A DNA stretch of 64,000 nucleotides from Luteimonas rhizosphaericola (lineage in GTDB: Bacteria; Pseudomonadota; Gammaproteobacteria; Xanthomonadales; Xanthomonadaceae): positions 1-64,000 of the forward strand of contig NZ_JARXRN010000028.1 of assembly GCF_029888045.1 (NCBI RefSeq), given 5' to 3'. The notes beneath the pieces were generated by a model that was not told the origin of the DNA, made no database searches, and saw only the letters and a program-made list of their open reading frames with translations. Below, piece by piece: positions 1-64,000 of this stretch. The first letter of the stretch is position 1; each line of letters opens with the position of its first letter. The position numbers and the translations under genes are program-made.

Positions 1-1691
1 GCGCGCGCGGCTTCGACCGCCGCGTTGAGCGCCAGGATGTTGGTCTGGAAGGCGATGCCGTCGATCACGCCGATGATGTCGGCGATGCGGTTGGAAGACT
101 CGGAGATGGCGGACATGGTCTCGACGACCTTACCGACCACCTCGCCGCCCTGCGAAGCGACGTCCACCGCGCCGATGGCGAGCTGGTTGGCCTGGCGGGC
201 ATTGTCGGCGTTCTGGCGGACGGTGGAGGTGAGTTCCTCCATCGACGAGGCGGTCTCTTCCAGCGCGGCCGCCTGCTGCTCGGTGCGGCGGGAGAGGTCG
301 CTGTTGCCCGAGGCGATCTCGGATGCGGCGGCGTTGATCGCATCGCTGCCGCTGCGGATCTGGCCGACGATCTCGGCCAGGCGCTCGACCGTACGATTGG
401 CATCCCCGGCGACCTCGCCGAAGCGACCGGGCAGGCCGGCATCGACGCGGCGCGAGAGGTCGCCATCGGCCACGGCCGAGAGCAGCTGGCCGATCTCGCC
501 CAAGCCGGCATCGGTCGCGGCCATCAGCCGGTTGAGTTCCTCGATCAGCTCGCGATAAACGAACTGGTAGCGCTGGGCGTCGCCACGCTGACTGAAGTCG
601 CCGGCTACCGCCGCATCCACCAGTCGCTTGATCTCGGCGTTGACGGCCAGCGTACTGACCTTGACCGCGTCCACCGCAGCGGTGATCTCGGCCTTCTTGC
701 CCGGGAGACGGTCCATGTCGCTTGACAGGTCGCCGCTGGCATAGGCCCCGACGATCTCGATCACGCGGGCGTTCATCGCGATGTGGGATCCGGCCAGGTT
801 GTTGGTCTGTTCGGCCATCTGGCCGTAGGCACCGGGGAAGGCCGCCGCGTCGATGCGATGCTCGATATCGCCGGCATCATGCTTGACCTGCATCGTTTGC
901 TGCGCAGAGGCAAAACGTTGCAGTTGCTCCTGCATCCTGTTCATGCTGATCAGCAAGCGCCCGGTTTCGTCGCGCGACTGTGTGTCGATACTGTTGTCCA
1001 ACTTGCCCGAGGCGATGGCATCGGCAACATTGATCGCCAGGCCCATTCGCCTGACCAACTGACGGCGGATCATCAGGCCCATGCCAATCGCAATCAGCAC
1101 CGCGATTAGGCTGCCGATCAGCACCGACCATTTGCCGCGGGCGCGTGCCGCGTTCAGCGCGGCGCTGCGCTGGGCCAGCAGCGCCGTTTCTTCGTTGGCG
1201 AAGTCGCCGAGCAGCGAGCGGATTTCGTCCATGGCGGCGCGGTCGCGGCCCTGCTGGAACAGGGGCACGACGTCCTGCGTGCTGGTGGCGGCTTCGCGTG
1301 CCGCGATGGCTTCCTGTTCGGCCGTCAGCAGCTGCCGATAAGCCTTGTCGACGTCTACCAGGCGTGCCTGTTGCTTGGCATTGTCCGCGGTCAGTTGCCT
1401 GGCGTCGGCATAGCTCTTTTCGAATCCCGCCTGACCTTCGATGAACGGCGCCAGGTTCGCCTTGTCGCCCGACAGCAGGTAACCGCGCGTACCGGTCTCG
1501 ATGTTCAGCGCATTCGCCTGCATCGTTTCACCGGTCGCCAGCACCTTGAACGTGTGCTCGCTGATCTCCCTTGCGCCGTTTATTTCCGACTGGCTTTGCA
1601 GGCTGATGCCGCCGATGATGAGCAAGACCAGCACCACAGCGCCAAAGCCGATGGCGAGCTGGGTGGAAATGGTCAGATTCTTGGATTTCAT
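1..1691 (-). CDS. Methyl-accepting chemotaxis protein 1 (3' end outside window)
   Basis: A transmembrane chemoreceptor that would signal to CheA through CheW. It begins at ATG 1691 ([18 protein letters not shown]) and stays open to the window edge, giving about 563 residues. In order there are a first membrane helix at about 10-32, a periplasmic sensor of about 150 residues that resembles CHASE3 or a four-helix bundle, a second membrane helix near 190-212, HAMP-like repeats, and most of the signalling hairpin with the conserved tip [19 protein letters not shown] at the very edge. The C-terminus, and any CheR-docking pentapeptide, cannot be seen. The 5' half is visibly less GC-rich than the 3' half, which is nearly identical to the neighbouring receptor at 1941-4208. 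The ligand is unknown. Confidence 0.93.
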
Positions 1692-1791
1692 TGTTTTCTA
1701 CCGGATTGGGTCAACTAACGATCAAACTGAGAAATTGGATGCTGCGGCGCAGAGCAGGACCGGACGCAAGCGCGGTGGCTGTGCGCCTCCG

Positions 1792-1818
1792 GTAACGGCT
1801 GATGGAGCGGGCGATGGA
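1792..1818 (-). promoter_or_regulatory. Candidate sigma-28 promoter of MCP 1
   Basis: Read on the minus strand this is TCCA-N15-GCCGTTAC. The -10 box is identical to that of the flagellin promoter at 51327-51353 and the spacing is the same, but the -35 box differs at its third base from TCAA. The predicted start lies about 94 bases before ATG 1691, close to the leader lengths inferred for mcp2 and fliC. It is the weakest member of the set. Confidence 0.55.
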
Positions 1819-1886
1819 GGCGTTGGAACGGCACGTCGTCACAAATACTTCACACAGAAACAACTTTTTCCTTTTTTCTCGTGAGG

Positions 1887-1917
1887 GAAAAGCGGACGGG
1901 GCGCCGAAGCGCCCCGT
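1887..1917 (-). terminator. Rho-independent terminator after MCP 2
   Basis: A perfect 9-bp stem (ACGGGGCGC at 1896-1904 pairing with 1909-1917) with a four-base loop lies 24 bases past the stop of the receptor gene at 1941-4208. On the minus strand it is followed shortly by a short T run (CTTTTCC). It separates mcp2 from mcp1, in keeping with a separate promoter for mcp1. Confidence 0.75.
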
Positions 1918-1940
1918 CGTTCAAACCTGACCACTGGCGG

Positions 1941-4208
1941 TCAGAACTCCTGCCACTCGCCGGAGGCTTCGGTGGCCAGCACCGCGCTGCTGCGGGCGCG
2001 GCTGCGCGTGGCGGACTTCGATGCGGGCGCCGGCGACGACGTGCGCCTGGGCAGGGCCACGACGCTTGCCGGTGCGGCGGCCGCGGACTCCGTGGTGGTC
2101 GCCGCAGGCGAGGCCGTGCGCGCGGGCGCCACGTGGCCGTCCTGGGTGCGGAAGATCGCCACCGTCTGCACCAGCTGCCCGGCCTGCTGCTCCATGCTGC
2201 GCGCGGCGGCGGTGGCTTCTTCGACCAGGGCCGCGTTCTGCTGGGTGCTCTCGTCCATCTGGGTGATGACCTGGTTCACCTGCTCGATGCCCGCGCTCTG
2301 CTCCTGCGAGGCGGCCGAGATGTCGGCGATGATGTCGGTGACCCGCTTCACGCTGGTCACGATCTCGCCCATGGTGCGGCCCGCCTGGTCGACCAGCTGG
2401 TTGCCGTGGCGGACCTTGTCGGCCGAGTCGGTGATCAGGGTCTTGATCTCCTTGGCCGCGCCGGCCGAGCGCTGCGCCAGCGAGCGCACCTCGGCGGCCA
2501 CGACCGCGAAGCCGCGGCCCTGTTCCCCCGCGCGCGCGGCTTCCACCGCGGCGTTGAGCGCCAGAATGTTGGTCTGGAAAGCGATGCCGTCGATCACGCC
2601 GATGATGTCGGCGATGCGGTTGGACGACTCGGAGATCGCGGACATGGTCTCCACGACCTTGCCGACCACCTCGCCGCCCTGCGAAGCGACATCGACCGCG
2701 CCGATGGCGAGCTGGTTGGCCTGGCGGGCGTTGTCGGCGTTCTGGCGCACGGTGGAGGTGAGTTCCTCCATCGACGAGGCGGTCTCTTCCAGCGAGGCGG
2801 CCTGCTGCTCGGTGCGGCGGGACAGGTCGTCGTTGCCTGCGGCGATTTCACCTGCCGCGGAATTGATCGCATCGCTGCCGCTGCGGATCTGGCCGACGAT
2901 CTCCGCCAGGCGGTCGACGGTGCGGTTGGCATCGTCGGCGACCTCGCCGAAGCGACCAGCCAGGCCGGAGTCGATGCGCTGCGACAGGTCACCCTCGGCG
3001 ACGGCCGAGAGCAGCTGGCCGATCTCGCCCAAGCCGGCATCGGTCGCGGCCATCAGCCGGTTCAGGCCTTCGATCAGTTCGCGGTAGGCGAACTCGAAGC
3101 GCTGGGTGTCGCCGCGCAGCGAGAAGTCGCCGGCCACCGCGCCCTCCACCAGGCGCCGGACTTCGGCGTTGGTGTCGAGCATCGACTGCTTGACCGCGTC
3201 GATCGCGGCGGTGATCTTCGCCTTTTCGCCCGGCAGGCGTTCGAAGTCGCGCGACAGGTCGCCGCGCGCGTAGGTGCCGACGAACTCGATGGCCGCGGCA
3301 TTGGTGTCGAGATGCGACTGCACCAGCGCGTTCACGCCTTCGGCCATCGTGCCGTACGCGCCCGGGAACTGCGCGGCCGGCATGCGGTGGCTCATCGCGC
3401 CGGCATCGTGCGCCTCGTGCATCTCGCGCTGAGCGGCCACGTAGCCCTTGAGCGTCTTGACCATCTCGCGCATGGACGCGGCCAGCGCGCCCACTTCGCT
3501 GCGTTCGACCACCGTGACCGGCCGATCAAGGTCGCCCCGCGCGACCGCGTCGGCCGCGCCCATCACTTCACCGAGCGGGCGCACGATCGAACGCGTGATC
3601 AGTATGGAGGCGGCGCCGGCCAGCGCCAGCGCGATCGCCAGCAGCACGCCGATCGCGGTCAGGCTGGCGGCGTAATCGGCCTCTTGGGCGGCGACGGCCG
3701 CGTCCAGATCCTTCTGCCGGTGGTCGAGCACCACGCCGATCTGGTCGGCCGCGGCCTGGCGCAGGTCGGCGGCCGCCGACACGGGGCCGAGGTCGCCGGC
3801 CTGCAGTCCGTCGACCAGCCGCTGGCTGTTGTCGAAGTACAGCGCCACGGCGGCCATCGCATCCTGATAGGCCTCGTGCTCGGCGGCACCGGCTTCCGCC
3901 GCGTACCGGTCGGCGATGACCTGGAACTGTTCGCGGCCGGTGGCGAGCTCGCCCTTGTATTCCTCGAACTTCTCCGGGTTGTCGGCGTTGCTCACCAAGC
4001 CGCGTTCGCTCACGCGGTATTCGGCCAGCGCGGTGGCCATGCGGCCGAGGTCGCGGATCGCGGGAACCGCGCTGCGGGTGAGTTGGAGGACTTCGGCCTG
4101 CATCTTGCCCATGCGCTGCATGGAGAACGCGCCGATGGCGACGATCAGCAGCGCGAGCGCGGCGAAGCCGATGGCCAGACGTCTGCCGATGCTGAGTGAC
4201 TTGAACAT
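1941..4208 (-). CDS. Methyl-accepting chemotaxis protein 2 with C-terminal WxxF pentapeptide
   Basis: A 755-residue chemoreceptor. Membrane helices lie at about 11-30 and 182-205 and flank a periplasmic four-helix-bundle-type sensor. HAMP and further HAMP-like repeats follow (about 206-440), then the signalling domain with the tip [19 protein letters not shown]. The C-terminus is a long Ala/Ser/Thr/Arg-rich tail ending in EWQEF, which matches the xWxxF pentapeptide that tethers CheR and CheB in enterobacterial receptors such as Tar and Tsr (NWETF). The other complete receptors here lack it. The gene has its own FliA-type promoter at 4304-4330 and a terminator at 1887-1917, so it is probably monocistronic. 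The ligand cannot be read from sequence. Confidence 0.95.
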
Positions 4209-4303
4209 GTGTGGATACCGGTTCGGGCGAATGGCCGGCGCCTGGTCGACGCCGGAGAAGACTGCTGCGGGCCCGGACCGTCCGTGGGCCCTTTCACGTG
4301 TTC

Positions 4304-4330
4304 GTAACGGCGGCCGCGGCCGTGTCTTGA
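4304..4330 (-). promoter_or_regulatory. Sigma-28 (FliA) promoter of MCP 2
   Basis: On the minus strand this is TCAA-N15-GCCGTTAC, with the same -10 box and spacing as the flagellin and motA promoters in this window. The expected start is near 4297, which leaves a leader of about 89 bases before ATG 4208. Confidence 0.8.
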
Positions 4331-4445
4331 ATGCGGGCCGACGGACGGCGCCGCGTCGGGCCTGGAACCGGCAGCACCGTGCAGGCCCAACGCGTCCCGA
4401 GCGGGCAGCGCGCCTCGCGACGCGCGTGCGTGATGCCGGGGCGGC

Positions 4446-6581
4446 TCAGCCCACCGCCCGCAGGCGCATGTCGGGCGCGAACGCCGGCGCGCGATGGTCG
4501 GCGGCCAGCCGGAACGCCTGCACCATGCCCACCAGCTGTCCCGCCTGCTGCTCCATGCTGCGCGCGGCGGCGGTGGCTTCTTCCACCAACGCCGCGTTCT
4601 GCTGCGTGCCCTCGTCCATCTGGGTGATCGCCACGTTGACCTGCTCGATCCCGGAGGACTGCTCCTGCGAGGCGGCCGAGATGTCGGCGATGATGTCGGT
4701 GACCCGCTTCACGCTGGTCACGATTTCGCCCATCGTCCTGCCGGCCTGCTCCACGAGCTGGTTGCCCTGGGTGACCTTGACCGTCGAATCGGTGATCAGC
4801 TGCTTGATCTCCTTGGCCGCGCTGGCCGAGCGCTGCGCCAGCGAGCGCACTTCGGACGCGACGACCGCGAAGCCGCGGCCCTGCTCGCCCGCGCGCGCGG
4901 CTTCCACCGCGGCGTTGAGCGCCAGGATGTTGGTCTGGAAGGCGATGCCGTCGATCACGCCGATGATGTCGGAGATCCGGTTGGACGACTCGGAGATCGC
5001 GGACATGGTCTCGACCACCTTGCCGACCACCTCGCCGCCTTGTGAGGCCACGTCGACTGCGCCGATGGCCAGCTGGTTGGCCTGGCGGGCATTGTCGGCG
5101 TTCTGGCGCACGGTGGAGGTGAGTTCCTCCATCGACGAGGCGGTCTCCTCGAGCGAGGCGGCCTGCTGCTCCGTGCGGCGCGAGAGGTCGTCGTTGCCGG
5201 CGGCGATCTCGGACGCGGCCGAGTTGATCGCGTCGCTGCCGGCGCGGATCCGGCCGACGATGTCCGCAAGTCGTTCGACGGTGCCGTTGGTGTCCGCGGC
5301 CAGGCGGCCGAAGGCGCCCCTGTACTCCCGCTCCACGCGCTGCGACAGGTCGCCGTCGGCGAGCGCGGCCATGATCCTGCCCACGTCGGTGAGGCCGGCG
5401 TCGGCTTCCGCCATCAGGCCGTTGAGCGCCGCCACCATGTCGCGGAACGCGAAGCCGTAGCGCGCTTCGTCCCCGCGTGCGCTGAAATCGCCCTGCGCCG
5501 CCGCGTCGGCGAGCCGGCGGATGTCGGCATTGACCGCGGACAGGCTCGACTTCACCGTGTCCAGGGCCTCGTGCAGCACGGCACGCTGGCCCGGCAGCCG
5601 GGGCGCGTCGCGACGCAGGTCGCCACGGCCGTACTCGGACATGATCTCGATGCCCGCGATGATCGCGTCGAGGTGGCCGAAGATCGCCGCGTTGACGCCC
5701 TGCGCCATCGTCCCGTAGTCGCCCGGGAAGTCCTCGGGCATGCGGCGCTGCAGGTCCTCGCCGGACTGCTGCAGCTGGATGAGGGTCTGCATCTCGGCCG
5801 CGAAGCGCCCGAGCTGGCCCTGCATGGTCTGCATGCTGGCCATCAGCTGTCCCGCCTCGTCGCGCGAGTCCACTTCGATGCGGTTGTCGAACCGGCCCGC
5901 GGCGATCGCGGCCGACACCGCGGTGGCGCGGCCGAGCGCGCGGCCGACGCCGCGGGCGATCAGGAAGCCGGCGACCAGGGCCAGCACGATCGAGCCGAGG
6001 GTCAGGGCGATCATCACCGCGATGCTGCGGCGGAACGCGGCCTCCGAGGCCGCCACGTTGGCGGCCAGGCGCGCGCGGTCCGCGGTGCCAAGTTCGTCGA
6101 GCGCGGCGAAGGTCTCGCGCCGCAGCGGCCGCGACTCGTCGCGCGAGATCACCGCCGCGGTGGCGAAGTCGCCGCCACGCGTGGCCTCGAGCAGCCGCGC
6201 GGACGTGGCCAGGTACGCCGCCACCTTGGTCTCGCTGGCCTGGTACAGGCTGTGGTCGGCGGTATCGGTGAGGTGGCTCTCGTAGATCTTCTTCGCGGCC
6301 GTGATCGCCTCGAACATCTTGGCGAAGCGCGGCTCGTACTCGGGGAAATCCTCGGTGGTGATGACGGCCATCTCGTAGGTCCGCAGCTCGCCGAGGAAGC
6401 TGCGGATGTCGCCCAGCGCCTGCACCTGCGGGACGTTCTCGTTGGCGATGTGGGCCATTTCGGCGTGCGCGGCGACGAGGCGGGTGTACGCGAACGTGCC
6501 GAGCGCGAGCGTGAGCAGGGCCGCCAGCGAAATACCGGCCAGCAGCTTGCGGGTGATGGGAAGATCGTTGAACCAGCGCAT
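4446..6581 (-). CDS. Methyl-accepting chemotaxis protein 3
   Basis: A 711-residue chemoreceptor. I take ATG 6581 ([16 protein letters not shown]) as start because the first membrane helix (about 11-33) follows at once; the frame stays open further upstream but reads as unrelated sequence. A four-helix-bundle-type periplasmic sensor spans about 34-186, the second helix about 187-208, then HAMP-like repeats and a signalling domain nearly identical to those of the two receptors next to it. It ends in MRLRAVG with no CheR-docking pentapeptide. Only 37 bases separate it from the porin gene, so the two probably share the FliA-type promoter at 7898-7924. The ligand is unknown. Confidence 0.93.
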
Positions 6582-6618
6582 CAGGCGTCCAGGGTTGGAT
6601 TCGACGTGGGGAGGGTGA

Positions 6619-7767
6619 TCAGAACTGGAACTGCGCGCGCAGGCCGAAGGCCTCCGGATCGCGCAGCACGCCGTCGCGGCGCGCGTGGGCGAACACATAG
6701 TTGGCCTGCAGCTTGACGTTGCGGCCCAGGTACCAGTTCACGCCCAGGGTCCAGTCCGACTGCTTCCCGCCGCGCACCGCACCGTCGTCGAGATCCAGCC
6801 GGCTGTAGCGCACCAGAAGCTCGAGCGCCGACGTCGCCGACGGCACCACGTTGCTGGCGTAGCCGTTGTAGCCGCGCGACTCGCCGGTCACCACCCAGCT
6901 GCCGAACACGTAGCCGCCGTTGCCGGAGACGTCGCCGAGGCCGCCATCGCGGTCGGCGCGCACCTGCAGCAGTTCGCCCTGCACCGACCACGGCCCCCGG
7001 ATCCACAGGCCCTCGAAGCCGGTCCGCTGCACCGCGTCCACCCCGGCCAGGGTGCCGGTATCCACCAGGCGCACCCCGGTCAGGCCGACCTCGGGCTTCG
7101 CGCGCAGGCGCAGGGTTTCGCTGTCCGGGCGCTCGCGACTGGCGGCCAGGCCCAGGTGCAGCACGTCGCCCTTGGCGTTGCGCGGCACCCACGCCGCGCG
7201 TCCGGCCAGCGTGCTGCCCGCGTTGCCGCCTTCCAGGTCGTTGCCGTCGAACCAGGCCACGCTGGCCAGGTAGGCGGGCCGCTGCAGCGACCACTCCGCG
7301 CCCACGCGGCGGCCGGCGTAGGTCGCCTGCACCGGCAGCGCGGATTCGAGGAATGGGGTATTGCGCGACGCGCCGACGCCGTCGAAGCCGACCGGGGTCT
7401 TGAACTGGCCCACGCGCAGCGCGCCCAGGTCGCGCCCGAGCAGGCCCTTGGAGAGCAGCTTCACGCTGACGTCCATCCAGGTCTCGGCCTCAAGGTCGCG
7501 CTGCACGGTGAATTCGTAGACGTCCTTGCGCTTGAGCGCCACGCCGACTTCGCGCCGGCGCCAGGCGCTTTCGTCGTCGAAGGCGGCCGCGTCGATGCCC
7601 TGGCCGAGGTGGCCGAAACCGTTGTGGTCGTAGGCCCAGTTGGCGGTGGCGGAGAACTCGCCCAGCGCACCCGCATCGGCCTTGACCGACAGGTCGGGCC
7701 AGTCGGCGGCGTGGCTCGCGCCGGTGGCGGCGGCGAGGGTGGCGAGGAACAGGATCTTGGTACGCAC
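6619..7767 (-). CDS. Outer-membrane porin, OprO/OprP-like
   Basis: A predicted outer-membrane beta-barrel of 382 residues that most resembles the phosphate-selective porin O/P family; substrate specificity is not established. The start is GTG 7767, preceded by GGAG at a normal distance and followed by a clear signal peptide ([20 protein letters not shown], cleavage after the last A). The mature part has alternating amphipathic strands and ends in FQF, as expected for a C-terminal phenylalanine in a barrel. It sits inside a chemoreceptor cluster, 37 bases before mcp3, behind a strong FliA-type promoter. This suggests co-expression with motility, perhaps to bring a ligand to a receptor; that role is inference. 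Confidence 0.78.
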
Positions 7768-7897
7768 GTGCGGCTCCTGCCCGTCGCTCGGCGACGGGAC
7801 GATCGGGAAATGGAAAGTGGCGCGGACTGCGCCGGGACCAGCGTGGTCGCGACCGTGTCGCGAGCGTGTCGGCGCCCCCTGCGCCGGCCTGTAGGAA

Positions 7898-7924
7898 TTG
7901 TCGGCCGCGGCCGGCGCGACTTTA
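7898..7924 (-). promoter_or_regulatory. Sigma-28 (FliA) promoter of porin-mcp3
   Basis: On the minus strand this is TAAA-N15-GCCGACAA, a close match to the FliA consensus. The TAAA box overlaps the TAA stop codon of the aer-like gene (7922-7924). The predicted leader to GTG 7767 is about 124 bases. Confidence 0.8.
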
Positions 7925-10216
7925 GGCCGCGACCGGCGCGGCCTGCCGCGCGCGCGGCGCCGCGGTCGCGGGCACGGCGCGCTTCGCGGCCGCATCCTCG
8001 TGCAGCCGGAACCGCGATGCCGCCGAGGCCAGTGCCGTGGCCTGCTCCTGCAGGCTGCGCGCGGCGGCCGAGGCCTGCTCGACCAGCGCCGCGTTCTGCT
8101 GGGTGGCGTCGTCGAGCTGCATCACGGTGTGGTTGACCTGCTCGATGCCGGACGACTGCTCGCGCGAGGCGGCGCTGATGCCGGCGATGATCTCGGTCAC
8201 GCGGCCCACGGCGGTGACGATCTCGGACATGGTGCGCCCAGCCTCGTCCACGCGTCCCGCGCCCTGTTCGACCTTGCCCACCGAATCGGCGATCAGCGCC
8301 TTGATCTCGCGCGCGGCCTCGGCCGAGCGGCCGGCCAGGCTGCGGACTTCCGAAGCCACCACGGCGAAGCCGCGGCCTTCCTCGCCCGCGCGCGCGGCTT
8401 CCACCGCGGCGTTGAGCGCGAGGATGTTGGTCTGGAACGCGATGCCGTCGATCACGCCGATGATGTCGGTGATGCGGCGCGACGACTCGCTGATCGCCTG
8501 CATGGTCGCGACCACGTCGGCCACCACGCGGCCGCCGCTGCCGGCGACGTCGCCCGCGCCGGCCGCCAGGCCGCTGGCGCGCGCGGCGCTGTCGGCGTTG
8601 GCGCGCACGGTGGAGGTCAGCTGTTCGACCGAACTCGCGGTTTCCTGCAGGCTGGCCGCCTGCTGGCCGGTACGCGTCGACAGGTCGGCGTTGCCCGAGG
8701 CGATGCCGCCCGCGGCCTCGCCGATGGCGCGCGTGGCCGCCTGGATCTCGGCCACCAGCTGCGCCAGCTGGTCGACCGCGGCATTGGTGCTGGCCTTCAT
8801 CTCGCCGAACAGGCCGCCCATCTGGCTGGTGATGCGCGGCCGCAGGTCGCCCTGCGCCAGCGCGTCGAGCACGCCCGCGGTCTCGCGCAGGGTGTGCTCG
8901 GTGGCCTGCAGCAGGCGGGTGAGGCCGGTGCCGACGGTCTGCACGAAGCCGGTGGCGCCGTGCAGGTCGAGGCGGCGGCTGAAATCGCCGTCGGCGGCAG
9001 CGTCCACCACCGCCTCGATCTGGCGTTCGAGCGCCAGCTCGGCGGTGCGGTCGCGCCATTCGGCCACCGTGCCCAGGCGCGTGCCGTCGGCATCGCGCAC
9101 CGGCGTGGCGGTGATGTCGAAGGTGCGCGTTCCGAAGGCGATGCGGTACGGGTGCGGCGACGACAGCGCTTCCAGCCGTGCGCGCTGCGCGGCCGGGTCG
9201 TGGTCGAGCGCATGCAGCGCGTGGCCGTCCAGTGCATCGGTGGCGAAGCCCGGCACCGCGGTGCGCAGGTCGGCCTCGGCGGCGGCCAGCATCGCGCGCG
9301 CGGCCGGGTTGGCGTAGACGATGGCGTGCGCGGAATCGGCCACCAGCACGCTGGTGGAGGCGGCGTCGAGCGCGCTGCGCACGCGCGCCATCTGCGCCGC
9401 GGCACGGCGGCGGTCCTCGATCTCGAAGCCGAGCCGGATCTGCATCGACTTCAGGCCCAGCAGCACGCGCCCGACCTCGTCGTCGCGGTCGATGGCGATG
9501 GTGTGCGCGTATTCGCCGCTGGCGAAGTCGCGCAGGTGCGCCACCGCGCCGTCCAGGCGACCGGCCACGTCGGAGGCCAGCCACCAGGCGCAGTAGCCGG
9601 CCGCGGCGGTGGACGCGGCCACGACCGACAGCAGCAGCGGCAGCGATGCGCCGGACGCGGCCAGCGACACCAGCAGCGCACCCACGCCGCCCACGCCGAC
9701 CGCCGCCAGCAGCAGGCGCTGGCGCAACGACAGCCGCCACAGCGGGTTGAGCGCGCGCAGCCGGTCGGGCGCGACCAGCGCGCCGTGGCGCACCTGCAGC
9801 GGCGAGCTGCCGGCGCGGATCGCCGCGTAGGCGCGTTCGGCCGCGTCGATCCGCTCGCGGCCGGCGCGGCGCCGCACGGACATGTAGCCCACGTGGGTGC
9901 CGCCCTCGAAATAGGGCGTCGCGTGCGCCTCGACCCAGTAGTGGTCGCCGTCCGCGCGGCGGTTCTTGACCATGCCCACCCACGGCCGCCCGGCCTTGAG
10001 CGTGCGCCAGAAATCGGCGAACGCCTCGACCGGCATGTCGGGGTGGCGGATCAGGTTGTGCGGCTGGCCGATCAGCTCGGCCTCGGTGTAGCCGCTGACG
10101 CGGACGAACTCGGGGTTGACGTAGACGATCACGCCGCGCAGGTCGGTGCGGGACACGAGCAGATCGTCCCCTTCGAGCACGAACTCGCGCTGGGTGACGG
10201 GGAGATTGCTGCGCAT
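7922..10216 (-). CDS. aer: Aer-like aerotaxis/energy-taxis receptor with two PAS domains
   Basis: A 764-residue receptor with a cytoplasmic N-terminal PAS domain (about 1-120) that closely follows E. coli Aer, including QPHN..RHPDMP (51-62), NRR (85-87) and GDHYW (90-94). Aer binds FAD in this domain and senses redox state. Two membrane helices follow at about 166-187 and 189-214 with almost no periplasmic loop, then HAMP, a second PAS-like region (about 275-385) that E. coli Aer lacks, HAMP-like repeats and an MCP signalling domain. There is no C-terminal pentapeptide. It lies 78 bases after cheW and probably shares the promoter at 10891-10917. FAD binding is inferred from family likeness. 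Confidence 0.9.
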
Positions 10217-10294
10217 GTGGCGGTGGACCTGGGGTTCGGTGGCGCGCCGCGGCCCGATGGCCGCGGATGTCGCGGATGTCGCGGCGGGTCGGGC

Positions 10295-10810
10295 TCAGGC
10301 GGCCTGCGCCGCCACCAGGCCCATGTCCTCGTGGCGCATCAGGCGCTCGATGTCGAGCAGGATCAGCATGCGCTCGTCGAGCGTGCCGATGCCGGTCAGG
10401 AACTGGCGGTCGATGGTGGCGCCGATCTCCGGCACCGCGCGCACCTGCTCGCCGGACAGGCGCACCACGTCGGACACGCTGTCGACCACCATGCCGACCA
10501 CGCGCCCGCCCACGTTGAGCACGATCATCACCGTGAGCGCGTTGTATTCGGCCTTGGCCAGGCGGAACTTCAGGCGCATGTCGACCACCGGCACGATGAT
10601 CCCGCGCAGGTTGATCACGCCCTTGATGTAGTCCGGTGCGTCGGGCAGGCGGGTGACCGCGTCGTAGCTGCGGATCTCCTGCACGCGCAGGATGTCGACG
10701 CCGTATTCCTCCTCGCCCAGGACGAAGGTGAGGAACTCGCCCGTGGTCTCGTCGGCGTGGCCCGCGTGGGCGGCCGGGCTGGCGTGGGCGGTGTCGTTGG
10801 GGTGGGACAT
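10295..10810 (-). CDS. cheW: Chemotaxis coupling protein CheW
   Basis: A 171-residue CheW that links receptors to CheA at the inner membrane. ATG 10810 (MSHPNDTAHAS) is chosen because the CheW domain starts about 25 residues later (EFLTFVLGEEEYGVDILRV) and the sequence further upstream is not CheW-like. The core motif GVINLRGIIVPVVDMR is intact and no receiver domain is attached. It is the first gene of a unit with the Aer-like receptor and is driven by the FliA-type promoter at 10891-10917, divergent from motA. Confidence 0.95.
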   Translation of the reverse strand: MSHPNDTAHASPAAHAGHADETTGEFLTFVLGEEEYGVDILRVQEIRSYDAVTRLPDAPDYIKGVINLRGIIVPVVDMRLKFRLAKAEYNALTVMIVLNVGGRVVGMVVDSVSDVVRLSGEQVRAVPEIGATIDRQFLTGIGTLDERMLILLDIERLMRHEDMGLVAAQAA

Positions 10811-10890
10811 GGAAGCGGTCCTGTCGAGTCTGGGATGCGTGGCCGCCGCGCACCGGTCGGATGGTGGCGCGGACGGAGGGGTCACCGTCC

Positions 10891-10917
10891 ATGTCGGCCC
10901 CGTCGGGGGTTTCTTTA
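10891..10917 (-). promoter_or_regulatory. Sigma-28 (FliA) promoter of cheW-aer
   Basis: On the minus strand this is TAAA-N15-GCCGACAT. The predicted leader is about 74 bases to ATG 10810. It forms a divergent pair with the motA promoter; the facing -35 boxes are 47 bases apart. Confidence 0.85.
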
Positions 10918-10964
10918 GCCCGCACCGCCGTGCGGCGGTACGCGCGCCGTCCGTCGGCCCGCGC

Positions 10965-10991
10965 TCAAGCGCGCGCGGCGCGCGCCGTTAC
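10965..10991 (+). promoter_or_regulatory. Sigma-28 (FliA) promoter of motAB
   Basis: TCAA-N15-GCCGTTAC on the plus strand, with the same -10 box as the fliC promoter. The predicted start near 10998 gives leaders of about 30 bases to ATG 11028 and 15 to ATG 11013. Confidence 0.8.
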
Positions 10992-11027
10992 CCCACGCAA
11001 TCCCCGGCCCATATGGACAGCGCCACC

Positions 11028-11888
11028 ATGTACCTGATCATCGGAGCCCTCGTGGTCATCGCGAGCGTGCTCGGCGGCTTCATGATGGTCGGCGGCAAGC
11101 TGCTGGCGCTGTGGCACCTGAACGAGATCATCGTGATCTGCGGCGCGGCCCTGGGCGCGTACGTCATCGCCACGCCGCCTAAGGTGATGAAGGCGGCGCT
11201 GGCCGGCACCATGGCCCTGCTCAAGGGGCCCAAGTACCGGCGCGTGGACTACGTCGAGCTGCTGAAGCTGATCTACGAGCTGCTGCAGAAGATGCGCCGC
11301 GAAGGCATGATGGCGATCGAGGACCACATCGAACGCCCGGCCGAGAGCGCGATCTTCCAGAAGTACCCGAAGATCCTCGCCGACCACCACATCCTCGACT
11401 TCATCACCGACTGCCTGCGCCTGATCGTCGGCGGCAGCATGACGCCGCACGAACTCGAATCGCTGCTCGAGTACGAGCTCGAGACCCATCACCACGAGGC
11501 GCTCGGGCCGTCGCAGTCGGTGCAGAAGGTGGCCGACGCGCTGCCGGGATTCGGCATCGTCGCCGCGGTGCTGGGCATCATCAACACCATGTCGATCGTC
11601 GGCAGCGCGCCGCCGTCGGAGATCGGGCAGAAGGTCGCCTCGGCCCTGGTCGGCACCTTCCTCGGCATCTTCCTGGCCTACGGCTACGTCGGCCCGGTGG
11701 CCTCGGCGATGGAGAAGCGCGCCGAAGAGGAAGGCAAGGCGTTCGAGGTGATCAAGATGGCGCTGGTGGCCTCGCTGCGCGGCTACGCGCCCGCGGTGGC
11801 GATCGAGTTCGCGCGCAAGCTTCTGTTCTCCGACGTGCGCCCGAGCTTCCAGGACCTGGAAGCCGACCTCAAGGCCGCCAAGGGCTGA
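11028..11888 (+). CDS. motA: Flagellar stator protein MotA
   Basis: The ion-channel subunit of the stator, which with MotB converts ion flow into torque on FliG. It has 286 residues from ATG 11028 (MYLIIGALVVIASVLGG), which aligns with the start of E. coli MotA (295 residues). An in-frame ATG at 11013 would add MDSAT. Four membrane helices are present, with the conserved segments LPGFGIVAAVLGI and GTFLGIFLAYGYVGP that hold the prolines near the channel, and a large cytoplasmic loop. motB follows after 12 bases. This E. coli-like pair is distinct from the motCD pair at 18355-20132. Confidence 0.94.
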   Translation: MYLIIGALVVIASVLGGFMMVGGKLLALWHLNEIIVICGAALGAYVIATPPKVMKAALAGTMALLKGPKYRRVDYVELLKLIYELLQKMRREGMMAIEDHIERPAESAIFQKYPKILADHHILDFITDCLRLIVGGSMTPHELESLLEYELETHHHEALGPSQSVQKVADALPGFGIVAAVLGIINTMSIVGSAPPSEIGQKVASALVGTFLGIFLAYGYVGPVASAMEKRAEEEGKAFEVIKMALVASLRGYAPAVAIEFARKLLFSDVRPSFQDLEADLKAAKG

Positions 11889-11900
11889 CGGACCGCCGCG

Positions 11901-12821
11901 ATGGCCACGCCGCTGCAACCGATCATCATCGTCCGCAAGAAGAAGCGCGGCGGCCACGGCCACCACGGCGGCGCGTGGAAGGTCGCGTATGCGGACTTCG
12001 TGACCGCGATGATGGCGTTCTTCATGGTGATGTGGCTGGTGGCCACCATGCCCCAGGAGCAGCTCGGCGGCATCGCCGACTATTTCAAGAACCCCAGCGC
12101 GGTCGAGGGCAAGTCATCCAGCATGGCGCCCGGGCGCGCCGGCCCGGGCGGCGCGGGCGAGGCGCCGATCAAGATGTTCGACCATGCCCGCAAGCCGCCG
12201 GACGCCAGCCCGATCCGCAAGCCCGGCGCCATGGACCAGCAGTCGGGCGCCGCGCAGAAGGCCGGCGACGAGGCCGACCGCCGCAAGCTCGAGGCGCTCA
12301 AGCGTGCGCTGGAGGAGGCGGTCGCCAGCAGCCAGGCGCTGGCGCCGTTCAAGGACCAGCTGCTGATCGACATCACGCCCGAGGGCCTGCGGATCCAGAT
12401 CGTCGATGCGCACAACCGGCCGATGTTCGATCTCGGCTCGCCCACGCTCAAGGACTACACGCGCGAGATCCTGTCCGAACTCGCGGGCTACTTCGAACAG
12501 GTGGAGAACCGGATCGCGATCTCCGGCCACACCGACACCTCGCCGTACACCGGCCGCAGCGGCTACAGCAACTGGGAGCTCTCGACCGAGCGCGCCAACG
12601 CCGCCCGCCGCGCGCTGGTGGCCGGTGGCCTGTCGGAAGACAAGCTCTCGCGCGTGGTCGGCCTGTCGTCCTCGGTGCCGTTCGACCGCAACGACCCGGA
12701 CAGCCCGGTCAACCGCCGCATCAGCATCGTCGTGCTCAGCAACGCCGCCGAGCGCAGCGCGGCGAGGGTCGATTCCGGTGCGCGGGTCGCGCAGGTCGGG
12801 GCGAAGATCGCCGCCCCGTAG
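11901..12821 (+). CDS. motB: Flagellar stator protein MotB
   Basis: The peptidoglycan-anchoring stator partner of MotA, 306 residues. The basic N-terminus (VRKKKRGGHGHHGG) leads into one membrane helix with the motif AYADFVTAMMAFFMVMWLV. Asp32 in it corresponds to the essential ion-binding Asp32 of E. coli MotB. A charged linker with plug-like character follows, then an OmpA-like domain (about 155-285) with ISGHTDTSPYTG and NRRISIVV. It is translated with motA and followed by a GC-rich hairpin. Confidence 0.95.
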   Translation: MATPLQPIIIVRKKKRGGHGHHGGAWKVAYADFVTAMMAFFMVMWLVATMPQEQLGGIADYFKNPSAVEGKSSSMAPGRAGPGGAGEAPIKMFDHARKPPDASPIRKPGAMDQQSGAAQKAGDEADRRKLEALKRALEEAVASSQALAPFKDQLLIDITPEGLRIQIVDAHNRPMFDLGSPTLKDYTREILSELAGYFEQVENRIAISGHTDTSPYTGRSGYSNWELSTERANAARRALVAGGLSEDKLSRVVGLSSSVPFDRNDPDSPVNRRISIVVLSNAAERSAARVDSGARVAQVGAKIAAP

Positions 12822-12826
12822 CGAGT

Positions 12827-12847
12827 GCGGGGCCCGGCCGGCCCCGC
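12827..12847 (+). terminator. Possible terminator hairpin after motB
   Basis: An 8-bp stem (GCGGGGCC with GGCCCCGC) and a 5-base loop, starting 6 bases after the motB stop. There is no T run, so intrinsic termination would be weak. Confidence 0.45.
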
Positions 12848-12929
12848 CTGGCGGTGAGGTGATGGCAGATGGTGTTGTCCGGGCGATGCCGCAGGACGCG
12901 CCCGTCGATCGCGTCGCACGGCCAGCCGC

Positions 12930-13992
12930 GTCGGCCGGATAAGGCCGCAGGTCGCATCCGCGGATCGCGTGGCGCGCAGGCATGACGATCTCGGGCTCGC
13001 CCCGCGCGTGCATCGAGCACGTGTACGCATCGAATGCGCCGCGCCACGCTTTCGACCGCTGCAAAGGTCGTTGCATGCGCCAATGCGCAACGGGCGTCAC
13101 GGACGCGCGATGCGACCACGCGATCCGTCTGTGTCTGTCCCGGGTGCGCTTCGCTTACCCGGGCTACGCGCGTGACGACTCCAGGCGCGCAGCCGCCTCG
13201 CACGGCGTAGCCCGGATAAGGCCGCAGGCCGCATCCGGGGACCACGTCACGCGCAGGCCAAGAGAGTCCAACGGGCGGCACGCGTGGGCGTGGATGCGCG
13301 ACGCCAGAGGATCAAGTGTGCGCTGCGCCCATCTGCAGCGACCTTCTGCCCCGGGTGCGCTTCGCTTACCCGGGCTACGCGGGTGGCGACTTCAGGCGCG
13401 CAGCCGCCTCGCATGGCGTAGCCCGGATAAGGCCGCAGGCCGCATCCGGGAACGGCGTCACGCACACGCCATGGGAATCGAGAGGGCGTCACGCGTGGAC
13501 GGGCGACGCAAAGGGATCGAGTCTGCGCTGCGCCCGTCTGCAGCGACCGTCTGCCCCGGGTGCGCTTCGCTTACCCGGGCTACGCGGGTGGCGACTCCAG
13601 GCGCGCAGCCGCCTTGCATGGCGTAGCCCGGATAAGGCCGTAGGCCGCATCCGGGGACCACGTCACGCGCAGGCCAAGGGATCGAGAGGGCGTCACGCGT
13701 TGACGGGCAACGCGAAAGGATCGAGTGCGCGCCGCGCTCGTCTGCAACGACCGTCTGCCCCGGGTGCGCTTCGCTTACCCGGGCTACACGGGTGGCGACT
13801 CCAGTCGCGACACGGCCTCGCATGGCGTAGCCCGGAGAAGGCCGCAGGCCGCATCCGGGGACCGCGTCACGCGCGGGCCAAGGGAATCGAGAGGGCGTCA
13901 TGCGTGGACGCGCGGCGCCAGCGGATCGAGTGTGCGCTGCGCCCGTCTGCAACGACCGCCTGCCCCGGGTGCGCTTCGCTTACCCCGGCTAC
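12930..13992. repeat. REP array A: inverted REP pairs, about 205-base period
   Basis: This 1.1-kb stretch between the convergent motB and cheA genes holds two REP forms with a GTAG head. Form a begins GTAGCCCGGATAAGG and ends GCATCCGGG; form b begins GTAGCCCGGGTAAGCG and ends GCACCCGGG. Form b occurs on the minus strand at 13139-13167, 13350-13378, 13555-13583, 13759-13787 and 13964-13992 (last copy imperfect). Form a occurs on the plus strand at 13207-13239, 13418-13450, 13623-13655 and 13827-13859, with a decayed copy at about 12930-12962. The DNA between copies is also repeated, so the unit is a tandem block of about 205 bases resembling a BIME. REPs are non-autonomous and are moved by RAYT transposases; none is in this window. 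Open frames here encode only repeated peptides and I call no gene. Confidence 0.88.
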
Positions 13993-14051
13993 GTGCTGTG
14001 CGCGGGGGCGGCAATGTGTCGCGACCTGACCTTCGACCTGCCGCGCCGCCG

Positions 14052-16088
14052 TCACGCCGCGGTGGCGAGCGGCGGGGCCTGGCCGAGCCCGGCGGCGTCG
14101 ACGATCAGCGCCACGCGGCCGTCGCCGAGGATGGTGGCGCCGGACACGCCGGCGATGCGCTTGTAGTTGCTCTCGAGGTTCTTGACCACCACCTGCTGCT
14201 GGCCGAGCAGTTCGTCGACTTCCAGCGCCAGCCGGCGTCCGTCGGCCTCCACCACCACCGCGATCCGGGGCGGCACGTCCTCGCCTTCGCCGCGCGTCGC
14301 TGCGGGCAGGCCGTACTGGCTGGCCAGGTCGACCAGCGGCAGGTAGTCCTCGCGCACGCGCAGCACGCGCGCGTCGCCGGCGATGATGCGCACGTCGGCC
14401 GGCGTGGGCAGCAGCGATTCGATCACCATGCTCAGCGGCACGATGAACACCTCGTCGCCCACCGCGACCGACATGCCGTCGACGATCGCCATGGTCAGCG
14501 GCAGCCGGATCGCCACCGTCGTGCCGTGGCCGGCGCGGCTGCGGATCTCGACCTGTCCGCCGAGCGCGGTGATGTTCTTCTTGACCACGTCCATGCCCAC
14601 GCCGCGGCCGGACAGGTCGGTCAGCTGGTCGGCGGTGGAGAAGCCGGGCGCGAACACCAGGTCCCAGACCTGGGTGTCGGTGGGGTTCTCGGGCACCGCG
14701 ATGCCGCGTTCGGCGGCCTTGCGCAGGATGCGCTCGCGATCCAGGCCGCGGCCGTCGTCGCTGATCTCGATGACGATGTTCGCGCCCTGGTGGGCCGCGC
14801 TCAGGGTCAGGGTGCCGCTCTCGTCCTTGCCCGCGGCGCGGCGCTCGGCCGGCAGTTCCAGGCCGTGGTCGATGGCGTTGCGCACCAGGTGCACCAGCGG
14901 GTCGACGATCTTCTCGATCACGCCCTTGTCCAGCTCGGTCGCCTCGCCGTGGGTGCGCAGCTGGACCTTCTTCTCCAGCCGTGCGGCCAGGTCGCGGACC
15001 ATGCGCGGGAAGCGGCTGAAGGCGAAGTCGACGGGCAGCATGCGCACGCCCATCACCGATTCCTGCAGGTCGCGCGTGTTGCGCTCGAGCTGCACCAGGC
15101 CCGACATCAGCGCCTCGTTGGCCACCGGGTCCAGGTGTTCGGACCGCTGGCGCAGCATCGCCTGGGTGATCACCAGTTCGCCGACCAGGTTGATCAGCGC
15201 GTCCACCTTGGAGACCGCGACGCGGATCGAATTGTCGTGGTCGCTGCTGCGGCGGCCGGTGGACGCCGGCCCGCCCTCGGCGGCGGCGACCGGAGCGGCC
15301 GCCGTACCCGGAGCGAGGGCGTCGTCGACGACAGTCGGGGGTGCGGCCGTGGCCGCGGCGATCGTGTCGATCTCCAGCGTGCACTCGTCCTCGACCCAGG
15401 CGAAGGCCTCGTCGATGGCGGCGCGCGGCACGCTGGCGGGGAGGGTGAGGTTCCAGGCCAGGTAGGCCTCGAACGGATCCATCTCGGCGAACGCCGGCAG
15501 GCGCCCGTCCAGGCATTCGACGCCGAGCTCGCCGTGGCTGGCGAGCTCGCGCAGGATGCGCAGGGGATCGTTGCCGCTGAGGAACAGCGAGGGCGCCGGC
15601 GCGAATGCGATGCGCCAGTCGCCCGCGGCGTCGGCCGGGGTGCCGGCGTCATGATCCGCGCCGGCGGGCGCCGTGGTCGTGGCCGCCTGTGCCGGGGACT
15701 TGCCCGACAGCAGCGCATCCAGCCCGGCGCGCGCGGCGGCCAGGGCATTGGCGTCGATCGGGCTGCCGTGTTCGCAGGCCGCGAGCAGGCCGCGCAGCAC
15801 GTCCACCGACGCCAGCAGCGCGCCGGTGGCGGCCTGGTCCAGCGTCCGCCGGCCGGCGCGGGCCTCGTCGAGCAGGGTTTCCAGCAGGTGGGTCAGGTCG
15901 GTGACGCTGGTGAAGCCGAACGTCGCCGCGCCGCCCTTGATCGAATGCGCGGCGCGGAAGATGACGTTGATCGTCTCCGGATCCGCGCCGGCGCCGCCCG
16001 ACTCGAGCGAGAGCAGGCCGCTCTCCATCGCATCGAGGCCTTCGCGGCTTTCCTCGAAGAACGCGGCATGGAAGCGGGCGATGTCCAT
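14052..16088 (-). CDS. cheA: Chemotaxis histidine kinase CheA, second copy (P1-P5, with P2-like region)
   Basis: A 678-residue sensor kinase. P1 (about 1-110) carries the phospho-acceptor His48 in RAAHSIKGG. A region at about 160-260 resembles the P2 response-regulator-binding domain. P3 dimerisation, the P4 ATPase with HLVRNAIDHG, DDGRGLD and GRGVGMDVV, and the P5 CheW-like domain follow. It is the last gene of a unit with the STAS and CheY-like genes, one base after the receiver gene, and that unit has its own FliA-type promoter at 16801-16827. A different cheA lies at 20140-21978. Which of the two drives the flagellar CheY cannot be told from sequence. Confidence 0.94.
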   Translation of the reverse strand: MDIARFHAAFFEESREGLDAMESGLLSLESGGAGADPETINVIFRAAHSIKGGAATFGFTSVTDLTHLLETLLDEARAGRRTLDQAATGALLASVDVLRGLLAACEHGSPIDANALAAARAGLDALLSGKSPAQAATTTAPAGADHDAGTPADAAGDWRIAFAPAPSLFLSGNDPLRILRELASHGELGVECLDGRLPAFAEMDPFEAYLAWNLTLPASVPRAAIDEAFAWVEDECTLEIDTIAAATAAPPTVVDDALAPGTAAAPVAAAEGGPASTGRRSSDHDNSIRVAVSKVDALINLVGELVITQAMLRQRSEHLDPVANEALMSGLVQLERNTRDLQESVMGVRMLPVDFAFSRFPRMVRDLAARLEKKVQLRTHGEATELDKGVIEKIVDPLVHLVRNAIDHGLELPAERRAAGKDESGTLTLSAAHQGANIVIEISDDGRGLDRERILRKAAERGIAVPENPTDTQVWDLVFAPGFSTADQLTDLSGRGVGMDVVKKNITALGGQVEIRSRAGHGTTVAIRLPLTMAIVDGMSVAVGDEVFIVPLSMVIESLLPTPADVRIIAGDARVLRVREDYLPLVDLASQYGLPAATRGEGEDVPPRIAVVVEADGRRLALEVDELLGQQQVVVKNLESNYKRIAGVSGATILGDGRVALIVDAAGLGQAPPLATAA

Positions 16089-16089
16089 G

Positions 16090-16458
16090 TCAGGCCAGGA
16101 CCTTGCGCACGGTGGCGACCAGCTGGTCGGGATCGAACGGCTTGACCAGCCAGCCGGTGGCGCCGGCGGCCTTGCCTTCCATCTTCTTGTCGCCGCCGGA
16201 CTCGGTGGTCAGCATCAGCAGCGGCGTGAAGCGGTACGACGGCAGCTGGCGCAGCTCGCGGATCAGCGAGATGCCGTCCATGCGCGGCATGTTGACGTCG
16301 GTGACCACGGCGTCGAACGACTGCGTGCGGGCGATCTCGAGGGCGGCCTGGCCGTCCTCTGCCTCGCGCACCTCATAGCCGCCCGAGGTCAGGGCGAAGG
16401 CCACCATCTGGCGCATCGAGGTCGAGTCGTCGACCACGAGCAGTTGCTTGGCGCTCAT
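16090..16458 (-). CDS. CheY-like single-domain response regulator
   Basis: A 122-residue stand-alone receiver with DD at 10-11, the phospho-acceptor Asp54 (VVTDVNMP) and the conserved Lys in WLVKPF near 104. It overlaps the STAS gene by four bases and precedes cheA, so its likely phosphodonor is the CheA at 14052-16088. It differs clearly from CheY at 22606-22998, for instance in its first helix, so it may feed another output or act as a phosphate sink. That function is inference. Confidence 0.9.
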   Translation of the reverse strand: MSAKQLLVVDDSTSMRQMVAFALTSGGYEVREAEDGQAALEIARTQSFDAVVTDVNMPRMDGISLIRELRQLPSYRFTPLLMLTTESGGDKKMEGKAAGATGWLVKPFDPDQLVATVRKVLA

Positions 16459-16769
16459 GCCGTAGCTCCTGGAACATTGCTGGTAAGGGTGGAATCGGCC
16501 GCGTCGACGCCCAGGCTCACGGCCAGCGCCAGCTGGCGCGCGGCCGCGGCCAGCGCCGGCGACGGATCGGTGATGGTGGTGCGCTGGCCGCGCGCGGCGC
16601 GGTCGCGGACGAAGGCGTGCAGCAGCTGCAGGCCCGCGGCGTGCACGCGCTCGACGCGGTCTCCGGCGAGTTCGACCGGGGCGTCGGCCTCCAGGTGCGG
16701 CTGCAGGGCCGCCTGCAGGTCGGCGACGCGTTCGATCCCGAGGTCGTTCTGGAGCGTCAGTTGGGTCAT
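16455..16769 (-). CDS. STAS-domain protein lacking the usual Ser/Thr
   Basis: A 104-residue STAS-fold protein related to anti-sigma-factor antagonists and MlaB-type proteins. I chose ATG 16769 (MTQLTLQNDLG); a GTG at 16781 would add four residues. The segment that in SpoIIAA-type proteins carries the phosphorylated serine (D.S..GL) here reads VERVHAAGLQLL, with Ala in place of Ser/Thr, so it is probably not switched by phosphorylation at that position. It is the first gene of the STAS-cheY-cheA unit, about 25 bases from the predicted FliA-dependent start. Its role in chemotaxis is unknown. Confidence 0.75.
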   Translation of the reverse strand: MTQLTLQNDLGIERVADLQAALQPHLEADAPVELAGDRVERVHAAGLQLLHAFVRDRAARGQRTTITDPSPALAAAARQLALAVSLGVDAADSTLTSNVPGATA

Positions 16770-16800
16770 GGGTGCGGCCACGTCGATGCAGTCCGGTGGA

Positions 16801-16827
16801 ATAACGGCGTCGCCGGCGGCGACTTGA
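16801..16827 (-). promoter_or_regulatory. Sigma-28 (FliA) promoter of STAS-cheY-cheA
   Basis: On the minus strand this is TCAA-N15-GCCGTTAT, placed between the end of the parP-like gene (16840) and the STAS start (16769). It would make the last three genes of the chemotaxis region a separate class of transcript. Confidence 0.75.
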
Positions 16828-16839
16828 GGGTCAGGTGCG

Positions 16840-17583
16840 TCAGCCGTAGAGCGCGTAGGCGTCGAACAGCACGGTCGGGGTTGCGCCTACGCGCGCCACG
16901 CCCAGGATCACGCCCGGCACGTTGCCCGGCAGCGGCGGTTCGATCCGGTCGCGGCCCAGCGTCACCACGTCCTCGACCGCGCTGACCAGCACGCCGATCA
17001 GTTCGTCGTCGCGTTCGACCACCACGATGCGGGCCTGTTCGGTCACCTGGACGTCGCCGGTGCGCAGCCACAGGCCGAGGTCGAACACGGGCACGATCCG
17101 GCCGCGCAGGTTCATCACCCCGAGCACCGAGGCCTGGGCGCCGCGCATCGGCACGATCGGCACCATCCGCACCACCTCCTGCACCCGCAGCAGCTCCAGC
17201 GCGTAGCTGGCCTGGCCTACCAGCACGCGCAGCCAGCGCGAGGCCGTGGCCATCGGGGTGGAGGCGGCGGGTGGTTCGACCCGGGCGGTGGCGCGCGGCG
17301 CCAGTGCAGGCGTGGGCGGGACGGGGGTGGGGGCGGACATGGGCGCGGCCACGTTGGCGGATGCGGGTGCGGAAGCCGGCGTCGGCGCGGGCGCCGGCAC
17401 CGGGACGGGCGCGGGAACGGATTCGATGGCGGGGCCGACAGCGGGTCCGGCGACGTCGTCCCACGCGTCGGCGGAAGCCGCGGCGACGTCCGGCACGGCG
17501 GCCACCGGCGGCGCCGGACCGGCGGCATCGCCCAGCAGGGTGTCGATATAGTCGAGCACCTCGGTGTCGCCGCCGGGGTTCAT
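16840..17583 (-). CDS. parP: CheW-like polar array protein, ParP-like (CheW2)
   Basis: A 247-residue protein with a Pro/Ala-rich linker (about 30-110) before a C-terminal CheW-type domain (RWLRVLVGQASYALELLRV onward, with GVMNLRGRIVPVFDLG). In Vibrio and Pseudomonas the gene after the ParA-like gene encodes ParP, which couples chemotaxis arrays to the pole and to CheA. Position, length and architecture match. It starts at ATG 17583 and overlaps the parA-like gene by four bases (ATGA). A second coupling CheW is an alternative reading. Confidence 0.82.
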   Translation of the reverse strand: MNPGGDTEVLDYIDTLLGDAAGPAPPVAAVPDVAAASADAWDDVAGPAVGPAIESVPAPVPVPAPAPTPASAPASANVAAPMSAPTPVPPTPALAPRATARVEPPAASTPMATASRWLRVLVGQASYALELLRVQEVVRMVPIVPMRGAQASVLGVMNLRGRIVPVFDLGLWLRTGDVQVTEQARIVVVERDDELIGVLVSAVEDVVTLGRDRIEPPLPGNVPGVILGVARVGATPTVLFDAYALYG

Positions 17584-18353
17584 GCCGCCTGCCTCTGCGG
17601 TGCCTGCTGCTGCGCCAGCAGCCAGTCCAGCGCGCGTGCATACGCATCGGCGCCGCGACCGCTGCAGCCGGCTTCGGCGGTGAGGCCGTGGGCGTCGCGC
17701 AGGCGCGTGTCCATCGGCACCGCGTCGGGCCAGACGCGGCCTTCGTATTGCGCGTGCAGCTGCTCCAGGCTCTGCACGCCCGAGCGCGTGCGCTTGTCGT
17801 ACAGCGTGGGCAGCACGTGCTGCGGCAGCGGCCGCCGGCGCGACCGCTCGACCATGGTCGCGGTGCGCAGCATGTCGGCCAGCCCGTGCAGGGCCAGCGG
17901 ATCGGTCTGGGTCGGCACCACCAGCCGGTCGGCGGCCGCCAGCGCGTTGACCATCAGCAGGCCGAGCGTGGGCGGGCAGTCGAGCAGCACGTGGTCGTAG
18001 CTGGCGTGGCCGGCGTGCAGGGCGCGTCCCAGCGCGAGCCCGAGGCCCGGCTGGCTGGAGCCGCGTCGTTCGAGCGTGGCCAGCGCCGGTTGCGCGGCCA
18101 CCAGCTGCAGCCCCGGCACGTCGGTGCGGCGCGCGAGGCCGACGAGGCTGGCGCCCACGCCGGTGAACAGGTCGTGGGTGCCCGCGGGCGGCGGATCGGC
18201 GGGCACGCCGAACGCGCGCGTCAGCGAGGCGTGCGGATCGAGATCGATCGCCAGCACGCGGCCGCCGGCCTGCGCCAGCCCGCGCGCGAGGCACAGGGTG
18301 GTGGTGGTCTTGCCCACGCCGCCCTTCTGGTTCGCGATCGCCCAGACCTGCAT
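17580..18353 (-). CDS. parC: ParA-like ATPase for chemotaxis array positioning (ParC-like)
   Basis: A 257-residue ParA/MinD-type ATPase. The deviant Walker A motif NQKGGVGKTTTTL is at about 7-19, the Walker A' region reads LAIDLDPHASL, and a second motif reads HVLLDCPPTLG. The start ATG 18353 places the P-loop at the N-terminus. It lies one base after motD and overlaps the parP-like gene. In polar flagellates this family recruits and segregates chemotaxis clusters to the poles, so a polar array is expected here. Confidence 0.88.
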   Translation of the reverse strand: MQVWAIANQKGGVGKTTTTLCLARGLAQAGGRVLAIDLDPHASLTRAFGVPADPPPAGTHDLFTGVGASLVGLARRTDVPGLQLVAAQPALATLERRGSSQPGLGLALGRALHAGHASYDHVLLDCPPTLGLLMVNALAAADRLVVPTQTDPLALHGLADMLRTATMVERSRRRPLPQHVLPTLYDKRTRSGVQSLEQLHAQYEGRVWPDAVPMDTRLRDAHGLTAEAGCSGRGADAYARALDWLLAQQQAPQRQAA

Positions 18354-18354
18354 G

Positions 18355-19386
18355 TCAGTGTGCTCCTGCGTGCGCATCGGGCGCGGCGGTCGTGGGGGCC
18401 CGGGTCGCCGGCGCGGGCAGGGCGGGCGTCTCGACGCGGGCCGCGTCGACGGCCTCCACGCGCGGCGAGCCGTCGATGCCCGCCTGCACGACCTGTGCCG
18501 CGGGCGCCGGGTCGAGATCGTCCACCGCCTGCGAGGCGGCCAGGATCACCAGCAGCACGCGGCGGTTGGCGTTGCGGCCCTCGGCGGTGGCGTTGTCGGC
18601 CGCCGGCTGGTGCTCGCCGTAGCCGACCACCGCCAGGCGCCCGGGGTCCACGCCTTCGCCGATCAGCACGTGCACCACGCTGGCCGCGCGCGCGGACGAG
18701 AGCTCCCAGTTGGTCGGGTAGGCCGCGGTGCGGATCGGCACGTCGTCGGTATAGCCCTCCACGCGCACCGCGTTGGGTTCCTCGCGCAGCACCGCGCCGA
18801 GCTTGCGCACGGTGGCGGTGGCCACCGGGCTGGGTTCGGCCACGCCGCTGGCGAACAGGATGTCGCTCTGGATCTCGACCTCGAGGAAGGTCGGGCCGCG
18901 GCGCACGGTGACCAGCTTCTCGCGCACCAGTTCGGCCAGCGCGTGCTGGATCCGGCGGCCGAGCGTGCTCAGCTGCGATTCGCCGCGCAGGCTGGCGTCC
19001 ATCGCCGCCTTGGCCATCGCCTGCTGCCGCATCTGCGACTCGCGGCCGCCGAGCGGCGCATCGAGCATCTGCCGCACGCGCACATTGCTCACCGGGCTGG
19101 TGGCGGTGGGTCCGGCCTTGGCGCCGGGCGTCAGCAGCGAGGGGCGGTCGAACGAGGAGCCGCGCAGCTGGGTCTCGCCGAGCTGGATCGGGTTGATCGA
19201 GCGCGGCGGGCCGCCGAAGGCCGACGACAGCGCATCGGAGACCGCGCGGTACTTGCCCTCGTTGATCGACGAAATGGCGTACATCACCACGAAGAAGGCG
19301 AGCAGCAGGGTGACCAGGTCGCCGTAGGGCACGGCCCAGGCTTCGTGGTTCTGGTGGTCCTCGTGGTGGTGGTGCCGTCGCGCCAT
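18355..19386 (-). CDS. motD: Flagellar stator protein MotD (MotB paralogue)
   Basis: A 343-residue MotB-family protein. A His-rich N-terminus (MARRHHHHEDHQNHEAW) leads to one membrane helix with YGDLVTLLLAFFVVMYAI, where Asp23 is the expected ion-binding residue. An OmpA-like domain follows (about 170-305, VEGYTDDVPIRTAAYPTNWELS and NRRVLLVI), then an Ala/Pro-rich tail of about 50 residues. It follows motC by five bases. With MotC it forms a second stator set like MotCD of Pseudomonas aeruginosa. Confidence 0.93.
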   Translation of the reverse strand: MARRHHHHEDHQNHEAWAVPYGDLVTLLLAFFVVMYAISSINEGKYRAVSDALSSAFGGPPRSINPIQLGETQLRGSSFDRPSLLTPGAKAGPTATSPVSNVRVRQMLDAPLGGRESQMRQQAMAKAAMDASLRGESQLSTLGRRIQHALAELVREKLVTVRRGPTFLEVEIQSDILFASGVAEPSPVATATVRKLGAVLREEPNAVRVEGYTDDVPIRTAAYPTNWELSSARAASVVHVLIGEGVDPGRLAVVGYGEHQPAADNATAEGRNANRRVLLVILAASQAVDDLDPAPAAQVVQAGIDGSPRVEAVDAARVETPALPAPATRAPTTAAPDAHAGAH

Positions 19387-19391
19387 GGCGG

Positions 19392-20132
19392 TCAGTGCAC
19401 GTAGCCGTTGAGGCGCGCTTCGATGTTGCGCGGGTTCTCGCCCTGCGCGATCGCGATCAGGCCCTCGACGATCATCTCGCGCTCCAGCGTCTGCGCGGTG
19501 ACCAGGGTCTTGAGCTTGTTGCCCACCGGCAGCAGCATCAGGTTGGCCGCGCCGATGCCGTAGATGGTCGCGGTGAAGGCCGCGGCGATGCCGTGGCCGA
19601 GCTTGCTCGGGTCGGCGAGGTTCTTCATCACCGCCATCAGGCCCAGCACCGCGCCGATGATGCCCAGCGTGGGCGCGTAGATGCCCATGCCCTCGAACAC
19701 CTTGGCCGCGGCCAGGTCGCGCGCGTTCTGGCCGTGCAGGTCGATCTCGAGCATCTGCCGGATCGCCTCGGGCTCGAGCCCGTCGACCACCATCTGCAGG
19801 CCCTTGCCGAGGAACGGGTCGGTCTGCTGCGCCACCTGCGCCTCCAGGCCCAGCAGGCCCTGCTTGCGCGCGATGGTGGACCATTCGACGATCTGCGCGA
19901 TCACCGCGGCGTGGTCGTGGGCCGGCGGCTTGAACACCCAGCCGGCCATCTTCAGCGCGCGCATGAAGGTGCGCATCGAGGTCTGCAGCAGGCTCGCGGC
20001 CACGGTGCCCACGATCACGATCACGAACGCCGCCGGCGACCACAGCCCGGCGAGCCCGGCCCCCTTGAGCACGCTGCCGCCGACGATCGCGACGATCGCG
20101 AGCACGGCGCCGATGAGGCTGAGTCTGTCCAT
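19392..20132 (-). CDS. motC: Flagellar stator protein MotC (MotA paralogue)
   Basis: A 246-residue MotA/PomA-type channel protein with four membrane helices. Conserved segments include LGIIGAVLGLMAVMKNL and IAAAFTATIYGIGAANLMLLPVGNKLK. It is shorter than MotA at 11028-11888 and close to Pseudomonas MotC. It lies 7 bases after cheA and 5 before motD, in the long fliA-che operon, so this stator may be expressed with a different timing from the FliA-driven motAB. Confidence 0.94.
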   Translation of the reverse strand: MDRLSLIGAVLAIVAIVGGSVLKGAGLAGLWSPAAFVIVIVGTVAASLLQTSMRTFMRALKMAGWVFKPPAHDHAAVIAQIVEWSTIARKQGLLGLEAQVAQQTDPFLGKGLQMVVDGLEPEAIRQMLEIDLHGQNARDLAAAKVFEGMGIYAPTLGIIGAVLGLMAVMKNLADPSKLGHGIAAAFTATIYGIGAANLMLLPVGNKLKTLVTAQTLEREMIVEGLIAIAQGENPRNIEARLNGYVH

Positions 20133-20139
20133 GGCCTGT

Positions 20140-21978
20140 TTAACGGTCCGCGGCCAGCTGACTTGAACGCGCGGCGGCGCGCGTGCCGCTGCCGAGCAGG
20201 GCGTCGACGTCCAGGATCAGGGCCATGCGACCATCGCCGATCAGGCTGGCGCCGGCGTAGCCGGGCAGCCCGCGCAGGGTCGGCGGCAGCGCCTTGATCA
20301 CCACTTCCTCGCGCCCGCGCACGTGATCCACCGCCAGGCAGTAGCGCGCCTCGCCCGACTGCAGCACCACGCAGGTCGAATCGGGCAGCGGCGCCGGGTC
20401 CATCCCCAGCCAGTCGCGCAGGCCCAGCAGCGGCAGCGGCTGCTGGCGCAGGTCGAGCACGCGCTGGCCGTCGATCCACAGCGCGCGCCCGGGTTCGTGC
20501 GAGAGCACCTCGACCACCCGCACCAGCGGCAGCGCGTAGACGTCGCCGCCCACCTCCACCAGCAGGGTCGGCAGGATCGCCAGCGTCAGCGGCACCCGGA
20601 TCGCGAAGCGCGAGCCGGCGCCGGGTTCGGAATGGATCTGCACCGTGCCCGAGAGCTCGCGGATGCGCGACTGCACCACGTCCATGCCCACGCCGCGGCC
20701 GGACAGGTCGCTGACCTCGTCGCGGGTGGAGAAGCCGGGCAGGAACAACAGCTGCAGGCAGTCGTCGGACGACAGCCGCGCGGCCGAATCGTCGTCGATC
20801 AGGCCCTTGTCCACGGCCTTGCGGCGGATGCGGTCGGGATCGATCCCGGCGCCGTCGTCGCGCACCTCGATCGCCACGTGGTCGCCTTCCTGCTGCGCGC
20901 TCAGGCGTACCGTGCCGAGTTCGGGCTTGCCGGCGCGGCGCCGCGCCTCGGGCGATTCGATGCCGTGGTCGATCGCGTTGCGCACCAGGTGCACCAGTGG
21001 ATCGGCCAGGGCCTCGACCAGGTTGCGGTCGAGCTCGGTCTCGGCGCCGGTGACCTCCAGGTTCACCTGCTTGTCGAGCTGGCGGGCGACGTCGCGGGCG
21101 AGCTTGGGGAAGCGCGCGAACACGCGCCCCACCGGCTGCATGCGCGCGGTCATCACCGCGCCCTGCAGGCGCGAGGTGGCGACGTCGAGCGCGGCCACGG
21201 CGCGGTCGAGGTCGTCGTCGCGCAGGCGCGGGCGGATCGTCTTCAGGCGGTTGCGCGCCAGCACCAGCTCGCCGACCAGGTTGACCATCGCGTCGAGCCG
21301 GCGCACGTCGACGCGCACGGTGACGTCGGCGGCGTCCTGCGCGGCCGGCGCGCGCGTCGGCGTGGGCACCGCGCGCAGCGGCGCAGGCGCAGGGGCCGCG
21401 ACGGGTTCAGGCGGGGCCGGCGGAGGCGCCGGTGCGGGCGCCGCGGCGACGGCCCCCGGCGCGGCGCCGGCGCCGTGCAAGCTGTCGAGCAGGGCTTCGA
21501 AATCGAGGTCGTCGAGCGAATCGTCCGCCGGGGCCGGCGCGGACGGGGTGGCGGTCACGGCCACCGGCACCGGGGCGGGCGCATGGGCACCGCCCCCCGA
21601 AGCGCCGGCGCGCAGCGCGGCCAGCAGCGCGTCGGGCGCGGGGCTGGGATCGACCCCGTCGCAGATCGCCTGCAGCATGTCCACCAGCAGGTCGATGCCC
21701 TGCTGGATGCCGTCGAACGCAGGCGCATCGAGCGGCGCGCTGCCGTCGCGGGCGGCGTTGAGGCGGTCCTCGACGGCGTGGCACACCGACACCATCGTGG
21801 TGAAGTCGAGGAAGCCCGCGCCGCCCTTGATGGTGTGGAAGCCGCGGAACACCGCGTTCAGGCACTCGCGGTCGGCGGGCGCGCGTTCGAGCGCGACCAT
21901 CTGCACGCCGAGCTGGTCGAGGATCTCGCCGACCTCGACCAGGAAGTCGGCGCAGATGTCGGAGGCGGCGGCGGACAT
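20140..21978 (-). CDS. cheA: Chemotaxis histidine kinase CheA, cheYZ-linked copy
   Basis: A 612-residue CheA. P1 carries His48 in FRGFHTIKGGAGF. An Ala/Pro-rich linker at about 125-225 stands where P2 would be, so no clear P2 domain is present. P3 and P4 follow (HLVRNAIDHG, RDDGAGID, GRGVGMDVV), then P5. It comes four bases after cheZ in the order cheY-cheZ-cheA-motC-motD, which matches the flagellar chemotaxis operon of pseudomonads. It should be the main donor for CheY, although pseudomonads place cheB between cheA and motC and no cheB is present here. Confidence 0.95.
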   Translation of the reverse strand: MSAAASDICADFLVEVGEILDQLGVQMVALERAPADRECLNAVFRGFHTIKGGAGFLDFTTMVSVCHAVEDRLNAARDGSAPLDAPAFDGIQQGIDLLVDMLQAICDGVDPSPAPDALLAALRAGASGGGAHAPAPVPVAVTATPSAPAPADDSLDDLDFEALLDSLHGAGAAPGAVAAAPAPAPPPAPPEPVAAPAPAPLRAVPTPTRAPAAQDAADVTVRVDVRRLDAMVNLVGELVLARNRLKTIRPRLRDDDLDRAVAALDVATSRLQGAVMTARMQPVGRVFARFPKLARDVARQLDKQVNLEVTGAETELDRNLVEALADPLVHLVRNAIDHGIESPEARRRAGKPELGTVRLSAQQEGDHVAIEVRDDGAGIDPDRIRRKAVDKGLIDDDSAARLSSDDCLQLLFLPGFSTRDEVSDLSGRGVGMDVVQSRIRELSGTVQIHSEPGAGSRFAIRVPLTLAILPTLLVEVGGDVYALPLVRVVEVLSHEPGRALWIDGQRVLDLRQQPLPLLGLRDWLGMDPAPLPDSTCVVLQSGEARYCLAVDHVRGREEVVIKALPPTLRGLPGYAGASLIGDGRMALILDVDALLGSGTRAAARSSQLAADR

Positions 21979-21982
21979 CGCG

Positions 21983-22609
21983 CTACAGGCCCAGCGACGA
22001 GAGCAGGCGGTTGGCGTCGTCCTGGCTGGCGGCGGGCGCGTCCACGCCGTCCACCGCGGGGCCGTAGCCCTGGCTGGACAGCTGCAGCGGGCGGTCGGCG
22101 CCCGGCGCGTAGTCGCCGAGCCCTTCGTGCACGGTGCGCACCAGTTCCACCACGCGGCGGATGATCTGGCCGTTGAGGTCCTGGTAGCCCTGGGCGGCGG
22201 TCATCTCCGACAGCCGCGCGCGCACCGCCGACACGGTGGCGGCTTCGGCGTCGGCATCGGCCACCGGCAGGGTGCCGAGCAGGATCCGGCATTCCTGGAT
22301 CAGGTCCAGAGTGTGGTGGCTGGCGTCCTCGCTGACCTTGACCACATGCTCCAGGCGCAGGCAGGCCTCGGCCAGCGAGCCGCTGCCGCCGCCGGTGCCC
22401 AGCGCCTGCTCGAGCTCGCGCGCCAGCCGCACCAGGCCCTGCACCAGCGGCTGGGTGCGCCACTGGATCAGTTCGTCGACGTTGCTGCGCCAGGTCTCGT
22501 CGTCCTGCTGCTCGAGCGCCTCGAGCGCGGCGTGCAGGCAGGCGACCAGGGCCGCGCGTTCGTCGTGCGCGCCGGCACCCGGCGCCACGGCGGCGGGTGC
22601 CGCGCTCAC
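21983..22609 (-). CDS. cheZ: CheY-phosphate phosphatase CheZ
   Basis: A 208-residue CheZ that dephosphorylates CheY-P. The catalytic helix reads [21 protein letters not shown], with the Gln of the YQDL.GQ motif expected to be the catalytic residue. The C-terminal peptide [15 protein letters not shown] matches the CheY-binding tail of the family. It overlaps cheY by four bases. Confidence 0.95.
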
Positions 22610-22998
22610 GCCGCGGCTCCGAGGCGTTCGAAAATCTTGCCCAGCTTGTCGTTGAGGGTGGCGGCGGTGAAGGGCTTGATGACATAGCCGTTCACGCCCG
22701 CCTGCGCGGCCTCGATGATCTGCTCGCGCTTGGACTCGGCGGTCACCATCAGCACCGGGATCTTCGACAGCGCGGCGTCGGCGCGGATCGCCTTGAGCAG
22801 GTCGATGCCGGGCATGCCGGGCATGTTCCAGTCGGTGACCACCAGGTCGAACGGGCCCTTGCGCAGTTCCACCAGCGCGGTCGAGCCGTCGTCGGCCTCG
22901 GTGGTGTTGAAGAAGCCCAGGTCGTTGAGCAGGTTCTTGACGATGCGACGCATGGTCGAGAAGTCGTCGACGATCAGGATGCGGATGTTCTTGTCCAT
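22606..22998 (-). CDS. cheY: Chemotaxis response regulator CheY
   Basis: A 130-residue receiver that binds FliM when phosphorylated. Key residues are visible: acidic pair Asp11/Asp12, phospho-acceptor Asp56 ([10 protein letters not shown]), Thr86, Tyr105 and Lys108 (GYVIKPF). The W-N pair after Asp56 and the neighbouring cheZ identify it as the flagellar CheY rather than one of the other receivers in the window. It is 45 bases downstream of fliA. Confidence 0.96.
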
Positions 22999-23043
22999 GC
23001 GGGTCTCTTCGTGGTTCGTGTGTGTGGTGCGCCGGCCCCGGCG

Positions 23044-23808
23044 TCAGGGCAGGTAGTCGTCGTCTTCGTCGGCGCCGTCGCGGCGCCAGTCGGCCAGCCG
23101 CGCGCGCAGGCGCACGGCGGCCTGGCCGTGGATCTGGCAGGCGCGCGATTCGCTCACGCCCAGCACCGCGCCGATCTCGCGCAGGTTCAGTTCCTGCTCG
23201 TAGTACAGCGACAGCACCAGGCGCTCGCGCTCGGGCAGGCCGTCGATGGCCTCGGCCAGCGCGTCGCGGAAGGCGACCTGTTCGAACGCGCGCGCCGGGC
23301 TGGCGGTGTCGTGGCTGGCCAGCCGCGCCTCGCCGTCGTGTTCGTCCATGTGCGCATCGAGGCTGACCAGCTGCCCGCGCGCGGCGTTCTCGACCATGGC
23401 GTGGTATTCGTCCAGCCCCACGCCGAGCTGCGCGGCCACCTGCTGCGCGGTCGCGGCTTGGCCGGTGGTCTGCTCGACCTCGCGGGTGGCCGACACGATG
23501 TCGCGGTAGCGGCGGTGCACCGAGCGCGGCACCCAGTCGCCGCGGCGGATCTCGTCGATCATCGCGCCGCGGATGCGGATCGAGGCGTAGGTCTCGAACG
23601 CCGCGCCCTGGTCGGACTGGAAATTGCGCGCGGCGTCGATCAGGCCGAGCATGCCGGCCTGGATCAGGTCGTCGATCTCCACGCTCGCCGGCAGGCGCGC
23701 GGCGAGGTGGTGGGCGATGCGCCGCACCAGTTCGCCGTGCTTCTCGACCACTTCGGCGGCGCTGCCCTGCTGGTTGGCGCGGTACTGCGCGGTCGCGGCG
23801 GCGTTCAT
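23044..23808 (-). CDS. fliA: Flagellar sigma factor FliA (sigma-28)
   Basis: A 254-residue sigma-70-family factor for late flagellar genes. ATG 23808 overlaps the flhG stop by four bases. Region 2 (DLIQAGMLGLIDAARNF, AFETYASIRIRGAMIDEIRRGDWVPRSVHRR), region 3 and the region 4 helix-turn-helix (LNLREIGAVLGVSESRACQIHGQAAVRLR) are complete. Eight promoters in this window match its expected target, including those of fliC, motA, cheW and cheV. The anti-sigma factor FlgM was not found here. Confidence 0.97.
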   Translation of the reverse strand: MNAAATAQYRANQQGSAAEVVEKHGELVRRIAHHLAARLPASVEIDDLIQAGMLGLIDAARNFQSDQGAAFETYASIRIRGAMIDEIRRGDWVPRSVHRRYRDIVSATREVEQTTGQAATAQQVAAQLGVGLDEYHAMVENAARGQLVSLDAHMDEHDGEARLASHDTASPARAFEQVAFRDALAEAIDGLPERERLVLSLYYEQELNLREIGAVLGVSESRACQIHGQAAVRLRARLADWRRDGADEDDDYLP

Positions 23809-24680
23809 GCGGCGGCCCCCCGCGCGGCGGCCGGGGCGACCAGGCGCTCGAGGAAGAATTCGACGTGGCCGCGCGCGCCGGGCGGCGACTGCCACTGGCG
23901 CGAGCGCCGGGCGATGTCGCGGAACGCCACCGACGAGGGCGCGGACGGGAACACGTCCACCACCGCCTCCTGGCGCTGCACCGCGCGGCGCAGCCATTCG
24001 TCGCGCGGGATCGCGCCGAGGTAGTTCAGGGTCACGTCGAGGAAGCGCGCGCTGACGCGCTCGAGCTTCTCGAACAGCTGCCGGCCCTCGCGCTGGTCCT
24101 GCACCTGGTTGGCCAGCACCTGCACCCGGTTCACGCCGCGCTCGCGGCTGAGCACCTTGATCAGGGCATAGGCGTCGGTGACCGAGGCCGGCTCGTCGCA
24201 GACCACCACGATCACGTCCTGCGCGGCCTGGCAGAAGGTCAGCACGCCGTCGGCGATGCCGGCGGCGTTGTCCACCACCATCACGTCCAGGTCCAGGTCG
24301 AGCTCGGAGAACGCGTGCACCAGGCCCACGTGCTGGCTGGGCTGGAGTTCGGTCATGTGGCGCTTGCCGGACGCGGCCGGGACGATCATCAGCCCGTTGG
24401 GGCATTCGATCACCGTGTCGCGCAGCTCGCAGCGGTCGGCGAACACGTCGGCCAGGGTGAAGGTGGGCGTCAGGCCCAGCATCACGTCGACGTTGGCCAG
24501 GCCCAGGTCGGTGTCCAGCAGCAGGGTGCGCTGCCCGGCGTTGACCAGGGCGGTGGCCAGGTTGACCGAGACCGAGGTCTTGCCGACGCCGCCCTTGCCG
24601 CTGGCGACGGCGATCACCCGCACGGGGCCGGGGGCCCGGTCTGCGGCGGAAACGGGCACGATGGGGTCAGGCGACTGCAT
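23805..24680 (-). CDS. flhG: Flagellar number regulator FlhG/FleN
   Basis: A 291-residue MinD/ParA-type ATPase that restrains flagellar number, in pseudomonads by acting on FleQ, and works with FlhF at the pole. The deviant Walker A SGKGGVGKTSVSVNLA is at about 29-44; LLLDTDLGLANVDVMLGL and VVDNAAGIADGVLTF follow. ATG 24680 overlaps flhF by 14 bases. The N-terminal stretch before the P-loop is short and contains DRAPGPVR rather than a clear DQAxxLR activator motif. The C-terminus (GHVEFFLERLV) matches FleN. Confidence 0.95.
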   Translation of the reverse strand: MQSPDPIVPVSAADRAPGPVRVIAVASGKGGVGKTSVSVNLATALVNAGQRTLLLDTDLGLANVDVMLGLTPTFTLADVFADRCELRDTVIECPNGLMIVPAASGKRHMTELQPSQHVGLVHAFSELDLDLDVMVVDNAAGIADGVLTFCQAAQDVIVVVCDEPASVTDAYALIKVLSRERGVNRVQVLANQVQDQREGRQLFEKLERVSARFLDVTLNYLGAIPRDEWLRRAVQRQEAVVDVFPSAPSSVAFRDIARRSRQWQSPPGARGHVEFFLERLVAPAAARGAAA

Positions 24681-26622
24681 GGCGATCCTCGGTGGCGAGG
24701 GGGTTATCGGCAGCACGGCGGGATTTCTCCAGTGACTGGACGAGGCGGGTGGCATCGGCGGCATCGAGGTCGGACGGCACCTGCTGCCCCTGGGTGGTGT
24801 AGGCGATGGCCAGTTCGTGGCGGGCGAGCACCGACAGCGCCGAACCGGGCCGGCCGGTCTCGTCGAGCTTGGTCAGCACCACGCCCTCGGGCTTGGCGGG
24901 GCGGTAGCGGCGGACGACCTCGCCGAGGTCGTAGGGATGGGCGTTGGCCGGCAGCACCAGCAGGCTGCGCACCTTGCGCGAGGCCCGCAGCCACAGGATC
25001 TGGCTGAACACGGCGCGGTCGCGCGGGGCGTGGCCGGTGGTGTCGACCAGCACCAACGGGTAGTCGACCAGCTGCGCGAGGGTGTCCTGCAGCCCTTCGG
25101 GACCCTGCGCCTCGCACACGGTGATGCCGAGGCGGCGGCCGTGGGCCTGCAGCTGCTCGAGCGCGCCGGCGCGCTCGCAGTCGGTGGTCACCAGCGCCAC
25201 GTCGCGGGCGCGGTGGCGGGCGGCGAAGCGCGCGGCCAGCTTGGCCGCCGTCGTCGTCTTGCCGGCGCCGGTGGGACCGACCAGGGCGATCACGCCGCCG
25301 TCGTCCAGCGGTTCGCTGCGGGTGACGGTGATCATCCGCGCCAGGGTCTCGAACATCGGGCCGTGGATCGCGTCGACCGGCAGCCGCGGATCGATCTGGG
25401 CGGCAACCTCGCGCGCCAGCGAGTCCTCGCAGCCGTAGCCGGCCAGCGCATCGAGCACCGCCGCGCGCGCGGGCGAGCCGCGCAGGCGCTCGAGCGAGAG
25501 CTGCTCCATCTGGGTTTCCATCATCTGGCGCATGCGCGCCATCTCCTCGCGCATCGAGACGATGGCGGGGTCGGTGTCGGGCGTGGCGACGGCCCGGAGG
25601 GCTTGCGGCGCGGTCGTGTCGCGCGTGTCGGACGGGGCGTTCCCGGAACGGCAGGTGGCGATCGCCGGACGCGCCACCTCGGCGGCGGCCGGTGCGGTCG
25701 CTGCGGCGAGCGGTCGTGCTGCCGTGGCGCGGGCGTCGGTCGCCGGTTCCGGGCGCAGCGGCATCGGGAACTCGGGCATCAGCTGGCCGAAGTCGTCGTC
25801 CTCCTCGTCGCGCGCGGGGCGCTCGCCGGCAGCCGCGCCGGTGGCGGCGCCGCGCGGGGCGAGGAAGGCGGGGGCGGCGGGTTCGAAGTCCGCGGCGGTG
25901 GGCTGCGGCGCCGGGACGGGCGCCGGCATGGGAGCGGAGGCAGGCGCGGCTGCCGGCGCGGGGGCCTGCGGCGACACTGGCGCCGGCGTATCGACGCGGG
26001 GCGCCGACGCCGGCGCGGCGTCGAGCGCGGCCATCATCGCCTCGAAGCGGCTCGGGGCCGGCGGCGCCGCGATCGCGGGGGTTGCCGGGTGGAGCGTGGC
26101 GGCGACCGGTGGGTGTTCGCCGGCCGTGGGGGCGTGCGCGGCGGGAGGCGCCGGGTGGGCGCGGGTCGTGATCGCGGCGGCCGGAGCGGGCGCAGCCGGG
26201 ACGGGTGCGGCCGGTGCGGCGGGAGGAGTCGCCGGCGCCGGGACGGCGACAGCGCGGGTCAGGTCGGACAGTGTCGCGCCGTCGCCGATGCGGAACACGG
26301 CGCGGGCGCGCGAGATCAGGCTGTCGCGGGCCGAGGCATCGCCGGCGGCCGGTGCGGGAGCGGCGGCGGCGGGCGAGCGGGGCGGCGCGGCGGACGGCGC
26401 CGCGGCCTGGGCGCGGGCGGGCGCATCGGCGATCGCCGGCGCGGCGGCGCGCAGCGCCTGGGCCACCAGGGCCTCGTCGTAGTCGGTCGCGGCAACCACC
26501 TCGATGCCGGCGCCATCGGCGCTGGCGCGAGTGGACAGGATCACCGCGTCGGGTCCTTGTTCGTCGCGGACCATGCGCAGGGCGGTGCGCATGTCGGGAG
26601 CGGTGAAGCGCTTGATTCGCAT
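24667..26622 (-). CDS. flhF: Flagellar placement GTPase FlhF
   Basis: An SRP-type GTPase that sets polar flagellar position, 651 residues. ATG 26622 gives the typical N-terminus MRIKRFTAPDMRTALRMVRD. A long low-complexity Ala/Pro-rich segment (about 80-310) separates it from the N and G domains. P-loop VGPTGAGKTTTAAKLA, DTTGHAPRD and TKLDETG are present. The linker makes the protein longer than the roughly 430-500 residues usual in the family. It opens the flhF-flhG-fliA-che operon behind a sigma-54-like site at 26671-26686. Confidence 0.95.
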   Translation of the reverse strand: MRIKRFTAPDMRTALRMVRDEQGPDAVILSTRASADGAGIEVVAATDYDEALVAQALRAAAPAIADAPARAQAAAPSAAPPRSPAAAAPAPAAGDASARDSLISRARAVFRIGDGATLSDLTRAVAVPAPATPPAAPAAPVPAAPAPAAAITTRAHPAPPAAHAPTAGEHPPVAATLHPATPAIAAPPAPSRFEAMMAALDAAPASAPRVDTPAPVSPQAPAPAAAPASAPMPAPVPAPQPTAADFEPAAPAFLAPRGAATGAAAGERPARDEEDDDFGQLMPEFPMPLRPEPATDARATAARPLAAATAPAAAEVARPAIATCRSGNAPSDTRDTTAPQALRAVATPDTDPAIVSMREEMARMRQMMETQMEQLSLERLRGSPARAAVLDALAGYGCEDSLAREVAAQIDPRLPVDAIHGPMFETLARMITVTRSEPLDDGGVIALVGPTGAGKTTTAAKLAARFAARHRARDVALVTTDCERAGALEQLQAHGRRLGITVCEAQGPEGLQDTLAQLVDYPLVLVDTTGHAPRDRAVFSQILWLRASRKVRSLLVLPANAHPYDLGEVVRRYRPAKPEGVVLTKLDETGRPGSALSVLARHELAIAYTTQGQQVPSDLDAADATRLVQSLEKSRRAADNPLATEDRHAVA

Positions 26623-26670
26623 GGTGTCGTCCCGGGTCGGGGAGGTGGCGGCAGGTGGCTGCCCCCTTCC

Positions 26671-26686
26671 TGCAAGACCCGGGCCT
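26671..26686 (-). promoter_or_regulatory. Candidate sigma-54 promoter of flhF operon
   Basis: On the minus strand this is AGGCCCGGGTCTTGCA. The invariant GG-N10-GC is present with a full TTGCA -12 box, but the -24 box differs from TGGCAC at two positions. The leader would be about 37 bases. Confidence 0.6.
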
Positions 26687-26864
26687 GAACTGCCGGAGCG
26701 GCGCGTCGGAAGCTTGGCAGCCGGCCGGAGCGGGCGGTGTCGGGACGCCGGCGCCCCGGCATGGACGGAGCCCCGGCCCCTTTTCCGGCGCTTGCCGCCC
26801 AGGGACCATGTCTTCACGGTGACTCCGCGGACGGGGCACGGGCTTCGGTGGGCGTCGAAACCGC

Positions 26865-27918
26865 GTAGCCCGGACAAGGCCGAAGGCCGCATCGGGATTG
26901 ATCCGAGGTGCGCCGGGAGGGGGCGATTGGCCCCGGGTGCGCTTCGCTTGCCCGGGCTACGAGCACCTGACGGACGTGCCCCGGCGCCAGCCGGTGCGCA
27001 GGCTCCGGTGTGGCCGCGGCGCCCCACGCCGAGCGGGTGCACCGCTGGCTGGGACGTCGTGTCCTCAAGCGCGGCCGCGGCACATCCGTGTGCCGCTTGC
27101 ACCCGCTCCGCGCGGGGCGCCGCGGCATGGCGACCGAGGGGGCGTCGCTTCGGTGGCGCGTGGAGGCGACATCCTTCCGGATGCGTTCCGGTTGCGGCCG
27201 AGGGGCGGAAGCCGTAGCCCGGATAAGGCCAAAGGCCGCATCCGGGGTGATTTGAGGCGCGCCGGGCGATGCGCGTGGCGACGGGCCCCGAGTGCGTTTC
27301 GCTTACCCGGGCTACGAGCACCTGACGGACGTGCCCCGGCGCCAGCCGGTGCGCAGGCTCCGGTGTGGCCGCGGCGCCCCACGCCGAGCGGGTGCACCGC
27401 TCGCTGGGACGTCGTGTCCTCAATCGCGGCCGCGGCACATCCCTGTGCCGCTTGCACCCGCTCGGCGCGGGGCGCCGCGGCACGGCGACCGAGGGGGCGT
27501 CGCTTCGGTGGCGCGCGCAGGCGACGTCCTTCCGGATGCGTTCCGGTGGCGGTCGAGGGGCGGAAGCCGTCGCCCGGATCAGGCCGCAGGCCGCATCCGG
27601 GTGATTTGAGGCGCGCCGGGCGATGCGCGTGGCGATTGGCCCCGGGTGCGCTCTGCTTACCCGGGCTACGGCGCTTTTCTCTGGCGGCCGCGGCACATCC
27701 GCGTGCCGCTTGCGCCCGCTCCGCGCGGGGCGCTGCAGCATTGCGACCGCGGGGGCGTCGCCTCGGGTGTGCGTGGAGGCGCAGATCTTTCCCGGTGCCG
27801 GGCGAAGACAGGGCCGCGTAGCCCGGATAAGGCCGCAGGCCGCATCCGGGTTGCCGGGAGCCCAAACGCATGATGAGGTGGCGAAGGGCCCCGGGTGCGC
27901 TCCGCTTGCCCGGGCTAC
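26865..27918. repeat. REP array B: inverted REP pairs, about 354-base period
   Basis: This 1.3-kb gap between flhA and flhF (same orientation) carries the same two REP forms as array A. Form a on the plus strand is at 26865-26896, 27214-27246, 27569-27601 (head changed to GTCG) and 27818-27850. Form b on the minus strand is at 26932-26960, 27287-27315, 27641-27669 and 27890-27918. Two nearly full tandem units of about 354 bases are followed by a shortened one of about 249. The filler is related between units but unlike that of array A. Open frames here only encode repeat-derived peptides. The last REP ends five bases from the flhA stop. Confidence 0.86.
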
Positions 27919-27923
27919 GGCGG

Positions 27924-29993
27924 TCAGCCCACCGCGCCGACCAGCCGCAGGCGCTTGTCTTCGGGCACTTCGGCGTAGGCCAGCACCGCCAGCGAGGGCA
28001 CGCTGTGGCGGACCAGGCGCGCGACCGCGGCGCGCACGCCGCCGGGCACCAGCAGCACCGCGGGCTCGCCGCGGCTTTCCTGGCGGGTGACGCAGTCGCC
28101 GAGGTTCTGGTGCAGGCGTTCGGCCAGGCCCGGTTCCAGCGCCGCGCCCTGGCCGCTGACCGATTCCTGCAGCACGCGCTCCAGCGCCGGGGCCAGGGTG
28201 TAGACCGGCAGCTCGGGCGCCATGCCGTTGAGTTCCTGCACGATGAAGCGGCCCAGCGCCACCCGCACCGCGGCGGTGAGTGCGGCCGGGTCCTGGGTGT
28301 GGGCGCCGTGCTCGAGCAGGGTCTCGACGATCTGCCGCATCTGCCGCACCGGCACCCGGTCGGCGAGCAGCGATTGCAGCACCTTCACCACCACCGACAG
28401 CGGCAGCAGCTTGGGCACCAGGTCCTCGACCAGCTTGGGCACGCTGCGGCCGAGCGCGGTGAGCAGGTGCTGCACCTCGTCGTGGCCGAGCAGGTCCGGC
28501 GCGCGTTCGCGCACGATGTGCGACAGGTGGGTGGCCGCGACCGTGGCCGCGTCGACTACGGTGTAGCCCAGCGATTCGGCATGCGCGCGCTGGCCCGGCA
28601 GGATCCACACCGCGTCCAGGCCGAACGCCGGGTCCTTGCCCGGGATGCCGTCGAGCTGGCCGAACACGCGGCCGGGATCGAGCGCCAGTTCGCGGTCGGG
28701 CACCAGTTCGCCGGTGGCCACCGGCACGCCGTGCACCAGCACCCGGTACTGGCCCGGGGCGAGTTCGAGGTTGTCGCGCACGTGCACGGCGGGGATCAGG
28801 AAGCCCAGGTCCTGGGTCAGCTTGCGGCGCACGCCCTTGAGCCGGGCCAGCAGTTGCCCGCCCTGGGCCTGGTCGACCAGCGCGATCAGGCGGTAGCCCA
28901 CCTCCAGCGCCAGCGGTTCGACCGGGCGGATCTCGTCCCAGCTCAGTTCGGCCATCGGTGCAGGCGCCGCGTCGTTGCGGGCTTCCGCCGGCGCAGCCTC
29001 GGCCTCCTCGGCCTTCTTGCGCAGCTTCCACGCCGCGAAGCCGAGGATCGCCGCCAGCGCCAGGAACGGCAGGTTGGGCATGCCCGGCACGATGCCGATC
29101 ACGCCCATCAGCAGCGCCGAGACGGTCAGCGCGCGCTGGTGGCCGAAGACCTGCTTCGACACCGTCTCGCCCATCTCCTGCTCGCCGGTGGAACGGGTGA
29201 CCAGCATCGCGGTGGCGACCGCCACCAGCAGCGCCGGCAGCTGCGCCACCAGGCCGTCGCCGATCGCGAGCGTGGTGTAGGTCTGCGCGGCGGACCCGAA
29301 CGACATGCCGTGCGAGAGCATGCCGATCAGGATGCCGCCGACCAGGTTGATCACCAGGATCAGGATGCCGGCAATGGCGTCGCCGCGGACGAACTTGCTG
29401 GCGCCGTCCATCGAGCCGTAGAAGTCGGCTTCCTCGCGCACTTCCTGGCGCCGGGCCTTGGCGTCCTCGCGGTTGAGCAGGCCGGCGTTGAGGTCGGCGT
29501 CGATCGCCATCTGCTTGCCGGGCAGGGCGTCGAGGATGAAGCGCGCCGACACCTCGGAGATGCGCCCGGCGCCCTTGGTGACGACCACGAAGTTGACGAT
29601 GGTCAGGATCGCGAACACCACGATGCCGACCGCGTAGCTGCCGCCGATCACGAACTGGCCGAAGGCCTCGATCACATGCCCGGCCGCCGCGCCGCCCTGG
29701 TGGCCGTGCAGCAGCACCACGCGGGTGGAGGCCACGTTCAGGGCCAGCCGCAGCAGGGTGACCAGCAGCAGCACGCTGGGGAAGATCGAGAATTCCAGCG
29801 GCCGCTTCACGTACACCACCGCCAGCATCACCACCAGCGACAGCGCGATGTTGATGGTGAACAGGCCGTCGAGCAGCAGCGGCGGCAGCGGCACGATCAC
29901 CATCGCCAGGATCGCCAGCACCACCACCGGCGCGGCGGCGCCGCTGCGCAGGCTGTGCATCAGGCCGCTGCCGCGGCCGGGCAGGGCGCTCAT
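27924..29993 (-). CDS. flhA: Flagellar export gate protein FlhA
   Basis: The main export-gate protein of the flagellar type III system, 689 residues. ATG 29993 overlaps flhB by four bases; a second in-frame ATG lies 12 codons on. Several membrane helices fill residues 1-320, with the FHIPEP-type loop represented by GRISEVSARFILDALPGKQMAIDADL. The cytoplasmic C-terminal domain (about 345-689) binds chaperone-substrate complexes. It is the last gene of the fliL-to-flhA run. Confidence 0.97.
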   Translation of the reverse strand: MSALPGRGSGLMHSLRSGAAAPVVVLAILAMVIVPLPPLLLDGLFTINIALSLVVMLAVVYVKRPLEFSIFPSVLLLVTLLRLALNVASTRVVLLHGHQGGAAAGHVIEAFGQFVIGGSYAVGIVVFAILTIVNFVVVTKGAGRISEVSARFILDALPGKQMAIDADLNAGLLNREDAKARRQEVREEADFYGSMDGASKFVRGDAIAGILILVINLVGGILIGMLSHGMSFGSAAQTYTTLAIGDGLVAQLPALLVAVATAMLVTRSTGEQEMGETVSKQVFGHQRALTVSALLMGVIGIVPGMPNLPFLALAAILGFAAWKLRKKAEEAEAAPAEARNDAAPAPMAELSWDEIRPVEPLALEVGYRLIALVDQAQGGQLLARLKGVRRKLTQDLGFLIPAVHVRDNLELAPGQYRVLVHGVPVATGELVPDRELALDPGRVFGQLDGIPGKDPAFGLDAVWILPGQRAHAESLGYTVVDAATVAATHLSHIVRERAPDLLGHDEVQHLLTALGRSVPKLVEDLVPKLLPLSVVVKVLQSLLADRVPVRQMRQIVETLLEHGAHTQDPAALTAAVRVALGRFIVQELNGMAPELPVYTLAPALERVLQESVSGQGAALEPGLAERLHQNLGDCVTRQESRGEPAVLLVPGGVRAAVARLVRHSVPSLAVLAYAEVPEDKRLRLVGAVG

Positions 29994-31141
29994 CGTGCCG
30001 GGATCCCGTCGTCGGGATCCGGGGCGCCGTCGGCGCCCACGTCGAACTCGGCCATTGCCGGCATCGGCCCGCGGCCGGGCACCCAGGCCCGCAGCTGGTA
30101 GACGTACGACAGCACCTGCGCCACGGCGGCGTAGAGTTTCACCGGGATCTCCTGGTCGACCTGCGACTGCCGATACAAGGCGCGTGCCAGCGGCGGCGCC
30201 TCGACCACCGCCACCCGGTGCTGCTCGGCCAGGGCGCGGATCGCCAGCGCCATCTCGTCCACGCCCTTGGCCACCACCTTCGGCGCGCGCATGCCCGGCT
30301 GGTACTGCATCGCCACCGCGTAGTGGGTCGGGTTCATCACCACCACGTCGGCGGTGGGCACCGCCTCCATCATCCGGCGCTGCGACATCTGCCGCTGCAC
30401 CTGGCGCACGCGCGCCTTCAGCTCGGGATTGCCCTCGGCCTCCTTGGCCTCGTCGCGCAGCTCCTGCTTGGTCATCTTCAGCTTGCTCTTGTGCTGGTGG
30501 TGCTGCCACGGCACGTCGATCAGGGCCAGCACGGCGAGCGCGCCGACCATCGCCAGCAGCGCCGACGAGGCGAGGTCCACGCCGCCGGCGACCGCGGCCT
30601 CCAGCGACGCCTGCGGCATCGACAGCAGGCTGGAGAACGCGCGCCATACCATCCAGCCGCCGACCCCGCCGATCAGCGCCACCCGCAGCAGCGAGCGCAC
30701 CAGTTCGGCCAGGCTCTCGGCGCCGTACACGCGGGCGAAGCCCTTGATCGGGTTCAGGCGCCCGAAGTCGGGCTGCAGCGACTTGCTGGCGAAGCGGATC
30801 CCGCCCATCGCCATCGGCGCCAGCAGGCACGCGGCCAGCGCCGCGAACAGCAGCGGCAGCAGCGGCAGCGCCAGCTTGCCGACCAGGGCGGCGGCGTGCG
30901 GCAGCAGGCGGTCGGGCGCGTCGAGCAGGGCGCGGTCGAAGCGCAGCGCGTCGCGCATCCAGTCGCGCGAGTGCGCGCCCACGCTGCCGCTGGTGGCCTT
31001 CAGCGCCAGCACCGCGCAGCCGAGCACGGCCACGTTGGCCAGCTCGCGCGAGCGCGGGACCTGGCCTTTCTCGCGCGCATCGCGCAGCCGTTTCTCTGTC
31101 GGCTGTTCGGTGCGGTCTTCCTTCTGGGCTTCCTCGCTCAT
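29990..31141 (-). CDS. flhB: Flagellar export switch protein FlhB
   Basis: A 383-residue export protein that switches substrate class from rod/hook to filament. Four membrane helices lie in the first 210 residues. The cytoplasmic domain holds the self-cleaving NPTH motif at 270-273 (VVVMNPTHYAVAM). The start overlaps nothing; fliR ends four bases before. The C-terminal tail after about 360 is longer and Pro/Asp-rich. Hook-length control partner FliK is encoded at 36086-37264. Confidence 0.97.
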   Translation of the reverse strand: MSEEAQKEDRTEQPTEKRLRDAREKGQVPRSRELANVAVLGCAVLALKATSGSVGAHSRDWMRDALRFDRALLDAPDRLLPHAAALVGKLALPLLPLLFAALAACLLAPMAMGGIRFASKSLQPDFGRLNPIKGFARVYGAESLAELVRSLLRVALIGGVGGWMVWRAFSSLLSMPQASLEAAVAGGVDLASSALLAMVGALAVLALIDVPWQHHQHKSKLKMTKQELRDEAKEAEGNPELKARVRQVQRQMSQRRMMEAVPTADVVVMNPTHYAVAMQYQPGMRAPKVVAKGVDEMALAIRALAEQHRVAVVEAPPLARALYRQSQVDQEIPVKLYAAVAQVLSYVYQLRAWVPGRGPMPAMAEFDVGADGAPDPDDGIPAR

Positions 31142-31145
31142 CGCC

Positions 31146-31934
31146 TCAGCCCGTCAGTGCGCGCGCGGCGGTGAAGGCGTCGCCGAACAGGCGGTCCACC
31201 GGCGACTGCAGCTGCTGCATCAGCAGCATCAACAGGGCCAGGCCGACCAGCAGCGAGACCGGCAGGCCGATCGCGATCGGGTTGAGCTGGGCGGCGGCGC
31301 GGGCCAGCACGCCGAAGGCGATGTTCACCGCCAGCAGCGCCATCATCACCGGCAGCGCCAGCAGGGTGCCGGCGCGCAGGCAGGCGCCGAAGAACGCCGG
31401 CACCGCCTCCAGCAGCGCGTCCACGTCCGGCAGCGCGGCACCGATCGGCAGCCCGCCGTAGCTGTCGGCCAGCACGCCGACCAAGGCCAGGTGGCCGTCG
31501 ACGGTGAAGAACAGCAGCGCGAAGGCGATGTAGAACCACTGCGACAGCACCGCCGAGGACGCGCCGCTGAGCGGATCGGCCATGGTCGCGAACGACAGGC
31601 CCATGCCCTGGCTGACCAGCTCGCCTGCCAGGCGCCCGGCCTCGAACGCCAGCCGCAGCATCATGCCGATGGCGATCCCGACGGTGAATTCGCGCAGCAC
31701 GCCCAGGGCGGTGGCCGCGTCCACGCCCATCGGCGGCGGCGCCGGCAGCACGGTCGACAGCGCCGCGGACAGCGCCAGGGTGGTGATTAGCCGCGCACGC
31801 ACCGGGATGCCGCGGCCGCCGATCACCGGCAGCACCTGCAGCGCCGCGCCGATGCGCAGCGCGTACCACAGCACGGTGGCCAGCATGCCGAACAGGTCGA
31901 CGCCGGCCATCGACGCGAGCGAGACGGTGTCCAT
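31146..31934 (-). CDS. fliR: Flagellar export protein FliR
   Basis: A 262-residue membrane protein of the export gate that assembles with FliP and FliQ. About six hydrophobic helices are visible, together with family segments LREFTVGIAIGMMLRLAFEAGRLAG and NPIAIGLPVSLLVGLALLML. It lies 14 bases after fliQ and 4 before flhB in one operon. Confidence 0.95.
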   Translation of the reverse strand: MDTVSLASMAGVDLFGMLATVLWYALRIGAALQVLPVIGGRGIPVRARLITTLALSAALSTVLPAPPPMGVDAATALGVLREFTVGIAIGMMLRLAFEAGRLAGELVSQGMGLSFATMADPLSGASSAVLSQWFYIAFALLFFTVDGHLALVGVLADSYGGLPIGAALPDVDALLEAVPAFFGACLRAGTLLALPVMMALLAVNIAFGVLARAAAQLNPIAIGLPVSLLVGLALLMLLMQQLQSPVDRLFGDAFTAARALTG

Positions 31935-31948
31935 CGCCTGGGCGGGCC

Positions 31949-32218
31949 TCAGCCGATGAGGTGCGGGATGCGGTGGAACAGGTCGGTGGTGAAGGCGACC
32001 ATGCGCCCGAGCAGGAAATGCCCGGTGGCGGCGAGCACCGCCACCAGTCCGACCACCTTGACCACGAACGGGATCGTCGGCTCGTTGATCTGGGTGGCGG
32101 CCTGGATCACGCCGACCGCCACGCCGACCACCAGCACCGCGATCAGCGGCGGGCCGCCGAGCACGAGCGCCATCTGCAGGCCGCGGGAGATCTCGCCGAG
32201 TGCGGTTTCGGGGCTCAT
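31949..32218 (-). CDS. fliQ: Flagellar export protein FliQ
   Basis: An 89-residue protein with two membrane helices, the expected size and shape for FliQ, an export-gate component that assembles around FliP/FliR. The segment VGVIQAATQINEPTIPFVVKVV is close to the family signature. It starts four bases after the fliP stop. Confidence 0.95.
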   Translation of the reverse strand: MSPETALGEISRGLQMALVLGGPPLIAVLVVGVAVGVIQAATQINEPTIPFVVKVVGLVAVLAATGHFLLGRMVAFTTDLFHRIPHLIG

Positions 32219-32222
32219 GGCG

Positions 32223-33059
32223 TCAGACCGGGTTGAAGCTGGCCGCGAGCGAGCCGACGACCAGCACCCAGCCGTCGACCAGCACGAACAGCAGGATCTT
32301 GAACGGCGCCGAGATCAGCATCGGCGAGAGCATCATCATGCCCATCGACATCAGCACGCTCGCCACCACCAGGTCGATGATCACGAACGGGATGTAGATC
32401 AGGAACGCGATCTCGAACGCGGTCTTGAGTTCGCTGGTCAGGAACGACGCGGCCAGCACGCCGAACGGCACGTCCTGCGGGGTCGCGTACGGGCCGGAGT
32501 TCGACAGCCCGGCGAAGGTCATCAGGTCGGTCTCGCGCACCTGCGCCAGCATGAAGCCGCGGAAGGGTTCGGAGGCCGCGGCCCAGGCCGCGCGGAAATC
32601 GAGCTGGTCGTCCAGGTACGGTGCGATGCCCGCGGTCCAGGCCTGGTCGAACACCGGCATCATCACCATCGAGGTCAGGAACAGCGCCAGCGCCAGCAGC
32701 ACCTGGTTGCTCGGCGTCTGCCCGGTGCCCAGCGCCTGGCGCAGCAGGCCGAGCACGATGATGATCCGGGTGAACGCGGTCAGCCCCAGCAGCGCCGCCG
32801 GCAGCAGAGTGATGCCGGTCATCAGCGCCAGCACCTGCAGCGGCAGGCTCACCGGCTGGTTGCCGATGTTGCCCACTTCCACCGATGGCAGCGGCTGCGC
32901 CGGCGACGCGGCCGGCACCGCCGGCACCGCGGGCGCGGCCTGGGCGAAGGCGATCGAGGGCGCGAGCACCGCCGACAGCAGGCACGCGGCCAGCAGCCAG
33001 GCCGGCCAGGTGGCGCGGCAGGCGGCCGCGGCGCGGCGGAGGACGTGCAGCAGGCTCAT
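32223..33059 (-). CDS. fliP: Flagellar export protein FliP
   Basis: The core export-channel protein, 278 residues. A cleavable signal peptide is visible (LLAACLLSAVLAPSIAFAQA, cleavage near residue 40), as usual for FliP. Conserved segments include SLPLQVLALMTGITLLPAALL, FTRIIIVLGLLRQALGTGQ and a C-terminal ISAPFKILLFVLVDGW. ATG 33059 overlaps fliO by four bases. An Ala/Pro-rich insert separates the signal peptide from the first core helix. Confidence 0.96.
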   Translation of the reverse strand: MSLLHVLRRAAAACRATWPAWLLAACLLSAVLAPSIAFAQAAPAVPAVPAASPAQPLPSVEVGNIGNQPVSLPLQVLALMTGITLLPAALLGLTAFTRIIIVLGLLRQALGTGQTPSNQVLLALALFLTSMVMMPVFDQAWTAGIAPYLDDQLDFRAAWAAASEPFRGFMLAQVRETDLMTFAGLSNSGPYATPQDVPFGVLAASFLTSELKTAFEIAFLIYIPFVIIDLVVASVLMSMGMMMLSPMLISAPFKILLFVLVDGWVLVVGSLAASFNPV

Positions 33060-33736
33060 GACTTCTTTCCGAGGTGCCGGGCCAGCAGCTGCGCGAACGC
33101 CGGCGTGGACTTCGCGGCGGCGGCCGGCAGCGGCTGATCGAGGGTGTGCAGGGTGCGGGTGCCGCCGGCGCCGACGCCGAGCAGCAGCTGGGTCTCGCCG
33201 ACCTCGACCACCACCAGGCGGTCGCGCGGGCCGAGCGCCAGCGCACCGACGATGCGCAGCGACGGATGCGCACCCGCGCCGCCGCCCATGCCGGGCATGC
33301 GCTTGGCCAACCACGACAGCACCAGGATCAGGGCCACCACCAGCACCAGCGCGAACACCGCGCCGCCGAGCGTGCCGACGCTGGCGGGCGACTGCGGCGC
33401 CGCGGCCGGCGTGCCGGCCTGCGCGGTGGTCGTGGCCGTCGCCGCGGCGCGCGGCGCGTCGGTCGATGCGAGGGCGCGCGCGGTCGCGTCCGCGGCCGGC
33501 ATCGCGGCCGCGGCGGCGGCCGCATCGGCACCCGCCTCGGGCTGGTCCGGCACCACGGCGGCATGGCCGATCGCGGTCGCTTTGGGGGCGACGCCATCGG
33601 CGGCGGTTGCGGTGTCGGCGGCCGGGGGCGCGGTGACGGCGTCGTCGCCCGCGGCGTCCAGCGTCGCCGGCGCGGCATCCGCCCAGGCGCTGGCGGCCGG
33701 CAGCTGCGCGGCGTCCTGCGAAGCGCTCGCGCTCAT
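33056..33736 (-). CDS. fliO: Flagellar assembly protein FliO, extended N-terminus
   Basis: A membrane protein that helps FliP assemble, 226 residues. Only about the last 105 residues resemble FliO: one membrane helix (AVFALVLVVALILVLSWLAKRM) and a basic cytoplasmic segment. The first 115 or so are low-complexity Ala/Thr/Asp/Pro sequence, so the protein is longer than typical FliO (about 100-150). The start at ATG 33736 overlaps fliN by four bases, which supports it; an internal start cannot be ruled out. Order fliN-fliO-fliP fixes the identity. Confidence 0.88.
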   Translation of the reverse strand: MSASASQDAAQLPAASAWADAAPATLDAAGDDAVTAPPAADTATAADGVAPKATAIGHAAVVPDQPEAGADAAAAAAAMPAADATARALASTDAPRAAATATTTAQAGTPAAAPQSPASVGTLGGAVFALVLVVALILVLSWLAKRMPGMGGGAGAHPSLRIVGALALGPRDRLVVVEVGETQLLLGVGAGGTRTLHTLDQPLPAAAAKSTPAFAQLLARHLGKKS

Positions 33737-34071
33737 CGCAGCCTCTTGATCCGCTCGGCCGGGCTGACCACGTCGGTCAGGCGCACGCCGAAGCGGTCGT
33801 TGACCACCACCACCTCGCCCTGCGCGATCAGGGTGCCGTTGACGTACACGTCCAGCGGTTCGCCGGCGCCGCGCTCGAGTTCGACCACCGAGCCCTGGTT
33901 GAGCTGCAGCAGGTTGCGGATCGGGATCCGCGCGCGGCCGACTTCCAGCGACAGCGAGACCGGCACGTCGAGGATGACGTCGAGGTTGAGGTCCGCGCCC
34001 GCGGGACCGGCCTGGCCGGCATCGGCGGTGAGCGGGTCGAAGGCGGCCAGGGCGGCGTCGTTGCTGGTCAT
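33733..34071 (-). CDS. fliN: Flagellar motor switch protein FliN
   Basis: A 112-residue C-ring protein with the SpoA/SPOA fold: LDVILDVPVSLSLEVGRARIPIRNLLQLNQGSVVELER, then GEVVVVNDRFGVRLTDVV. It forms the lower C-ring with FliM and binds FliH. It overlaps fliM and fliO by four bases each. Confidence 0.97.
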   Translation of the reverse strand: MTSNDAALAAFDPLTADAGQAGPAGADLNLDVILDVPVSLSLEVGRARIPIRNLLQLNQGSVVELERGAGEPLDVYVNGTLIAQGEVVVVNDRFGVRLTDVVSPAERIKRLR

Positions 34072-35072
34072 GGCGTCAGGCTCAGGGAATCGAGGGTGGG
34101 AACGGTCCGCGCGGCATGCACCTGCGTGACCTTGATGGCGTTCTTGCCGTTGTGGATGCCGAACTCGCCGGTGAACAGCGGCATCTGCTCGACCTGCAGC
34201 TGCACGTGGCGTGCCAGCTCGATCGGGATCACGTCGCCGACCTTCAGCCGCGACAGTTCGCGCAGGCTGATCTGGCGCCGGGCGATGGCCGAGCTGAGCT
34301 CGACCTCGGCGTCCTGCAGCTGGGTGCGCATGGCGCGGGTCCAGCCCTCGTCCTTCTCGATCCGGTCGCTCTGCACGCCGGCGTCGAGCTGTTCGCGGAT
34401 CGGTTCGAGCATCGAATACGGGATCGACACGTGCAGCTCGCCGCCGCCGCCCTCGAGCTCGACGTGGAAGCGGCTGACCACGATGTACTCGCGCGGGCTG
34501 ATGATGTTGGCGAAGTGCGGGTTGACCTCGGAGTTGAGGTACTCGAACTCCACCGGCATCACCGGCGCCCAGGCGTCGACCAGGTCGGAGAAGGTCTGCT
34601 TGAGCAGCAGCTGGATCACGCGCATCTCGGTGGGCGTGAACTCGCGGCCCTCGATGCGGGTGTGGAACTTGCCGTTGCCGCCGAAGAAGTTGTCCACCAC
34701 GGTGAACACCAGGCGCGGCTCGAAGGTGACGATGGCGGTGCCGCGCAGCGGCTTCATCTTCACCAGGTTGAGGTTGGTCGGCACCTGCAGCGAGTGCATG
34801 TACTCGCCGAAGCGCAGCAGGTCGATGCCGCGCACCGACAGGTCGGCCGAGCGCCGCAGCAGGTTGAACAGGCCCACGCGCCAGGTGCGCGCGAAGCGCT
34901 CGTTGATCATCTCCAGGGTCGGCAGCTTGCCGCGGACGATGCGGTCCTGGCTGGCGAAGTCGTAGCTGCGCGCCTCGCCCGGCGCCGGCGGCGGCTCGGT
35001 CTCGACCGCGCCGCTGTCGACGCCGTGCAGCAGGGCGTCGATCTCGTCCTGGCTGAGCAGGTCGGCGCTCAT
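34068..35072 (-). CDS. fliM: Flagellar motor switch protein FliM
   Basis: A 334-residue switch protein and the CheY-P target. The N-terminal CheY-binding motif LSQDEIDALLHG is at about 6-17. The middle CheC-like domain (FTVVDNFFGGNGKFHTRIEGREFT) and the C-terminal SpoA domain (LSRLKVGDVIPIELARHVQLQVEQMPLF) are complete. ATG 35072 overlaps the fliL stop by one base (TGATG). Confidence 0.97.
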   Translation of the reverse strand: MSADLLSQDEIDALLHGVDSGAVETEPPPAPGEARSYDFASQDRIVRGKLPTLEMINERFARTWRVGLFNLLRRSADLSVRGIDLLRFGEYMHSLQVPTNLNLVKMKPLRGTAIVTFEPRLVFTVVDNFFGGNGKFHTRIEGREFTPTEMRVIQLLLKQTFSDLVDAWAPVMPVEFEYLNSEVNPHFANIISPREYIVVSRFHVELEGGGGELHVSIPYSMLEPIREQLDAGVQSDRIEKDEGWTRAMRTQLQDAEVELSSAIARRQISLRELSRLKVGDVIPIELARHVQLQVEQMPLFTGEFGIHNGKNAIKVTQVHAARTVPTLDSLSLTP

Positions 35073-35578
35073 CACTGGGTCACCAGGCTGGTGAAGATGA
35101 CCGCTTCGATCTTGTCCGGCGCGCCTTCGGCCTTGAGCAGGGCCCGCACTTCGTCGCGCGCGGCCTGCTGGAGGTTCTCCTTGCCGCTGCGCTGGGAGAG
35201 CTGCTCGGCCTGCTGCTGTCCGAACAGCAGCAGCAACCGGTTGCGCACGGAGGGCAGGTGGGCCTCGAGCGCGGCCAGCGTGGCCGGGTCGCGGGTGACC
35301 AGCTGCACGTCGGCCTGCAGGTAGCGGGTGCCGTCGGGGTCGGCGAGGTTGACCACGAACGAGGGTTCCAGCGCGATGTACTGCGCGGGCAGGCGCGCCG
35401 GCGTGGCGGGCTTGGCCTCGGCCTCGGCGTGCTGCTTCGACTGCCACCACCACCAGCCGCCGCCACCGGCGCCGGCGAGCACGACGATGGCGATCGACAG
35501 CAGCAGCCACAGGCGGCGCTTGGGTTTGGCGGCCGCAGCGGCCGGGGCGGTCTGGGTGGTGGCGGCAGGGGCTGGCAC
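35072..35578 (-). CDS. fliL: Flagellar basal body-associated protein FliL
   Basis: A single-pass membrane protein around the stator, 168 residues. No suitable ATG exists. I chose GTG 35578 because GGAG lies nine bases upstream and a sigma-54 site at 35611-35626 predicts a leader of about 21 bases. A basic segment (KPKRRLW) precedes the membrane helix (LLLSIAIVVLAGAGGGG). The periplasmic part carries the family core ALEPSFVVNLADPDGTRYLQ and a C-terminal IEAVIFTSLVTQ. It opens the fliL-to-flhA operon. Confidence 0.92.
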   Translation of the reverse strand: MPAPAATTQTAPAAAAAKPKRRLWLLLSIAIVVLAGAGGGGWWWWQSKQHAEAEAKPATPARLPAQYIALEPSFVVNLADPDGTRYLQADVQLVTRDPATLAALEAHLPSVRNRLLLLFGQQQAEQLSQRSGKENLQQAARDEVRALLKAEGAPDKIEAVIFTSLVTQ

Positions 35579-35610
35579 GAGCGATGACTCCGGCGGGGAT
35601 GCCGGGGGGA

Positions 35611-35626
35611 TGCAATCCGCGTGCCG
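35611..35626 (-). promoter_or_regulatory. Sigma-54 promoter of fliL operon
   Basis: On the minus strand this is CGGCACGCGGATTGCA, matching TGGCAC-N5-TTGCA at all but the first base. The predicted leader is about 21 bases to GTG 35578, which supports that start codon. Confidence 0.8.
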
Positions 35627-35775
35627 CGCCCGCGACGGCGTTTTGACGGACCGCGCTCCCGCGGGGCGCCGGACGTTTGACGGCCGCCCTCCGGCCGGCG
35701 CCGGTGGTGTCGCGGCGCTGGGGCGCCCGCCTTCCCGGAGCCGACCCTCGGTCCGATCAGGCGACGCCGCCCCGC

Positions 35776-36074
35776 GTCGCCCGGGCAAGCGAAGCGCACC
35801 CGGGATGCCGTCGCCACGCCGGAGCGCGCGGATGGCACCGCAACGGCGCACGATGCGGTCACCGGCGGTGGCTCCGATGTCATCGTGTTCCCGGATGCGG
35901 CCTTCGGCCTTATCCGGGCTACGCCGCCGTAGCCCGGGTAAGCGAAGCGCACCCGGGACGCCGTCGCCACGCCGGATGACGGAGCGATGTCGCCGTGCCG
36001 TGCCGCATGGCGTCCGCTTTTTCCCTGACGCCGTCACCTCCCCCGGATGCGGCCTTCGGCCTTGTCCGGGCTAC
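35776..36074. repeat. REP cluster C: two inverted REP pairs, about 153-base period
   Basis: In the roughly 500-base gap between fliL and fliK, form b lies on the plus strand at 35776-35804 (head GTCG) and 35929-35957, and form a on the minus strand at 35890-35922 and 36042-36074. The a and b copies at 35890 and 35929 face each other with only six bases between their heads. The cluster ends 11 bases from the fliK stop. The rest of the gap holds only the fliL promoter. Confidence 0.87.
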
Positions 36075-36085
36075 GCCGCGCGGGC

Positions 36086-37264
36086 TCAGGCGTATTCGTC
36101 GAGCAGGCCGCGCAGGCGCACCTGGGTCGCGATCGCGGGCGGCGCGTCGTCGCCGGGGCGGGACTCGCCGCGCGCGGCCGCATCGCCGCGCGCCGCGCTG
36201 CCGTCCTGGCCGGCCTGGCGTTGGCTGACGTCGGCCTGGCCGAGCTGCAGGCCGTGCTGGCCGAGCAGCTCGCGCAGGCGCGGCAGGCTGGCCTCGATCG
36301 CCTGCCGGACCTCGGCGTGGGCGCTCTGGAATTCGGCCCGGACGCGGTCGCCGTCGAGCTCGACGCGCACGTCGATCGGCCCGACGTGCTCCGGGTTCAG
36401 GCGGATCTCGGCGTGCCCCAGGCGCTGCTCGGCCATCCATGCGATGCGGGTGCCGAAGCCGTCGTCGAAGCCGGCGGACGGGTCGGCCGGCATCGGCAGG
36501 GGCACGGGCACGGCGGGCGGCGGCGCGGCGGCGGCCGGTGCGCGCGGGGCGGCCAGCGGCGCGGAGCCGGCGATGCCGGTCTCCGGTGTGTCGACCGACA
36601 GCATGGCCTCGGCCGGATTCCCGGCATCGGCGGTCGCCGCCGCGTCCACGGCCAGGGCCGCAAGCGCCAGGGCCGGCGCAGCGTGCGCGTCGCCGCTCGA
36701 CGTGGCCGCGGCTGTTGTCGCACGCGCGAGGTCGGGACCGGCGGTGGACGCCGCCGTCAGCGCGTCCGCGGCCAGGGAATTCGAGGGTCCGGACACCGCC
36801 GCGTCGCTGGCGCTGGTCACCGGTGCGCCCGCGAGCGCCGCGGCGGTGGCCGCCGGCAGGCCGGGCAGCCCCGCCACGCCCGTGGTCGCGTCCGTGGCGG
36901 CCGACGTGCCCGGCGCCTGCGCGCCGAGCCACTGCCCGGCAAGCATCGCCAGCAGCTGGCCGGGCGCGCGTTCGCCGCCGATGGGCGTTTCGGTGGGTTC
37001 GGTCGTCTCGGCGCGCGCGTCGGGCTGCGACGGGCCGCGCGCGGCGCCGGCCGCGGGTGGCGGCGCCAGCAGGTCGGCGAAGGCACGCGCGTCGGCCTGC
37101 GCCGCATCGGTCGGTTCGCTTCCGGCGGCGTTGGCGTCGGGCGCCGCGCCGCGCGCGCCGCGCGTCGACGCCGGTGCGCGGGAATCGGGACCCGTATCCA
37201 CGCGAGCGCCCGGCCGGGTCTGGGATTGGGGCGGCGGGGTCGCACCGAGCGCGGCGGCGTTCAC
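36086..37264 (-). CDS. fliK: Flagellar hook-length control protein FliK
   Basis: A secreted molecular ruler of 392 residues that stops hook growth and triggers the FlhB switch. The first 260 residues are low-complexity Ala/Pro/Thr sequence, normal for the ruler part. The C-terminal domain (about 270-345: GFGTRIAWMAEQRLGHAEIRLNPEHVGPIDVRVELDGD) is the conserved Flg_hook region. It starts at ATG 37264, overlapping fliJ by four bases, and is the last gene of the fliE-to-fliK run. Confidence 0.94.
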   Translation of the reverse strand: MNAAALGATPPPQSQTRPGARVDTGPDSRAPASTRGARGAAPDANAAGSEPTDAAQADARAFADLLAPPPAAGAARGPSQPDARAETTEPTETPIGGERAPGQLLAMLAGQWLGAQAPGTSAATDATTGVAGLPGLPAATAAALAGAPVTSASDAAVSGPSNSLAADALTAASTAGPDLARATTAAATSSGDAHAAPALALAALAVDAAATADAGNPAEAMLSVDTPETGIAGSAPLAAPRAPAAAAPPPAVPVPLPMPADPSAGFDDGFGTRIAWMAEQRLGHAEIRLNPEHVGPIDVRVELDGDRVRAEFQSAHAEVRQAIEASLPRLRELLGQHGLQLGQADVSQRQAGQDGSAARGDAAARGESRPGDDAPPAIATQVRLRGLLDEYA

Positions 37265-37713
37265 GATCCCGCTCCGTCGCCGGACTGCGCGGCCAGCCGC
37301 GCACGGCGGCCGCCGAGGTCGTCCATCTCGCGCTGCACGCGCTGCTCGGCGGCCTTCGATTCCTGCGCCCGGTAGCTGTCGGCCAGCTGTTCGAGCACCT
37401 TCGTCTCGCGGCTGGCCAGCATCAGCCGCGCACGCTCGACGTCGCTGAGCTGGCGGCTCTGGTCGACGATCCCGGCCTGCTGCACCACCGCGGCGTTGAG
37501 CCGCTCGCGGAACGCGAGCCGGTTGACCAGCAGCGCCGGCGAGATCGAGGCCTCGGCCGGTGCGGCCGCGTATTCCTCGGCGTAGCGCCGCAGCGCGTCC
37601 AGGCGCTCCTGCTGCTCGCCGAGCGCGCGCTCGCGGTCGGCGACCTCGCGCGCGACCGAGTCCTGTCGCTGCTGCATGATCCTGAGCAGCGGATCGAGCC
37701 GTTGCGAACGCAT
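37261..37713 (-). CDS. fliJ: Flagellar export protein FliJ
   Basis: A 150-residue, strongly helical coiled-coil protein that links the FliI ATPase ring to FlhA. It is rich in Arg, Glu, Gln and Leu heptads (ADRERALGEQQERLDALRRY) and has the length expected for FliJ. Sequence identity in this family is low; position between fliI and fliK makes the call firm. It starts five bases after the fliI stop. Confidence 0.92.
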   Translation of the reverse strand: MRSQRLDPLLRIMQQRQDSVAREVADRERALGEQQERLDALRRYAEEYAAAPAEASISPALLVNRLAFRERLNAAVVQQAGIVDQSRQLSDVERARLMLASRETKVLEQLADSYRAQESKAAEQRVQREMDDLGGRRARLAAQSGDGAGS

Positions 37714-37718
37714 GGACG

Positions 37719-39122
37719 TCAGGCCTCCTGCGGGCGGGATGGGGCGGCGCCCTGCGGCGCGCCGGGGTCGAGCAGCGTGGCGAGCGCGTCGCGGCTGGAC
37801 GCCACGTCCGCGGCCTCGCTCACGTCCTGGCCGAGGAAGGCCTGGATCGCGGGCCAGCGGGCGACGGCCTCGTCCACCACCGGATCGCTGCCGCGCTGGT
37901 AGGCGCCGATCGCGATCAGGTCGCGCTGCGCCGAATGCGCCGCCATCAGCCGCTTGAGCCGGCGGATGCGCTCGCGCCACGGCGCGTCGGTGATCTCCTG
38001 CATGACGCGGCTCACCGACACCTCGACGTCGATCGCCGGGTACTGGCCGGCGTCGGCGATGCGGCGGGTGAGCACGATGTGGCCGTCGAGGATCGCGCGC
38101 GCGGCGTCGGCGATCGGCTCCTGCTGGTCGTCGCCTTCGGTGAGCACGGTGTAGAACGCGGTGATCGAGCCGCGGCCGTCGGCGCCGTTGCCGGCGCGTT
38201 CCACCAGCTGCGGCAGCTTGGCGAACACGCTCGGCGGATAGCCGCGCGTGGTCGGCGGTTCGCCCACCGACAGGCCGATCTCGCGCTGGGCATGGGCGAA
38301 ACGGGTCAGCGAATCCATCAGCAGCAGCACGTGCAGGCCCTGGTCGCGGTAGTACTCGGCGATCGCGGTGGCGCGCAGCGCGCCGTGCAGGCGCGCCAGC
38401 GGCGGCCGGTCGGCGGGCGTGGCCACCACCACCGCGCGGCGCAGGCCTTCCTCGCCCAGCGTGCTCTCGACGAAGTCGCGCACCTCGCGGCCGCGTTCGC
38501 CGATCAGGCCGACCACGATCACGTCGGCCTTGGTGAAGCGGGTCATCATGCCCAGCAGCGTGGACTTGCCCACGCCAGAGCCGGCGAACAGGCCGATGCG
38601 CTGGCCGCGGCCGATCGGCAGCAGGGCGTTGATCGCGCGCACGCCCACGTCGAGCGACTGCGTGATCGGCTCGCGCATCAGCGGATTGATCGCGGTGCCG
38701 GCCAGGCCGACCCACTGTTCGGCGCGGATCGGGCCGCGGCCGTCGAGCGGCACGCCGTCGCTGTCGATGACGCGACCGAGCAGGCCTTCGCCCACGGCCA
38801 CTTCGCCGCGCCGGCGCGAGGGCACCACGCGCGCGTTCGGCAGCAGGCCCTCCAGGTCGGCGGTCGGCATCAGGTAGGTGCGGTCGCCGGCGAAGCCGAC
38901 GACTTCGGCATCCACCCAGCGCCCGCCGGCGGTTTCCACCTTGCAGCGCGAACCCAGCGGCGCGCTGCAGCCGGAGGCTTCGAGCGTCAGGCCGACCGCG
39001 CGCCGCAGCACGCCCTCGCGGGCCAGCGCCAGCGAGGCCGGCTTCGGATCGGCGGCCTGCAGGCGCGCGGCCAGGCGCAGGTTGCGCGCCTCCTGCCAGT
39101 GCGCGGCGGCGACCGCGCTCAC
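37719..39122 (-). CDS. fliI: Flagellum-specific ATPase FliI
   Basis: The 467-residue export ATPase related to the F1 beta subunit. GTG 39122 overlaps the fliH stop (GTGA) and gives MSAVAAAHWQEARNL. Walker A is GLFAGSGVGKSTLLG, Walker B LHVLLLMDSLTRFAHAQRE; EPPTTRGYPPSVFAKLPQLVERAG is the family signature. Confidence 0.97.
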   Translation of the reverse strand: MSAVAAAHWQEARNLRLAARLQAADPKPASLALAREGVLRRAVGLTLEASGCSAPLGSRCKVETAGGRWVDAEVVGFAGDRTYLMPTADLEGLLPNARVVPSRRRGEVAVGEGLLGRVIDSDGVPLDGRGPIRAEQWVGLAGTAINPLMREPITQSLDVGVRAINALLPIGRGQRIGLFAGSGVGKSTLLGMMTRFTKADVIVVGLIGERGREVRDFVESTLGEEGLRRAVVVATPADRPPLARLHGALRATAIAEYYRDQGLHVLLLMDSLTRFAHAQREIGLSVGEPPTTRGYPPSVFAKLPQLVERAGNGADGRGSITAFYTVLTEGDDQQEPIADAARAILDGHIVLTRRIADAGQYPAIDVEVSVSRVMQEITDAPWRERIRRLKRLMAAHSAQRDLIAIGAYQRGSDPVVDEAVARWPAIQAFLGQDVSEAADVASSRDALATLLDPGAPQGAAPSRPQEA

Positions 39123-39751
39123 GGCTGCGCCTCGCTGGCGGCCAGGGTCGCCTCGAGCACGCACTGCAGGCGCGAGGCGATGGTGCCGTCGATGCGCACG
39201 CTCTCGCTGTGCAGGCGCAGTTCGCCGCGGCCGAGCGCGCCGTCCACCACCAGGCGCACGCCGTCCAGGCCGGCCAGGTGCGGGGCGAGCACGCCGAAAT
39301 CGTCGTTGTGCAGGCGCAGTTCGAGTTCGCGGGTGTCGCTGCCCACCGCCTCCAGCGCCTCGCGCACCAGGTCGGCCAGCAGGGTGGGATCGGTCCGGTA
39401 GGCGCGCCCGAGCAGGCTGCCGGCGATGCGCACCGCCAGGTCGGCCAGCGCCTCGGCCACTTCGCCGTCGAGGCGCGCCAGCGGCCGGGTGAAGCCGTCC
39501 AGCACGCCTTCGATCTGCGCCACCATGCGCCGGATCTCGGCCTGGCCGGCGGCGAGGCCTTCGGCGTGGCCGCGGGCGTAGCCTTCCTCGCGCGCGGCGC
39601 GTTCGAGCGCCTGCAGGTCCTCGACGCTGGGCGGCGCCGGCGGCGGTTCCGGCGCCGGCGGCGGCACCACCGACAGTCCGGGCGCGTTCCAGCGCACCGC
39701 GCCGGAGGCCATCGTCGGGTCCACCGCGGGCAGCGCGCCGGCGGCGTTCAA
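39119..39751 (-). CDS. fliH: Flagellar export regulator FliH
   Basis: A 210-residue negative regulator and carrier of FliI. A Pro-rich N-terminus is followed by the GxxxG-type helix region (AAREEGYARGHAEGLAAGQAE) and a C-terminal domain that resembles the V-type ATPase E subunit. It overlaps fliG and fliI by four bases each. Confidence 0.94.
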   Translation of the reverse strand: MNAAGALPAVDPTMASGAVRWNAPGLSVVPPPAPEPPPAPPSVEDLQALERAAREEGYARGHAEGLAAGQAEIRRMVAQIEGVLDGFTRPLARLDGEVAEALADLAVRIAGSLLGRAYRTDPTLLADLVREALEAVGSDTRELELRLHNDDFGVLAPHLAGLDGVRLVVDGALGRGELRLHSESVRIDGTIASRLQCVLEATLAASEAQP

Positions 39752-40761
39752 ACCAGCACCTCGGCCTTGGCCGCGAGCTGGATGTCGCCGTTGTCGGCCA
39801 TCCGCCGCACCACCGCCAGGATTTCCTTCTGCGCCGCTTCCACCTCGGCCAGGCGCACCGGGCCGCGTGCCTCCATGTCCTCGATCAGGATCTCGGCCGC
39901 GCGCTGCGACATGTTGCCGGTGATCTTCTCGCGCACGCGCGCGTCGGCGCCGCGCAGGGCCAGCGCCAGCTGTTCACTGGAGATCTCGCGCAGCACCGCC
40001 TGCATCGCGCGGTCGTCGATCTCGGCCAGGTTGTCGAACACGAACATCAGGTCGCGGATGCGGGTGCCGAGCTCGCTGTCGACCTCGCCGATCGCGCCCA
40101 GCAGCACCTCGTCCTGGCCGGAGTCCATGAAGTTGAGGATGTTGGCCGCCACCTTCACCCCGCCCACCGACGAGGACTTGATGTTCTGGCTGCCGGAGAA
40201 CTGCCGCGCCATCACTTCGTTGAGTTCGTTGAGCGCATGCGGCGGGATGCCGTCGAGCGTGGCCAGGCGCAGCAGCACGTCCACGCGCACGCGTTCGGCC
40301 AGGCACTTGAGCACTTCGGCGGCCTGGTCGCCGTCGAGGTGGGCCATCACGATGGCGATGATCTGCGGGTGCTCGTTGCGCACCAGTTCCGCGATCGCGC
40401 GCGGCTCCATCCACTTCAGGGTGTCGAGGCCGGAGGTGTTGCGGCCGTGCAGGATGCGGTCGATCAGGCTGCTGGCGCGGTCCTCGCCGAGCGCCTGGGT
40501 GAGCACCGCGCGTACGTATTCGTCCGCGCCGCTGCCCAGGCCGCTGGGCTGGGCCAGCACGTCGACGAACTCGTCGAACACCTTGGCCACGGCCTCGCGG
40601 CTCACGCCGCCGACCGAGGTCATCGCCAGGCCGAGCTTCTGCACTTCCTTGGCGCCCATGTGCTTGAGCACCTCGGCCGCCTGCTGCTCGCCGAGCGAGA
40701 GCAGCACGATCGCCGCGCGCTGCACGCCGGTGAGCGAATCGGTGCGCACCAGGTCAGCCAT
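39748..40761 (-). CDS. fliG: Flagellar motor switch protein FliG
   Basis: The torque-generating rotor protein, 337 residues. N-terminal (FliF-binding), middle (EHPQIIAIVMAHLDGDQAAEVL, with the EHPQ motif) and C-terminal domains are complete. The charged torque helix region reads LMFVFDNLAEIDDRAMQAVLREI. It overlaps the end of fliF by eight bases. Confidence 0.97.
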   Translation of the reverse strand: MADLVRTDSLTGVQRAAIVLLSLGEQQAAEVLKHMGAKEVQKLGLAMTSVGGVSREAVAKVFDEFVDVLAQPSGLGSGADEYVRAVLTQALGEDRASSLIDRILHGRNTSGLDTLKWMEPRAIAELVRNEHPQIIAIVMAHLDGDQAAEVLKCLAERVRVDVLLRLATLDGIPPHALNELNEVMARQFSGSQNIKSSSVGGVKVAANILNFMDSGQDEVLLGAIGEVDSELGTRIRDLMFVFDNLAEIDDRAMQAVLREISSEQLALALRGADARVREKITGNMSQRAAEILIEDMEARGPVRLAEVEAAQKEILAVVRRMADNGDIQLAAKAEVLV

Positions 40762-42430
40762 CGGAGGCCACCATGTCGCGCACCACCTGGGCCACGCGCT
40801 TGGCGTCGGTGTTGACCGCGGTGCGCGCGATCTCGAGCTTGTCGTCGAAGTTCATCGCCGCCGCGCCCGGGGCGCCGCCGGCGGGCGCCGCCACCTTGGC
40901 CTGCGCGGGCGCGGAGAGGGTGACCGGCGGTTCGTCGTCGACGTCGGCGGCCGGCAGCACGGTCGCCGTCGCGACCTTGGGCGCCAGCAGCTGGCGCGAG
41001 GCCGGCCGCAGCACGGTGAAGATCAGCAGCAGCACCGCCAGGCCGCCGAACACCAGCCGCGCCAGTTCGCGCGCACGCGGGTGCTGCCAGATCGGCGGGC
41101 CTTCCAGCGGCGCGTCCAGCGCGCCGCGGGCGAACGGGGCGTTGACCACCGAGACCACGTCGCCGCGCGCGGCGTCGAAGCCGATCGCCTGCTGCACCAG
41201 GGTCTCGATGCGCGTGATCTCGGCGGCGCTCAGGGCGCGGCCCGCGGCGGCCGCGGCGGGCGCACCGTTGGCGCCCGGGGCCGCGGGCGCGGCGGGGGCG
41301 AGGTTGTCGACCAGCACCGCCGCGGTGACGCGGCGGATGCGGCCGGGCGCCTGGCGGGTGTGGGTCAGGGTGCGGTCGATCTCGTAGTTGCGCACCGAGC
41401 TGCGGCTGCCCGGGCCGGTGCTGGCCTCGGCCGCCGCCGGCGCGGCGAGATCGGCCGCGTCGGGGTTGTTGCTCACCGCGCCCGGCACGCCCTGGGCGAC
41501 CGCGTCGGCGCCGCCGACCGCGCTGCCGCTCTCGGACACCTGCTCGCTGCGCACCATCGCCGGCTGCGGGCCGTAGCGCTCGCTGGCCTCCTCGGTCTGG
41601 GCGAAATCCATGTCCACGCTGACCTTGGCGCTCACGCGCCCGGGGCCGGTCATCGGCTCGAGCAGTTCCTCGATGCGCTGCACGTACACCGCTTCCTGGC
41701 GCCGCTGCTGGTCGAACTGCTTGGCGCCGATCGCGTCCTCGCTCTGCGGGTCGGCGTTGGAGAGCATGCGGCCGAACTGGTCGACCACGGTCACGCGCTC
41801 GGGCGGCAGCCCGGGGATGGACGAGGCGACGAGGTGCACGATCGCATTCACCTGGCCCTGCTCGAGCGTGCTGCCGGCGCGCAGCTGCAGCACCACCGAG
41901 GCGCTGGCCGGTTCCTTCTGGCGGGTGAACGCGCTCGGCTTGGGCATGGCCAGGTGCACGCGCGCCTCGCGCACGGGCCGCAGGTTGCCGATGGTGCGCG
42001 CCAGCTCGATCTCCTGCGCGTGCTGGTAGCGCGCGCTCTCGATGAACTGGCTGGTGCCGAAGCCCTGGTCGCCCTGCATCGATTCGAAGCCCTTGCCGTC
42101 GGCCGCCGGCAGGCCGGCCGCGGCCAGCGCCATGCGCGCATCGCCGACCTGGTCGAGCGGCACCGCCAGCGCGCCGGTGGCCGGGTCGAGCTTGAACGGG
42201 ATCTGCGCGGTGCGCAGCAGTTCGGCGGCCTCGGCGTTGGACTTGGGGTCCAGCCCGGCCTGCACCGGCACGAAGTCCGGCTTCTGGCTCCAGAAGAACA
42301 GCCACAGCCCGAGCGCGATCGCCGCGGCGACCAGCGCCAGCAGGCCGAGCTGGCGCACCGCCGGGATGTCCTGCAGGCGGCCGAGGTCGCGCAGGTTGGC
42401 GGAGGCCTTGGGAAGTGCGATCACGCTCAT
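40754..42430 (-). CDS. fliF: Flagellar MS-ring protein FliF
   Basis: A 558-residue ring protein and base of the flagellum. Membrane helices lie at about 30-51 (LGLLALVAAAIALGLWLFFW) and near 440-465 (LARLVFGGLAVLLLIFTVL). The ring-building motif region (YQHAQEIELARTIGNLRPVREARVHLAMPKPSAFTRQ in the full protein) and the C-terminal FliG-binding peptide are present. It lies 53 bases after fliE. Confidence 0.97.
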   Translation of the reverse strand: MSVIALPKASANLRDLGRLQDIPAVRQLGLLALVAAAIALGLWLFFWSQKPDFVPVQAGLDPKSNAEAAELLRTAQIPFKLDPATGALAVPLDQVGDARMALAAAGLPAADGKGFESMQGDQGFGTSQFIESARYQHAQEIELARTIGNLRPVREARVHLAMPKPSAFTRQKEPASASVVLQLRAGSTLEQGQVNAIVHLVASSIPGLPPERVTVVDQFGRMLSNADPQSEDAIGAKQFDQQRRQEAVYVQRIEELLEPMTGPGRVSAKVSVDMDFAQTEEASERYGPQPAMVRSEQVSESGSAVGGADAVAQGVPGAVSNNPDAADLAAPAAAEASTGPGSRSSVRNYEIDRTLTHTRQAPGRIRRVTAAVLVDNLAPAAPAAPGANGAPAAAAAGRALSAAEITRIETLVQQAIGFDAARGDVVSVVNAPFARGALDAPLEGPPIWQHPRARELARLVFGGLAVLLLIFTVLRPASRQLLAPKVATATVLPAADVDDEPPVTLSAPAQAKVAAPAGGAPGAAAMNFDDKLEIARTAVNTDAKRVAQVVRDMVASDG

Positions 42431-42483
42431 GGTCGGGGCCGGCTGGAGGTCGTGGGCGGGGTGGTGGAGTCAGGGGCGCCGGG

Positions 42484-42843
42484 TCAGACCGGCATGTTCA
42501 TCACGTCCTGGTAGGCCTGGACGAGGCGGTTGCGCACCTCGACCGTGGCCCGGAACGCGACCTGCGACTGCTGCATCGCGACCATCACCCGGGCCAGGTC
42601 CGCGCGCGGGTCGCCGAGTTCGAACGCCTGCTGCAGGGCGCCGGCATTGGCCTGGGTGGCGCTGACCTTGTCGATCGTGTTCGACAGCGTCTCGGCGAAC
42701 CCCGGCGTGCCCTGGGCCTTGCCCGCGCCGCCCACTCCGCCCACGTCGATCGCGTTTGAGGGCGCGACGTCGGCGCGCGCGGCTCCGGTGCGCATCTCGT
42801 GCGCGCGGATCTGCGAAAGGATCGATGAGATGGCGTCGGACAT
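42484..42843 (-). CDS. fliE: Flagellar hook-basal body complex protein FliE
   Basis: A 119-residue rod adapter between the MS ring and the rod. The C-terminal half (FAETLSNTIDKVSATQANA, then VEVRNRLVQAYQDVMNMPV) is diagnostic. It is the first gene of the fliEFGHIJK operon, with a sigma-54 site 35-49 bases before the ATG. Confidence 0.96.
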   Translation of the reverse strand: MSDAISSILSQIRAHEMRTGAARADVAPSNAIDVGGVGGAGKAQGTPGFAETLSNTIDKVSATQANAGALQQAFELGDPRADLARVMVAMQQSQVAFRATVEVRNRLVQAYQDVMNMPV

Positions 42844-42877
42844 CGCGTGGGCTGCCGGTCGGTCTGCAGGGGATCAG

Positions 42878-42892
42878 GCAAGTCCCGTGCCA
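42878..42892 (-). promoter_or_regulatory. Sigma-54 promoter of fliE operon
   Basis: On the minus strand this is TGGCACGGGACTTGC, a perfect TGGCAC-N5-TTGC match. The predicted leader to ATG 42843 is about 23 bases. It lies in the short gap after fleQ, so fleQ and fliE are separate units. Confidence 0.88.
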
Positions 42893-42926
42893 CGGCCGCG
42901 TCGGAAAGCCGCCGCGACGGCGTGGC

Positions 42927-44389
<1,463 letters not shown>

Positions 44390-44393
<4 letters not shown>

Positions 44394-44794
44394 GCCGACG
44401 CCTCCGTAGCGGTGCCGGTGTTGCCGTCGCTGGCCAGGGCCTCGAGCAGCGGCAGCACTTCGTGGATGTAGGCCAGCTTGCTGACGAACGCGTCGGCACC
44501 GGCGCGCAGCGCGTGCTCGCGGTGCTCGCCGTCGTCGAAGTGGCTGGCGATGACGATGTAGGGCGGGTCGTCCTGGGCCTTGATCAGGCGCGTGGCCTGC
44601 AGCCCGCCCATCTCGGGCATGGCCAGGTCCATCAGCACCACGTCCGGGCGCAGCACCTCGCACTGGGCGATCGCCTCCACCCCGTTGCCGGCGGTGCCGG
44701 CCACGGTCAGCCAGGACAGGCGGCGGAAGTGGCGCATCGCCGCGGAGATGAAGCCGGCATGGTCGTCGACCAGCAGCACGGAAATCTGGCGCAT
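44390..44794 (-). CDS. Single-domain response regulator between rpoN and fleQ
   Basis: A 134-residue receiver with no output domain: Asp10/Asp11, phospho-acceptor Asp56 ([13 protein letters not shown]), and a Lys in DAFVSKLAY. It resembles the receiver of NarL-type regulators more than CheY. The start overlaps the rpoN stop by one base and the stop overlaps fleQ by four, so it is co-translated with both regulators. Its kinase and role are unknown. Confidence 0.88.
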
Positions 44795-46185
44795 CAGGCG
44801 GTCTCCTGCCGGACCTGGCGCGGGGCCAGGCGCTGGCGTGCGCGGGCGGGGCCGATCGCCAGCTGGTCGCGGTACTTGGCCACGGTGCGGCGGGCGATGC
44901 GGATGCCCTGGCGGGCGAGGATGCCGGCGATCACGTCGTCGGCCAGCGGGGCGTTGGCGGGTTCGTCGTCGATCAGGCGCTTGACCATCGCCTTGACCGC
45001 GCTGCCGCTGACGTCGGCGCCTTCCAGGCGCACCGCGAACAGGCGCTTGAGTTCGAAGGTGCCGCGCGGGGTCTGGATGTACTTGCCGCTCACGATCCGC
45101 GAGACGGTGGATTCGTGCACGCCGATGCTGTCGGCGACCTCGCGCAGGGTCAGCGGCAGGATCGCCTCCGGGCCCTGGTCAAGAAAGGCGCCTTGGCGTT
45201 CGACCAGCACCTGCGCGGTGCGCAGCAGGGTCTCGTTGCGCATCGACACGCCGCGCACCAGCCAGCGTGCCTCGTCCAGCAGGCCGCGCAGCACGGTGTG
45301 CTCGCTGCCGGCCAGCGCGCGCTCGCAGTGCGGTGCCAGGCGCACGCGCGGCGCGGCGCGGCGGTTGAGCGCCACCCGCCAGGCGCCGCCGGCGTGCCAG
45401 GCGAGCACGTCGGGGACGATATGCTCGTGCACGTCGGACACCGGGGCCTGCACCGGGTGCGGGCGCAGGGCCAGGATCATCGCCAGCGCCGCGCGCACGA
45501 GGGCGGCTCCGGCGCCGGTGGCGGCGGCGATCGCGGCCTCGTCGTGGGCGGCCAGCAGGTCGACGTGGTCGGCCAGGATCCGCAGCGCCAGCGCGCGGGC
45601 GGCATCCTCGGGCAGCGCGCGAAGCTGCGCCGACAGGCATTCGCGGGCGTCGGCGGCGGCCATGCCCGGCCAGTCGCCGTGCAGCAGGCGCAGGCGCAGC
45701 ACGCCGACGTCGCCGGCGCGGGCCGGGAACGCGGCGCGCGCGGCGGCCAGCAGGGCGTCGAGCGGCTGCTCGAGGTAGCCGCGGTCGTCGCAGTGGTCCA
45801 GCCACCAGGCCGCGACCTCGAGGTCGGCGGGCGCCCAGTGCAGGTCCAGCAGGCGCAGCAGGCGCAGGCGCGGATCGCTCGACTCGCCCTCGGCGATGCG
45901 CGCGGAAGCGTCGTCGTCGGCCGCGCCGACGCTGCCGCCGGACAGGAAGGCCGGCTCGGGCAGTTCGTCCCAGGCCGCCGCTTCGAGCGCCGCGGTCTCG
46001 GCGGTGGACTCGTCCTCGGGTTCGTCGCCGGGCTCTTCCTGCTCCAGCAGCGGGTTGCGCTCCAGCGCCTGGCGCAGCTCCTGTTCGAGCTGCGGCGCGG
46101 TCAGCTGCAGCAGCCGGATCGACTGCAGCAGCTGCGGCGTCAGGTTGACGCCCTGGACCATGCCGACGCGAAGACTTCCTTTCAT
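44794..46185 (-). CDS. rpoN: RNA polymerase sigma-54 factor RpoN (flagellar-cluster copy)
   Basis: A 463-residue sigma-54. ATG 46185 gives [20 protein letters not shown]. Region I ([31 protein letters not shown]), the acidic region II, the core-binding part, the helix-turn-helix ([18 protein letters not shown]) and the RpoN box ([10 protein letters not shown]) are all seen. In Xanthomonas a second copy, rpoN2, sits at this place next to fleQ, so another rpoN may exist elsewhere in the genome. Confidence 0.95.
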
Positions 46186-46297
46186 GCCCCTGACTCCCGT
46201 GCGCCGGCAGGTCGCCGGCGAGTGGAGGCATCGTGAGCGTGTCGTGACGGTTTCCGAATCGGGGCGCACCCGGGTCCGGATCGGGGCGTTCCCGGTC

Positions 46298-46322
46298 CGA
46301 TGTCGGGGAGTCCCCGACATCG
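46298..46322. promoter_or_regulatory. Perfect 12-bp inverted repeat upstream of rpoN
   Basis: CGATGTCGGGGA and TCCCCGACATCG are separated by one base, in the 201-base gap between the LuxR-type gene and rpoN. It could be a dimer-binding operator for rpoN or a terminator for the upstream gene; no T run follows on either strand, which favours an operator slightly. Confidence 0.5.
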
Positions 46323-46386
46323 CGTCATGTTTCCGACGCGGGGGGAGCAGAAGGTGACGCGAACCGACGCGCCGCGTCACCCGCGC

Positions 46387-47022
46387 TCAGGGGCGATCGT
46401 GCAGCCGCATGGCGATCCGGAGCAGTTCGCCGGCATTCCGGCAGCCCAGCGCCTCCATGATCCGCGCGCGGTGGGTTTCCACGGTCTTGACGCTGATTCC
46501 GAGGTCGCCGGCGATCTGCTTGGTGGTGCGGCCGGCGCCGATCGCGTCGAGGATCTCGCGCTGCCGCCGCGGCAGCGCGTCGACGTTGCCCTCGCCGCGG
46601 GCGCCGTTGCGCAACGCCTGCAATTGCGGTGCCTGGACGTGCGGGCTGAGGTAGGTGCGGCCGGCGGCGGCCGCGCGCAGGGCGATCTCGAGCTCGGCCG
46701 GGGCGGCCTCCTTGACCACGAAGCCCATCGCACCGCGCGCCAGCGCCTCGCGCACGTGCAGGGCGTCGTCGTGCATCGACATGATCACCACCGCGCTCTC
46801 GGGGCAGGTCGCGCGCAGTTCGGCCAGGGCGTCGAACCCGCTGCGCCCCGGCATCGACAGGTCCAGCAGCACGATGTGCGGCAGGGACTCGCGCGTGCGC
46901 AGCACCGCCTCGTCGGCGTTGCTGGCCTCGGCCACGACCTCGATGTCCGCGAACGACTCCAGCAACCGGCGCAGGCCGGCACGCACCAGCGTGTGGTCAT
47001 CGCAGATCAGTACTCGCAGCAA
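46387..47022 (-). CDS. LuxR/NarL-family response regulator
   Basis: A 211-residue two-domain regulator: receiver (Asp8/Asp9, phospho-acceptor Asp54 in IVLLDLSMPG, Lys in GFVVKEA) and a C-terminal LuxR-type helix-turn-helix (LPRRQREILDAIGAGRTTKQIAGDLGISVKTVETHR in the full domain). I place the start at TTG 47022 because GGAGG sits at a proper distance and it gives MLRVLICDDH, the usual family N-terminus; ATG 47052 is the alternative. No partner kinase is adjacent. It may add an environmental input to flagellar gene control. Confidence 0.88.
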   Translation of the reverse strand: MLRVLICDDHTLVRAGLRRLLESFADIEVVAEASNADEAVLRTRESLPHIVLLDLSMPGRSGFDALAELRATCPESAVVIMSMHDDALHVREALARGAMGFVVKEAAPAELEIALRAAAAGRTYLSPHVQAPQLQALRNGARGEGNVDALPRRQREILDAIGAGRTTKQIAGDLGISVKTVETHRARIMEALGCRNAGELLRIAMRLHDRP

Positions 47023-47104
47023 CGCTACCCCCTCCGCTTGCGCGCCCACCATAGCGCGCGTCGCGGGCACGCGTCGCGCACCCCCGCGAAGTGTGACAGG
47101 TTGC

Positions 47105-47671
47105 TCAGGTCTCGGGCCGCGGACGCCGGCTTTCCGCCACCGCGCGCCGATGGATCCGGAACAGGTGCCGCTCCAGCGCGGCTTCCAGCGCCGGCGGCAG
47201 CGGGTCGAACCGCAGCCACACGCGCAGCCCTTCGGCGGTCTGTTCGCGCGCGAGCTCGGTCGCCGGCAGCTGCAGCGTGGACGGCAGCCAGTCGGCGGGA
47301 CGGACCCGCAGCAGGCCGCCTTCGGGCGCGTCGGGCGGCGGTTCGGACAGCAGCAGGCAGGCGCCGCGCGCCGACCACTGCAGGAAGCGCACCGGGTCGG
47401 CGTCCTCGTGCCGGACGAGGCTGGCGACCAGGGTGGTCAACAGGTCGAGCTTGGCCTCGATCCGCGGCAGCGCGTGGTCGCCGCCGCTTTCGGGCTCTTC
47501 GTTGCGTGGGCCGTCCTCGACCACCGCCAGCGCGCGCAGCAGCGCCTCGGCGCTCGCGGCCAGCACGGGGTCGGTGCGGCGCGGGCGCGGCACGAACGCC
47601 GCCGGCCGCAGTTCCTCGCAGCTCAGGCTGTCGCCGAACAGCAGCTCCGCGGCGGCGGCGGGCGTGGTCAC
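47105..47671 (-). CDS. PilZ-like domain protein of the fliS-fliT operon
   Basis: A 188-residue protein starting at GTG 47671, which overlaps the preceding gene's stop (GTGA). The central and C-terminal part (FLQWSARGACLLLSEPPPDAPEGG, then WLPSTLQLPATEL) resembles PilZ domains, which bind c-di-GMP; the canonical RxxxR and D/NxSxxG motifs are not clear. Xanthomonas genomes carry a PilZ-like gene in this position. It could link c-di-GMP to filament assembly or swimming; this is inference. Confidence 0.6.
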   Translation of the reverse strand: MTTPAAAAELLFGDSLSCEELRPAAFVPRPRRTDPVLAASAEALLRALAVVEDGPRNEEPESGGDHALPRIEAKLDLLTTLVASLVRHEDADPVRFLQWSARGACLLLSEPPPDAPEGGLLRVRPADWLPSTLQLPATELAREQTAEGLRVWLRFDPLPPALEAALERHLFRIHRRAVAESRRPRPET

Positions 47672-47949
47672 GCCAGTTCCCGCAGCCACGCGCGTGCCCC
47701 GCGCTGGTCGTGGCCGAGCTTGTCGAGCGCGCGGCCGACCGCGTCGCGCGCGGACTGGATCTCGGCCGCCAACGCCTGCTGCGCCTGGAGCAGCGCGCGC
47801 CACGGCGCCTGCGGCTGGGTGCTGAAATCGACCGCGGACACGGCCGCGACCACGGCCTGGTCGTGCGCCTGCAGTAGGGCGGTGGCGCGGTCGAAGGCGT
47901 CGGCGGCGATCGCCGCGCGCACTTCGTCCACCGGCAGCACCGGGATCAC
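47668..47949 (-). CDS. fliT: FliT-like flagellar chaperone candidate
   Basis: A 93-residue, mostly helical protein directly after fliS, overlapping it by four bases. Size, helical character and the position fliD-fliS-fliT suit FliT, the export chaperone for the cap protein FliD. Sequence conservation in FliT is low and no diagnostic motif is visible, so the name rests mainly on position. Confidence 0.6.
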   Translation of the reverse strand: MIPVLPVDEVRAAIAADAFDRATALLQAHDQAVVAAVSAVDFSTQPQAPWRALLQAQQALAAEIQSARDAVGRALDKLGHDQRGARAWLRELA

Positions 47950-48338
47950 GGCCCCACCGCCGGCGCGATCGCCAGCCAGGCCGATTCGATATCGCCAAGC
48001 AGGTCGTCGACCTCGAGCAGCGGCGCGGCGTCGTTCTCGACGTTGGCCGCGAGCAGCCGCCGCTGGGCATAGTCGTACAGCGCCTGCAGCCCGTCGGCGA
48101 TCTCGCCGCCGGCCTCCAGGTTGAGCGCGCCGTTGAGCCCGCCGATGATCGCGCTGGCGTCGCTGATCGCCTGCGACTTGCGGGTGAGGTCGCCGCGCTG
48201 CAGGCAGGCCGCCGCCAGTCGCGCGCGTTCACGCGCGCCGGCGAGCATCAGGGCGATCAGCCGGTGCGGGCTGGCGTCCAGCGCGGCGCTGGACACGCCG
48301 GTCTGCCGGTACTGGTTGGCGAGGTTGCGGGCGTTCAT
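47946..48338 (-). CDS. fliS: Flagellin export chaperone FliS
   Basis: A 130-residue chaperone that binds the flagellin C-terminus. The N-terminal YRQTGVSSAALDASPHRLIALMLAGA segment is the family signature. It lies one base after the fliD stop. Confidence 0.95.
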   Translation of the reverse strand: MNARNLANQYRQTGVSSAALDASPHRLIALMLAGARERARLAAACLQRGDLTRKSQAISDASAIIGGLNGALNLEAGGEIADGLQALYDYAQRRLLAANVENDAAPLLEVDDLLGDIESAWLAIAPAVGP

Positions 48339-48339
48339 G

Positions 48340-49680
48340 TCAGTCCGTGGAAGGGCGCGCGAGCTGCTGGGTGAGGAAATCGCTGCTGCTCTGGAGCGAG
48401 GTCAGCAGCACGTCCAGGGCGGTGAACTGGGTGCGGTAGCGGGCCTCGGCCTGGGTCATGCGGAAGTCGAGCGCGCTGCGCTGGCTGGACAGGGCCTTGC
48501 TGCGCTCCGACAGGCTGTCGCTGCGGCTCTCGAGCAGGCCGTCGGCCTCGACCAGGCGGTCGACCACCGCATCGAGCCGCCCGACCATGCCTTCGCCGCC
48601 GGCGAACACGCGCGCCGCGGCCTCGGGGCTGGCGAGCAGGCCCTTGTCGAACGCGGCCTCGTCGAGCTTGAGCGTGCCGTCCTTGTTGATGGTGACGCCC
48701 AGCGCCTTGAGGTCGGTGACGTTGTCGCCGACCACGTCGCGCAGTTCGCGGGTGGCGTTGCGCACCATGGCGTCGCCATTGAGCGCGGCCGCGACCCGGG
48801 TGCTGGTGTTGTAGGCGGTGGTCTGGGCGATGGTGCCGAGCGCGGCGTTGTAGGCGCTGACGAAGCTCTTCAGCGCGTTGCGCTGCAGGCCGGCGTCGCC
48901 TTCGATGCGCAGTTCGCGCACGGTGCCGGGCTCGGCCTTGGTGAGCGTGAGGCTCACGTTGTCGATCGCGTCGGAAATGGTGTTCGACGAGCTGGTGCGT
49001 TCGATGCCGTCGATGCGCACGCGCGCGTCTGCTGCGGGCAGCAGCTCGCTCAGGCCCGAGACGCCGTCGGGATCGTAGGCCAGCGCCGCCAGGCCGCCGT
49101 CGCCGCCGCTGGCGGTGACGGTGAGCGCGCCGGCGCTGCCGGTGTCGACCGCGTTGAGCACCAGGTGCGGGCCGTCATCGCCGGTGACGATGCTGGCGGT
49201 GACGGTCTTGCCGCCGGCCTTGGCGTTGATCGCGTCGCGGATGTCGGCCAGGGTGTTGTCGGGCGCGCTGATCTCGACCTCGATCGAGGTCTCGCCGGCG
49301 CCGATGGTCAGGGTGCCGGTGCCGACGGCGGCGTCGGTCGCGAACGCACCGGAGGTGAGTTTCTGCGCGCTGGCCAGCGCCAGCACTTCGATCTGGTAGC
49401 GGCCCGCCGGCGCGCCGGCCTGCGTGGTCGCGCTGAAGTTGGCTTCCGGCGGCAGGATCGCCTTGCGCGCCTGCAGGTTGGCCGGCGACGTCAGGGCGTT
49501 GACCGCGGTGCCCAGGGTGGAGAACGCGCTGCGCAGCGCGCCGATCGCCGAGACCTGGGCATTGACCTGGCGTTCGCCGCGGTCGATGCGGGCATCGGCC
49601 TGGCGGCGGTCGGCGGCGACCAGCTGCGCGACCATGCCCTGCACGTCGAGCTTGCCGACGTTGCCGATGACGGTGCTCAT
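48340..49680 (-). CDS. fliD: Flagellar filament cap protein FliD
   Basis: The 446-residue cap protein (HAP2) at the filament tip. The N-terminal helical region (LDVQGMVAQLVAADRRQADARIDRGERQVNAQ in the full protein) and the C-terminal D0/D1 helices (SDSLSERSKALSSQRSALDFR, RYRTQFTALDVLLTSLQSS) frame a beta-rich middle. It opens the fliD-fliS-fliT-PilZ run. No clear sigma-28 or sigma-54 site was found directly before it. Confidence 0.95.
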   Translation of the reverse strand: MSTVIGNVGKLDVQGMVAQLVAADRRQADARIDRGERQVNAQVSAIGALRSAFSTLGTAVNALTSPANLQARKAILPPEANFSATTQAGAPAGRYQIEVLALASAQKLTSGAFATDAAVGTGTLTIGAGETSIEVEISAPDNTLADIRDAINAKAGGKTVTASIVTGDDGPHLVLNAVDTGSAGALTVTASGGDGGLAALAYDPDGVSGLSELLPAADARVRIDGIERTSSSNTISDAIDNVSLTLTKAEPGTVRELRIEGDAGLQRNALKSFVSAYNAALGTIAQTTAYNTSTRVAAALNGDAMVRNATRELRDVVGDNVTDLKALGVTINKDGTLKLDEAAFDKGLLASPEAAARVFAGGEGMVGRLDAVVDRLVEADGLLESRSDSLSERSKALSSQRSALDFRMTQAEARYRTQFTALDVLLTSLQSSSDFLTQQLARPSTD

Positions 49681-49966
49681 CGCGGCGCATCCCCGCGCGG
49701 CGTCGGGGCGGCGGCATGGGCCGGGCGTTCAGGGCGCTGGCGATGCATGGCGGGCTCCTCGACGGATGGGTTGCGGGTGTCGCGGCGGAACGGGCGCCGA
49801 TGGCGCGGTGGAACGGAAATTCCGCAGGCGCTGCGCGAGCCGGGTCCGGCGTGCGCGGGGCGCGGCTTGCGCAGCGCCCGCGGGAAACGACACAACGTGT
49901 TGCTGCAGAGACTGGACGATGGGCGCGATGCGCGGATGCGTGCCACGCCCACCGGGAACCGTGGAT
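49681..49966. other. fliC-fliD intergenic region, no gene seen
   Basis: With the adjacent hairpin, 322 bases separate fliD from fliC. I see no coding region, only GC-rich sequence. A TGGCAC box on the minus strand (49940-49945) lacks a proper -12 partner, so the fliD promoter remains unlocated. Confidence 0.6.
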
Positions 49967-49996
49967 GCGCGGGCGCGGCCTTCGCCGCGCCCGCGC
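49967..49996 (-). terminator. Flagellin terminator hairpin
   Basis: A perfect 13-bp GC stem (49967-49979 with 49984-49996) and a four-base loop, six bases after the fliC stop. No T run follows on the minus strand, but stem stability and placement fit a terminator or a 3' stabiliser of flagellin mRNA. Confidence 0.65.
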
Positions 49997-50002
49997 CTGC
50001 CA

Positions 50003-51226
50003 TCAGCGCAGCAGGCTCAGCACGCCCTGCGTGGACTGGTTGGCCTGGGCCAGCATCGCGGTACCGGCCTGCTGCAGGATCTGGTTGCGCGAGAGCGCCG
50101 CCGATTCCTTGGCGAAGTCGGCGTCCTGGATCCGGCTGCGGGCGGCCGACAGGTTCTCCGACGAGGTCGACAGGTTGGCCACGACCGAGGTGAAGCGGTT
50201 CTGCACCGCACCCATGTCGGCGCGCGCGGTGTTGATCGCGTTCAGCGCGGCGTCCATCGCCAGCATTGCGTTGTCGGCGCCTTCGGCGGTGGAGATGTTC
50301 AGGGAAGCGAAACCGGTCTGGGCGGAGCCCACCACGGCCTCGGTGCCGTTGGTGTGGCTGGCCACGAAGCCGGCCTCGGCGAACGAGCCCGCGGTGCCGA
50401 AATTGCCGGTCATCGTGATCGCCAGGTCGGTACCGTCGGCCTTGGTGAAGGCCAGGGTGCCGGCGGCGGCGGTGCCGGTGAAGGTGATGCCCGCGGCGGT
50501 GAGCGCGGCGGCATTGGTCGAGTCGGCGAGGCCGGCGTCGATCGCAGCGGCGTCGACCGTGGTCACCAGGCCACCGGCGGAGGTCTCGTCGACGATGTCG
50601 ACGCCGCCGACGCTCAGGGTGAACGTCTGGCCGTCGGCCGTCGACAGCGCGGAGGTGAACGCGCCCGACACGCCGCTGGTGGTGGCGACGGCAGCGGTGG
50701 TGGCCGACGTCCAGCTGCCCAGCGCGCTCGAACGCGCGTCGACGATGCCGGAGATGTCGATCGTCTCGCCCTGGTTGGCGCCGACCTGGAAGCTCTGGTT
50801 CTGGAACGAGCCGTCGAGCAGCTTGACGTCGTTGAAGTTGGTGGTGCCGGCGACGCGGTCGATCTCGGACTTGAGCTGCTGGGCTTCGGCGTTCAGCGCG
50901 GCGCGGTCGGAAGCGGAGTTGGTGGCGTTGCGCGACTGCACGGCCAGCTCGCGGATGCGCTGCAGGTTGTTGCCGATCTCGGCCATCGCGCCTTCCGCCG
51001 TCTGCGACAGCGAGATGCCGTCGTTGGCGTTGCGGGCGGCCTGGTCCATGCCGCGGATCTGGGTGGTGAAGCGCTGCGAGATGGCGAGGCCGGCGGCGTC
51101 GTCCTTCGCGCTGTTGATGCGCAGGCCCGAGGACAGGCGCTGCAGGCTGGTGGCGAGGTCGGCGCCGGACGCCGTCAGGTTGCGCTGCGCATTGAGCGAC
51201 ATCACGTTGGTGTTGATGACAGACAT
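50003..51226 (-). CDS. fliC: Flagellin FliC
   Basis: The filament subunit, 407 residues. The conserved N-terminus (MSVINTNVMSLNAQRNL, LSSGLRINSAKDDAAGLAI) and C-terminus (ALSRNQILQQAGTAMLAQAN, ending GVLSLLR) form D0/D1; the middle (about 140-310) is the variable Ala/Thr/Gly-rich exposed part. It is the only flagellin in the window and is preceded by a strong FliA-type promoter with a leader of about 94 bases. Confidence 0.98.
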   Translation of the reverse strand: MSVINTNVMSLNAQRNLTASGADLATSLQRLSSGLRINSAKDDAAGLAISQRFTTQIRGMDQAARNANDGISLSQTAEGAMAEIGNNLQRIRELAVQSRNATNSASDRAALNAEAQQLKSEIDRVAGTTNFNDVKLLDGSFQNQSFQVGANQGETIDISGIVDARSSALGSWTSATTAAVATTSGVSGAFTSALSTADGQTFTLSVGGVDIVDETSAGGLVTTVDAAAIDAGLADSTNAAALTAAGITFTGTAAAGTLAFTKADGTDLAITMTGNFGTAGSFAEAGFVASHTNGTEAVVGSAQTGFASLNISTAEGADNAMLAMDAALNAINTARADMGAVQNRFTSVVANLSTSSENLSAARSRIQDADFAKESAALSRNQILQQAGTAMLAQANQSTQGVLSLLR

Positions 51227-51326
51227 CTGGGTATCTCCTGGAAGGTTGGGTCCGGCGGCGACGAGAAGGCTTAGCCGGTGTTCGCAGGGTGCTGACCGGG
51301 ATTGGTCCTCGCCGCTGCTGTGATGG

Positions 51327-51353
51327 GTAACGGCGCCCGGCTGTCAAGCTTTA
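51327..51353 (-). promoter_or_regulatory. Sigma-28 (FliA) promoter of fliC
   Basis: On the minus strand this is TAAA-N15-GCCGTTAC. It lies between flgL and fliC and anchors the consensus used for the other seven sites, because flagellin is the classic FliA target. Confidence 0.9.
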
Positions 51354-51382
51354 GGGCCGGGCGCGACCCAAACGAAAATCCG

Positions 51383-52585
51383 TTACATGCGGTCGAACAG
51401 CGACATCCGCTGCACGCTGAGCATCGTCTTCTGCGCCGCTTCCAGCGCGGTGAGCTGCAGCGACAGCCGGCTGGCGGCTTCCGCGAAATCCACGTCGCGC
51501 AGTTCCGACAGCGACTGGGTGAGAGTGAGGTCGCCCGCGCTGCGCGCGTCGAGCGCGGTGTCCAGCGCGGCCAGGCGCGAACCGGTGGTCGAGCGCAGCG
51601 CCAGCATGTGGTCCTGCGCGGTGGCCAGGTCGCCGATCGCGGCGCCGACGAGGTTGTCGCGGCGCGCGCGCTCGGTGCCGGTGGCGACGGGCGCCTCGAG
51701 CGCGGCGGCGAGGCCGTCGAGCGTGGCGAAGATGTCGCGCACGGGCGCCGGTGCGATGGTGAACGCGTCGCCGGCCGCGGGCGCGCCGGTCAGCGTGAGC
51801 TGCACGCCGGCGGCCTGCAGGGTCATGCCGTCGGTGTAGGCGCCGGTGGCGAGTTCGGTGCCCGCGCCGTCGAGCACGCGCCAGGTGTCGGCGTCGGTGA
51901 ATTCCACCCGCAGCGGCGCGCCGCCCCAGGCCGAATGGTCGGCGATCGCGCTGGACTGCAGCACACCGGTCCCGGTGTTGCCGGCTGCCGCGCCGCCGCG
52001 CACCAGGCCGTCGCCGGTGCGCACGCGCAGGAACACCTCGCTGCCCGGGTTGCCGTCGGCGACCCACTGGTCGGGCGCCACTTCGACCCGGTTGTGGCCG
52101 TCGTCGCCGGCATACGTCACGCCGCCGGCGTTGTCGGCGAAGGGAATCACGCCATCGCGCGAGCCGGAGAACAGGCGCCGCCCGTTGCCGTCGTCGCGGT
52201 TGGCGATCGCCAGCAGTTCGGCGCGCACGGCGCGCAGTTCGACCGCGACCGATTTGCGGTCCTCGGCCGACATGCCGCCGCTGTTGGCCTGGATCGCCAG
52301 TTCGCGCGCGCGGTTGAGCTGGGTCCCCACGTCGGAGAGCGCCGATTCCTGCGAACGCAGGCGGTGCTCGACCAGGGTGGCGTTGCGGTCCTGCTGCTGC
52401 AGCTGCGTCAGCGCGTGATCCAGGCGCTGGGCGCGGGCCATCGCGGCCGGGTCGTCGGCGGCGCGCTGCAGCTTGTTCTGGCTCACCAGTTCCTGCTGGG
52501 TGCGGGCCACGCGCGCCTGCTGCTGCAGCATGCCCTGCAGGCCCTGGGCGTAGAGCCCGGCGGTGGAGATGCGCATGGTGCTCAT
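51383..52585 (-). CDS. flgL: Hook-filament junction protein FlgL
   Basis: A 400-residue flagellin-like junction protein (HAP3). N-terminus MSTMRISTAGLYAQGLQGML and C-terminus (LSELRDVDFAEAASRLSLQLTALEAAQKTM in the full protein) carry the flagellin-type helices. It follows flgK by nine bases and ends the flgF-to-flgL run. Confidence 0.95.
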   Translation of the reverse strand: MSTMRISTAGLYAQGLQGMLQQQARVARTQQELVSQNKLQRAADDPAAMARAQRLDHALTQLQQQDRNATLVEHRLRSQESALSDVGTQLNRARELAIQANSGGMSAEDRKSVAVELRAVRAELLAIANRDDGNGRRLFSGSRDGVIPFADNAGGVTYAGDDGHNRVEVAPDQWVADGNPGSEVFLRVRTGDGLVRGGAAAGNTGTGVLQSSAIADHSAWGGAPLRVEFTDADTWRVLDGAGTELATGAYTDGMTLQAAGVQLTLTGAPAAGDAFTIAPAPVRDIFATLDGLAAALEAPVATGTERARRDNLVGAAIGDLATAQDHMLALRSTTGSRLAALDTALDARSAGDLTLTQSLSELRDVDFAEAASRLSLQLTALEAAQKTMLSVQRMSLFDRM

Positions 52586-52594
52586 GGCGGTCCT

Positions 52595-54472
52595 TTAGCG
52601 GCGCACGGCCGACAGCAGGGTCTGGAACATCGAATCGGCGGTGCTGATCACCTGCGCCGCGGCCTGGTAGGCCTGCTGGAAGCGCATCAGGTCGGCCGCT
52701 TCCTCGTCCAGGTTCACGCCGCTGACCGATTCGCGCTCGGCGGTGACCTGGGCGTGGATCGCGGTCTGCGCCTCCAGCCCGAGGCTGGCGTGGCGCGCCT
52801 CGGTGCCCACGCGCGCGGTGAACTGCGACAGGCCCGCGGTCAGCGAGGTGCTGCCGCCGTCGAGGATCGGGCGCTGGTCGAAGGCGCCCAGCGCCAGCGC
52901 GTTGCCGTTGTCGTTCGACCGCGGCGGCGTGCGCGCCAGCGCGAACGCATCGCCGGCGGCCGGCGCGCCTTCGAGCGTGAGCGACCAGCCGGGGCCGGTG
53001 ATCGGGCTGCCGGCGGTGTAGGGATAGGGGCCGGCGCCGTCGACGGTGTACTGGTCGGCGTCGATGAATTCGATGCTGGCGCCGGCGAATCCGGCGAACG
53101 CCGCGGCATCGGTGACCTGCGCCGAGGTGGCGCGGGCGTTGCCGAGGTTGTTCGCATCGGCCGAGGCCTGCAGCGGCTTGGCCGCGGCGATCTGCGAGCC
53201 GTCGGTGAGCGCGACGCGCAGGCTGGCGGCGGCGTCGGCCGTGGGGCGCAGTGCGAAGCGGTCGCCCGCGGCGGGCGTGCCGGAGATCTCGAACGCGACC
53301 CCGGCCACGCGGAACGGATCGGCCGCGGTGCCGCTGCCGGTCATCGGCACGGCCTCGCCGGTGTCGGCGCGGGTGGCGGTCCAGCCGCCGTCGAAGCGCA
53401 GCACCAGGTCCTGCGCCTTGAGCGCGGACGCATCGTCCACGCGCGTGGTGACCGTGGCGCTGCCGGTGTTGCCGGTATGGGCGTCCACGCGCGGCGGCGA
53501 GAGCGCGAAGAAATCCGCGCCCGGCGCGCCGGTGAAGTCGACGCCGGCGCGGTGGGCGGCGTTGAACCCGGTCGCGAACACGGTCGCCAGGCGGCCGAGT
53601 TCGGCGCGCGCCGGGTCGAGCACGCGCTCGCGGAACTCGAACAGCCCGCCCAGTTCGCCCGACACGCTGGTCGAGGGCAGGCGCACCTTGCCGCTGGGGC
53701 CGTCAAGCGCCAGCTGCTGGCGGTCGGGCCGCATCGGGTCGGGCACGGTGGTCAGCTGCATCGCCTGCGCGCCGAGCACCAGCGGCTGGCCACCGGCGGT
53801 GAACACGCTCATCGTGCCGTCGGGCTGGGCCACGGTCTCGGCGCCGACCAGGCCGGCCAGGCGTTCGATGCGCAGCGCGCGGGCGTCGAGCAGGTCGGGC
53901 GCGACGTTGCGGCCGCCGTCGAGGATGGCGCGGTTGAGGCCGGCGATCTCGGTCGCCAGCTGGTTGGCGTCGGACACCACGGCCTGCAGGCGCTGCCCGG
54001 TTTCCTGCTCCAGCGACGACAGCTGTCCGTCGAGCGAGCGCCAGCGCCCGGCCAGCTGCTCGCCCGCGGCCAGCAGCTGGCTGCGCGCGGTGGCCGAACC
54101 GGGTTCGGCGGTGAGCGCGTCGGCGGCGGTGAAGAACGCAGACCACTGCGAGGACAGCCCGGTCGCGGGGTTGGACACCAGCGTGTCGATCCGGCCGGCC
54201 ATCGCCGAGAGCTGGCCGAGGCGGCCGAGCTCGCCGGCGCTGTCGACCTGGCGCGCGAACACCAGACCATCGGCCAGGCGCTGCAGGCCGGCCACGTCCA
54301 CGCCCTGGCCGATGTAGCTGTTGCCCTGGGCCTGGCCCGGGCGCGCCGCGAGGTCGACGCGCTGGCGGCTGTAGCCGGGGGTCGAGGCGTTGGCGACGTT
54401 GTGGCTGACCGTGCCCAGCGCGCGCTGGAACGCGAGCAGCGCGGAGGTTCCGGTGCCGAGCATGCCGGTCAT
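52595..54472 (-). CDS. flgK: Hook-filament junction protein FlgK
   Basis: A 625-residue junction protein (HAP1). The N-terminus (LLAFQRALGTVSHNVANASTPGYSRQRV) and C-terminus (VNLDEEAADLMRFQQAYQAAAQVI) are the conserved rod/hook-type helices. A long middle region has beta-repeat character. It lies three bases after flgJ. Confidence 0.96.
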   Translation of the reverse strand: MTGMLGTGTSALLAFQRALGTVSHNVANASTPGYSRQRVDLAARPGQAQGNSYIGQGVDVAGLQRLADGLVFARQVDSAGELGRLGQLSAMAGRIDTLVSNPATGLSSQWSAFFTAADALTAEPGSATARSQLLAAGEQLAGRWRSLDGQLSSLEQETGQRLQAVVSDANQLATEIAGLNRAILDGGRNVAPDLLDARALRIERLAGLVGAETVAQPDGTMSVFTAGGQPLVLGAQAMQLTTVPDPMRPDRQQLALDGPSGKVRLPSTSVSGELGGLFEFRERVLDPARAELGRLATVFATGFNAAHRAGVDFTGAPGADFFALSPPRVDAHTGNTGSATVTTRVDDASALKAQDLVLRFDGGWTATRADTGEAVPMTGSGTAADPFRVAGVAFEISGTPAAGDRFALRPTADAAASLRVALTDGSQIAAAKPLQASADANNLGNARATSAQVTDAAAFAGFAGASIEFIDADQYTVDGAGPYPYTAGSPITGPGWSLTLEGAPAAGDAFALARTPPRSNDNGNALALGAFDQRPILDGGSTSLTAGLSQFTARVGTEARHASLGLEAQTAIHAQVTAERESVSGVNLDEEAADLMRFQQAYQAAAQVISTADSMFQTLLSAVRR

Positions 54473-54475
54473 GGC

Positions 54476-55558
54476 TTATCCCCTCGTGCCCGGCGCGGTG
54501 GCCCGGGCGATGGTGGCGGCGCCCGCGGCGTCGACGGGCGCGGCGCTGGCGTACTGCACGGCCGCGTCGCTGCGTGCCGGCATCGCGGCCAGCGCGCGGT
54601 TGAGCGTGGCCCCGTTGGCGATCGCGGTGATCTTGGCCGCGTACGACGGGTCGGTCGCGTAGCCGGCCTTCTGCAGCGCGCTGGCGAAGCGGTGCACGTC
54701 GTTGCCGGTGCCGCGCGCGGCGGCGTAGCGGTCCTTGCCGATCAGGCGGGTGTAGTCGGCGAAGCTCTCGGCCACCGAGCCGTAGGCGCGGAAGTCGGCG
54801 CGCTCGTTCACGCGCCTGCCGCCCACGAATTCGTGGGTGCCGGCGTTCATCCGGTCGCCCTTCCAGCCGCCGGTGGCCTTGATCCCGAACAGGTTCATCG
54901 ACGAGGCGCCTTCGCGCCCGGCGAAGCGTCGGCCCCAGCCGGTTTCCAGCGCCGCCTGCGCGACGAGCGCCTTCGCCGGCACGCCGAGTTCGGCCGCGGC
55001 CTTCTGCGCCTGCGGCCAGATCGACTGCACGAACGCTTCCGGCGAGCTGGCGTCGAGCGGCGCGTCGTCGGCGACCGCCGCGGTGGACAGGTCGAAGCCG
55101 GGATCGGCCAGCGCCGGCTGCGGCGGCGCATGCGCCTGCAGGTCCAGGCCCGGCATCGACACGCCGCTGCGGGTGGGTGCCAGCGGCAGCATGCCGGACG
55201 TGCCGGCGGGCGAGAGCGGCAGCATGCCCGGCGGCTGGCCGTGCGTGCGCAGCGGCAGTGCGGCAGGCGCGGGTGCGGACGCGCCGGTGTCGCCGGCGCT
55301 GCCTTCGAGCTGGCGGATGATCATCGGCGCCAGGCCCAGGCCGCGGCCCTTGGTCAGCTCGCGCGCGAGCTGCTGGTCGTACATGTCGCGGTAGCGGGTG
55401 TCGCCGCCCAGGCCACCGTCGGGGGTGGCGCTGCGCATGGTCTTGAGCAGCATGTGCGCGAACTGGGCCTCCAGCTCGCGCGCCGCCTTCTCCACGTCCG
55501 CGCGCGGCGTGGCCTGCGACGGCGAGAGTTCGATCGCGGTGGCGGAGGGCAGGCGCAT
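54476..55558 (-). CDS. flgJ: Rod-cap and peptidoglycan hydrolase FlgJ
   Basis: A two-domain protein of 360 residues from ATG 55558 (MRLPSATAIELS). The N-terminal rod-scaffold domain has LEAQFAHMLLKTMRSA. The C-terminal glucosaminidase-type domain (about 205-345) has VAQAALETGWGRRF, with Glu as likely catalytic acid, and MNLFGIKATGGWKG. A Pro/Gly-rich linker with two related ML-P-LSP/APT repeats joins them. A 205-base gap separates it from flgI, more than usual. Confidence 0.95.
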   Translation of the reverse strand: MRLPSATAIELSPSQATPRADVEKAARELEAQFAHMLLKTMRSATPDGGLGGDTRYRDMYDQQLARELTKGRGLGLAPMIIRQLEGSAGDTGASAPAPAALPLRTHGQPPGMLPLSPAGTSGMLPLAPTRSGVSMPGLDLQAHAPPQPALADPGFDLSTAAVADDAPLDASSPEAFVQSIWPQAQKAAAELGVPAKALVAQAALETGWGRRFAGREGASSMNLFGIKATGGWKGDRMNAGTHEFVGGRRVNERADFRAYGSVAESFADYTRLIGKDRYAAARGTGNDVHRFASALQKAGYATDPSYAAKITAIANGATLNRALAAMPARSDAAVQYASAAPVDAAGAATIARATAPGTRG

Positions 55559-55711
55559 CAGCGGGCCGGGGTCCGGGTCGTGTCGCGGCGCGCGGCGCCG
55601 ACCGGCGCCGCCGCTGCGTGCGGGGCACGGATGCGTGCGGCGGCGATGGCGGCGGTCCAGTGCATGCAGGCCAGGATGCAAGCCGCGTGCCGGGCGGCGG
55701 CCGGAACGGCG

Positions 55712-55740
55712 ACGGGCACCGGCGACTGGCCGGTGCCCGT
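55712..55740. other. 11-bp hairpin between flgI and flgJ
   Basis: ACGGGCACCGG pairs with CCGGTGCCCGT around a seven-base loop, 23 bases past the flgI stop. No T run follows. It may attenuate transcription or protect flgI mRNA; the rest of the 205-base gap shows nothing else. Confidence 0.5.
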
Positions 55741-55763
55741 GCCCGCACGCGCGCCGCCCGCGG

Positions 55764-56942
55764 TCATATGACCTCGAGCTCGGCGCGCAGCGCGCCGGCG
55801 CGCTTGAGCGCCTCGAGGATCGCGACGATGTCGCCCGGCGCCGCGCCCACGGCGTTCACCGCGCGCACGATCGATTCCAGCGACGAACCGCCCTCGAACA
55901 GGAACATGCGGCCGCCGTCCTGGGTGACTTCCAGCGTCGACTGCGGCGCGACCACGGTCCCGCCGCGGCCGAACGCGCCCGGCTGGCTCACCTGCACGCC
56001 CTCGGTCACCGAGACGGTGAGCGAGCCGTGCGAGACCGCCGCCGGCAGCACCGAGACCTGGCCGCCCATCACCACGGTGCCGGTGCGGGCGTTGACGATC
56101 ACCTTGGCCGCGGCTGCGCCCGGGGTGACGTCGAGCGCCTCGAGCTGGGCGAGGAAGCCGATGCGGTCGCCCGCCGGCGGCGTGACCTCGATGGTGACGC
56201 CGTCCAGCGCGCGCGCGCGGCCGGGGCCGAAGGCGCTGTCGATGGCCGAGACGATGCGCGCGGCGGTGGTGAAGTCGGACTGGCGCAGGTTGAGCGTCAC
56301 CGGTGCTGCCTGGCCCGCGCCATGCGTGGCGCCGCCGGGCGCGGCGCGTTCGACGATCGCGCCGTTGGGAATGCTGCCGCCATTGGGCGCGTTGGTGGAG
56401 ATGCGCGAGCCGTCGCGGCCCGAGGCGCCGAAGCCGCTGACCACCAGCGTGCCCTGCGCGATCGCGTAGACCTGGCCGTCGGCGCCCTTGAGCGGCGCCA
56501 TCAGCAGGCTGCCGCCGCGCAGCGAACCGGCGTTGCCGATCGACGACACGGTGACGTCGATGGTCTGGCCGGGCTTCGCGAACGCGGGCAGTTCGGCCTG
56601 GATCGCCACCGCGGCCACGTTCTTCAGCTGCGGGTTCACGCCCGGCGGCAGGGTCACGCCGAGCTGGTCGAGCATGGTCTTCAGACTCTGCACGGTGAAC
56701 TGGGTCTGGCTGGTGCGGTCGCCGCTGCCGTCCAGGCCCACCACCAGGCCGTAGCCCACCAGCGGGTTGCCGCGCACGCCGGCCACCTGGGCCAGGTCCT
56801 TGATCCGCTCCGCCTGCGCCGGCATCGCGAACGCCAGCGACGCGACCAGAACCACCGCGACCGTAGCCCGGATAAGGCCAAAGGCCGCATCCGGGGCCTT
56901 CGCCTGCCCCAACCACGCTTTCATCGAATCCAACCGGAACAT
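55764..56942 (-). CDS. flgI: Flagellar P-ring protein FlgI with REP-derived signal-peptide insert
   Basis: A periplasmic P-ring subunit, 392 residues versus about 365 in E. coli. From ATG 56942 the protein starts [16 protein letters not shown], continues with 11 residues encoded by a REP element ([11 protein letters not shown], residues 17-27), then a normal hydrophobic core and cleavage site ([17 protein letters not shown], mature start ERIKDLAQV). A start at the second Met (residue 7) would not remove the insert. The mature part matches Flg[22 protein letters not shown]. flgH ends 10 bases upstream. Confidence 0.95.
56863..56895 (+). repeat. REP element (form a) inside the flgI coding sequence
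   Basis: A complete 33-base form a REP with the GTAG head at 56863-56866. It is identical over 34 bases, including the AAA loop variant, to the copy at 27214-27246. Its length equals 11 codons, so it keeps the flgI frame. It lies antisense to the REP strand as named here. Confidence 0.93.
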
Positions 56943-56952
56943 GGCGCGGCCC

Positions 56953-57714
56953 TCAGTACGGGAATGCAGCGGAATTGAAGAACCGGGCCAGCCAGCCCAT
57001 CGCGTTCGAACGTGCCAGCGTGCCGCGGCCTCCGTAGAGGATCTGGGCTTCGCCGACGCGGTCGGACGTGACGCGGTTGTCGGGACCGATATCGGCAACG
57101 CGTACCAGCCCTTGAATCTGGACCAGCTCATCGCCCTGGTTCAGGCGCATCTGCTTCTGCCCGGCTACCCGCAAGTTGCCGTTGCCCAGGTCCTCGACCA
57201 CGCTCACGGTGATGTCGCCGGCCAGCTGGTTGCTCTGGGCGCTGTCGCCGGCGCCGGCGAAGTCGCGCGAGCCCTCGATCTCGGCCTGCAGCAGCGGGCG
57301 GCCGTTGTAGGTGACCGACTGCCCGAACAGGGTGGGCGCGGCCATGCCGACGCCGCTGTCCTTGGTGACCGAGGTGCGGGCGTTGGTCTTGGCGGTAGTG
57401 TTCTCCACCAGCACGATGGTCAGCAGGTCGCCGACGCCGCGCGCCTTGCTGTCCTGGAACAGGCGCAGGCCGCGCTGGGGACCGGCGGCCGTCGCGCTGG
57501 CGTAGATCGAGCCGCCGCCGTCGCCGCTGGCCGCCACCGTCATCGGCGCGGCCGCCGGATAGCCCGGCTGCGCCGCGGCCGCGTAGGCGGGTGCCGGGTA
57601 ACCGGGCGCGTAGCCCGGCGCGCCGGCGGGCGCGGCGAACGGGCGCGCATCGCCCACCACCGTGGCGCAGCCGGTGAGGGCCAGCGCGAGGCCAATGCTC
57701 AGGAACGCTTTCAT
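56953..57714 (-). CDS. flgH: Flagellar L-ring lipoprotein FlgH
   Basis: An outer-membrane L-ring subunit, 253 residues. ATG 57714 gives [19 protein letters not shown] with a lipobox LTGC; a GTG at 57726 overlapping the flgG stop is an alternative. A Tyr/Pro/Ala/Gly-rich stretch (about 25-60, repeats of PGY and PA) follows the lipid cysteine and makes it longer than E. coli FlgH (232). The core [18 protein letters not shown] and C-terminal GWLARFF are conserved. Confidence 0.95.
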
Positions 57715-57722
57715 CGGCGTGC

Positions 57723-58508
57723 TCACAGTTTGTTGTTAAGGTAGGCGAGCATCGAATCGATGGTCGTGATCGCCTTGGCGTTGGTTTCGTACGCGCGCTG
57801 GGTCTCGATCATCGACACCAGCTCCTGCACGACGTTGACGTTCGAGCCTTCCAGCGAGCCCTGGACCAGCAGGCCCATGCCGTTCTCGCCGGGCGCGCCG
57901 CTCTGCGCCGGGCCGCTGGCGCCGGTCTCGATGTAGAGGTTCTCGCCCTTGGCCTGGAGGCCGGCGGGATTGACGAAGTCGGCGATGGTGAGCGCACCGA
58001 CCTGCACCGCCTCGGCCTGGCCGGCGAGCTGTACGCTCACGGTGCCGTCGGCGCCGATGGTCACCGCCTGCGCGCCTTCGGGTAGCTGCAGGCCGGGCTG
58101 GATCGGGAAGCCGGAGTTGTTCACCAGCTCGCCCTGGGCGTTGATCTGGAAGCTGCCGTCGCGGGTGTAGGCGGTGCTGCCGTCGGGCATCAGCACTTCG
58201 AAGAAGCCGCGGCCGTTGATTGCCACGTCCAGCGCGCCACCGGTCTGGCCGAGGCTGCCCTGGGCGAATTCCTTCGAGGTCGCGGCCACGCGCACGCCGG
58301 TGCCGACCGACAGGCCGGTGGGCAGGGTGGTCTGTTCCGAGGTCGCGCCGCCGGGCTGGCGGGTGGTCTGGTACAGCAGGTCCTCGAAGCTGGCGCGGTC
58401 GCGCTTGAAGCCGGTGGTGTTGGTGTTGGCGAGGTTGTTGGAGATGACCGCCATGCGCGTCTGCTGCGCGTCGAGGCCGGTCTTGGCGATCCATAGAGCC
58501 TGGGTCAT
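57723..58508 (-). CDS. flgG: Distal rod protein FlgG
   Basis: A 261-residue rod protein starting [19 protein letters not shown]. Conserved [24 protein letters not shown] and C-terminal [27 protein letters not shown] are seen. It is 25 bases after flgF and 8 before flgH. Confidence 0.97.
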
Positions 58509-58533
58509 GGCGGGTTGCTCCGGTGGGCGCGCG

Positions 58534-59280
58534 TCAGCGCGAGGACAGCAGGGTGTTGGCCGCGCGGGCGGTCTCGTCACCGCTGTGCAAGACGCGTACC
58601 TGCATCTCGAACTGGCGGGCGAGTTCGATCATCGACACCAGGCTGCCGGCGGCGTCGACGTTGCTGCCTTCGCGCACGCCGGCGGTGAGCACGGTGCCGG
58701 CGGCCGGCGCGGGCGGCTGGGTGCCCGGGGCGGGGCGCATCAGCCCGTCCTCGCCGCGGACCATGTCGCGGGTGGCGGCGGCCACCACCTGCAGGCGGCC
58801 GGCTTCGGCCATGGTCGCCATCGGCTGGCCCTGCGGCACCACCGAGACGGTGCCGTCGCCGCCGATCTCGATCGCGTCGCTCGGCGGGATCGCCATCGGC
58901 GCGCCGCCGGCATCGAGCACCTGCAGCCCGCTGGCGGTGGTCAGCAGGCCGTTCTGGTTGAGCTTCAGGTCGCCGGCACGGGTGTAGGCCACCGCGCCGT
59001 TGCGGTCCTGCACCGCCAGCCAGTGGCCGGGCTGCAGGGCGACGTCGAGCGGGTTGCCGGTGGTGGTGAGCGCGCCGGGGGCGTCGCTGACGCCGAGCGT
59101 GCGCTGCACGGTGGCCACGCGCGAGGCGAAGCCCGGGCCCTCGACCGGCGAGGCGACGGTGCCGCTGAGCGTGGCCTGGAAGCCGGTGGTGTCGACGTTG
59201 GCGAGGTTGTGCGAGACCGCGGCCTGGCCGCGCAGGGTGGCGCTGGCGCCGGTCATCGCGATGTAGAGGGACTTGTCCAT
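58534..59280 (-). CDS. flgF: Proximal rod protein FlgF
   Basis: A 248-residue rod protein ([35 protein letters not shown]-terminal [24 protein letters not shown]). It opens the flgFGHIJKL operon behind a sigma-54 site at 59335-59350. Confidence 0.95.
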
Positions 59281-59334
59281 GCGGGCCTCGGTGCGGCGGT
59301 CGGTCGGGCGCGTGGCGCCCCGGTCCGGTGTCGC

Positions 59335-59350
59335 TGCAACTGCCGTGCCG
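59335..59350 (-). promoter_or_regulatory. Sigma-54 promoter of flgF operon
   Basis: On the minus strand this is CGGCACGGCAGTTGCA, one base off TGGCAC-N5-TTGCA. It lies in the flgE-flgF gap, with a leader of about 43 bases. Confidence 0.82.
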
Positions 59351-59404
59351 CGGCGGCGTCGCGCCTGCCGTCGCCGCCGGCCGGGGCCGGCGGCGCGGGT
59401 TCGG

Positions 59405-60625
59405 TCAGCGGATGTTGATGACCGTCTGGGTCAGCTGGTCCTGGGCCTGGATCATCTGCGCGTTGGCCTGGAAGTTGCGCTGCGCGGTGATCATGTTCAC
59501 CAGCTGCTCGGTCAGGTTGACGTTCGAGGCCTCCAGCGCGCCGCCCTGGATCTGGCCGAAGGACGCGGTGCCGGCGGCGCCGCGCAGCGCCTGGCCGGAG
59601 CCGAAGGTCTCGGCCCAGGCGTTGTCGCCGATCGGCTGCAGGCCCTGCGGGTTGGCGAAGTTGGTCAGCGCCACCTGTCCCAGCGCGGTGGATTCGCCGT
59701 TGCTGTAGCGGGCGCTGACCACGCCTTCCTCGGAGATCTCGATCGCGCTCAGGCGGCCGGTGGCATGGCCGTCCTGCACCAGCGCCGAGACGCCGAAGCG
59801 GTCGCCGTACTGGGTGGAGCCGTCGAACTCCAGGGTGATGTCCATCGGCCCGGCGCCGCCGGGCGGGGTGAACGTCGGCAGCGGGATCTCGCCGTTGGCC
59901 GGGACGACCAGCTCGCCGGTCTCCGAGTACTGCAGGGTCTGCGGGCCGCCCACGGTGACGCCATCGATCTGGCTGTGCACCTGCCACTCGTTCGGGTTGG
60001 CGGTGCGCACGAAGTACATCGACTGCGAATGCGCCGCGCCCAGCGAGTCGTACACCCGCACCGAGGTGGTGTGGTTGTAGGTTTCCGGGTCGTTCGGGTC
60101 GAACGGCGTGGTGGCCGGCGGCGTGGCATTGCCGGGCAGGTTCAGGCCGACGTCGATCTGGCCGGTGGCGCGCGGCGGCGCGTCGCCGGTGGCCAGGCGC
60201 AGGTCGGACATGCGGCCGGTGTCGAAGCCTTGGCCGCTGGCGTTGGGCAGGAACACCTGCAGCCGCTGCCCGGTCGGGTTGACCACGTAGCCCTCGCGAT
60301 CGGCACCGAAGTTGCCGGCGCGGGTGTACGACAGCCCGGCGCCGCCGGACAGGGTGAAGAAGCCTTCGCCGGTCAGCGCCATGTCCAGCGACTTGCCGGT
60401 GTAGTCGACATTGCCCTGGGCGAACTGCTGGGCCACGCGCTGCAGCCGCGTGCCGGCGCCGATGGCGTTGTTCGACAGGCCGTAGCCGGACACCGCGAAC
60501 ACGTCGCCGAACTCGCCGCGCGAGGCCTTGAAGCCGGCGCTGTTGGCGTTGGCGATGTTGTTGGAGGTGATGTTGAGGTCGGCCGAGGCCGCGTTCATGC
60601 CGCTCAGCGAGATGAGGAAACTCAT
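59405..60625 (-). CDS. flgE: Flagellar hook protein FlgE
   Basis: The 406-residue hook subunit. N-terminus MSFLISLSGMNAASADLN with NNIANANSAGFKASRGEFGDV; C-terminus ASNVNLTEQLVNMITAQRNFQANAQMI. The middle domain contains TTSVRVYDSLGAAHSQSMYFV. It is the last gene of the flgBCDE unit. Confidence 0.97.
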   Translation of the reverse strand: MSFLISLSGMNAASADLNITSNNIANANSAGFKASRGEFGDVFAVSGYGLSNNAIGAGTRLQRVAQQFAQGNVDYTGKSLDMALTGEGFFTLSGGAGLSYTRAGNFGADREGYVVNPTGQRLQVFLPNASGQGFDTGRMSDLRLATGDAPPRATGQIDVGLNLPGNATPPATTPFDPNDPETYNHTTSVRVYDSLGAAHSQSMYFVRTANPNEWQVHSQIDGVTVGGPQTLQYSETGELVVPANGEIPLPTFTPPGGAGPMDITLEFDGSTQYGDRFGVSALVQDGHATGRLSAIEISEEGVVSARYSNGESTALGQVALTNFANPQGLQPIGDNAWAETFGSGQALRGAAGTASFGQIQGGALEASNVNLTEQLVNMITAQRNFQANAQMIQAQDQLTQTVINIR

Positions 60626-60675
60626 GGTGTGCTCCTGGGAAGGTCCGGCGCGCGCGCGGACGGGCGGGCCGGCGG

Positions 60676-61347
60676 TCAGCCGATGCGATGGATCGCGGAG
60701 AGCGGCACTGCGCCCAGGCCCGCGAGGTTGAGGGACAGTCCGGTGGGTTCGATCGTCACGCTGTCCACGCGCGCGCTGGCGCGCACGGCGAGCAGGTCGG
60801 CGTCGACGGCGGACGGATCGCTGCCGCCGGTGACGGCGCGGAAGCTGTAGGTGCCGGCCGCGACCGCGTTGCCGGCCTCGTCGCGCCCGTCCCACTCGAA
60901 CGGGGTGGCGCCGGCGGCGCCGGCCTCCACGGTCATGCGGCGCACGCGGTTGCCATTGGCGTCGACCACGTCCAGCGTCACCGGCCCGGCCGAGCGCGCC
61001 GCGATCTCGCCGCGCAGCCCGGCGCCGGCGGCCAGGTCGACCGATTCGATGCCGACCACCGCCTCGCGGCCTACCAGCGCGGCCGCGCGCAGGGTCTGGT
61101 CGGATTCCATGACGCTGGCCATCGCCGCCATCGCGCCCTGCATCCCCTCGATGCCCTGGACGGTGGAGAACTGCGCCAGCTGGCCGAGGAACTGGTTGTT
61201 GTCCAGCGGCTTGAGCGGATCCTGGTTCTTCATCTGCTCGGTCATCAGGTGCAGGAAGTCGGCCTGGCCCAGCGTGGTGCTGCGCGCGGCCTGCTGCTGG
61301 CCGAGGCCGAGCGAGGCGTAGTCGGTGCCGTTGGCGATCGTGGTCAT
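60676..61347 (-). CDS. flgD: Hook-cap scaffold protein FlgD
   Basis: A 223-residue hook-assembly scaffold. The N-terminal FlgD motif (FLHLMTEQMKNQDPLKPLDNNQFLGQLAQFS in the full protein) is followed by a Tudor/FN3-type C-terminal part (FEWDGRDEAGNAVAAGTYSF). GAGGA precedes the ATG. Gaps are 23 bases from flgC and 50 to flgE. Confidence 0.96.
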   Translation of the reverse strand: MTTIANGTDYASLGLGQQQAARSTTLGQADFLHLMTEQMKNQDPLKPLDNNQFLGQLAQFSTVQGIEGMQGAMAAMASVMESDQTLRAAALVGREAVVGIESVDLAAGAGLRGEIAARSAGPVTLDVVDANGNRVRRMTVEAGAAGATPFEWDGRDEAGNAVAAGTYSFRAVTGGSDPSAVDADLLAVRASARVDSVTIEPTGLSLNLAGLGAVPLSAIHRIG

Positions 61348-61370
61348 CGTGGATCCTCGTGAGGGCGCGC

Positions 61371-61778
61371 TCAGCGGCCCATGTTCAGGGTGGCCATGGC
61401 GAGTTCCTTGGCGCTGTTGAAGACCTCGACGTTGGCCTGGTAGCTGCGCGAGGCGGAGATCAGGTCCACCATCTGCGCCACCGGATCGATGTCGGGCGCG
61501 TAGACGTAGCCTTCGGCGTCGGCCAGCGGATGGCCGGGTTCGTAGCGCTTGAGCGGCTGCGCGGTGCTGTCGTTGACCGCGTCCACGCGCACCCCGGCCA
61601 GCGCCGGGTTGCCGTCGATCGGCGTGGCCGAGAACACCGGCTGCTTGGCGCGGAAGACGTCGTCGGGATTGCCGCTGACCGAGTTGGCGTTGGCCAGGTT
61701 GGAGGCGATGGTGCTCAGGCGCACCGACTGCGCATTCATCGCCGAACCGGCGACGTCGAAGATCGGCAGGTTGCTCAT
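61371..61778 (-). CDS. flgC: Proximal rod protein FlgC
   Basis: A 135-residue rod protein: MSNLPIFDVAGSAMNAQSVR, ASNLANANSVSG, YVYAPDIDPVAQMVDLISASRSYQANVEV. The N-terminus MSNL and size are standard; it lies 22 bases after flgB. Confidence 0.96.
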   Translation of the reverse strand: MSNLPIFDVAGSAMNAQSVRLSTIASNLANANSVSGNPDDVFRAKQPVFSATPIDGNPALAGVRVDAVNDSTAQPLKRYEPGHPLADAEGYVYAPDIDPVAQMVDLISASRSYQANVEVFNSAKELAMATLNMGR

Positions 61779-61800
61779 GGGCGGGCTCCGGTCATGGCGG

Positions 61801-62163
61801 TCACTGGCCGGTGATCGCGGTCAGCATGCCGCGCACCTTCGACTCGACGAACGACATCGAGGCGCGGTATTCGAGCGTGGCCTGGGCGTAGACCGCGTTC
61901 TCGCGATCGCCGTCGACGGTGTTGCCGTCCAGGCTGGGTTGTGACGAGGCGCGGGCGTAGCGGGCGCCTTCCGCGGCGCCGGTGATGGCGTCGCCGCCGG
62001 CCGCGGTGGCCGGGTGCAGCGCCGCCGAGAGCGCGCGGTTGAAGTCCAGGTCCACGGCCTTGTAGCCGGGGGTGTCGGCATTGGCGATGTTCGCGCTGAG
62101 CAGCTGCAGGCGCTGCTCGCGCAGGGCGAGCGCGGTGCCGTGGATGCCAAGGAAGTTGGACAT
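61801..62163 (-). CDS. flgB: Proximal rod protein FlgB
   Basis: A 120-residue rod protein: MSNFLGIHGTALALREQRLQ, SANIANADTPGYKAVDLDF, and C-terminal ENAVYAQATLEYRASMSFVESKVRGML. It is the first gene of flgBCDE, about 26 bases from the predicted sigma-54-dependent start. Confidence 0.96.
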   Translation of the reverse strand: MSNFLGIHGTALALREQRLQLLSANIANADTPGYKAVDLDFNRALSAALHPATAAGGDAITGAAEGARYARASSQPSLDGNTVDGDRENAVYAQATLEYRASMSFVESKVRGMLTAITGQ

Positions 62164-62200
62164 GGGCCCTCCGTGGGGCGGAATACGCCCGGGAAGGCAG

Positions 62201-62215
62201 GCAAGCGGTGTGCCA
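62201..62215 (-). promoter_or_regulatory. Sigma-54 promoter of flgBCDE
   Basis: On the minus strand this is TGGCACACCGCTTGC, a perfect TGGCAC-N5-TTGC match, 38-52 bases before ATG 62163. Confidence 0.88.
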
Positions 62216-62475
62216 GCGCGGCGGTTGCGGGGGTGTTGCAGCCGCCGCGTGCGGCCGGGCGGCCGGGCGGTCGCAAGGTCGGGGCGGCATGGACACCCGG
62301 CGAGGCTGCCTGGCGAACCGGTCCGGATGCGCGCTGGCGTCCGCCCCGCAGGATCGGACCGCCCGGGACGCCGCGCCCTGACTCACCGTCCGTGTGTCCT
62401 CAAGCGCCTCGCAAGGCGTTGAAACGACTGGACTTGTCCTCCGCCGCCGGGCACGCGGCCCGCGAACCCTGCCCG
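62216..62475. other. Upstream region of flgB, no gene seen
   Basis: The gap between cheV and the flgB promoter shows no recognisable gene. FleQ-type enhancer sites would be expected here, but no motif could be named from sequence alone. Confidence 0.55.
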
Positions 62476-63396
62476 CTAGGCCAGCGCGCTCACCCGGGCC
62501 GAGACCCGCTGCGCCAGTTCGCGCTCGGAGTACTTGGGCACGAAGTCGTCCGCGCCCACGCGTTCGACCATCGCCTGGTTGAACACGCCCGACAGCGAGG
62601 TGTGCAGCAGCACGAACAGGCCGCGCAGGGCGGGGTCGCGACGGATTTCCGTCGTCAGGGTGTAGCCGTCCATCGCCGGCATCTCGATGTCGGAAATGAC
62701 CATCGCGTAGCGGTTGCCGGGCGGCTCGCCGTTGCGCACCAGCGCCTGCAGGTGGTCCAGGGCCTGGCGCCCGTCGGACAGCAGCACCGCTTCGAGCCCG
62801 AGCTGTTCGAGCACGGTGCGGATCTGGTTGCGGGCCACGCGCGAGTCGTCCACCACCAGCACTTCGCGCGGCCCGCCGCCGGAGGGCAGGGCCGCGATGG
62901 TGCCCAGGTCGCTGCCGCGCGGGGCCGATTCGGCCAGCACGCTTTCCACGTCGATCAGCTGGATCAGCTCGCCCTGGTGGCGGGCGACGCCGGTGAGGTA
63001 GTGGCTGTCGCCGCCCAGGTCCGGCGGCGGCTGGATGTGTTCGACCGCGATGTTCACGATCCGGTCCACGCCGGCCACCAGGAAGCCCTGGACGGAGCGG
63101 TTGAACTCGGTGACCACCAGGTAATGCGGCTCGCCCGCGTCTTCGCCGTCGTGCCCGATCGCGCGCGCCAGGTCCAGCACCGGCACGCTGCGGCCGCGCA
63201 CGTCGGCCGCGCCGGCGAAGGCGTGGGGCAGTTGCGGCAGGGTGAACAGCGGCGGCCGCTGCAGCACTTCCTTGACCTTGAACACGTTGACGCCAAAAAG
63301 CTGACGGCTGCCCAGCCGGAACAGCAGCAGCGCCAGCCGGTTGTGGCCGGCCAGCCGGGTGCGCTGGTCGATACGGTCAAGCAGGTCCTGGCTCAT
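62476..63396 (-). CDS. cheV: Chemotaxis coupling/response protein CheV
   Basis: A 306-residue fusion of a CheW-like domain (about 1-155, FRLGSRQLFGVNVFKVKEVL) and a receiver (about 170-300, EVLVVDDSRVARNQI, AMVISDIEMPAMDGYTL with the phospho-acceptor Asp, and Lys in DDFVPKYSE). CheV couples receptors to CheA and tunes adaptation through phosphorylation. ATG 63396 (MSQDLLDRIDQRTRLAGHN) has no ribosome-binding site and lies only eight bases from a FliA-type -10 box. It precedes flgB as in many gammaproteobacteria. Confidence 0.95.
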   Translation of the reverse strand: MSQDLLDRIDQRTRLAGHNRLALLLFRLGSRQLFGVNVFKVKEVLQRPPLFTLPQLPHAFAGAADVRGRSVPVLDLARAIGHDGEDAGEPHYLVVTEFNRSVQGFLVAGVDRIVNIAVEHIQPPPDLGGDSHYLTGVARHQGELIQLIDVESVLAESAPRGSDLGTIAALPSGGGPREVLVVDDSRVARNQIRTVLEQLGLEAVLLSDGRQALDHLQALVRNGEPPGNRYAMVISDIEMPAMDGYTLTTEIRRDPALRGLFVLLHTSLSGVFNQAMVERVGADDFVPKYSERELAQRVSARVSALA

Positions 63397-63404
63397 GGAG
63401 CAGT

Positions 63405-63431
63405 GTGTCGGCCGCGATCGGCGGATCTTGA
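63405..63431 (-). promoter_or_regulatory. Sigma-28 (FliA) promoter of cheV
   Basis: On the minus strand this is TCAA-N15-GCCGACAC. The -10 box ends eight bases before the ATG, so the transcript would have a leader of about 2-4 bases. Confidence 0.65.
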
Positions 63432-64000
63432 GGGGTTCGGTTCGCTGCTCCCGACACTCGAGCTTCTCTCTCTGCACCGAAGCCCGCCACGGGCTTCGGA
63501 TTGACGCCCCGCCCTGCTGGCCGGGTACCGCTTTTCCCTCGGTCAGCGCCGCTTCGCGGTCCGGCCCGGCGCAGCGCGCCGGGCGTTCGCGTGGATGCGC
63601 GGCATGCCGTGCAAACCATCCACGCTTACCCTGCCCTGACTCGGGCGCGCGCCATCCATGGCGCGCTTGGCGCGGCACCCGGCCAGCAGGGCGGGGCTCG
63701 TCGGCCCTCGCCGCCTGCCGCGGGCGGCGAGATGCCTGGCACAGTGTCGGCACATCCGGACCTGTGCTGGCTCATCCTCGCGAGCGGGAGCCGGAAGACC
63801 GGAAGCAATTGACGGTCGGCTGGGTCTTCGCGTCAGAAGCCTGCCGAAACGTATGGCCCAGCGCCTTGATGCTCCCGCTGCCCCGTGCGCTTTCAGAGGG
63901 AAGGCTGCGACTTTGTCACTGACAGGGTCACGGATGTTGATGGCGCGGGGCGCTGCCGAGCACTGTGTTCCAACGACCCGATCCCGAGGCCTCGATAGCC
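63432..64000. other. Right-end segment without a recognisable gene
   Basis: Several open frames exist on both strands, as expected at this GC content, but none gives a convincing protein. In related clusters flgA and flgM lie beyond cheV; neither is recognised here. The last 100 or so bases are slightly less GC-rich and could belong to a gene that continues outside. Confidence 0.5.

Follow-up and report, generated by a model that had tools for sequence, protein, structure and literature searches.

Here we describe a GTAG-type REP element that lies in frame in the N-terminal pre-sequence of the flagellar P-ring protein FlgI of Luteimonas rhizosphaericola, and that we consider quite probably to be a tolerated, domesticated insertion in a cleaved and sequence-tolerant stretch of the protein, not a proven gain of function. 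The element was found in a window of 64,000 nucleotides, the whole stretch of DNA that was analysed, and was then followed through the genome of that species (G000) and through its congeners, three of which (G065, G075 and G005) carry it at the same place in flgI. The features discussed below are collected in Table 1.

Table 1. Features of the flgI locus and of the REP family; positions refer to the window unless a genome, contig or locus is named.
Feature	Position	Strand	Remarks
flgI, flagellar P-ring protein	55764..56942	-	392 codons, ATG 56942; NCBIfam NF003676, 432.1 bits (cut-off 300)
flgH, flagellar L-ring protein	56953..57714	-	ATG start assumed; NF001304, 239.8 bits, slightly below cut-off 247
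GAGGG, Shine-Dalgarno-like site	56950..56954	-	7 bases upstream of ATG 56942
FlgI pre-sequence n-region, 5' of REP	56896..56942	-	16 residues
GTAG-type REP element in FlgI	56863..56895	+	minus-strand reading gives codons 17-26 and parts of codons 16 and 27
Signal-peptide hydrophobic core, directly after REP	56826..56861	-	12 residues, mean Kyte-Doolittle 2.8
AQA, inferred signal peptidase I site, then E45	56811..56819	-	by homology to solved FlgI sequences
Second REP copy	27212..27247	+	same as flgI copy over 36 bases
REPs supplying a gene-end TAG	L151 3698-3730; L163 1916-1948; L177 1801-1833; L179 1801-1833; L190 1801-1833		
REP variant with compensated stem	G000 C17 78148-139313 (L150-L152); G075 C1 2242036-2300584; G065 C18 139289-141261, C6 251345		

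The 33-mer in flgI is a perfect match to GTAGCCCGGATAAGGCCNNAGGCCGCATCCGGG, with GTAG at one end of a palindrome in the range of 20 to 40 bases. When up to three mismatches are allowed, this pattern has 11 matches in the 64-kb window against none in 100 shuffles, and no Rfam family reaches its gathering score between positions 56000 and 58000. The first-pass annotation had described a complete REP encoding residues 17 to 27. A perfect REP is indeed present in frame, but it starts at the last position of codon 16 and stops at the middle position of codon 27, which makes ten whole codons and parts of two more. The absence of a stop codon, which had been remarked on as keeping the gene open, is real but uninformative, because five of the six frames through the element are free of stops. 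Identity to the copy near 27214 reaches further than the 34 bases first claimed, as the table gives, but it says nothing on recency, because the AAA loop of the flgI element recurs in 8 of the 57 stem-perfect copies genome-wide.

The flgI gene begins 10 bases after the end of flgH, and its start context, TACTGAGGGCC[GA][CT]G[AC]CATG, is common to the four REP species and to the REP-less sister species G002 and G027. The pre-sequence of FlgI is 44 residues long, after which the protein continues with ERIKDLAQ. It has the features of a Sec signal peptide, as judged from properties of the sequence and not from a trained predictor: a net charge of +3 with the N-terminus included, a core hydropathy of 2.8 and an AQA end. 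The hydrophobic core follows directly on the REP, which places the element between the n-region and the core, just as the annotation had it. Five solved FlgI sequences were matched, and two of them start where residue 45 lies here (residue 1 of 9iyc_A corresponds to residue 45, and residue 2 of 9ydo_Ba to residue 46), so the REP-encoded part is expected to fall in the cleaved pre-sequence; the alignment of the remaining three sets in at residue 30-33, and part of the leader is present in their deposited sequences. From these properties we infer that FlgI would be exported by the Sec pathway and cleaved after AQA.

Genome-wide, G000 holds 96 REPs at up to three mismatches, against none of a reversed control pattern. 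Their placement was surveyed in G000 and G065 with gene calls made by codon usage and not taken from annotation. Besides the flgI copy, G000 has 95 REPs, of which 90 stand between called genes, one extends over a gene end by 4 bases and four are at contig ends, which bears out the expectation that REPs normally sit between genes. The 72 REPs of G065 are distributed likewise: 66 between genes, one at a contig end, four sharing 4 bases with a gene end, and the flgI copy wholly inside its gene. Among the elements that could be placed (92 of 96 in G000 and 71 of 72 in G065) none but the flgI copy is contained entirely in a called gene, and flgI is the sole exception seen in these two genomes. With 89% of the window taken up by genes that such a model calls, this distribution shows a strong avoidance of gene interiors by REPs. 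Seventeen of 84 REPs had at first seemed intragenic, and all of these except flgI were attributed to open frames that reach upstream in GC-rich DNA; when codon-score starts are used with all 96 REPs, the sole called overlap remaining in G000 is the one of 4 bases at a gene end. As to setting, 91 REPs of G000 divide into 49 convergent, 40 same-direction (the flgI copy counted here through the codon model) and two divergent, and 66 of G065 into 35, 29 and two.

The survey also gave several observations on the family itself. For five REPs, one in G000 and four in G065, the TAG of GTAG is the stop codon of a called gene, and these are the 4-base overlaps. A variant with a compensated stem (GGCC/GGCC to GCCC/GGGC) is limited, among the copies listed, to one or two stretches per genome in G000, G075 and G065, as if this subfamily had expanded locally. 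The genome has a single Y1 transposase match (G000 C8 124735-125061; L121 1354-2193), whose best family is REP_Tyr_transpos at 69.2 bits, under the cut-off of 80, and which is flanked by 23-base inverted repeats unlike the flgI-type REP; no REP-flanked RAYT for the flgI-type family was found in the genome. With its 23-base inverted repeats the Y1 gene resembles the 'TIRYT' genes of PMC3733652, as excerpts of that paper present them. G075 has a further match to FlgI residues 8-44, which was considered as another REP-derived signal peptide and rejected, as it falls in a REP array (898618-899302) with GC-rich frames and no sign of a real gene.

The genus sample comprised 52 genomes, that of the window included, and flgI is present in 31 of them. 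In four congeners the flgI locus is 100% identical to a database record, from L. abyssi, L. salinisoli, L. deserti and a Lysobacteraceae strain respectively, which suggests that the sampled genus corresponds to Luteimonas in a broad sense. Four of the 31 have the REP in flgI, and the other 27 congeners with the gene lack it. As a side observation, the FlgI of the window is 77-84% identical, over best segments, to some proteins of Lysobacter, Thermomonas and other Lysobacteraceae, and about 67-74% identical to those of most congeners; 21 of the 52 genomes have no FlgI match, and the identity pattern together with these absences gives a hint that the flagellar cluster has been lost and transferred. 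In all, 117 flgI loci (37 and 80 from two sources, four of them the same locus twice) were scored for the REP: the four REP species score 31-36 of 36, and the best of the remaining 113 scores 11.

An alignment with close relatives had been suggested as a way to reveal an otherwise contiguous signal peptide from which 33 bases are absent. The absence is there, but the clean insert is not: the nearest REP-less species by FlgI, G002 and G027, have the leader MATNIASRTLVA[VL]AGLLAVAIAALPAPARA behind the same flgH-flgI junction, the n-region 5' of the REP is unlike theirs, and the pre-sequence is 44-52 residues long in the REP species against 30 in the sisters, a difference of 14-22 residues and not of 11. 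Within the four REP species, on the other hand, the start of the n-region, MFRLDSM, and the reading phase are identical. In the REP or 5' of it the four differ in length by 18 bases in G065 and by 30 bases of extra n-region in G075 and G005, both multiples of three, and a third, of 6 bases, lies 3' of the REP region. In G065 (locus L032) an 18-base imperfect tandem copy of the 3' half of the REP adds six residues (GLIRAT becomes GLIRATGLVRAT), and the GTAG end is mutated to GTGG; in G005 the loop differs. A 75-base query from G005, used to look for a source of the n-region, matched strongly only the four flgI genes among the matches listed; its matches elsewhere are weak, the best listed being 27 bases in G065 at an E of 2e-5, and are probably due to chance in GC-rich DNA.

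These comparisons bear on whether the REP is translated at all, and on the evidence of sequence it very probably is, because G075 and G005 have no workable start 3' of it. Any start after the REP in these two species leaves at most 10 residues before the cleavage site and no charge (the longest leaders so produced are MFAMPAQA and MLAFAMPVQA), and in G000 and G065 the corresponding leader is 15 residues without a charged side chain. It has been pointed out that REPs at the N-termini of genes in published genomes may often be misannotations (PMC3733652, in excerpt), and a codon-usage model trained on the window and the fetched loci puts the start of flgI in G000 at GTG 56855, just 3' of the REP; both would fit a gene that starts downstream, with the REP as an untranslated hairpin between flgH and flgI. 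We regard this as very improbable, since the downstream leaders are too short in G075 and G005 and uncharged in all four species, since the upstream ATG with its ribosome-binding context is common to the REP-less sisters, and since the indels preserve the frame; the chance that two indels are both multiples of three is 1 in 9. A start after the insert had been named beforehand as evidence against an in-frame REP, and in G000 the codon model does point that way, but in G065 the same model keeps the REP inside the gene, and we read its result in G000 as a sign of a young n-region with atypical codon use. The REP would then have the true start of a conserved gene on one side and its stop codon on the other, the codon model in G000 opposing.

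The insertion is not recent, contrary to what had been supposed from the match to the copy near 27214, because four congeneric species share it at a fourfold-site divergence of 12-18%; it goes back at least to the divergence of these four. Their divergence to G002 and G027 is 17-21%. In a tree of ten species, built from the flgH-flgI-downstream region with the signal peptide excluded, the four REP species group together with a UFBoot of 90. A grouping of G000 and G065 with G002 and G027 is rejected (p-AU 1.5e-5); one of G075 and G005 with the REP-less pair is not (p-AU 0.16), and would imply one loss or two gains. Among ten congeners counted, the REP family is large only in the four species that have it in flgI (96 copies in G000, 72 in G065, 82 in G075 and 74 in G005), with 17 in G002, one in G027 and none in four further species. 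We infer a single insertion in the common ancestor. The abundance of the family in all four genomes and the differing loop of G005 could also suit insertions into a hot spot, one for each lineage; but all four have the MFRLDSM flank and one reading phase in common, and codons 26-37 differ pairwise by 1-5 of 36 bases, close to the 4-9% of the rest of the gene, so that separate events seem to us highly unlikely.

A more demanding reading is true exaptation, in which the REP-encoded peptide (PDAA-GLIRAT) was recruited as improving or tuning FlgI export, for instance through a charge at the boundary of the n- and h-regions and through a delay of targeting by a long n-region. The charge nearest to the core on its N-terminal side is in fact the REP arginine (R25 in G000, R35 in G075 and G005) or, in G065, R31 from the partial REP copy, and the segment has been retained over the 12-18% of fourfold divergence. 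By hand count, codon changes inside the REP are three synonymous and one non-synonymous, against two synonymous and nine non-synonymous in the n-region outside it, the latter ratio being unlike that of a constrained coding stretch and so a point against the reading preferred here. The contrast is suggestive of constraint on the REP codons and not proof of it, as it falls short of significance (Fisher p 0.077). Against recruitment stands also the in silico comparison, as when the REP-encoded residues are omitted the profile of hydropathy and charge is similar, K15 or K25 then preceding the same core, which leaves the earlier suggestion of altered P-ring export without support. Signal peptides, moreover, tolerate wide variation in sequence. 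We hold exaptation to be unlikely, and the fuller proposal, that a selfish REP has become a functional, selectively kept segment of the FlgI signal peptide in one clade, its arginine and longer n-region tuning P-ring export, would be a doubtful conjecture; if true, it would be a well-dated case of a REP becoming part of a secretion signal.

The element might instead act as RNA, through a hairpin that slows translation where flgH meets flgI and thereby adjusts the ratio of L-ring to P-ring. In isolation the REP hairpin of each of the four species is stable, at -20.0 to -21.2 kcal/mol (z of -2.8 to -3.1). The 150-base start region of flgI in G000, however, is no more stable than its shuffles (z 0.44), so that the slowing of translation which the first-pass annotation had envisaged finds no support; the hairpin begins only at base 48 of flgI, beyond the initiation footprint; and the changes that G065 and G075 carry do not seem compensatory. 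Its supposed place near the 5' end of the mRNA fares no better, because flgI starts so shortly after flgH that the hairpin is probably internal to an operon transcript. We therefore judge a role of this hairpin in setting the ring ratio to be improbable.

Returning to the tolerated insertion, the course of events may be pictured as follows. The common ancestor of the four Luteimonas-type species would have received the REP at the 5' end of flgI, in the simplest case through one event, at around the time when this GTAG-type family expanded, and the whole n-region would have been rebuilt together with the insertion or after it. Since then the element would have been translated as part of a long Sec signal peptide of 44-52 residues, supplying the last arginine before the core (in G065 through its partial copy), a place in which the lysine just upstream could serve equally. 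The insertion presumably survived by tolerance, its place being in a segment which is cut off once the protein has been exported and whose main requirement is a positive charge ahead of the hydrophobic core. The similar in silico profile, the p of 0.077 and the ordinary start region together favour tolerance over a gained function. A rule suggested by this gene is that a REP inside a gene persists chiefly where the encoded peptide is thrown away or tolerates change, as in signal peptides.

Among known systems, the SMAG/GTAG REPs of Stenotrophomonas, of the same bacterial family, reportedly share the GTAG end and the high copy number. The literature matches listed include no paper that describes a REP in the signal peptide of FlgI or of another flagellar protein. 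Excerpts of a 2013 paper (PMC3733652) report intragenic REPs of the GTAG and CGTC types from several species, some of them N-terminal, together with REPs that supply the TAG stop codon of a neighbouring gene, and caution that many N-terminal REPs may be extragenic, with translation starting downstream; 'signal peptide' and 'flagell' are absent from its main text, its list of intragenic REPs being in Additional file 3. The flgI element is like these cases in being a GTAG palindrome wholly inside a gene, at the N-terminus, in genomes that also have TAG-stop REPs, and unlike the N-terminal cases as excerpted there in that four species and their REP-less sisters argue for coding, so that the doubt over misannotation is answered for one gene. 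A mobile repeat in a predicted signal peptide has also been published, which, as excerpted, is a repeat unit of 168 bases and not a REP, in a putative exported protein and not a flagellar ring protein. The palindromic elements of Rickettsia, which from excerpts of a review (PMC10969869) and of PMC3733652 are likewise palindromic repeats in frame in protein genes, are about 150 bases long and occupy many genes per genome, whereas the flgI element has 33 bases and occupies one called gene per surveyed genome. Both GTAG REPs within genes and a mobile repeat in a predicted signal peptide have thus been published and the kind is known; the flgI element is a new case of it with good comparative support, a mobile palindrome turned protein that is well bracketed by four species that carry it, by REP-less sisters and by frame-preserving indels.
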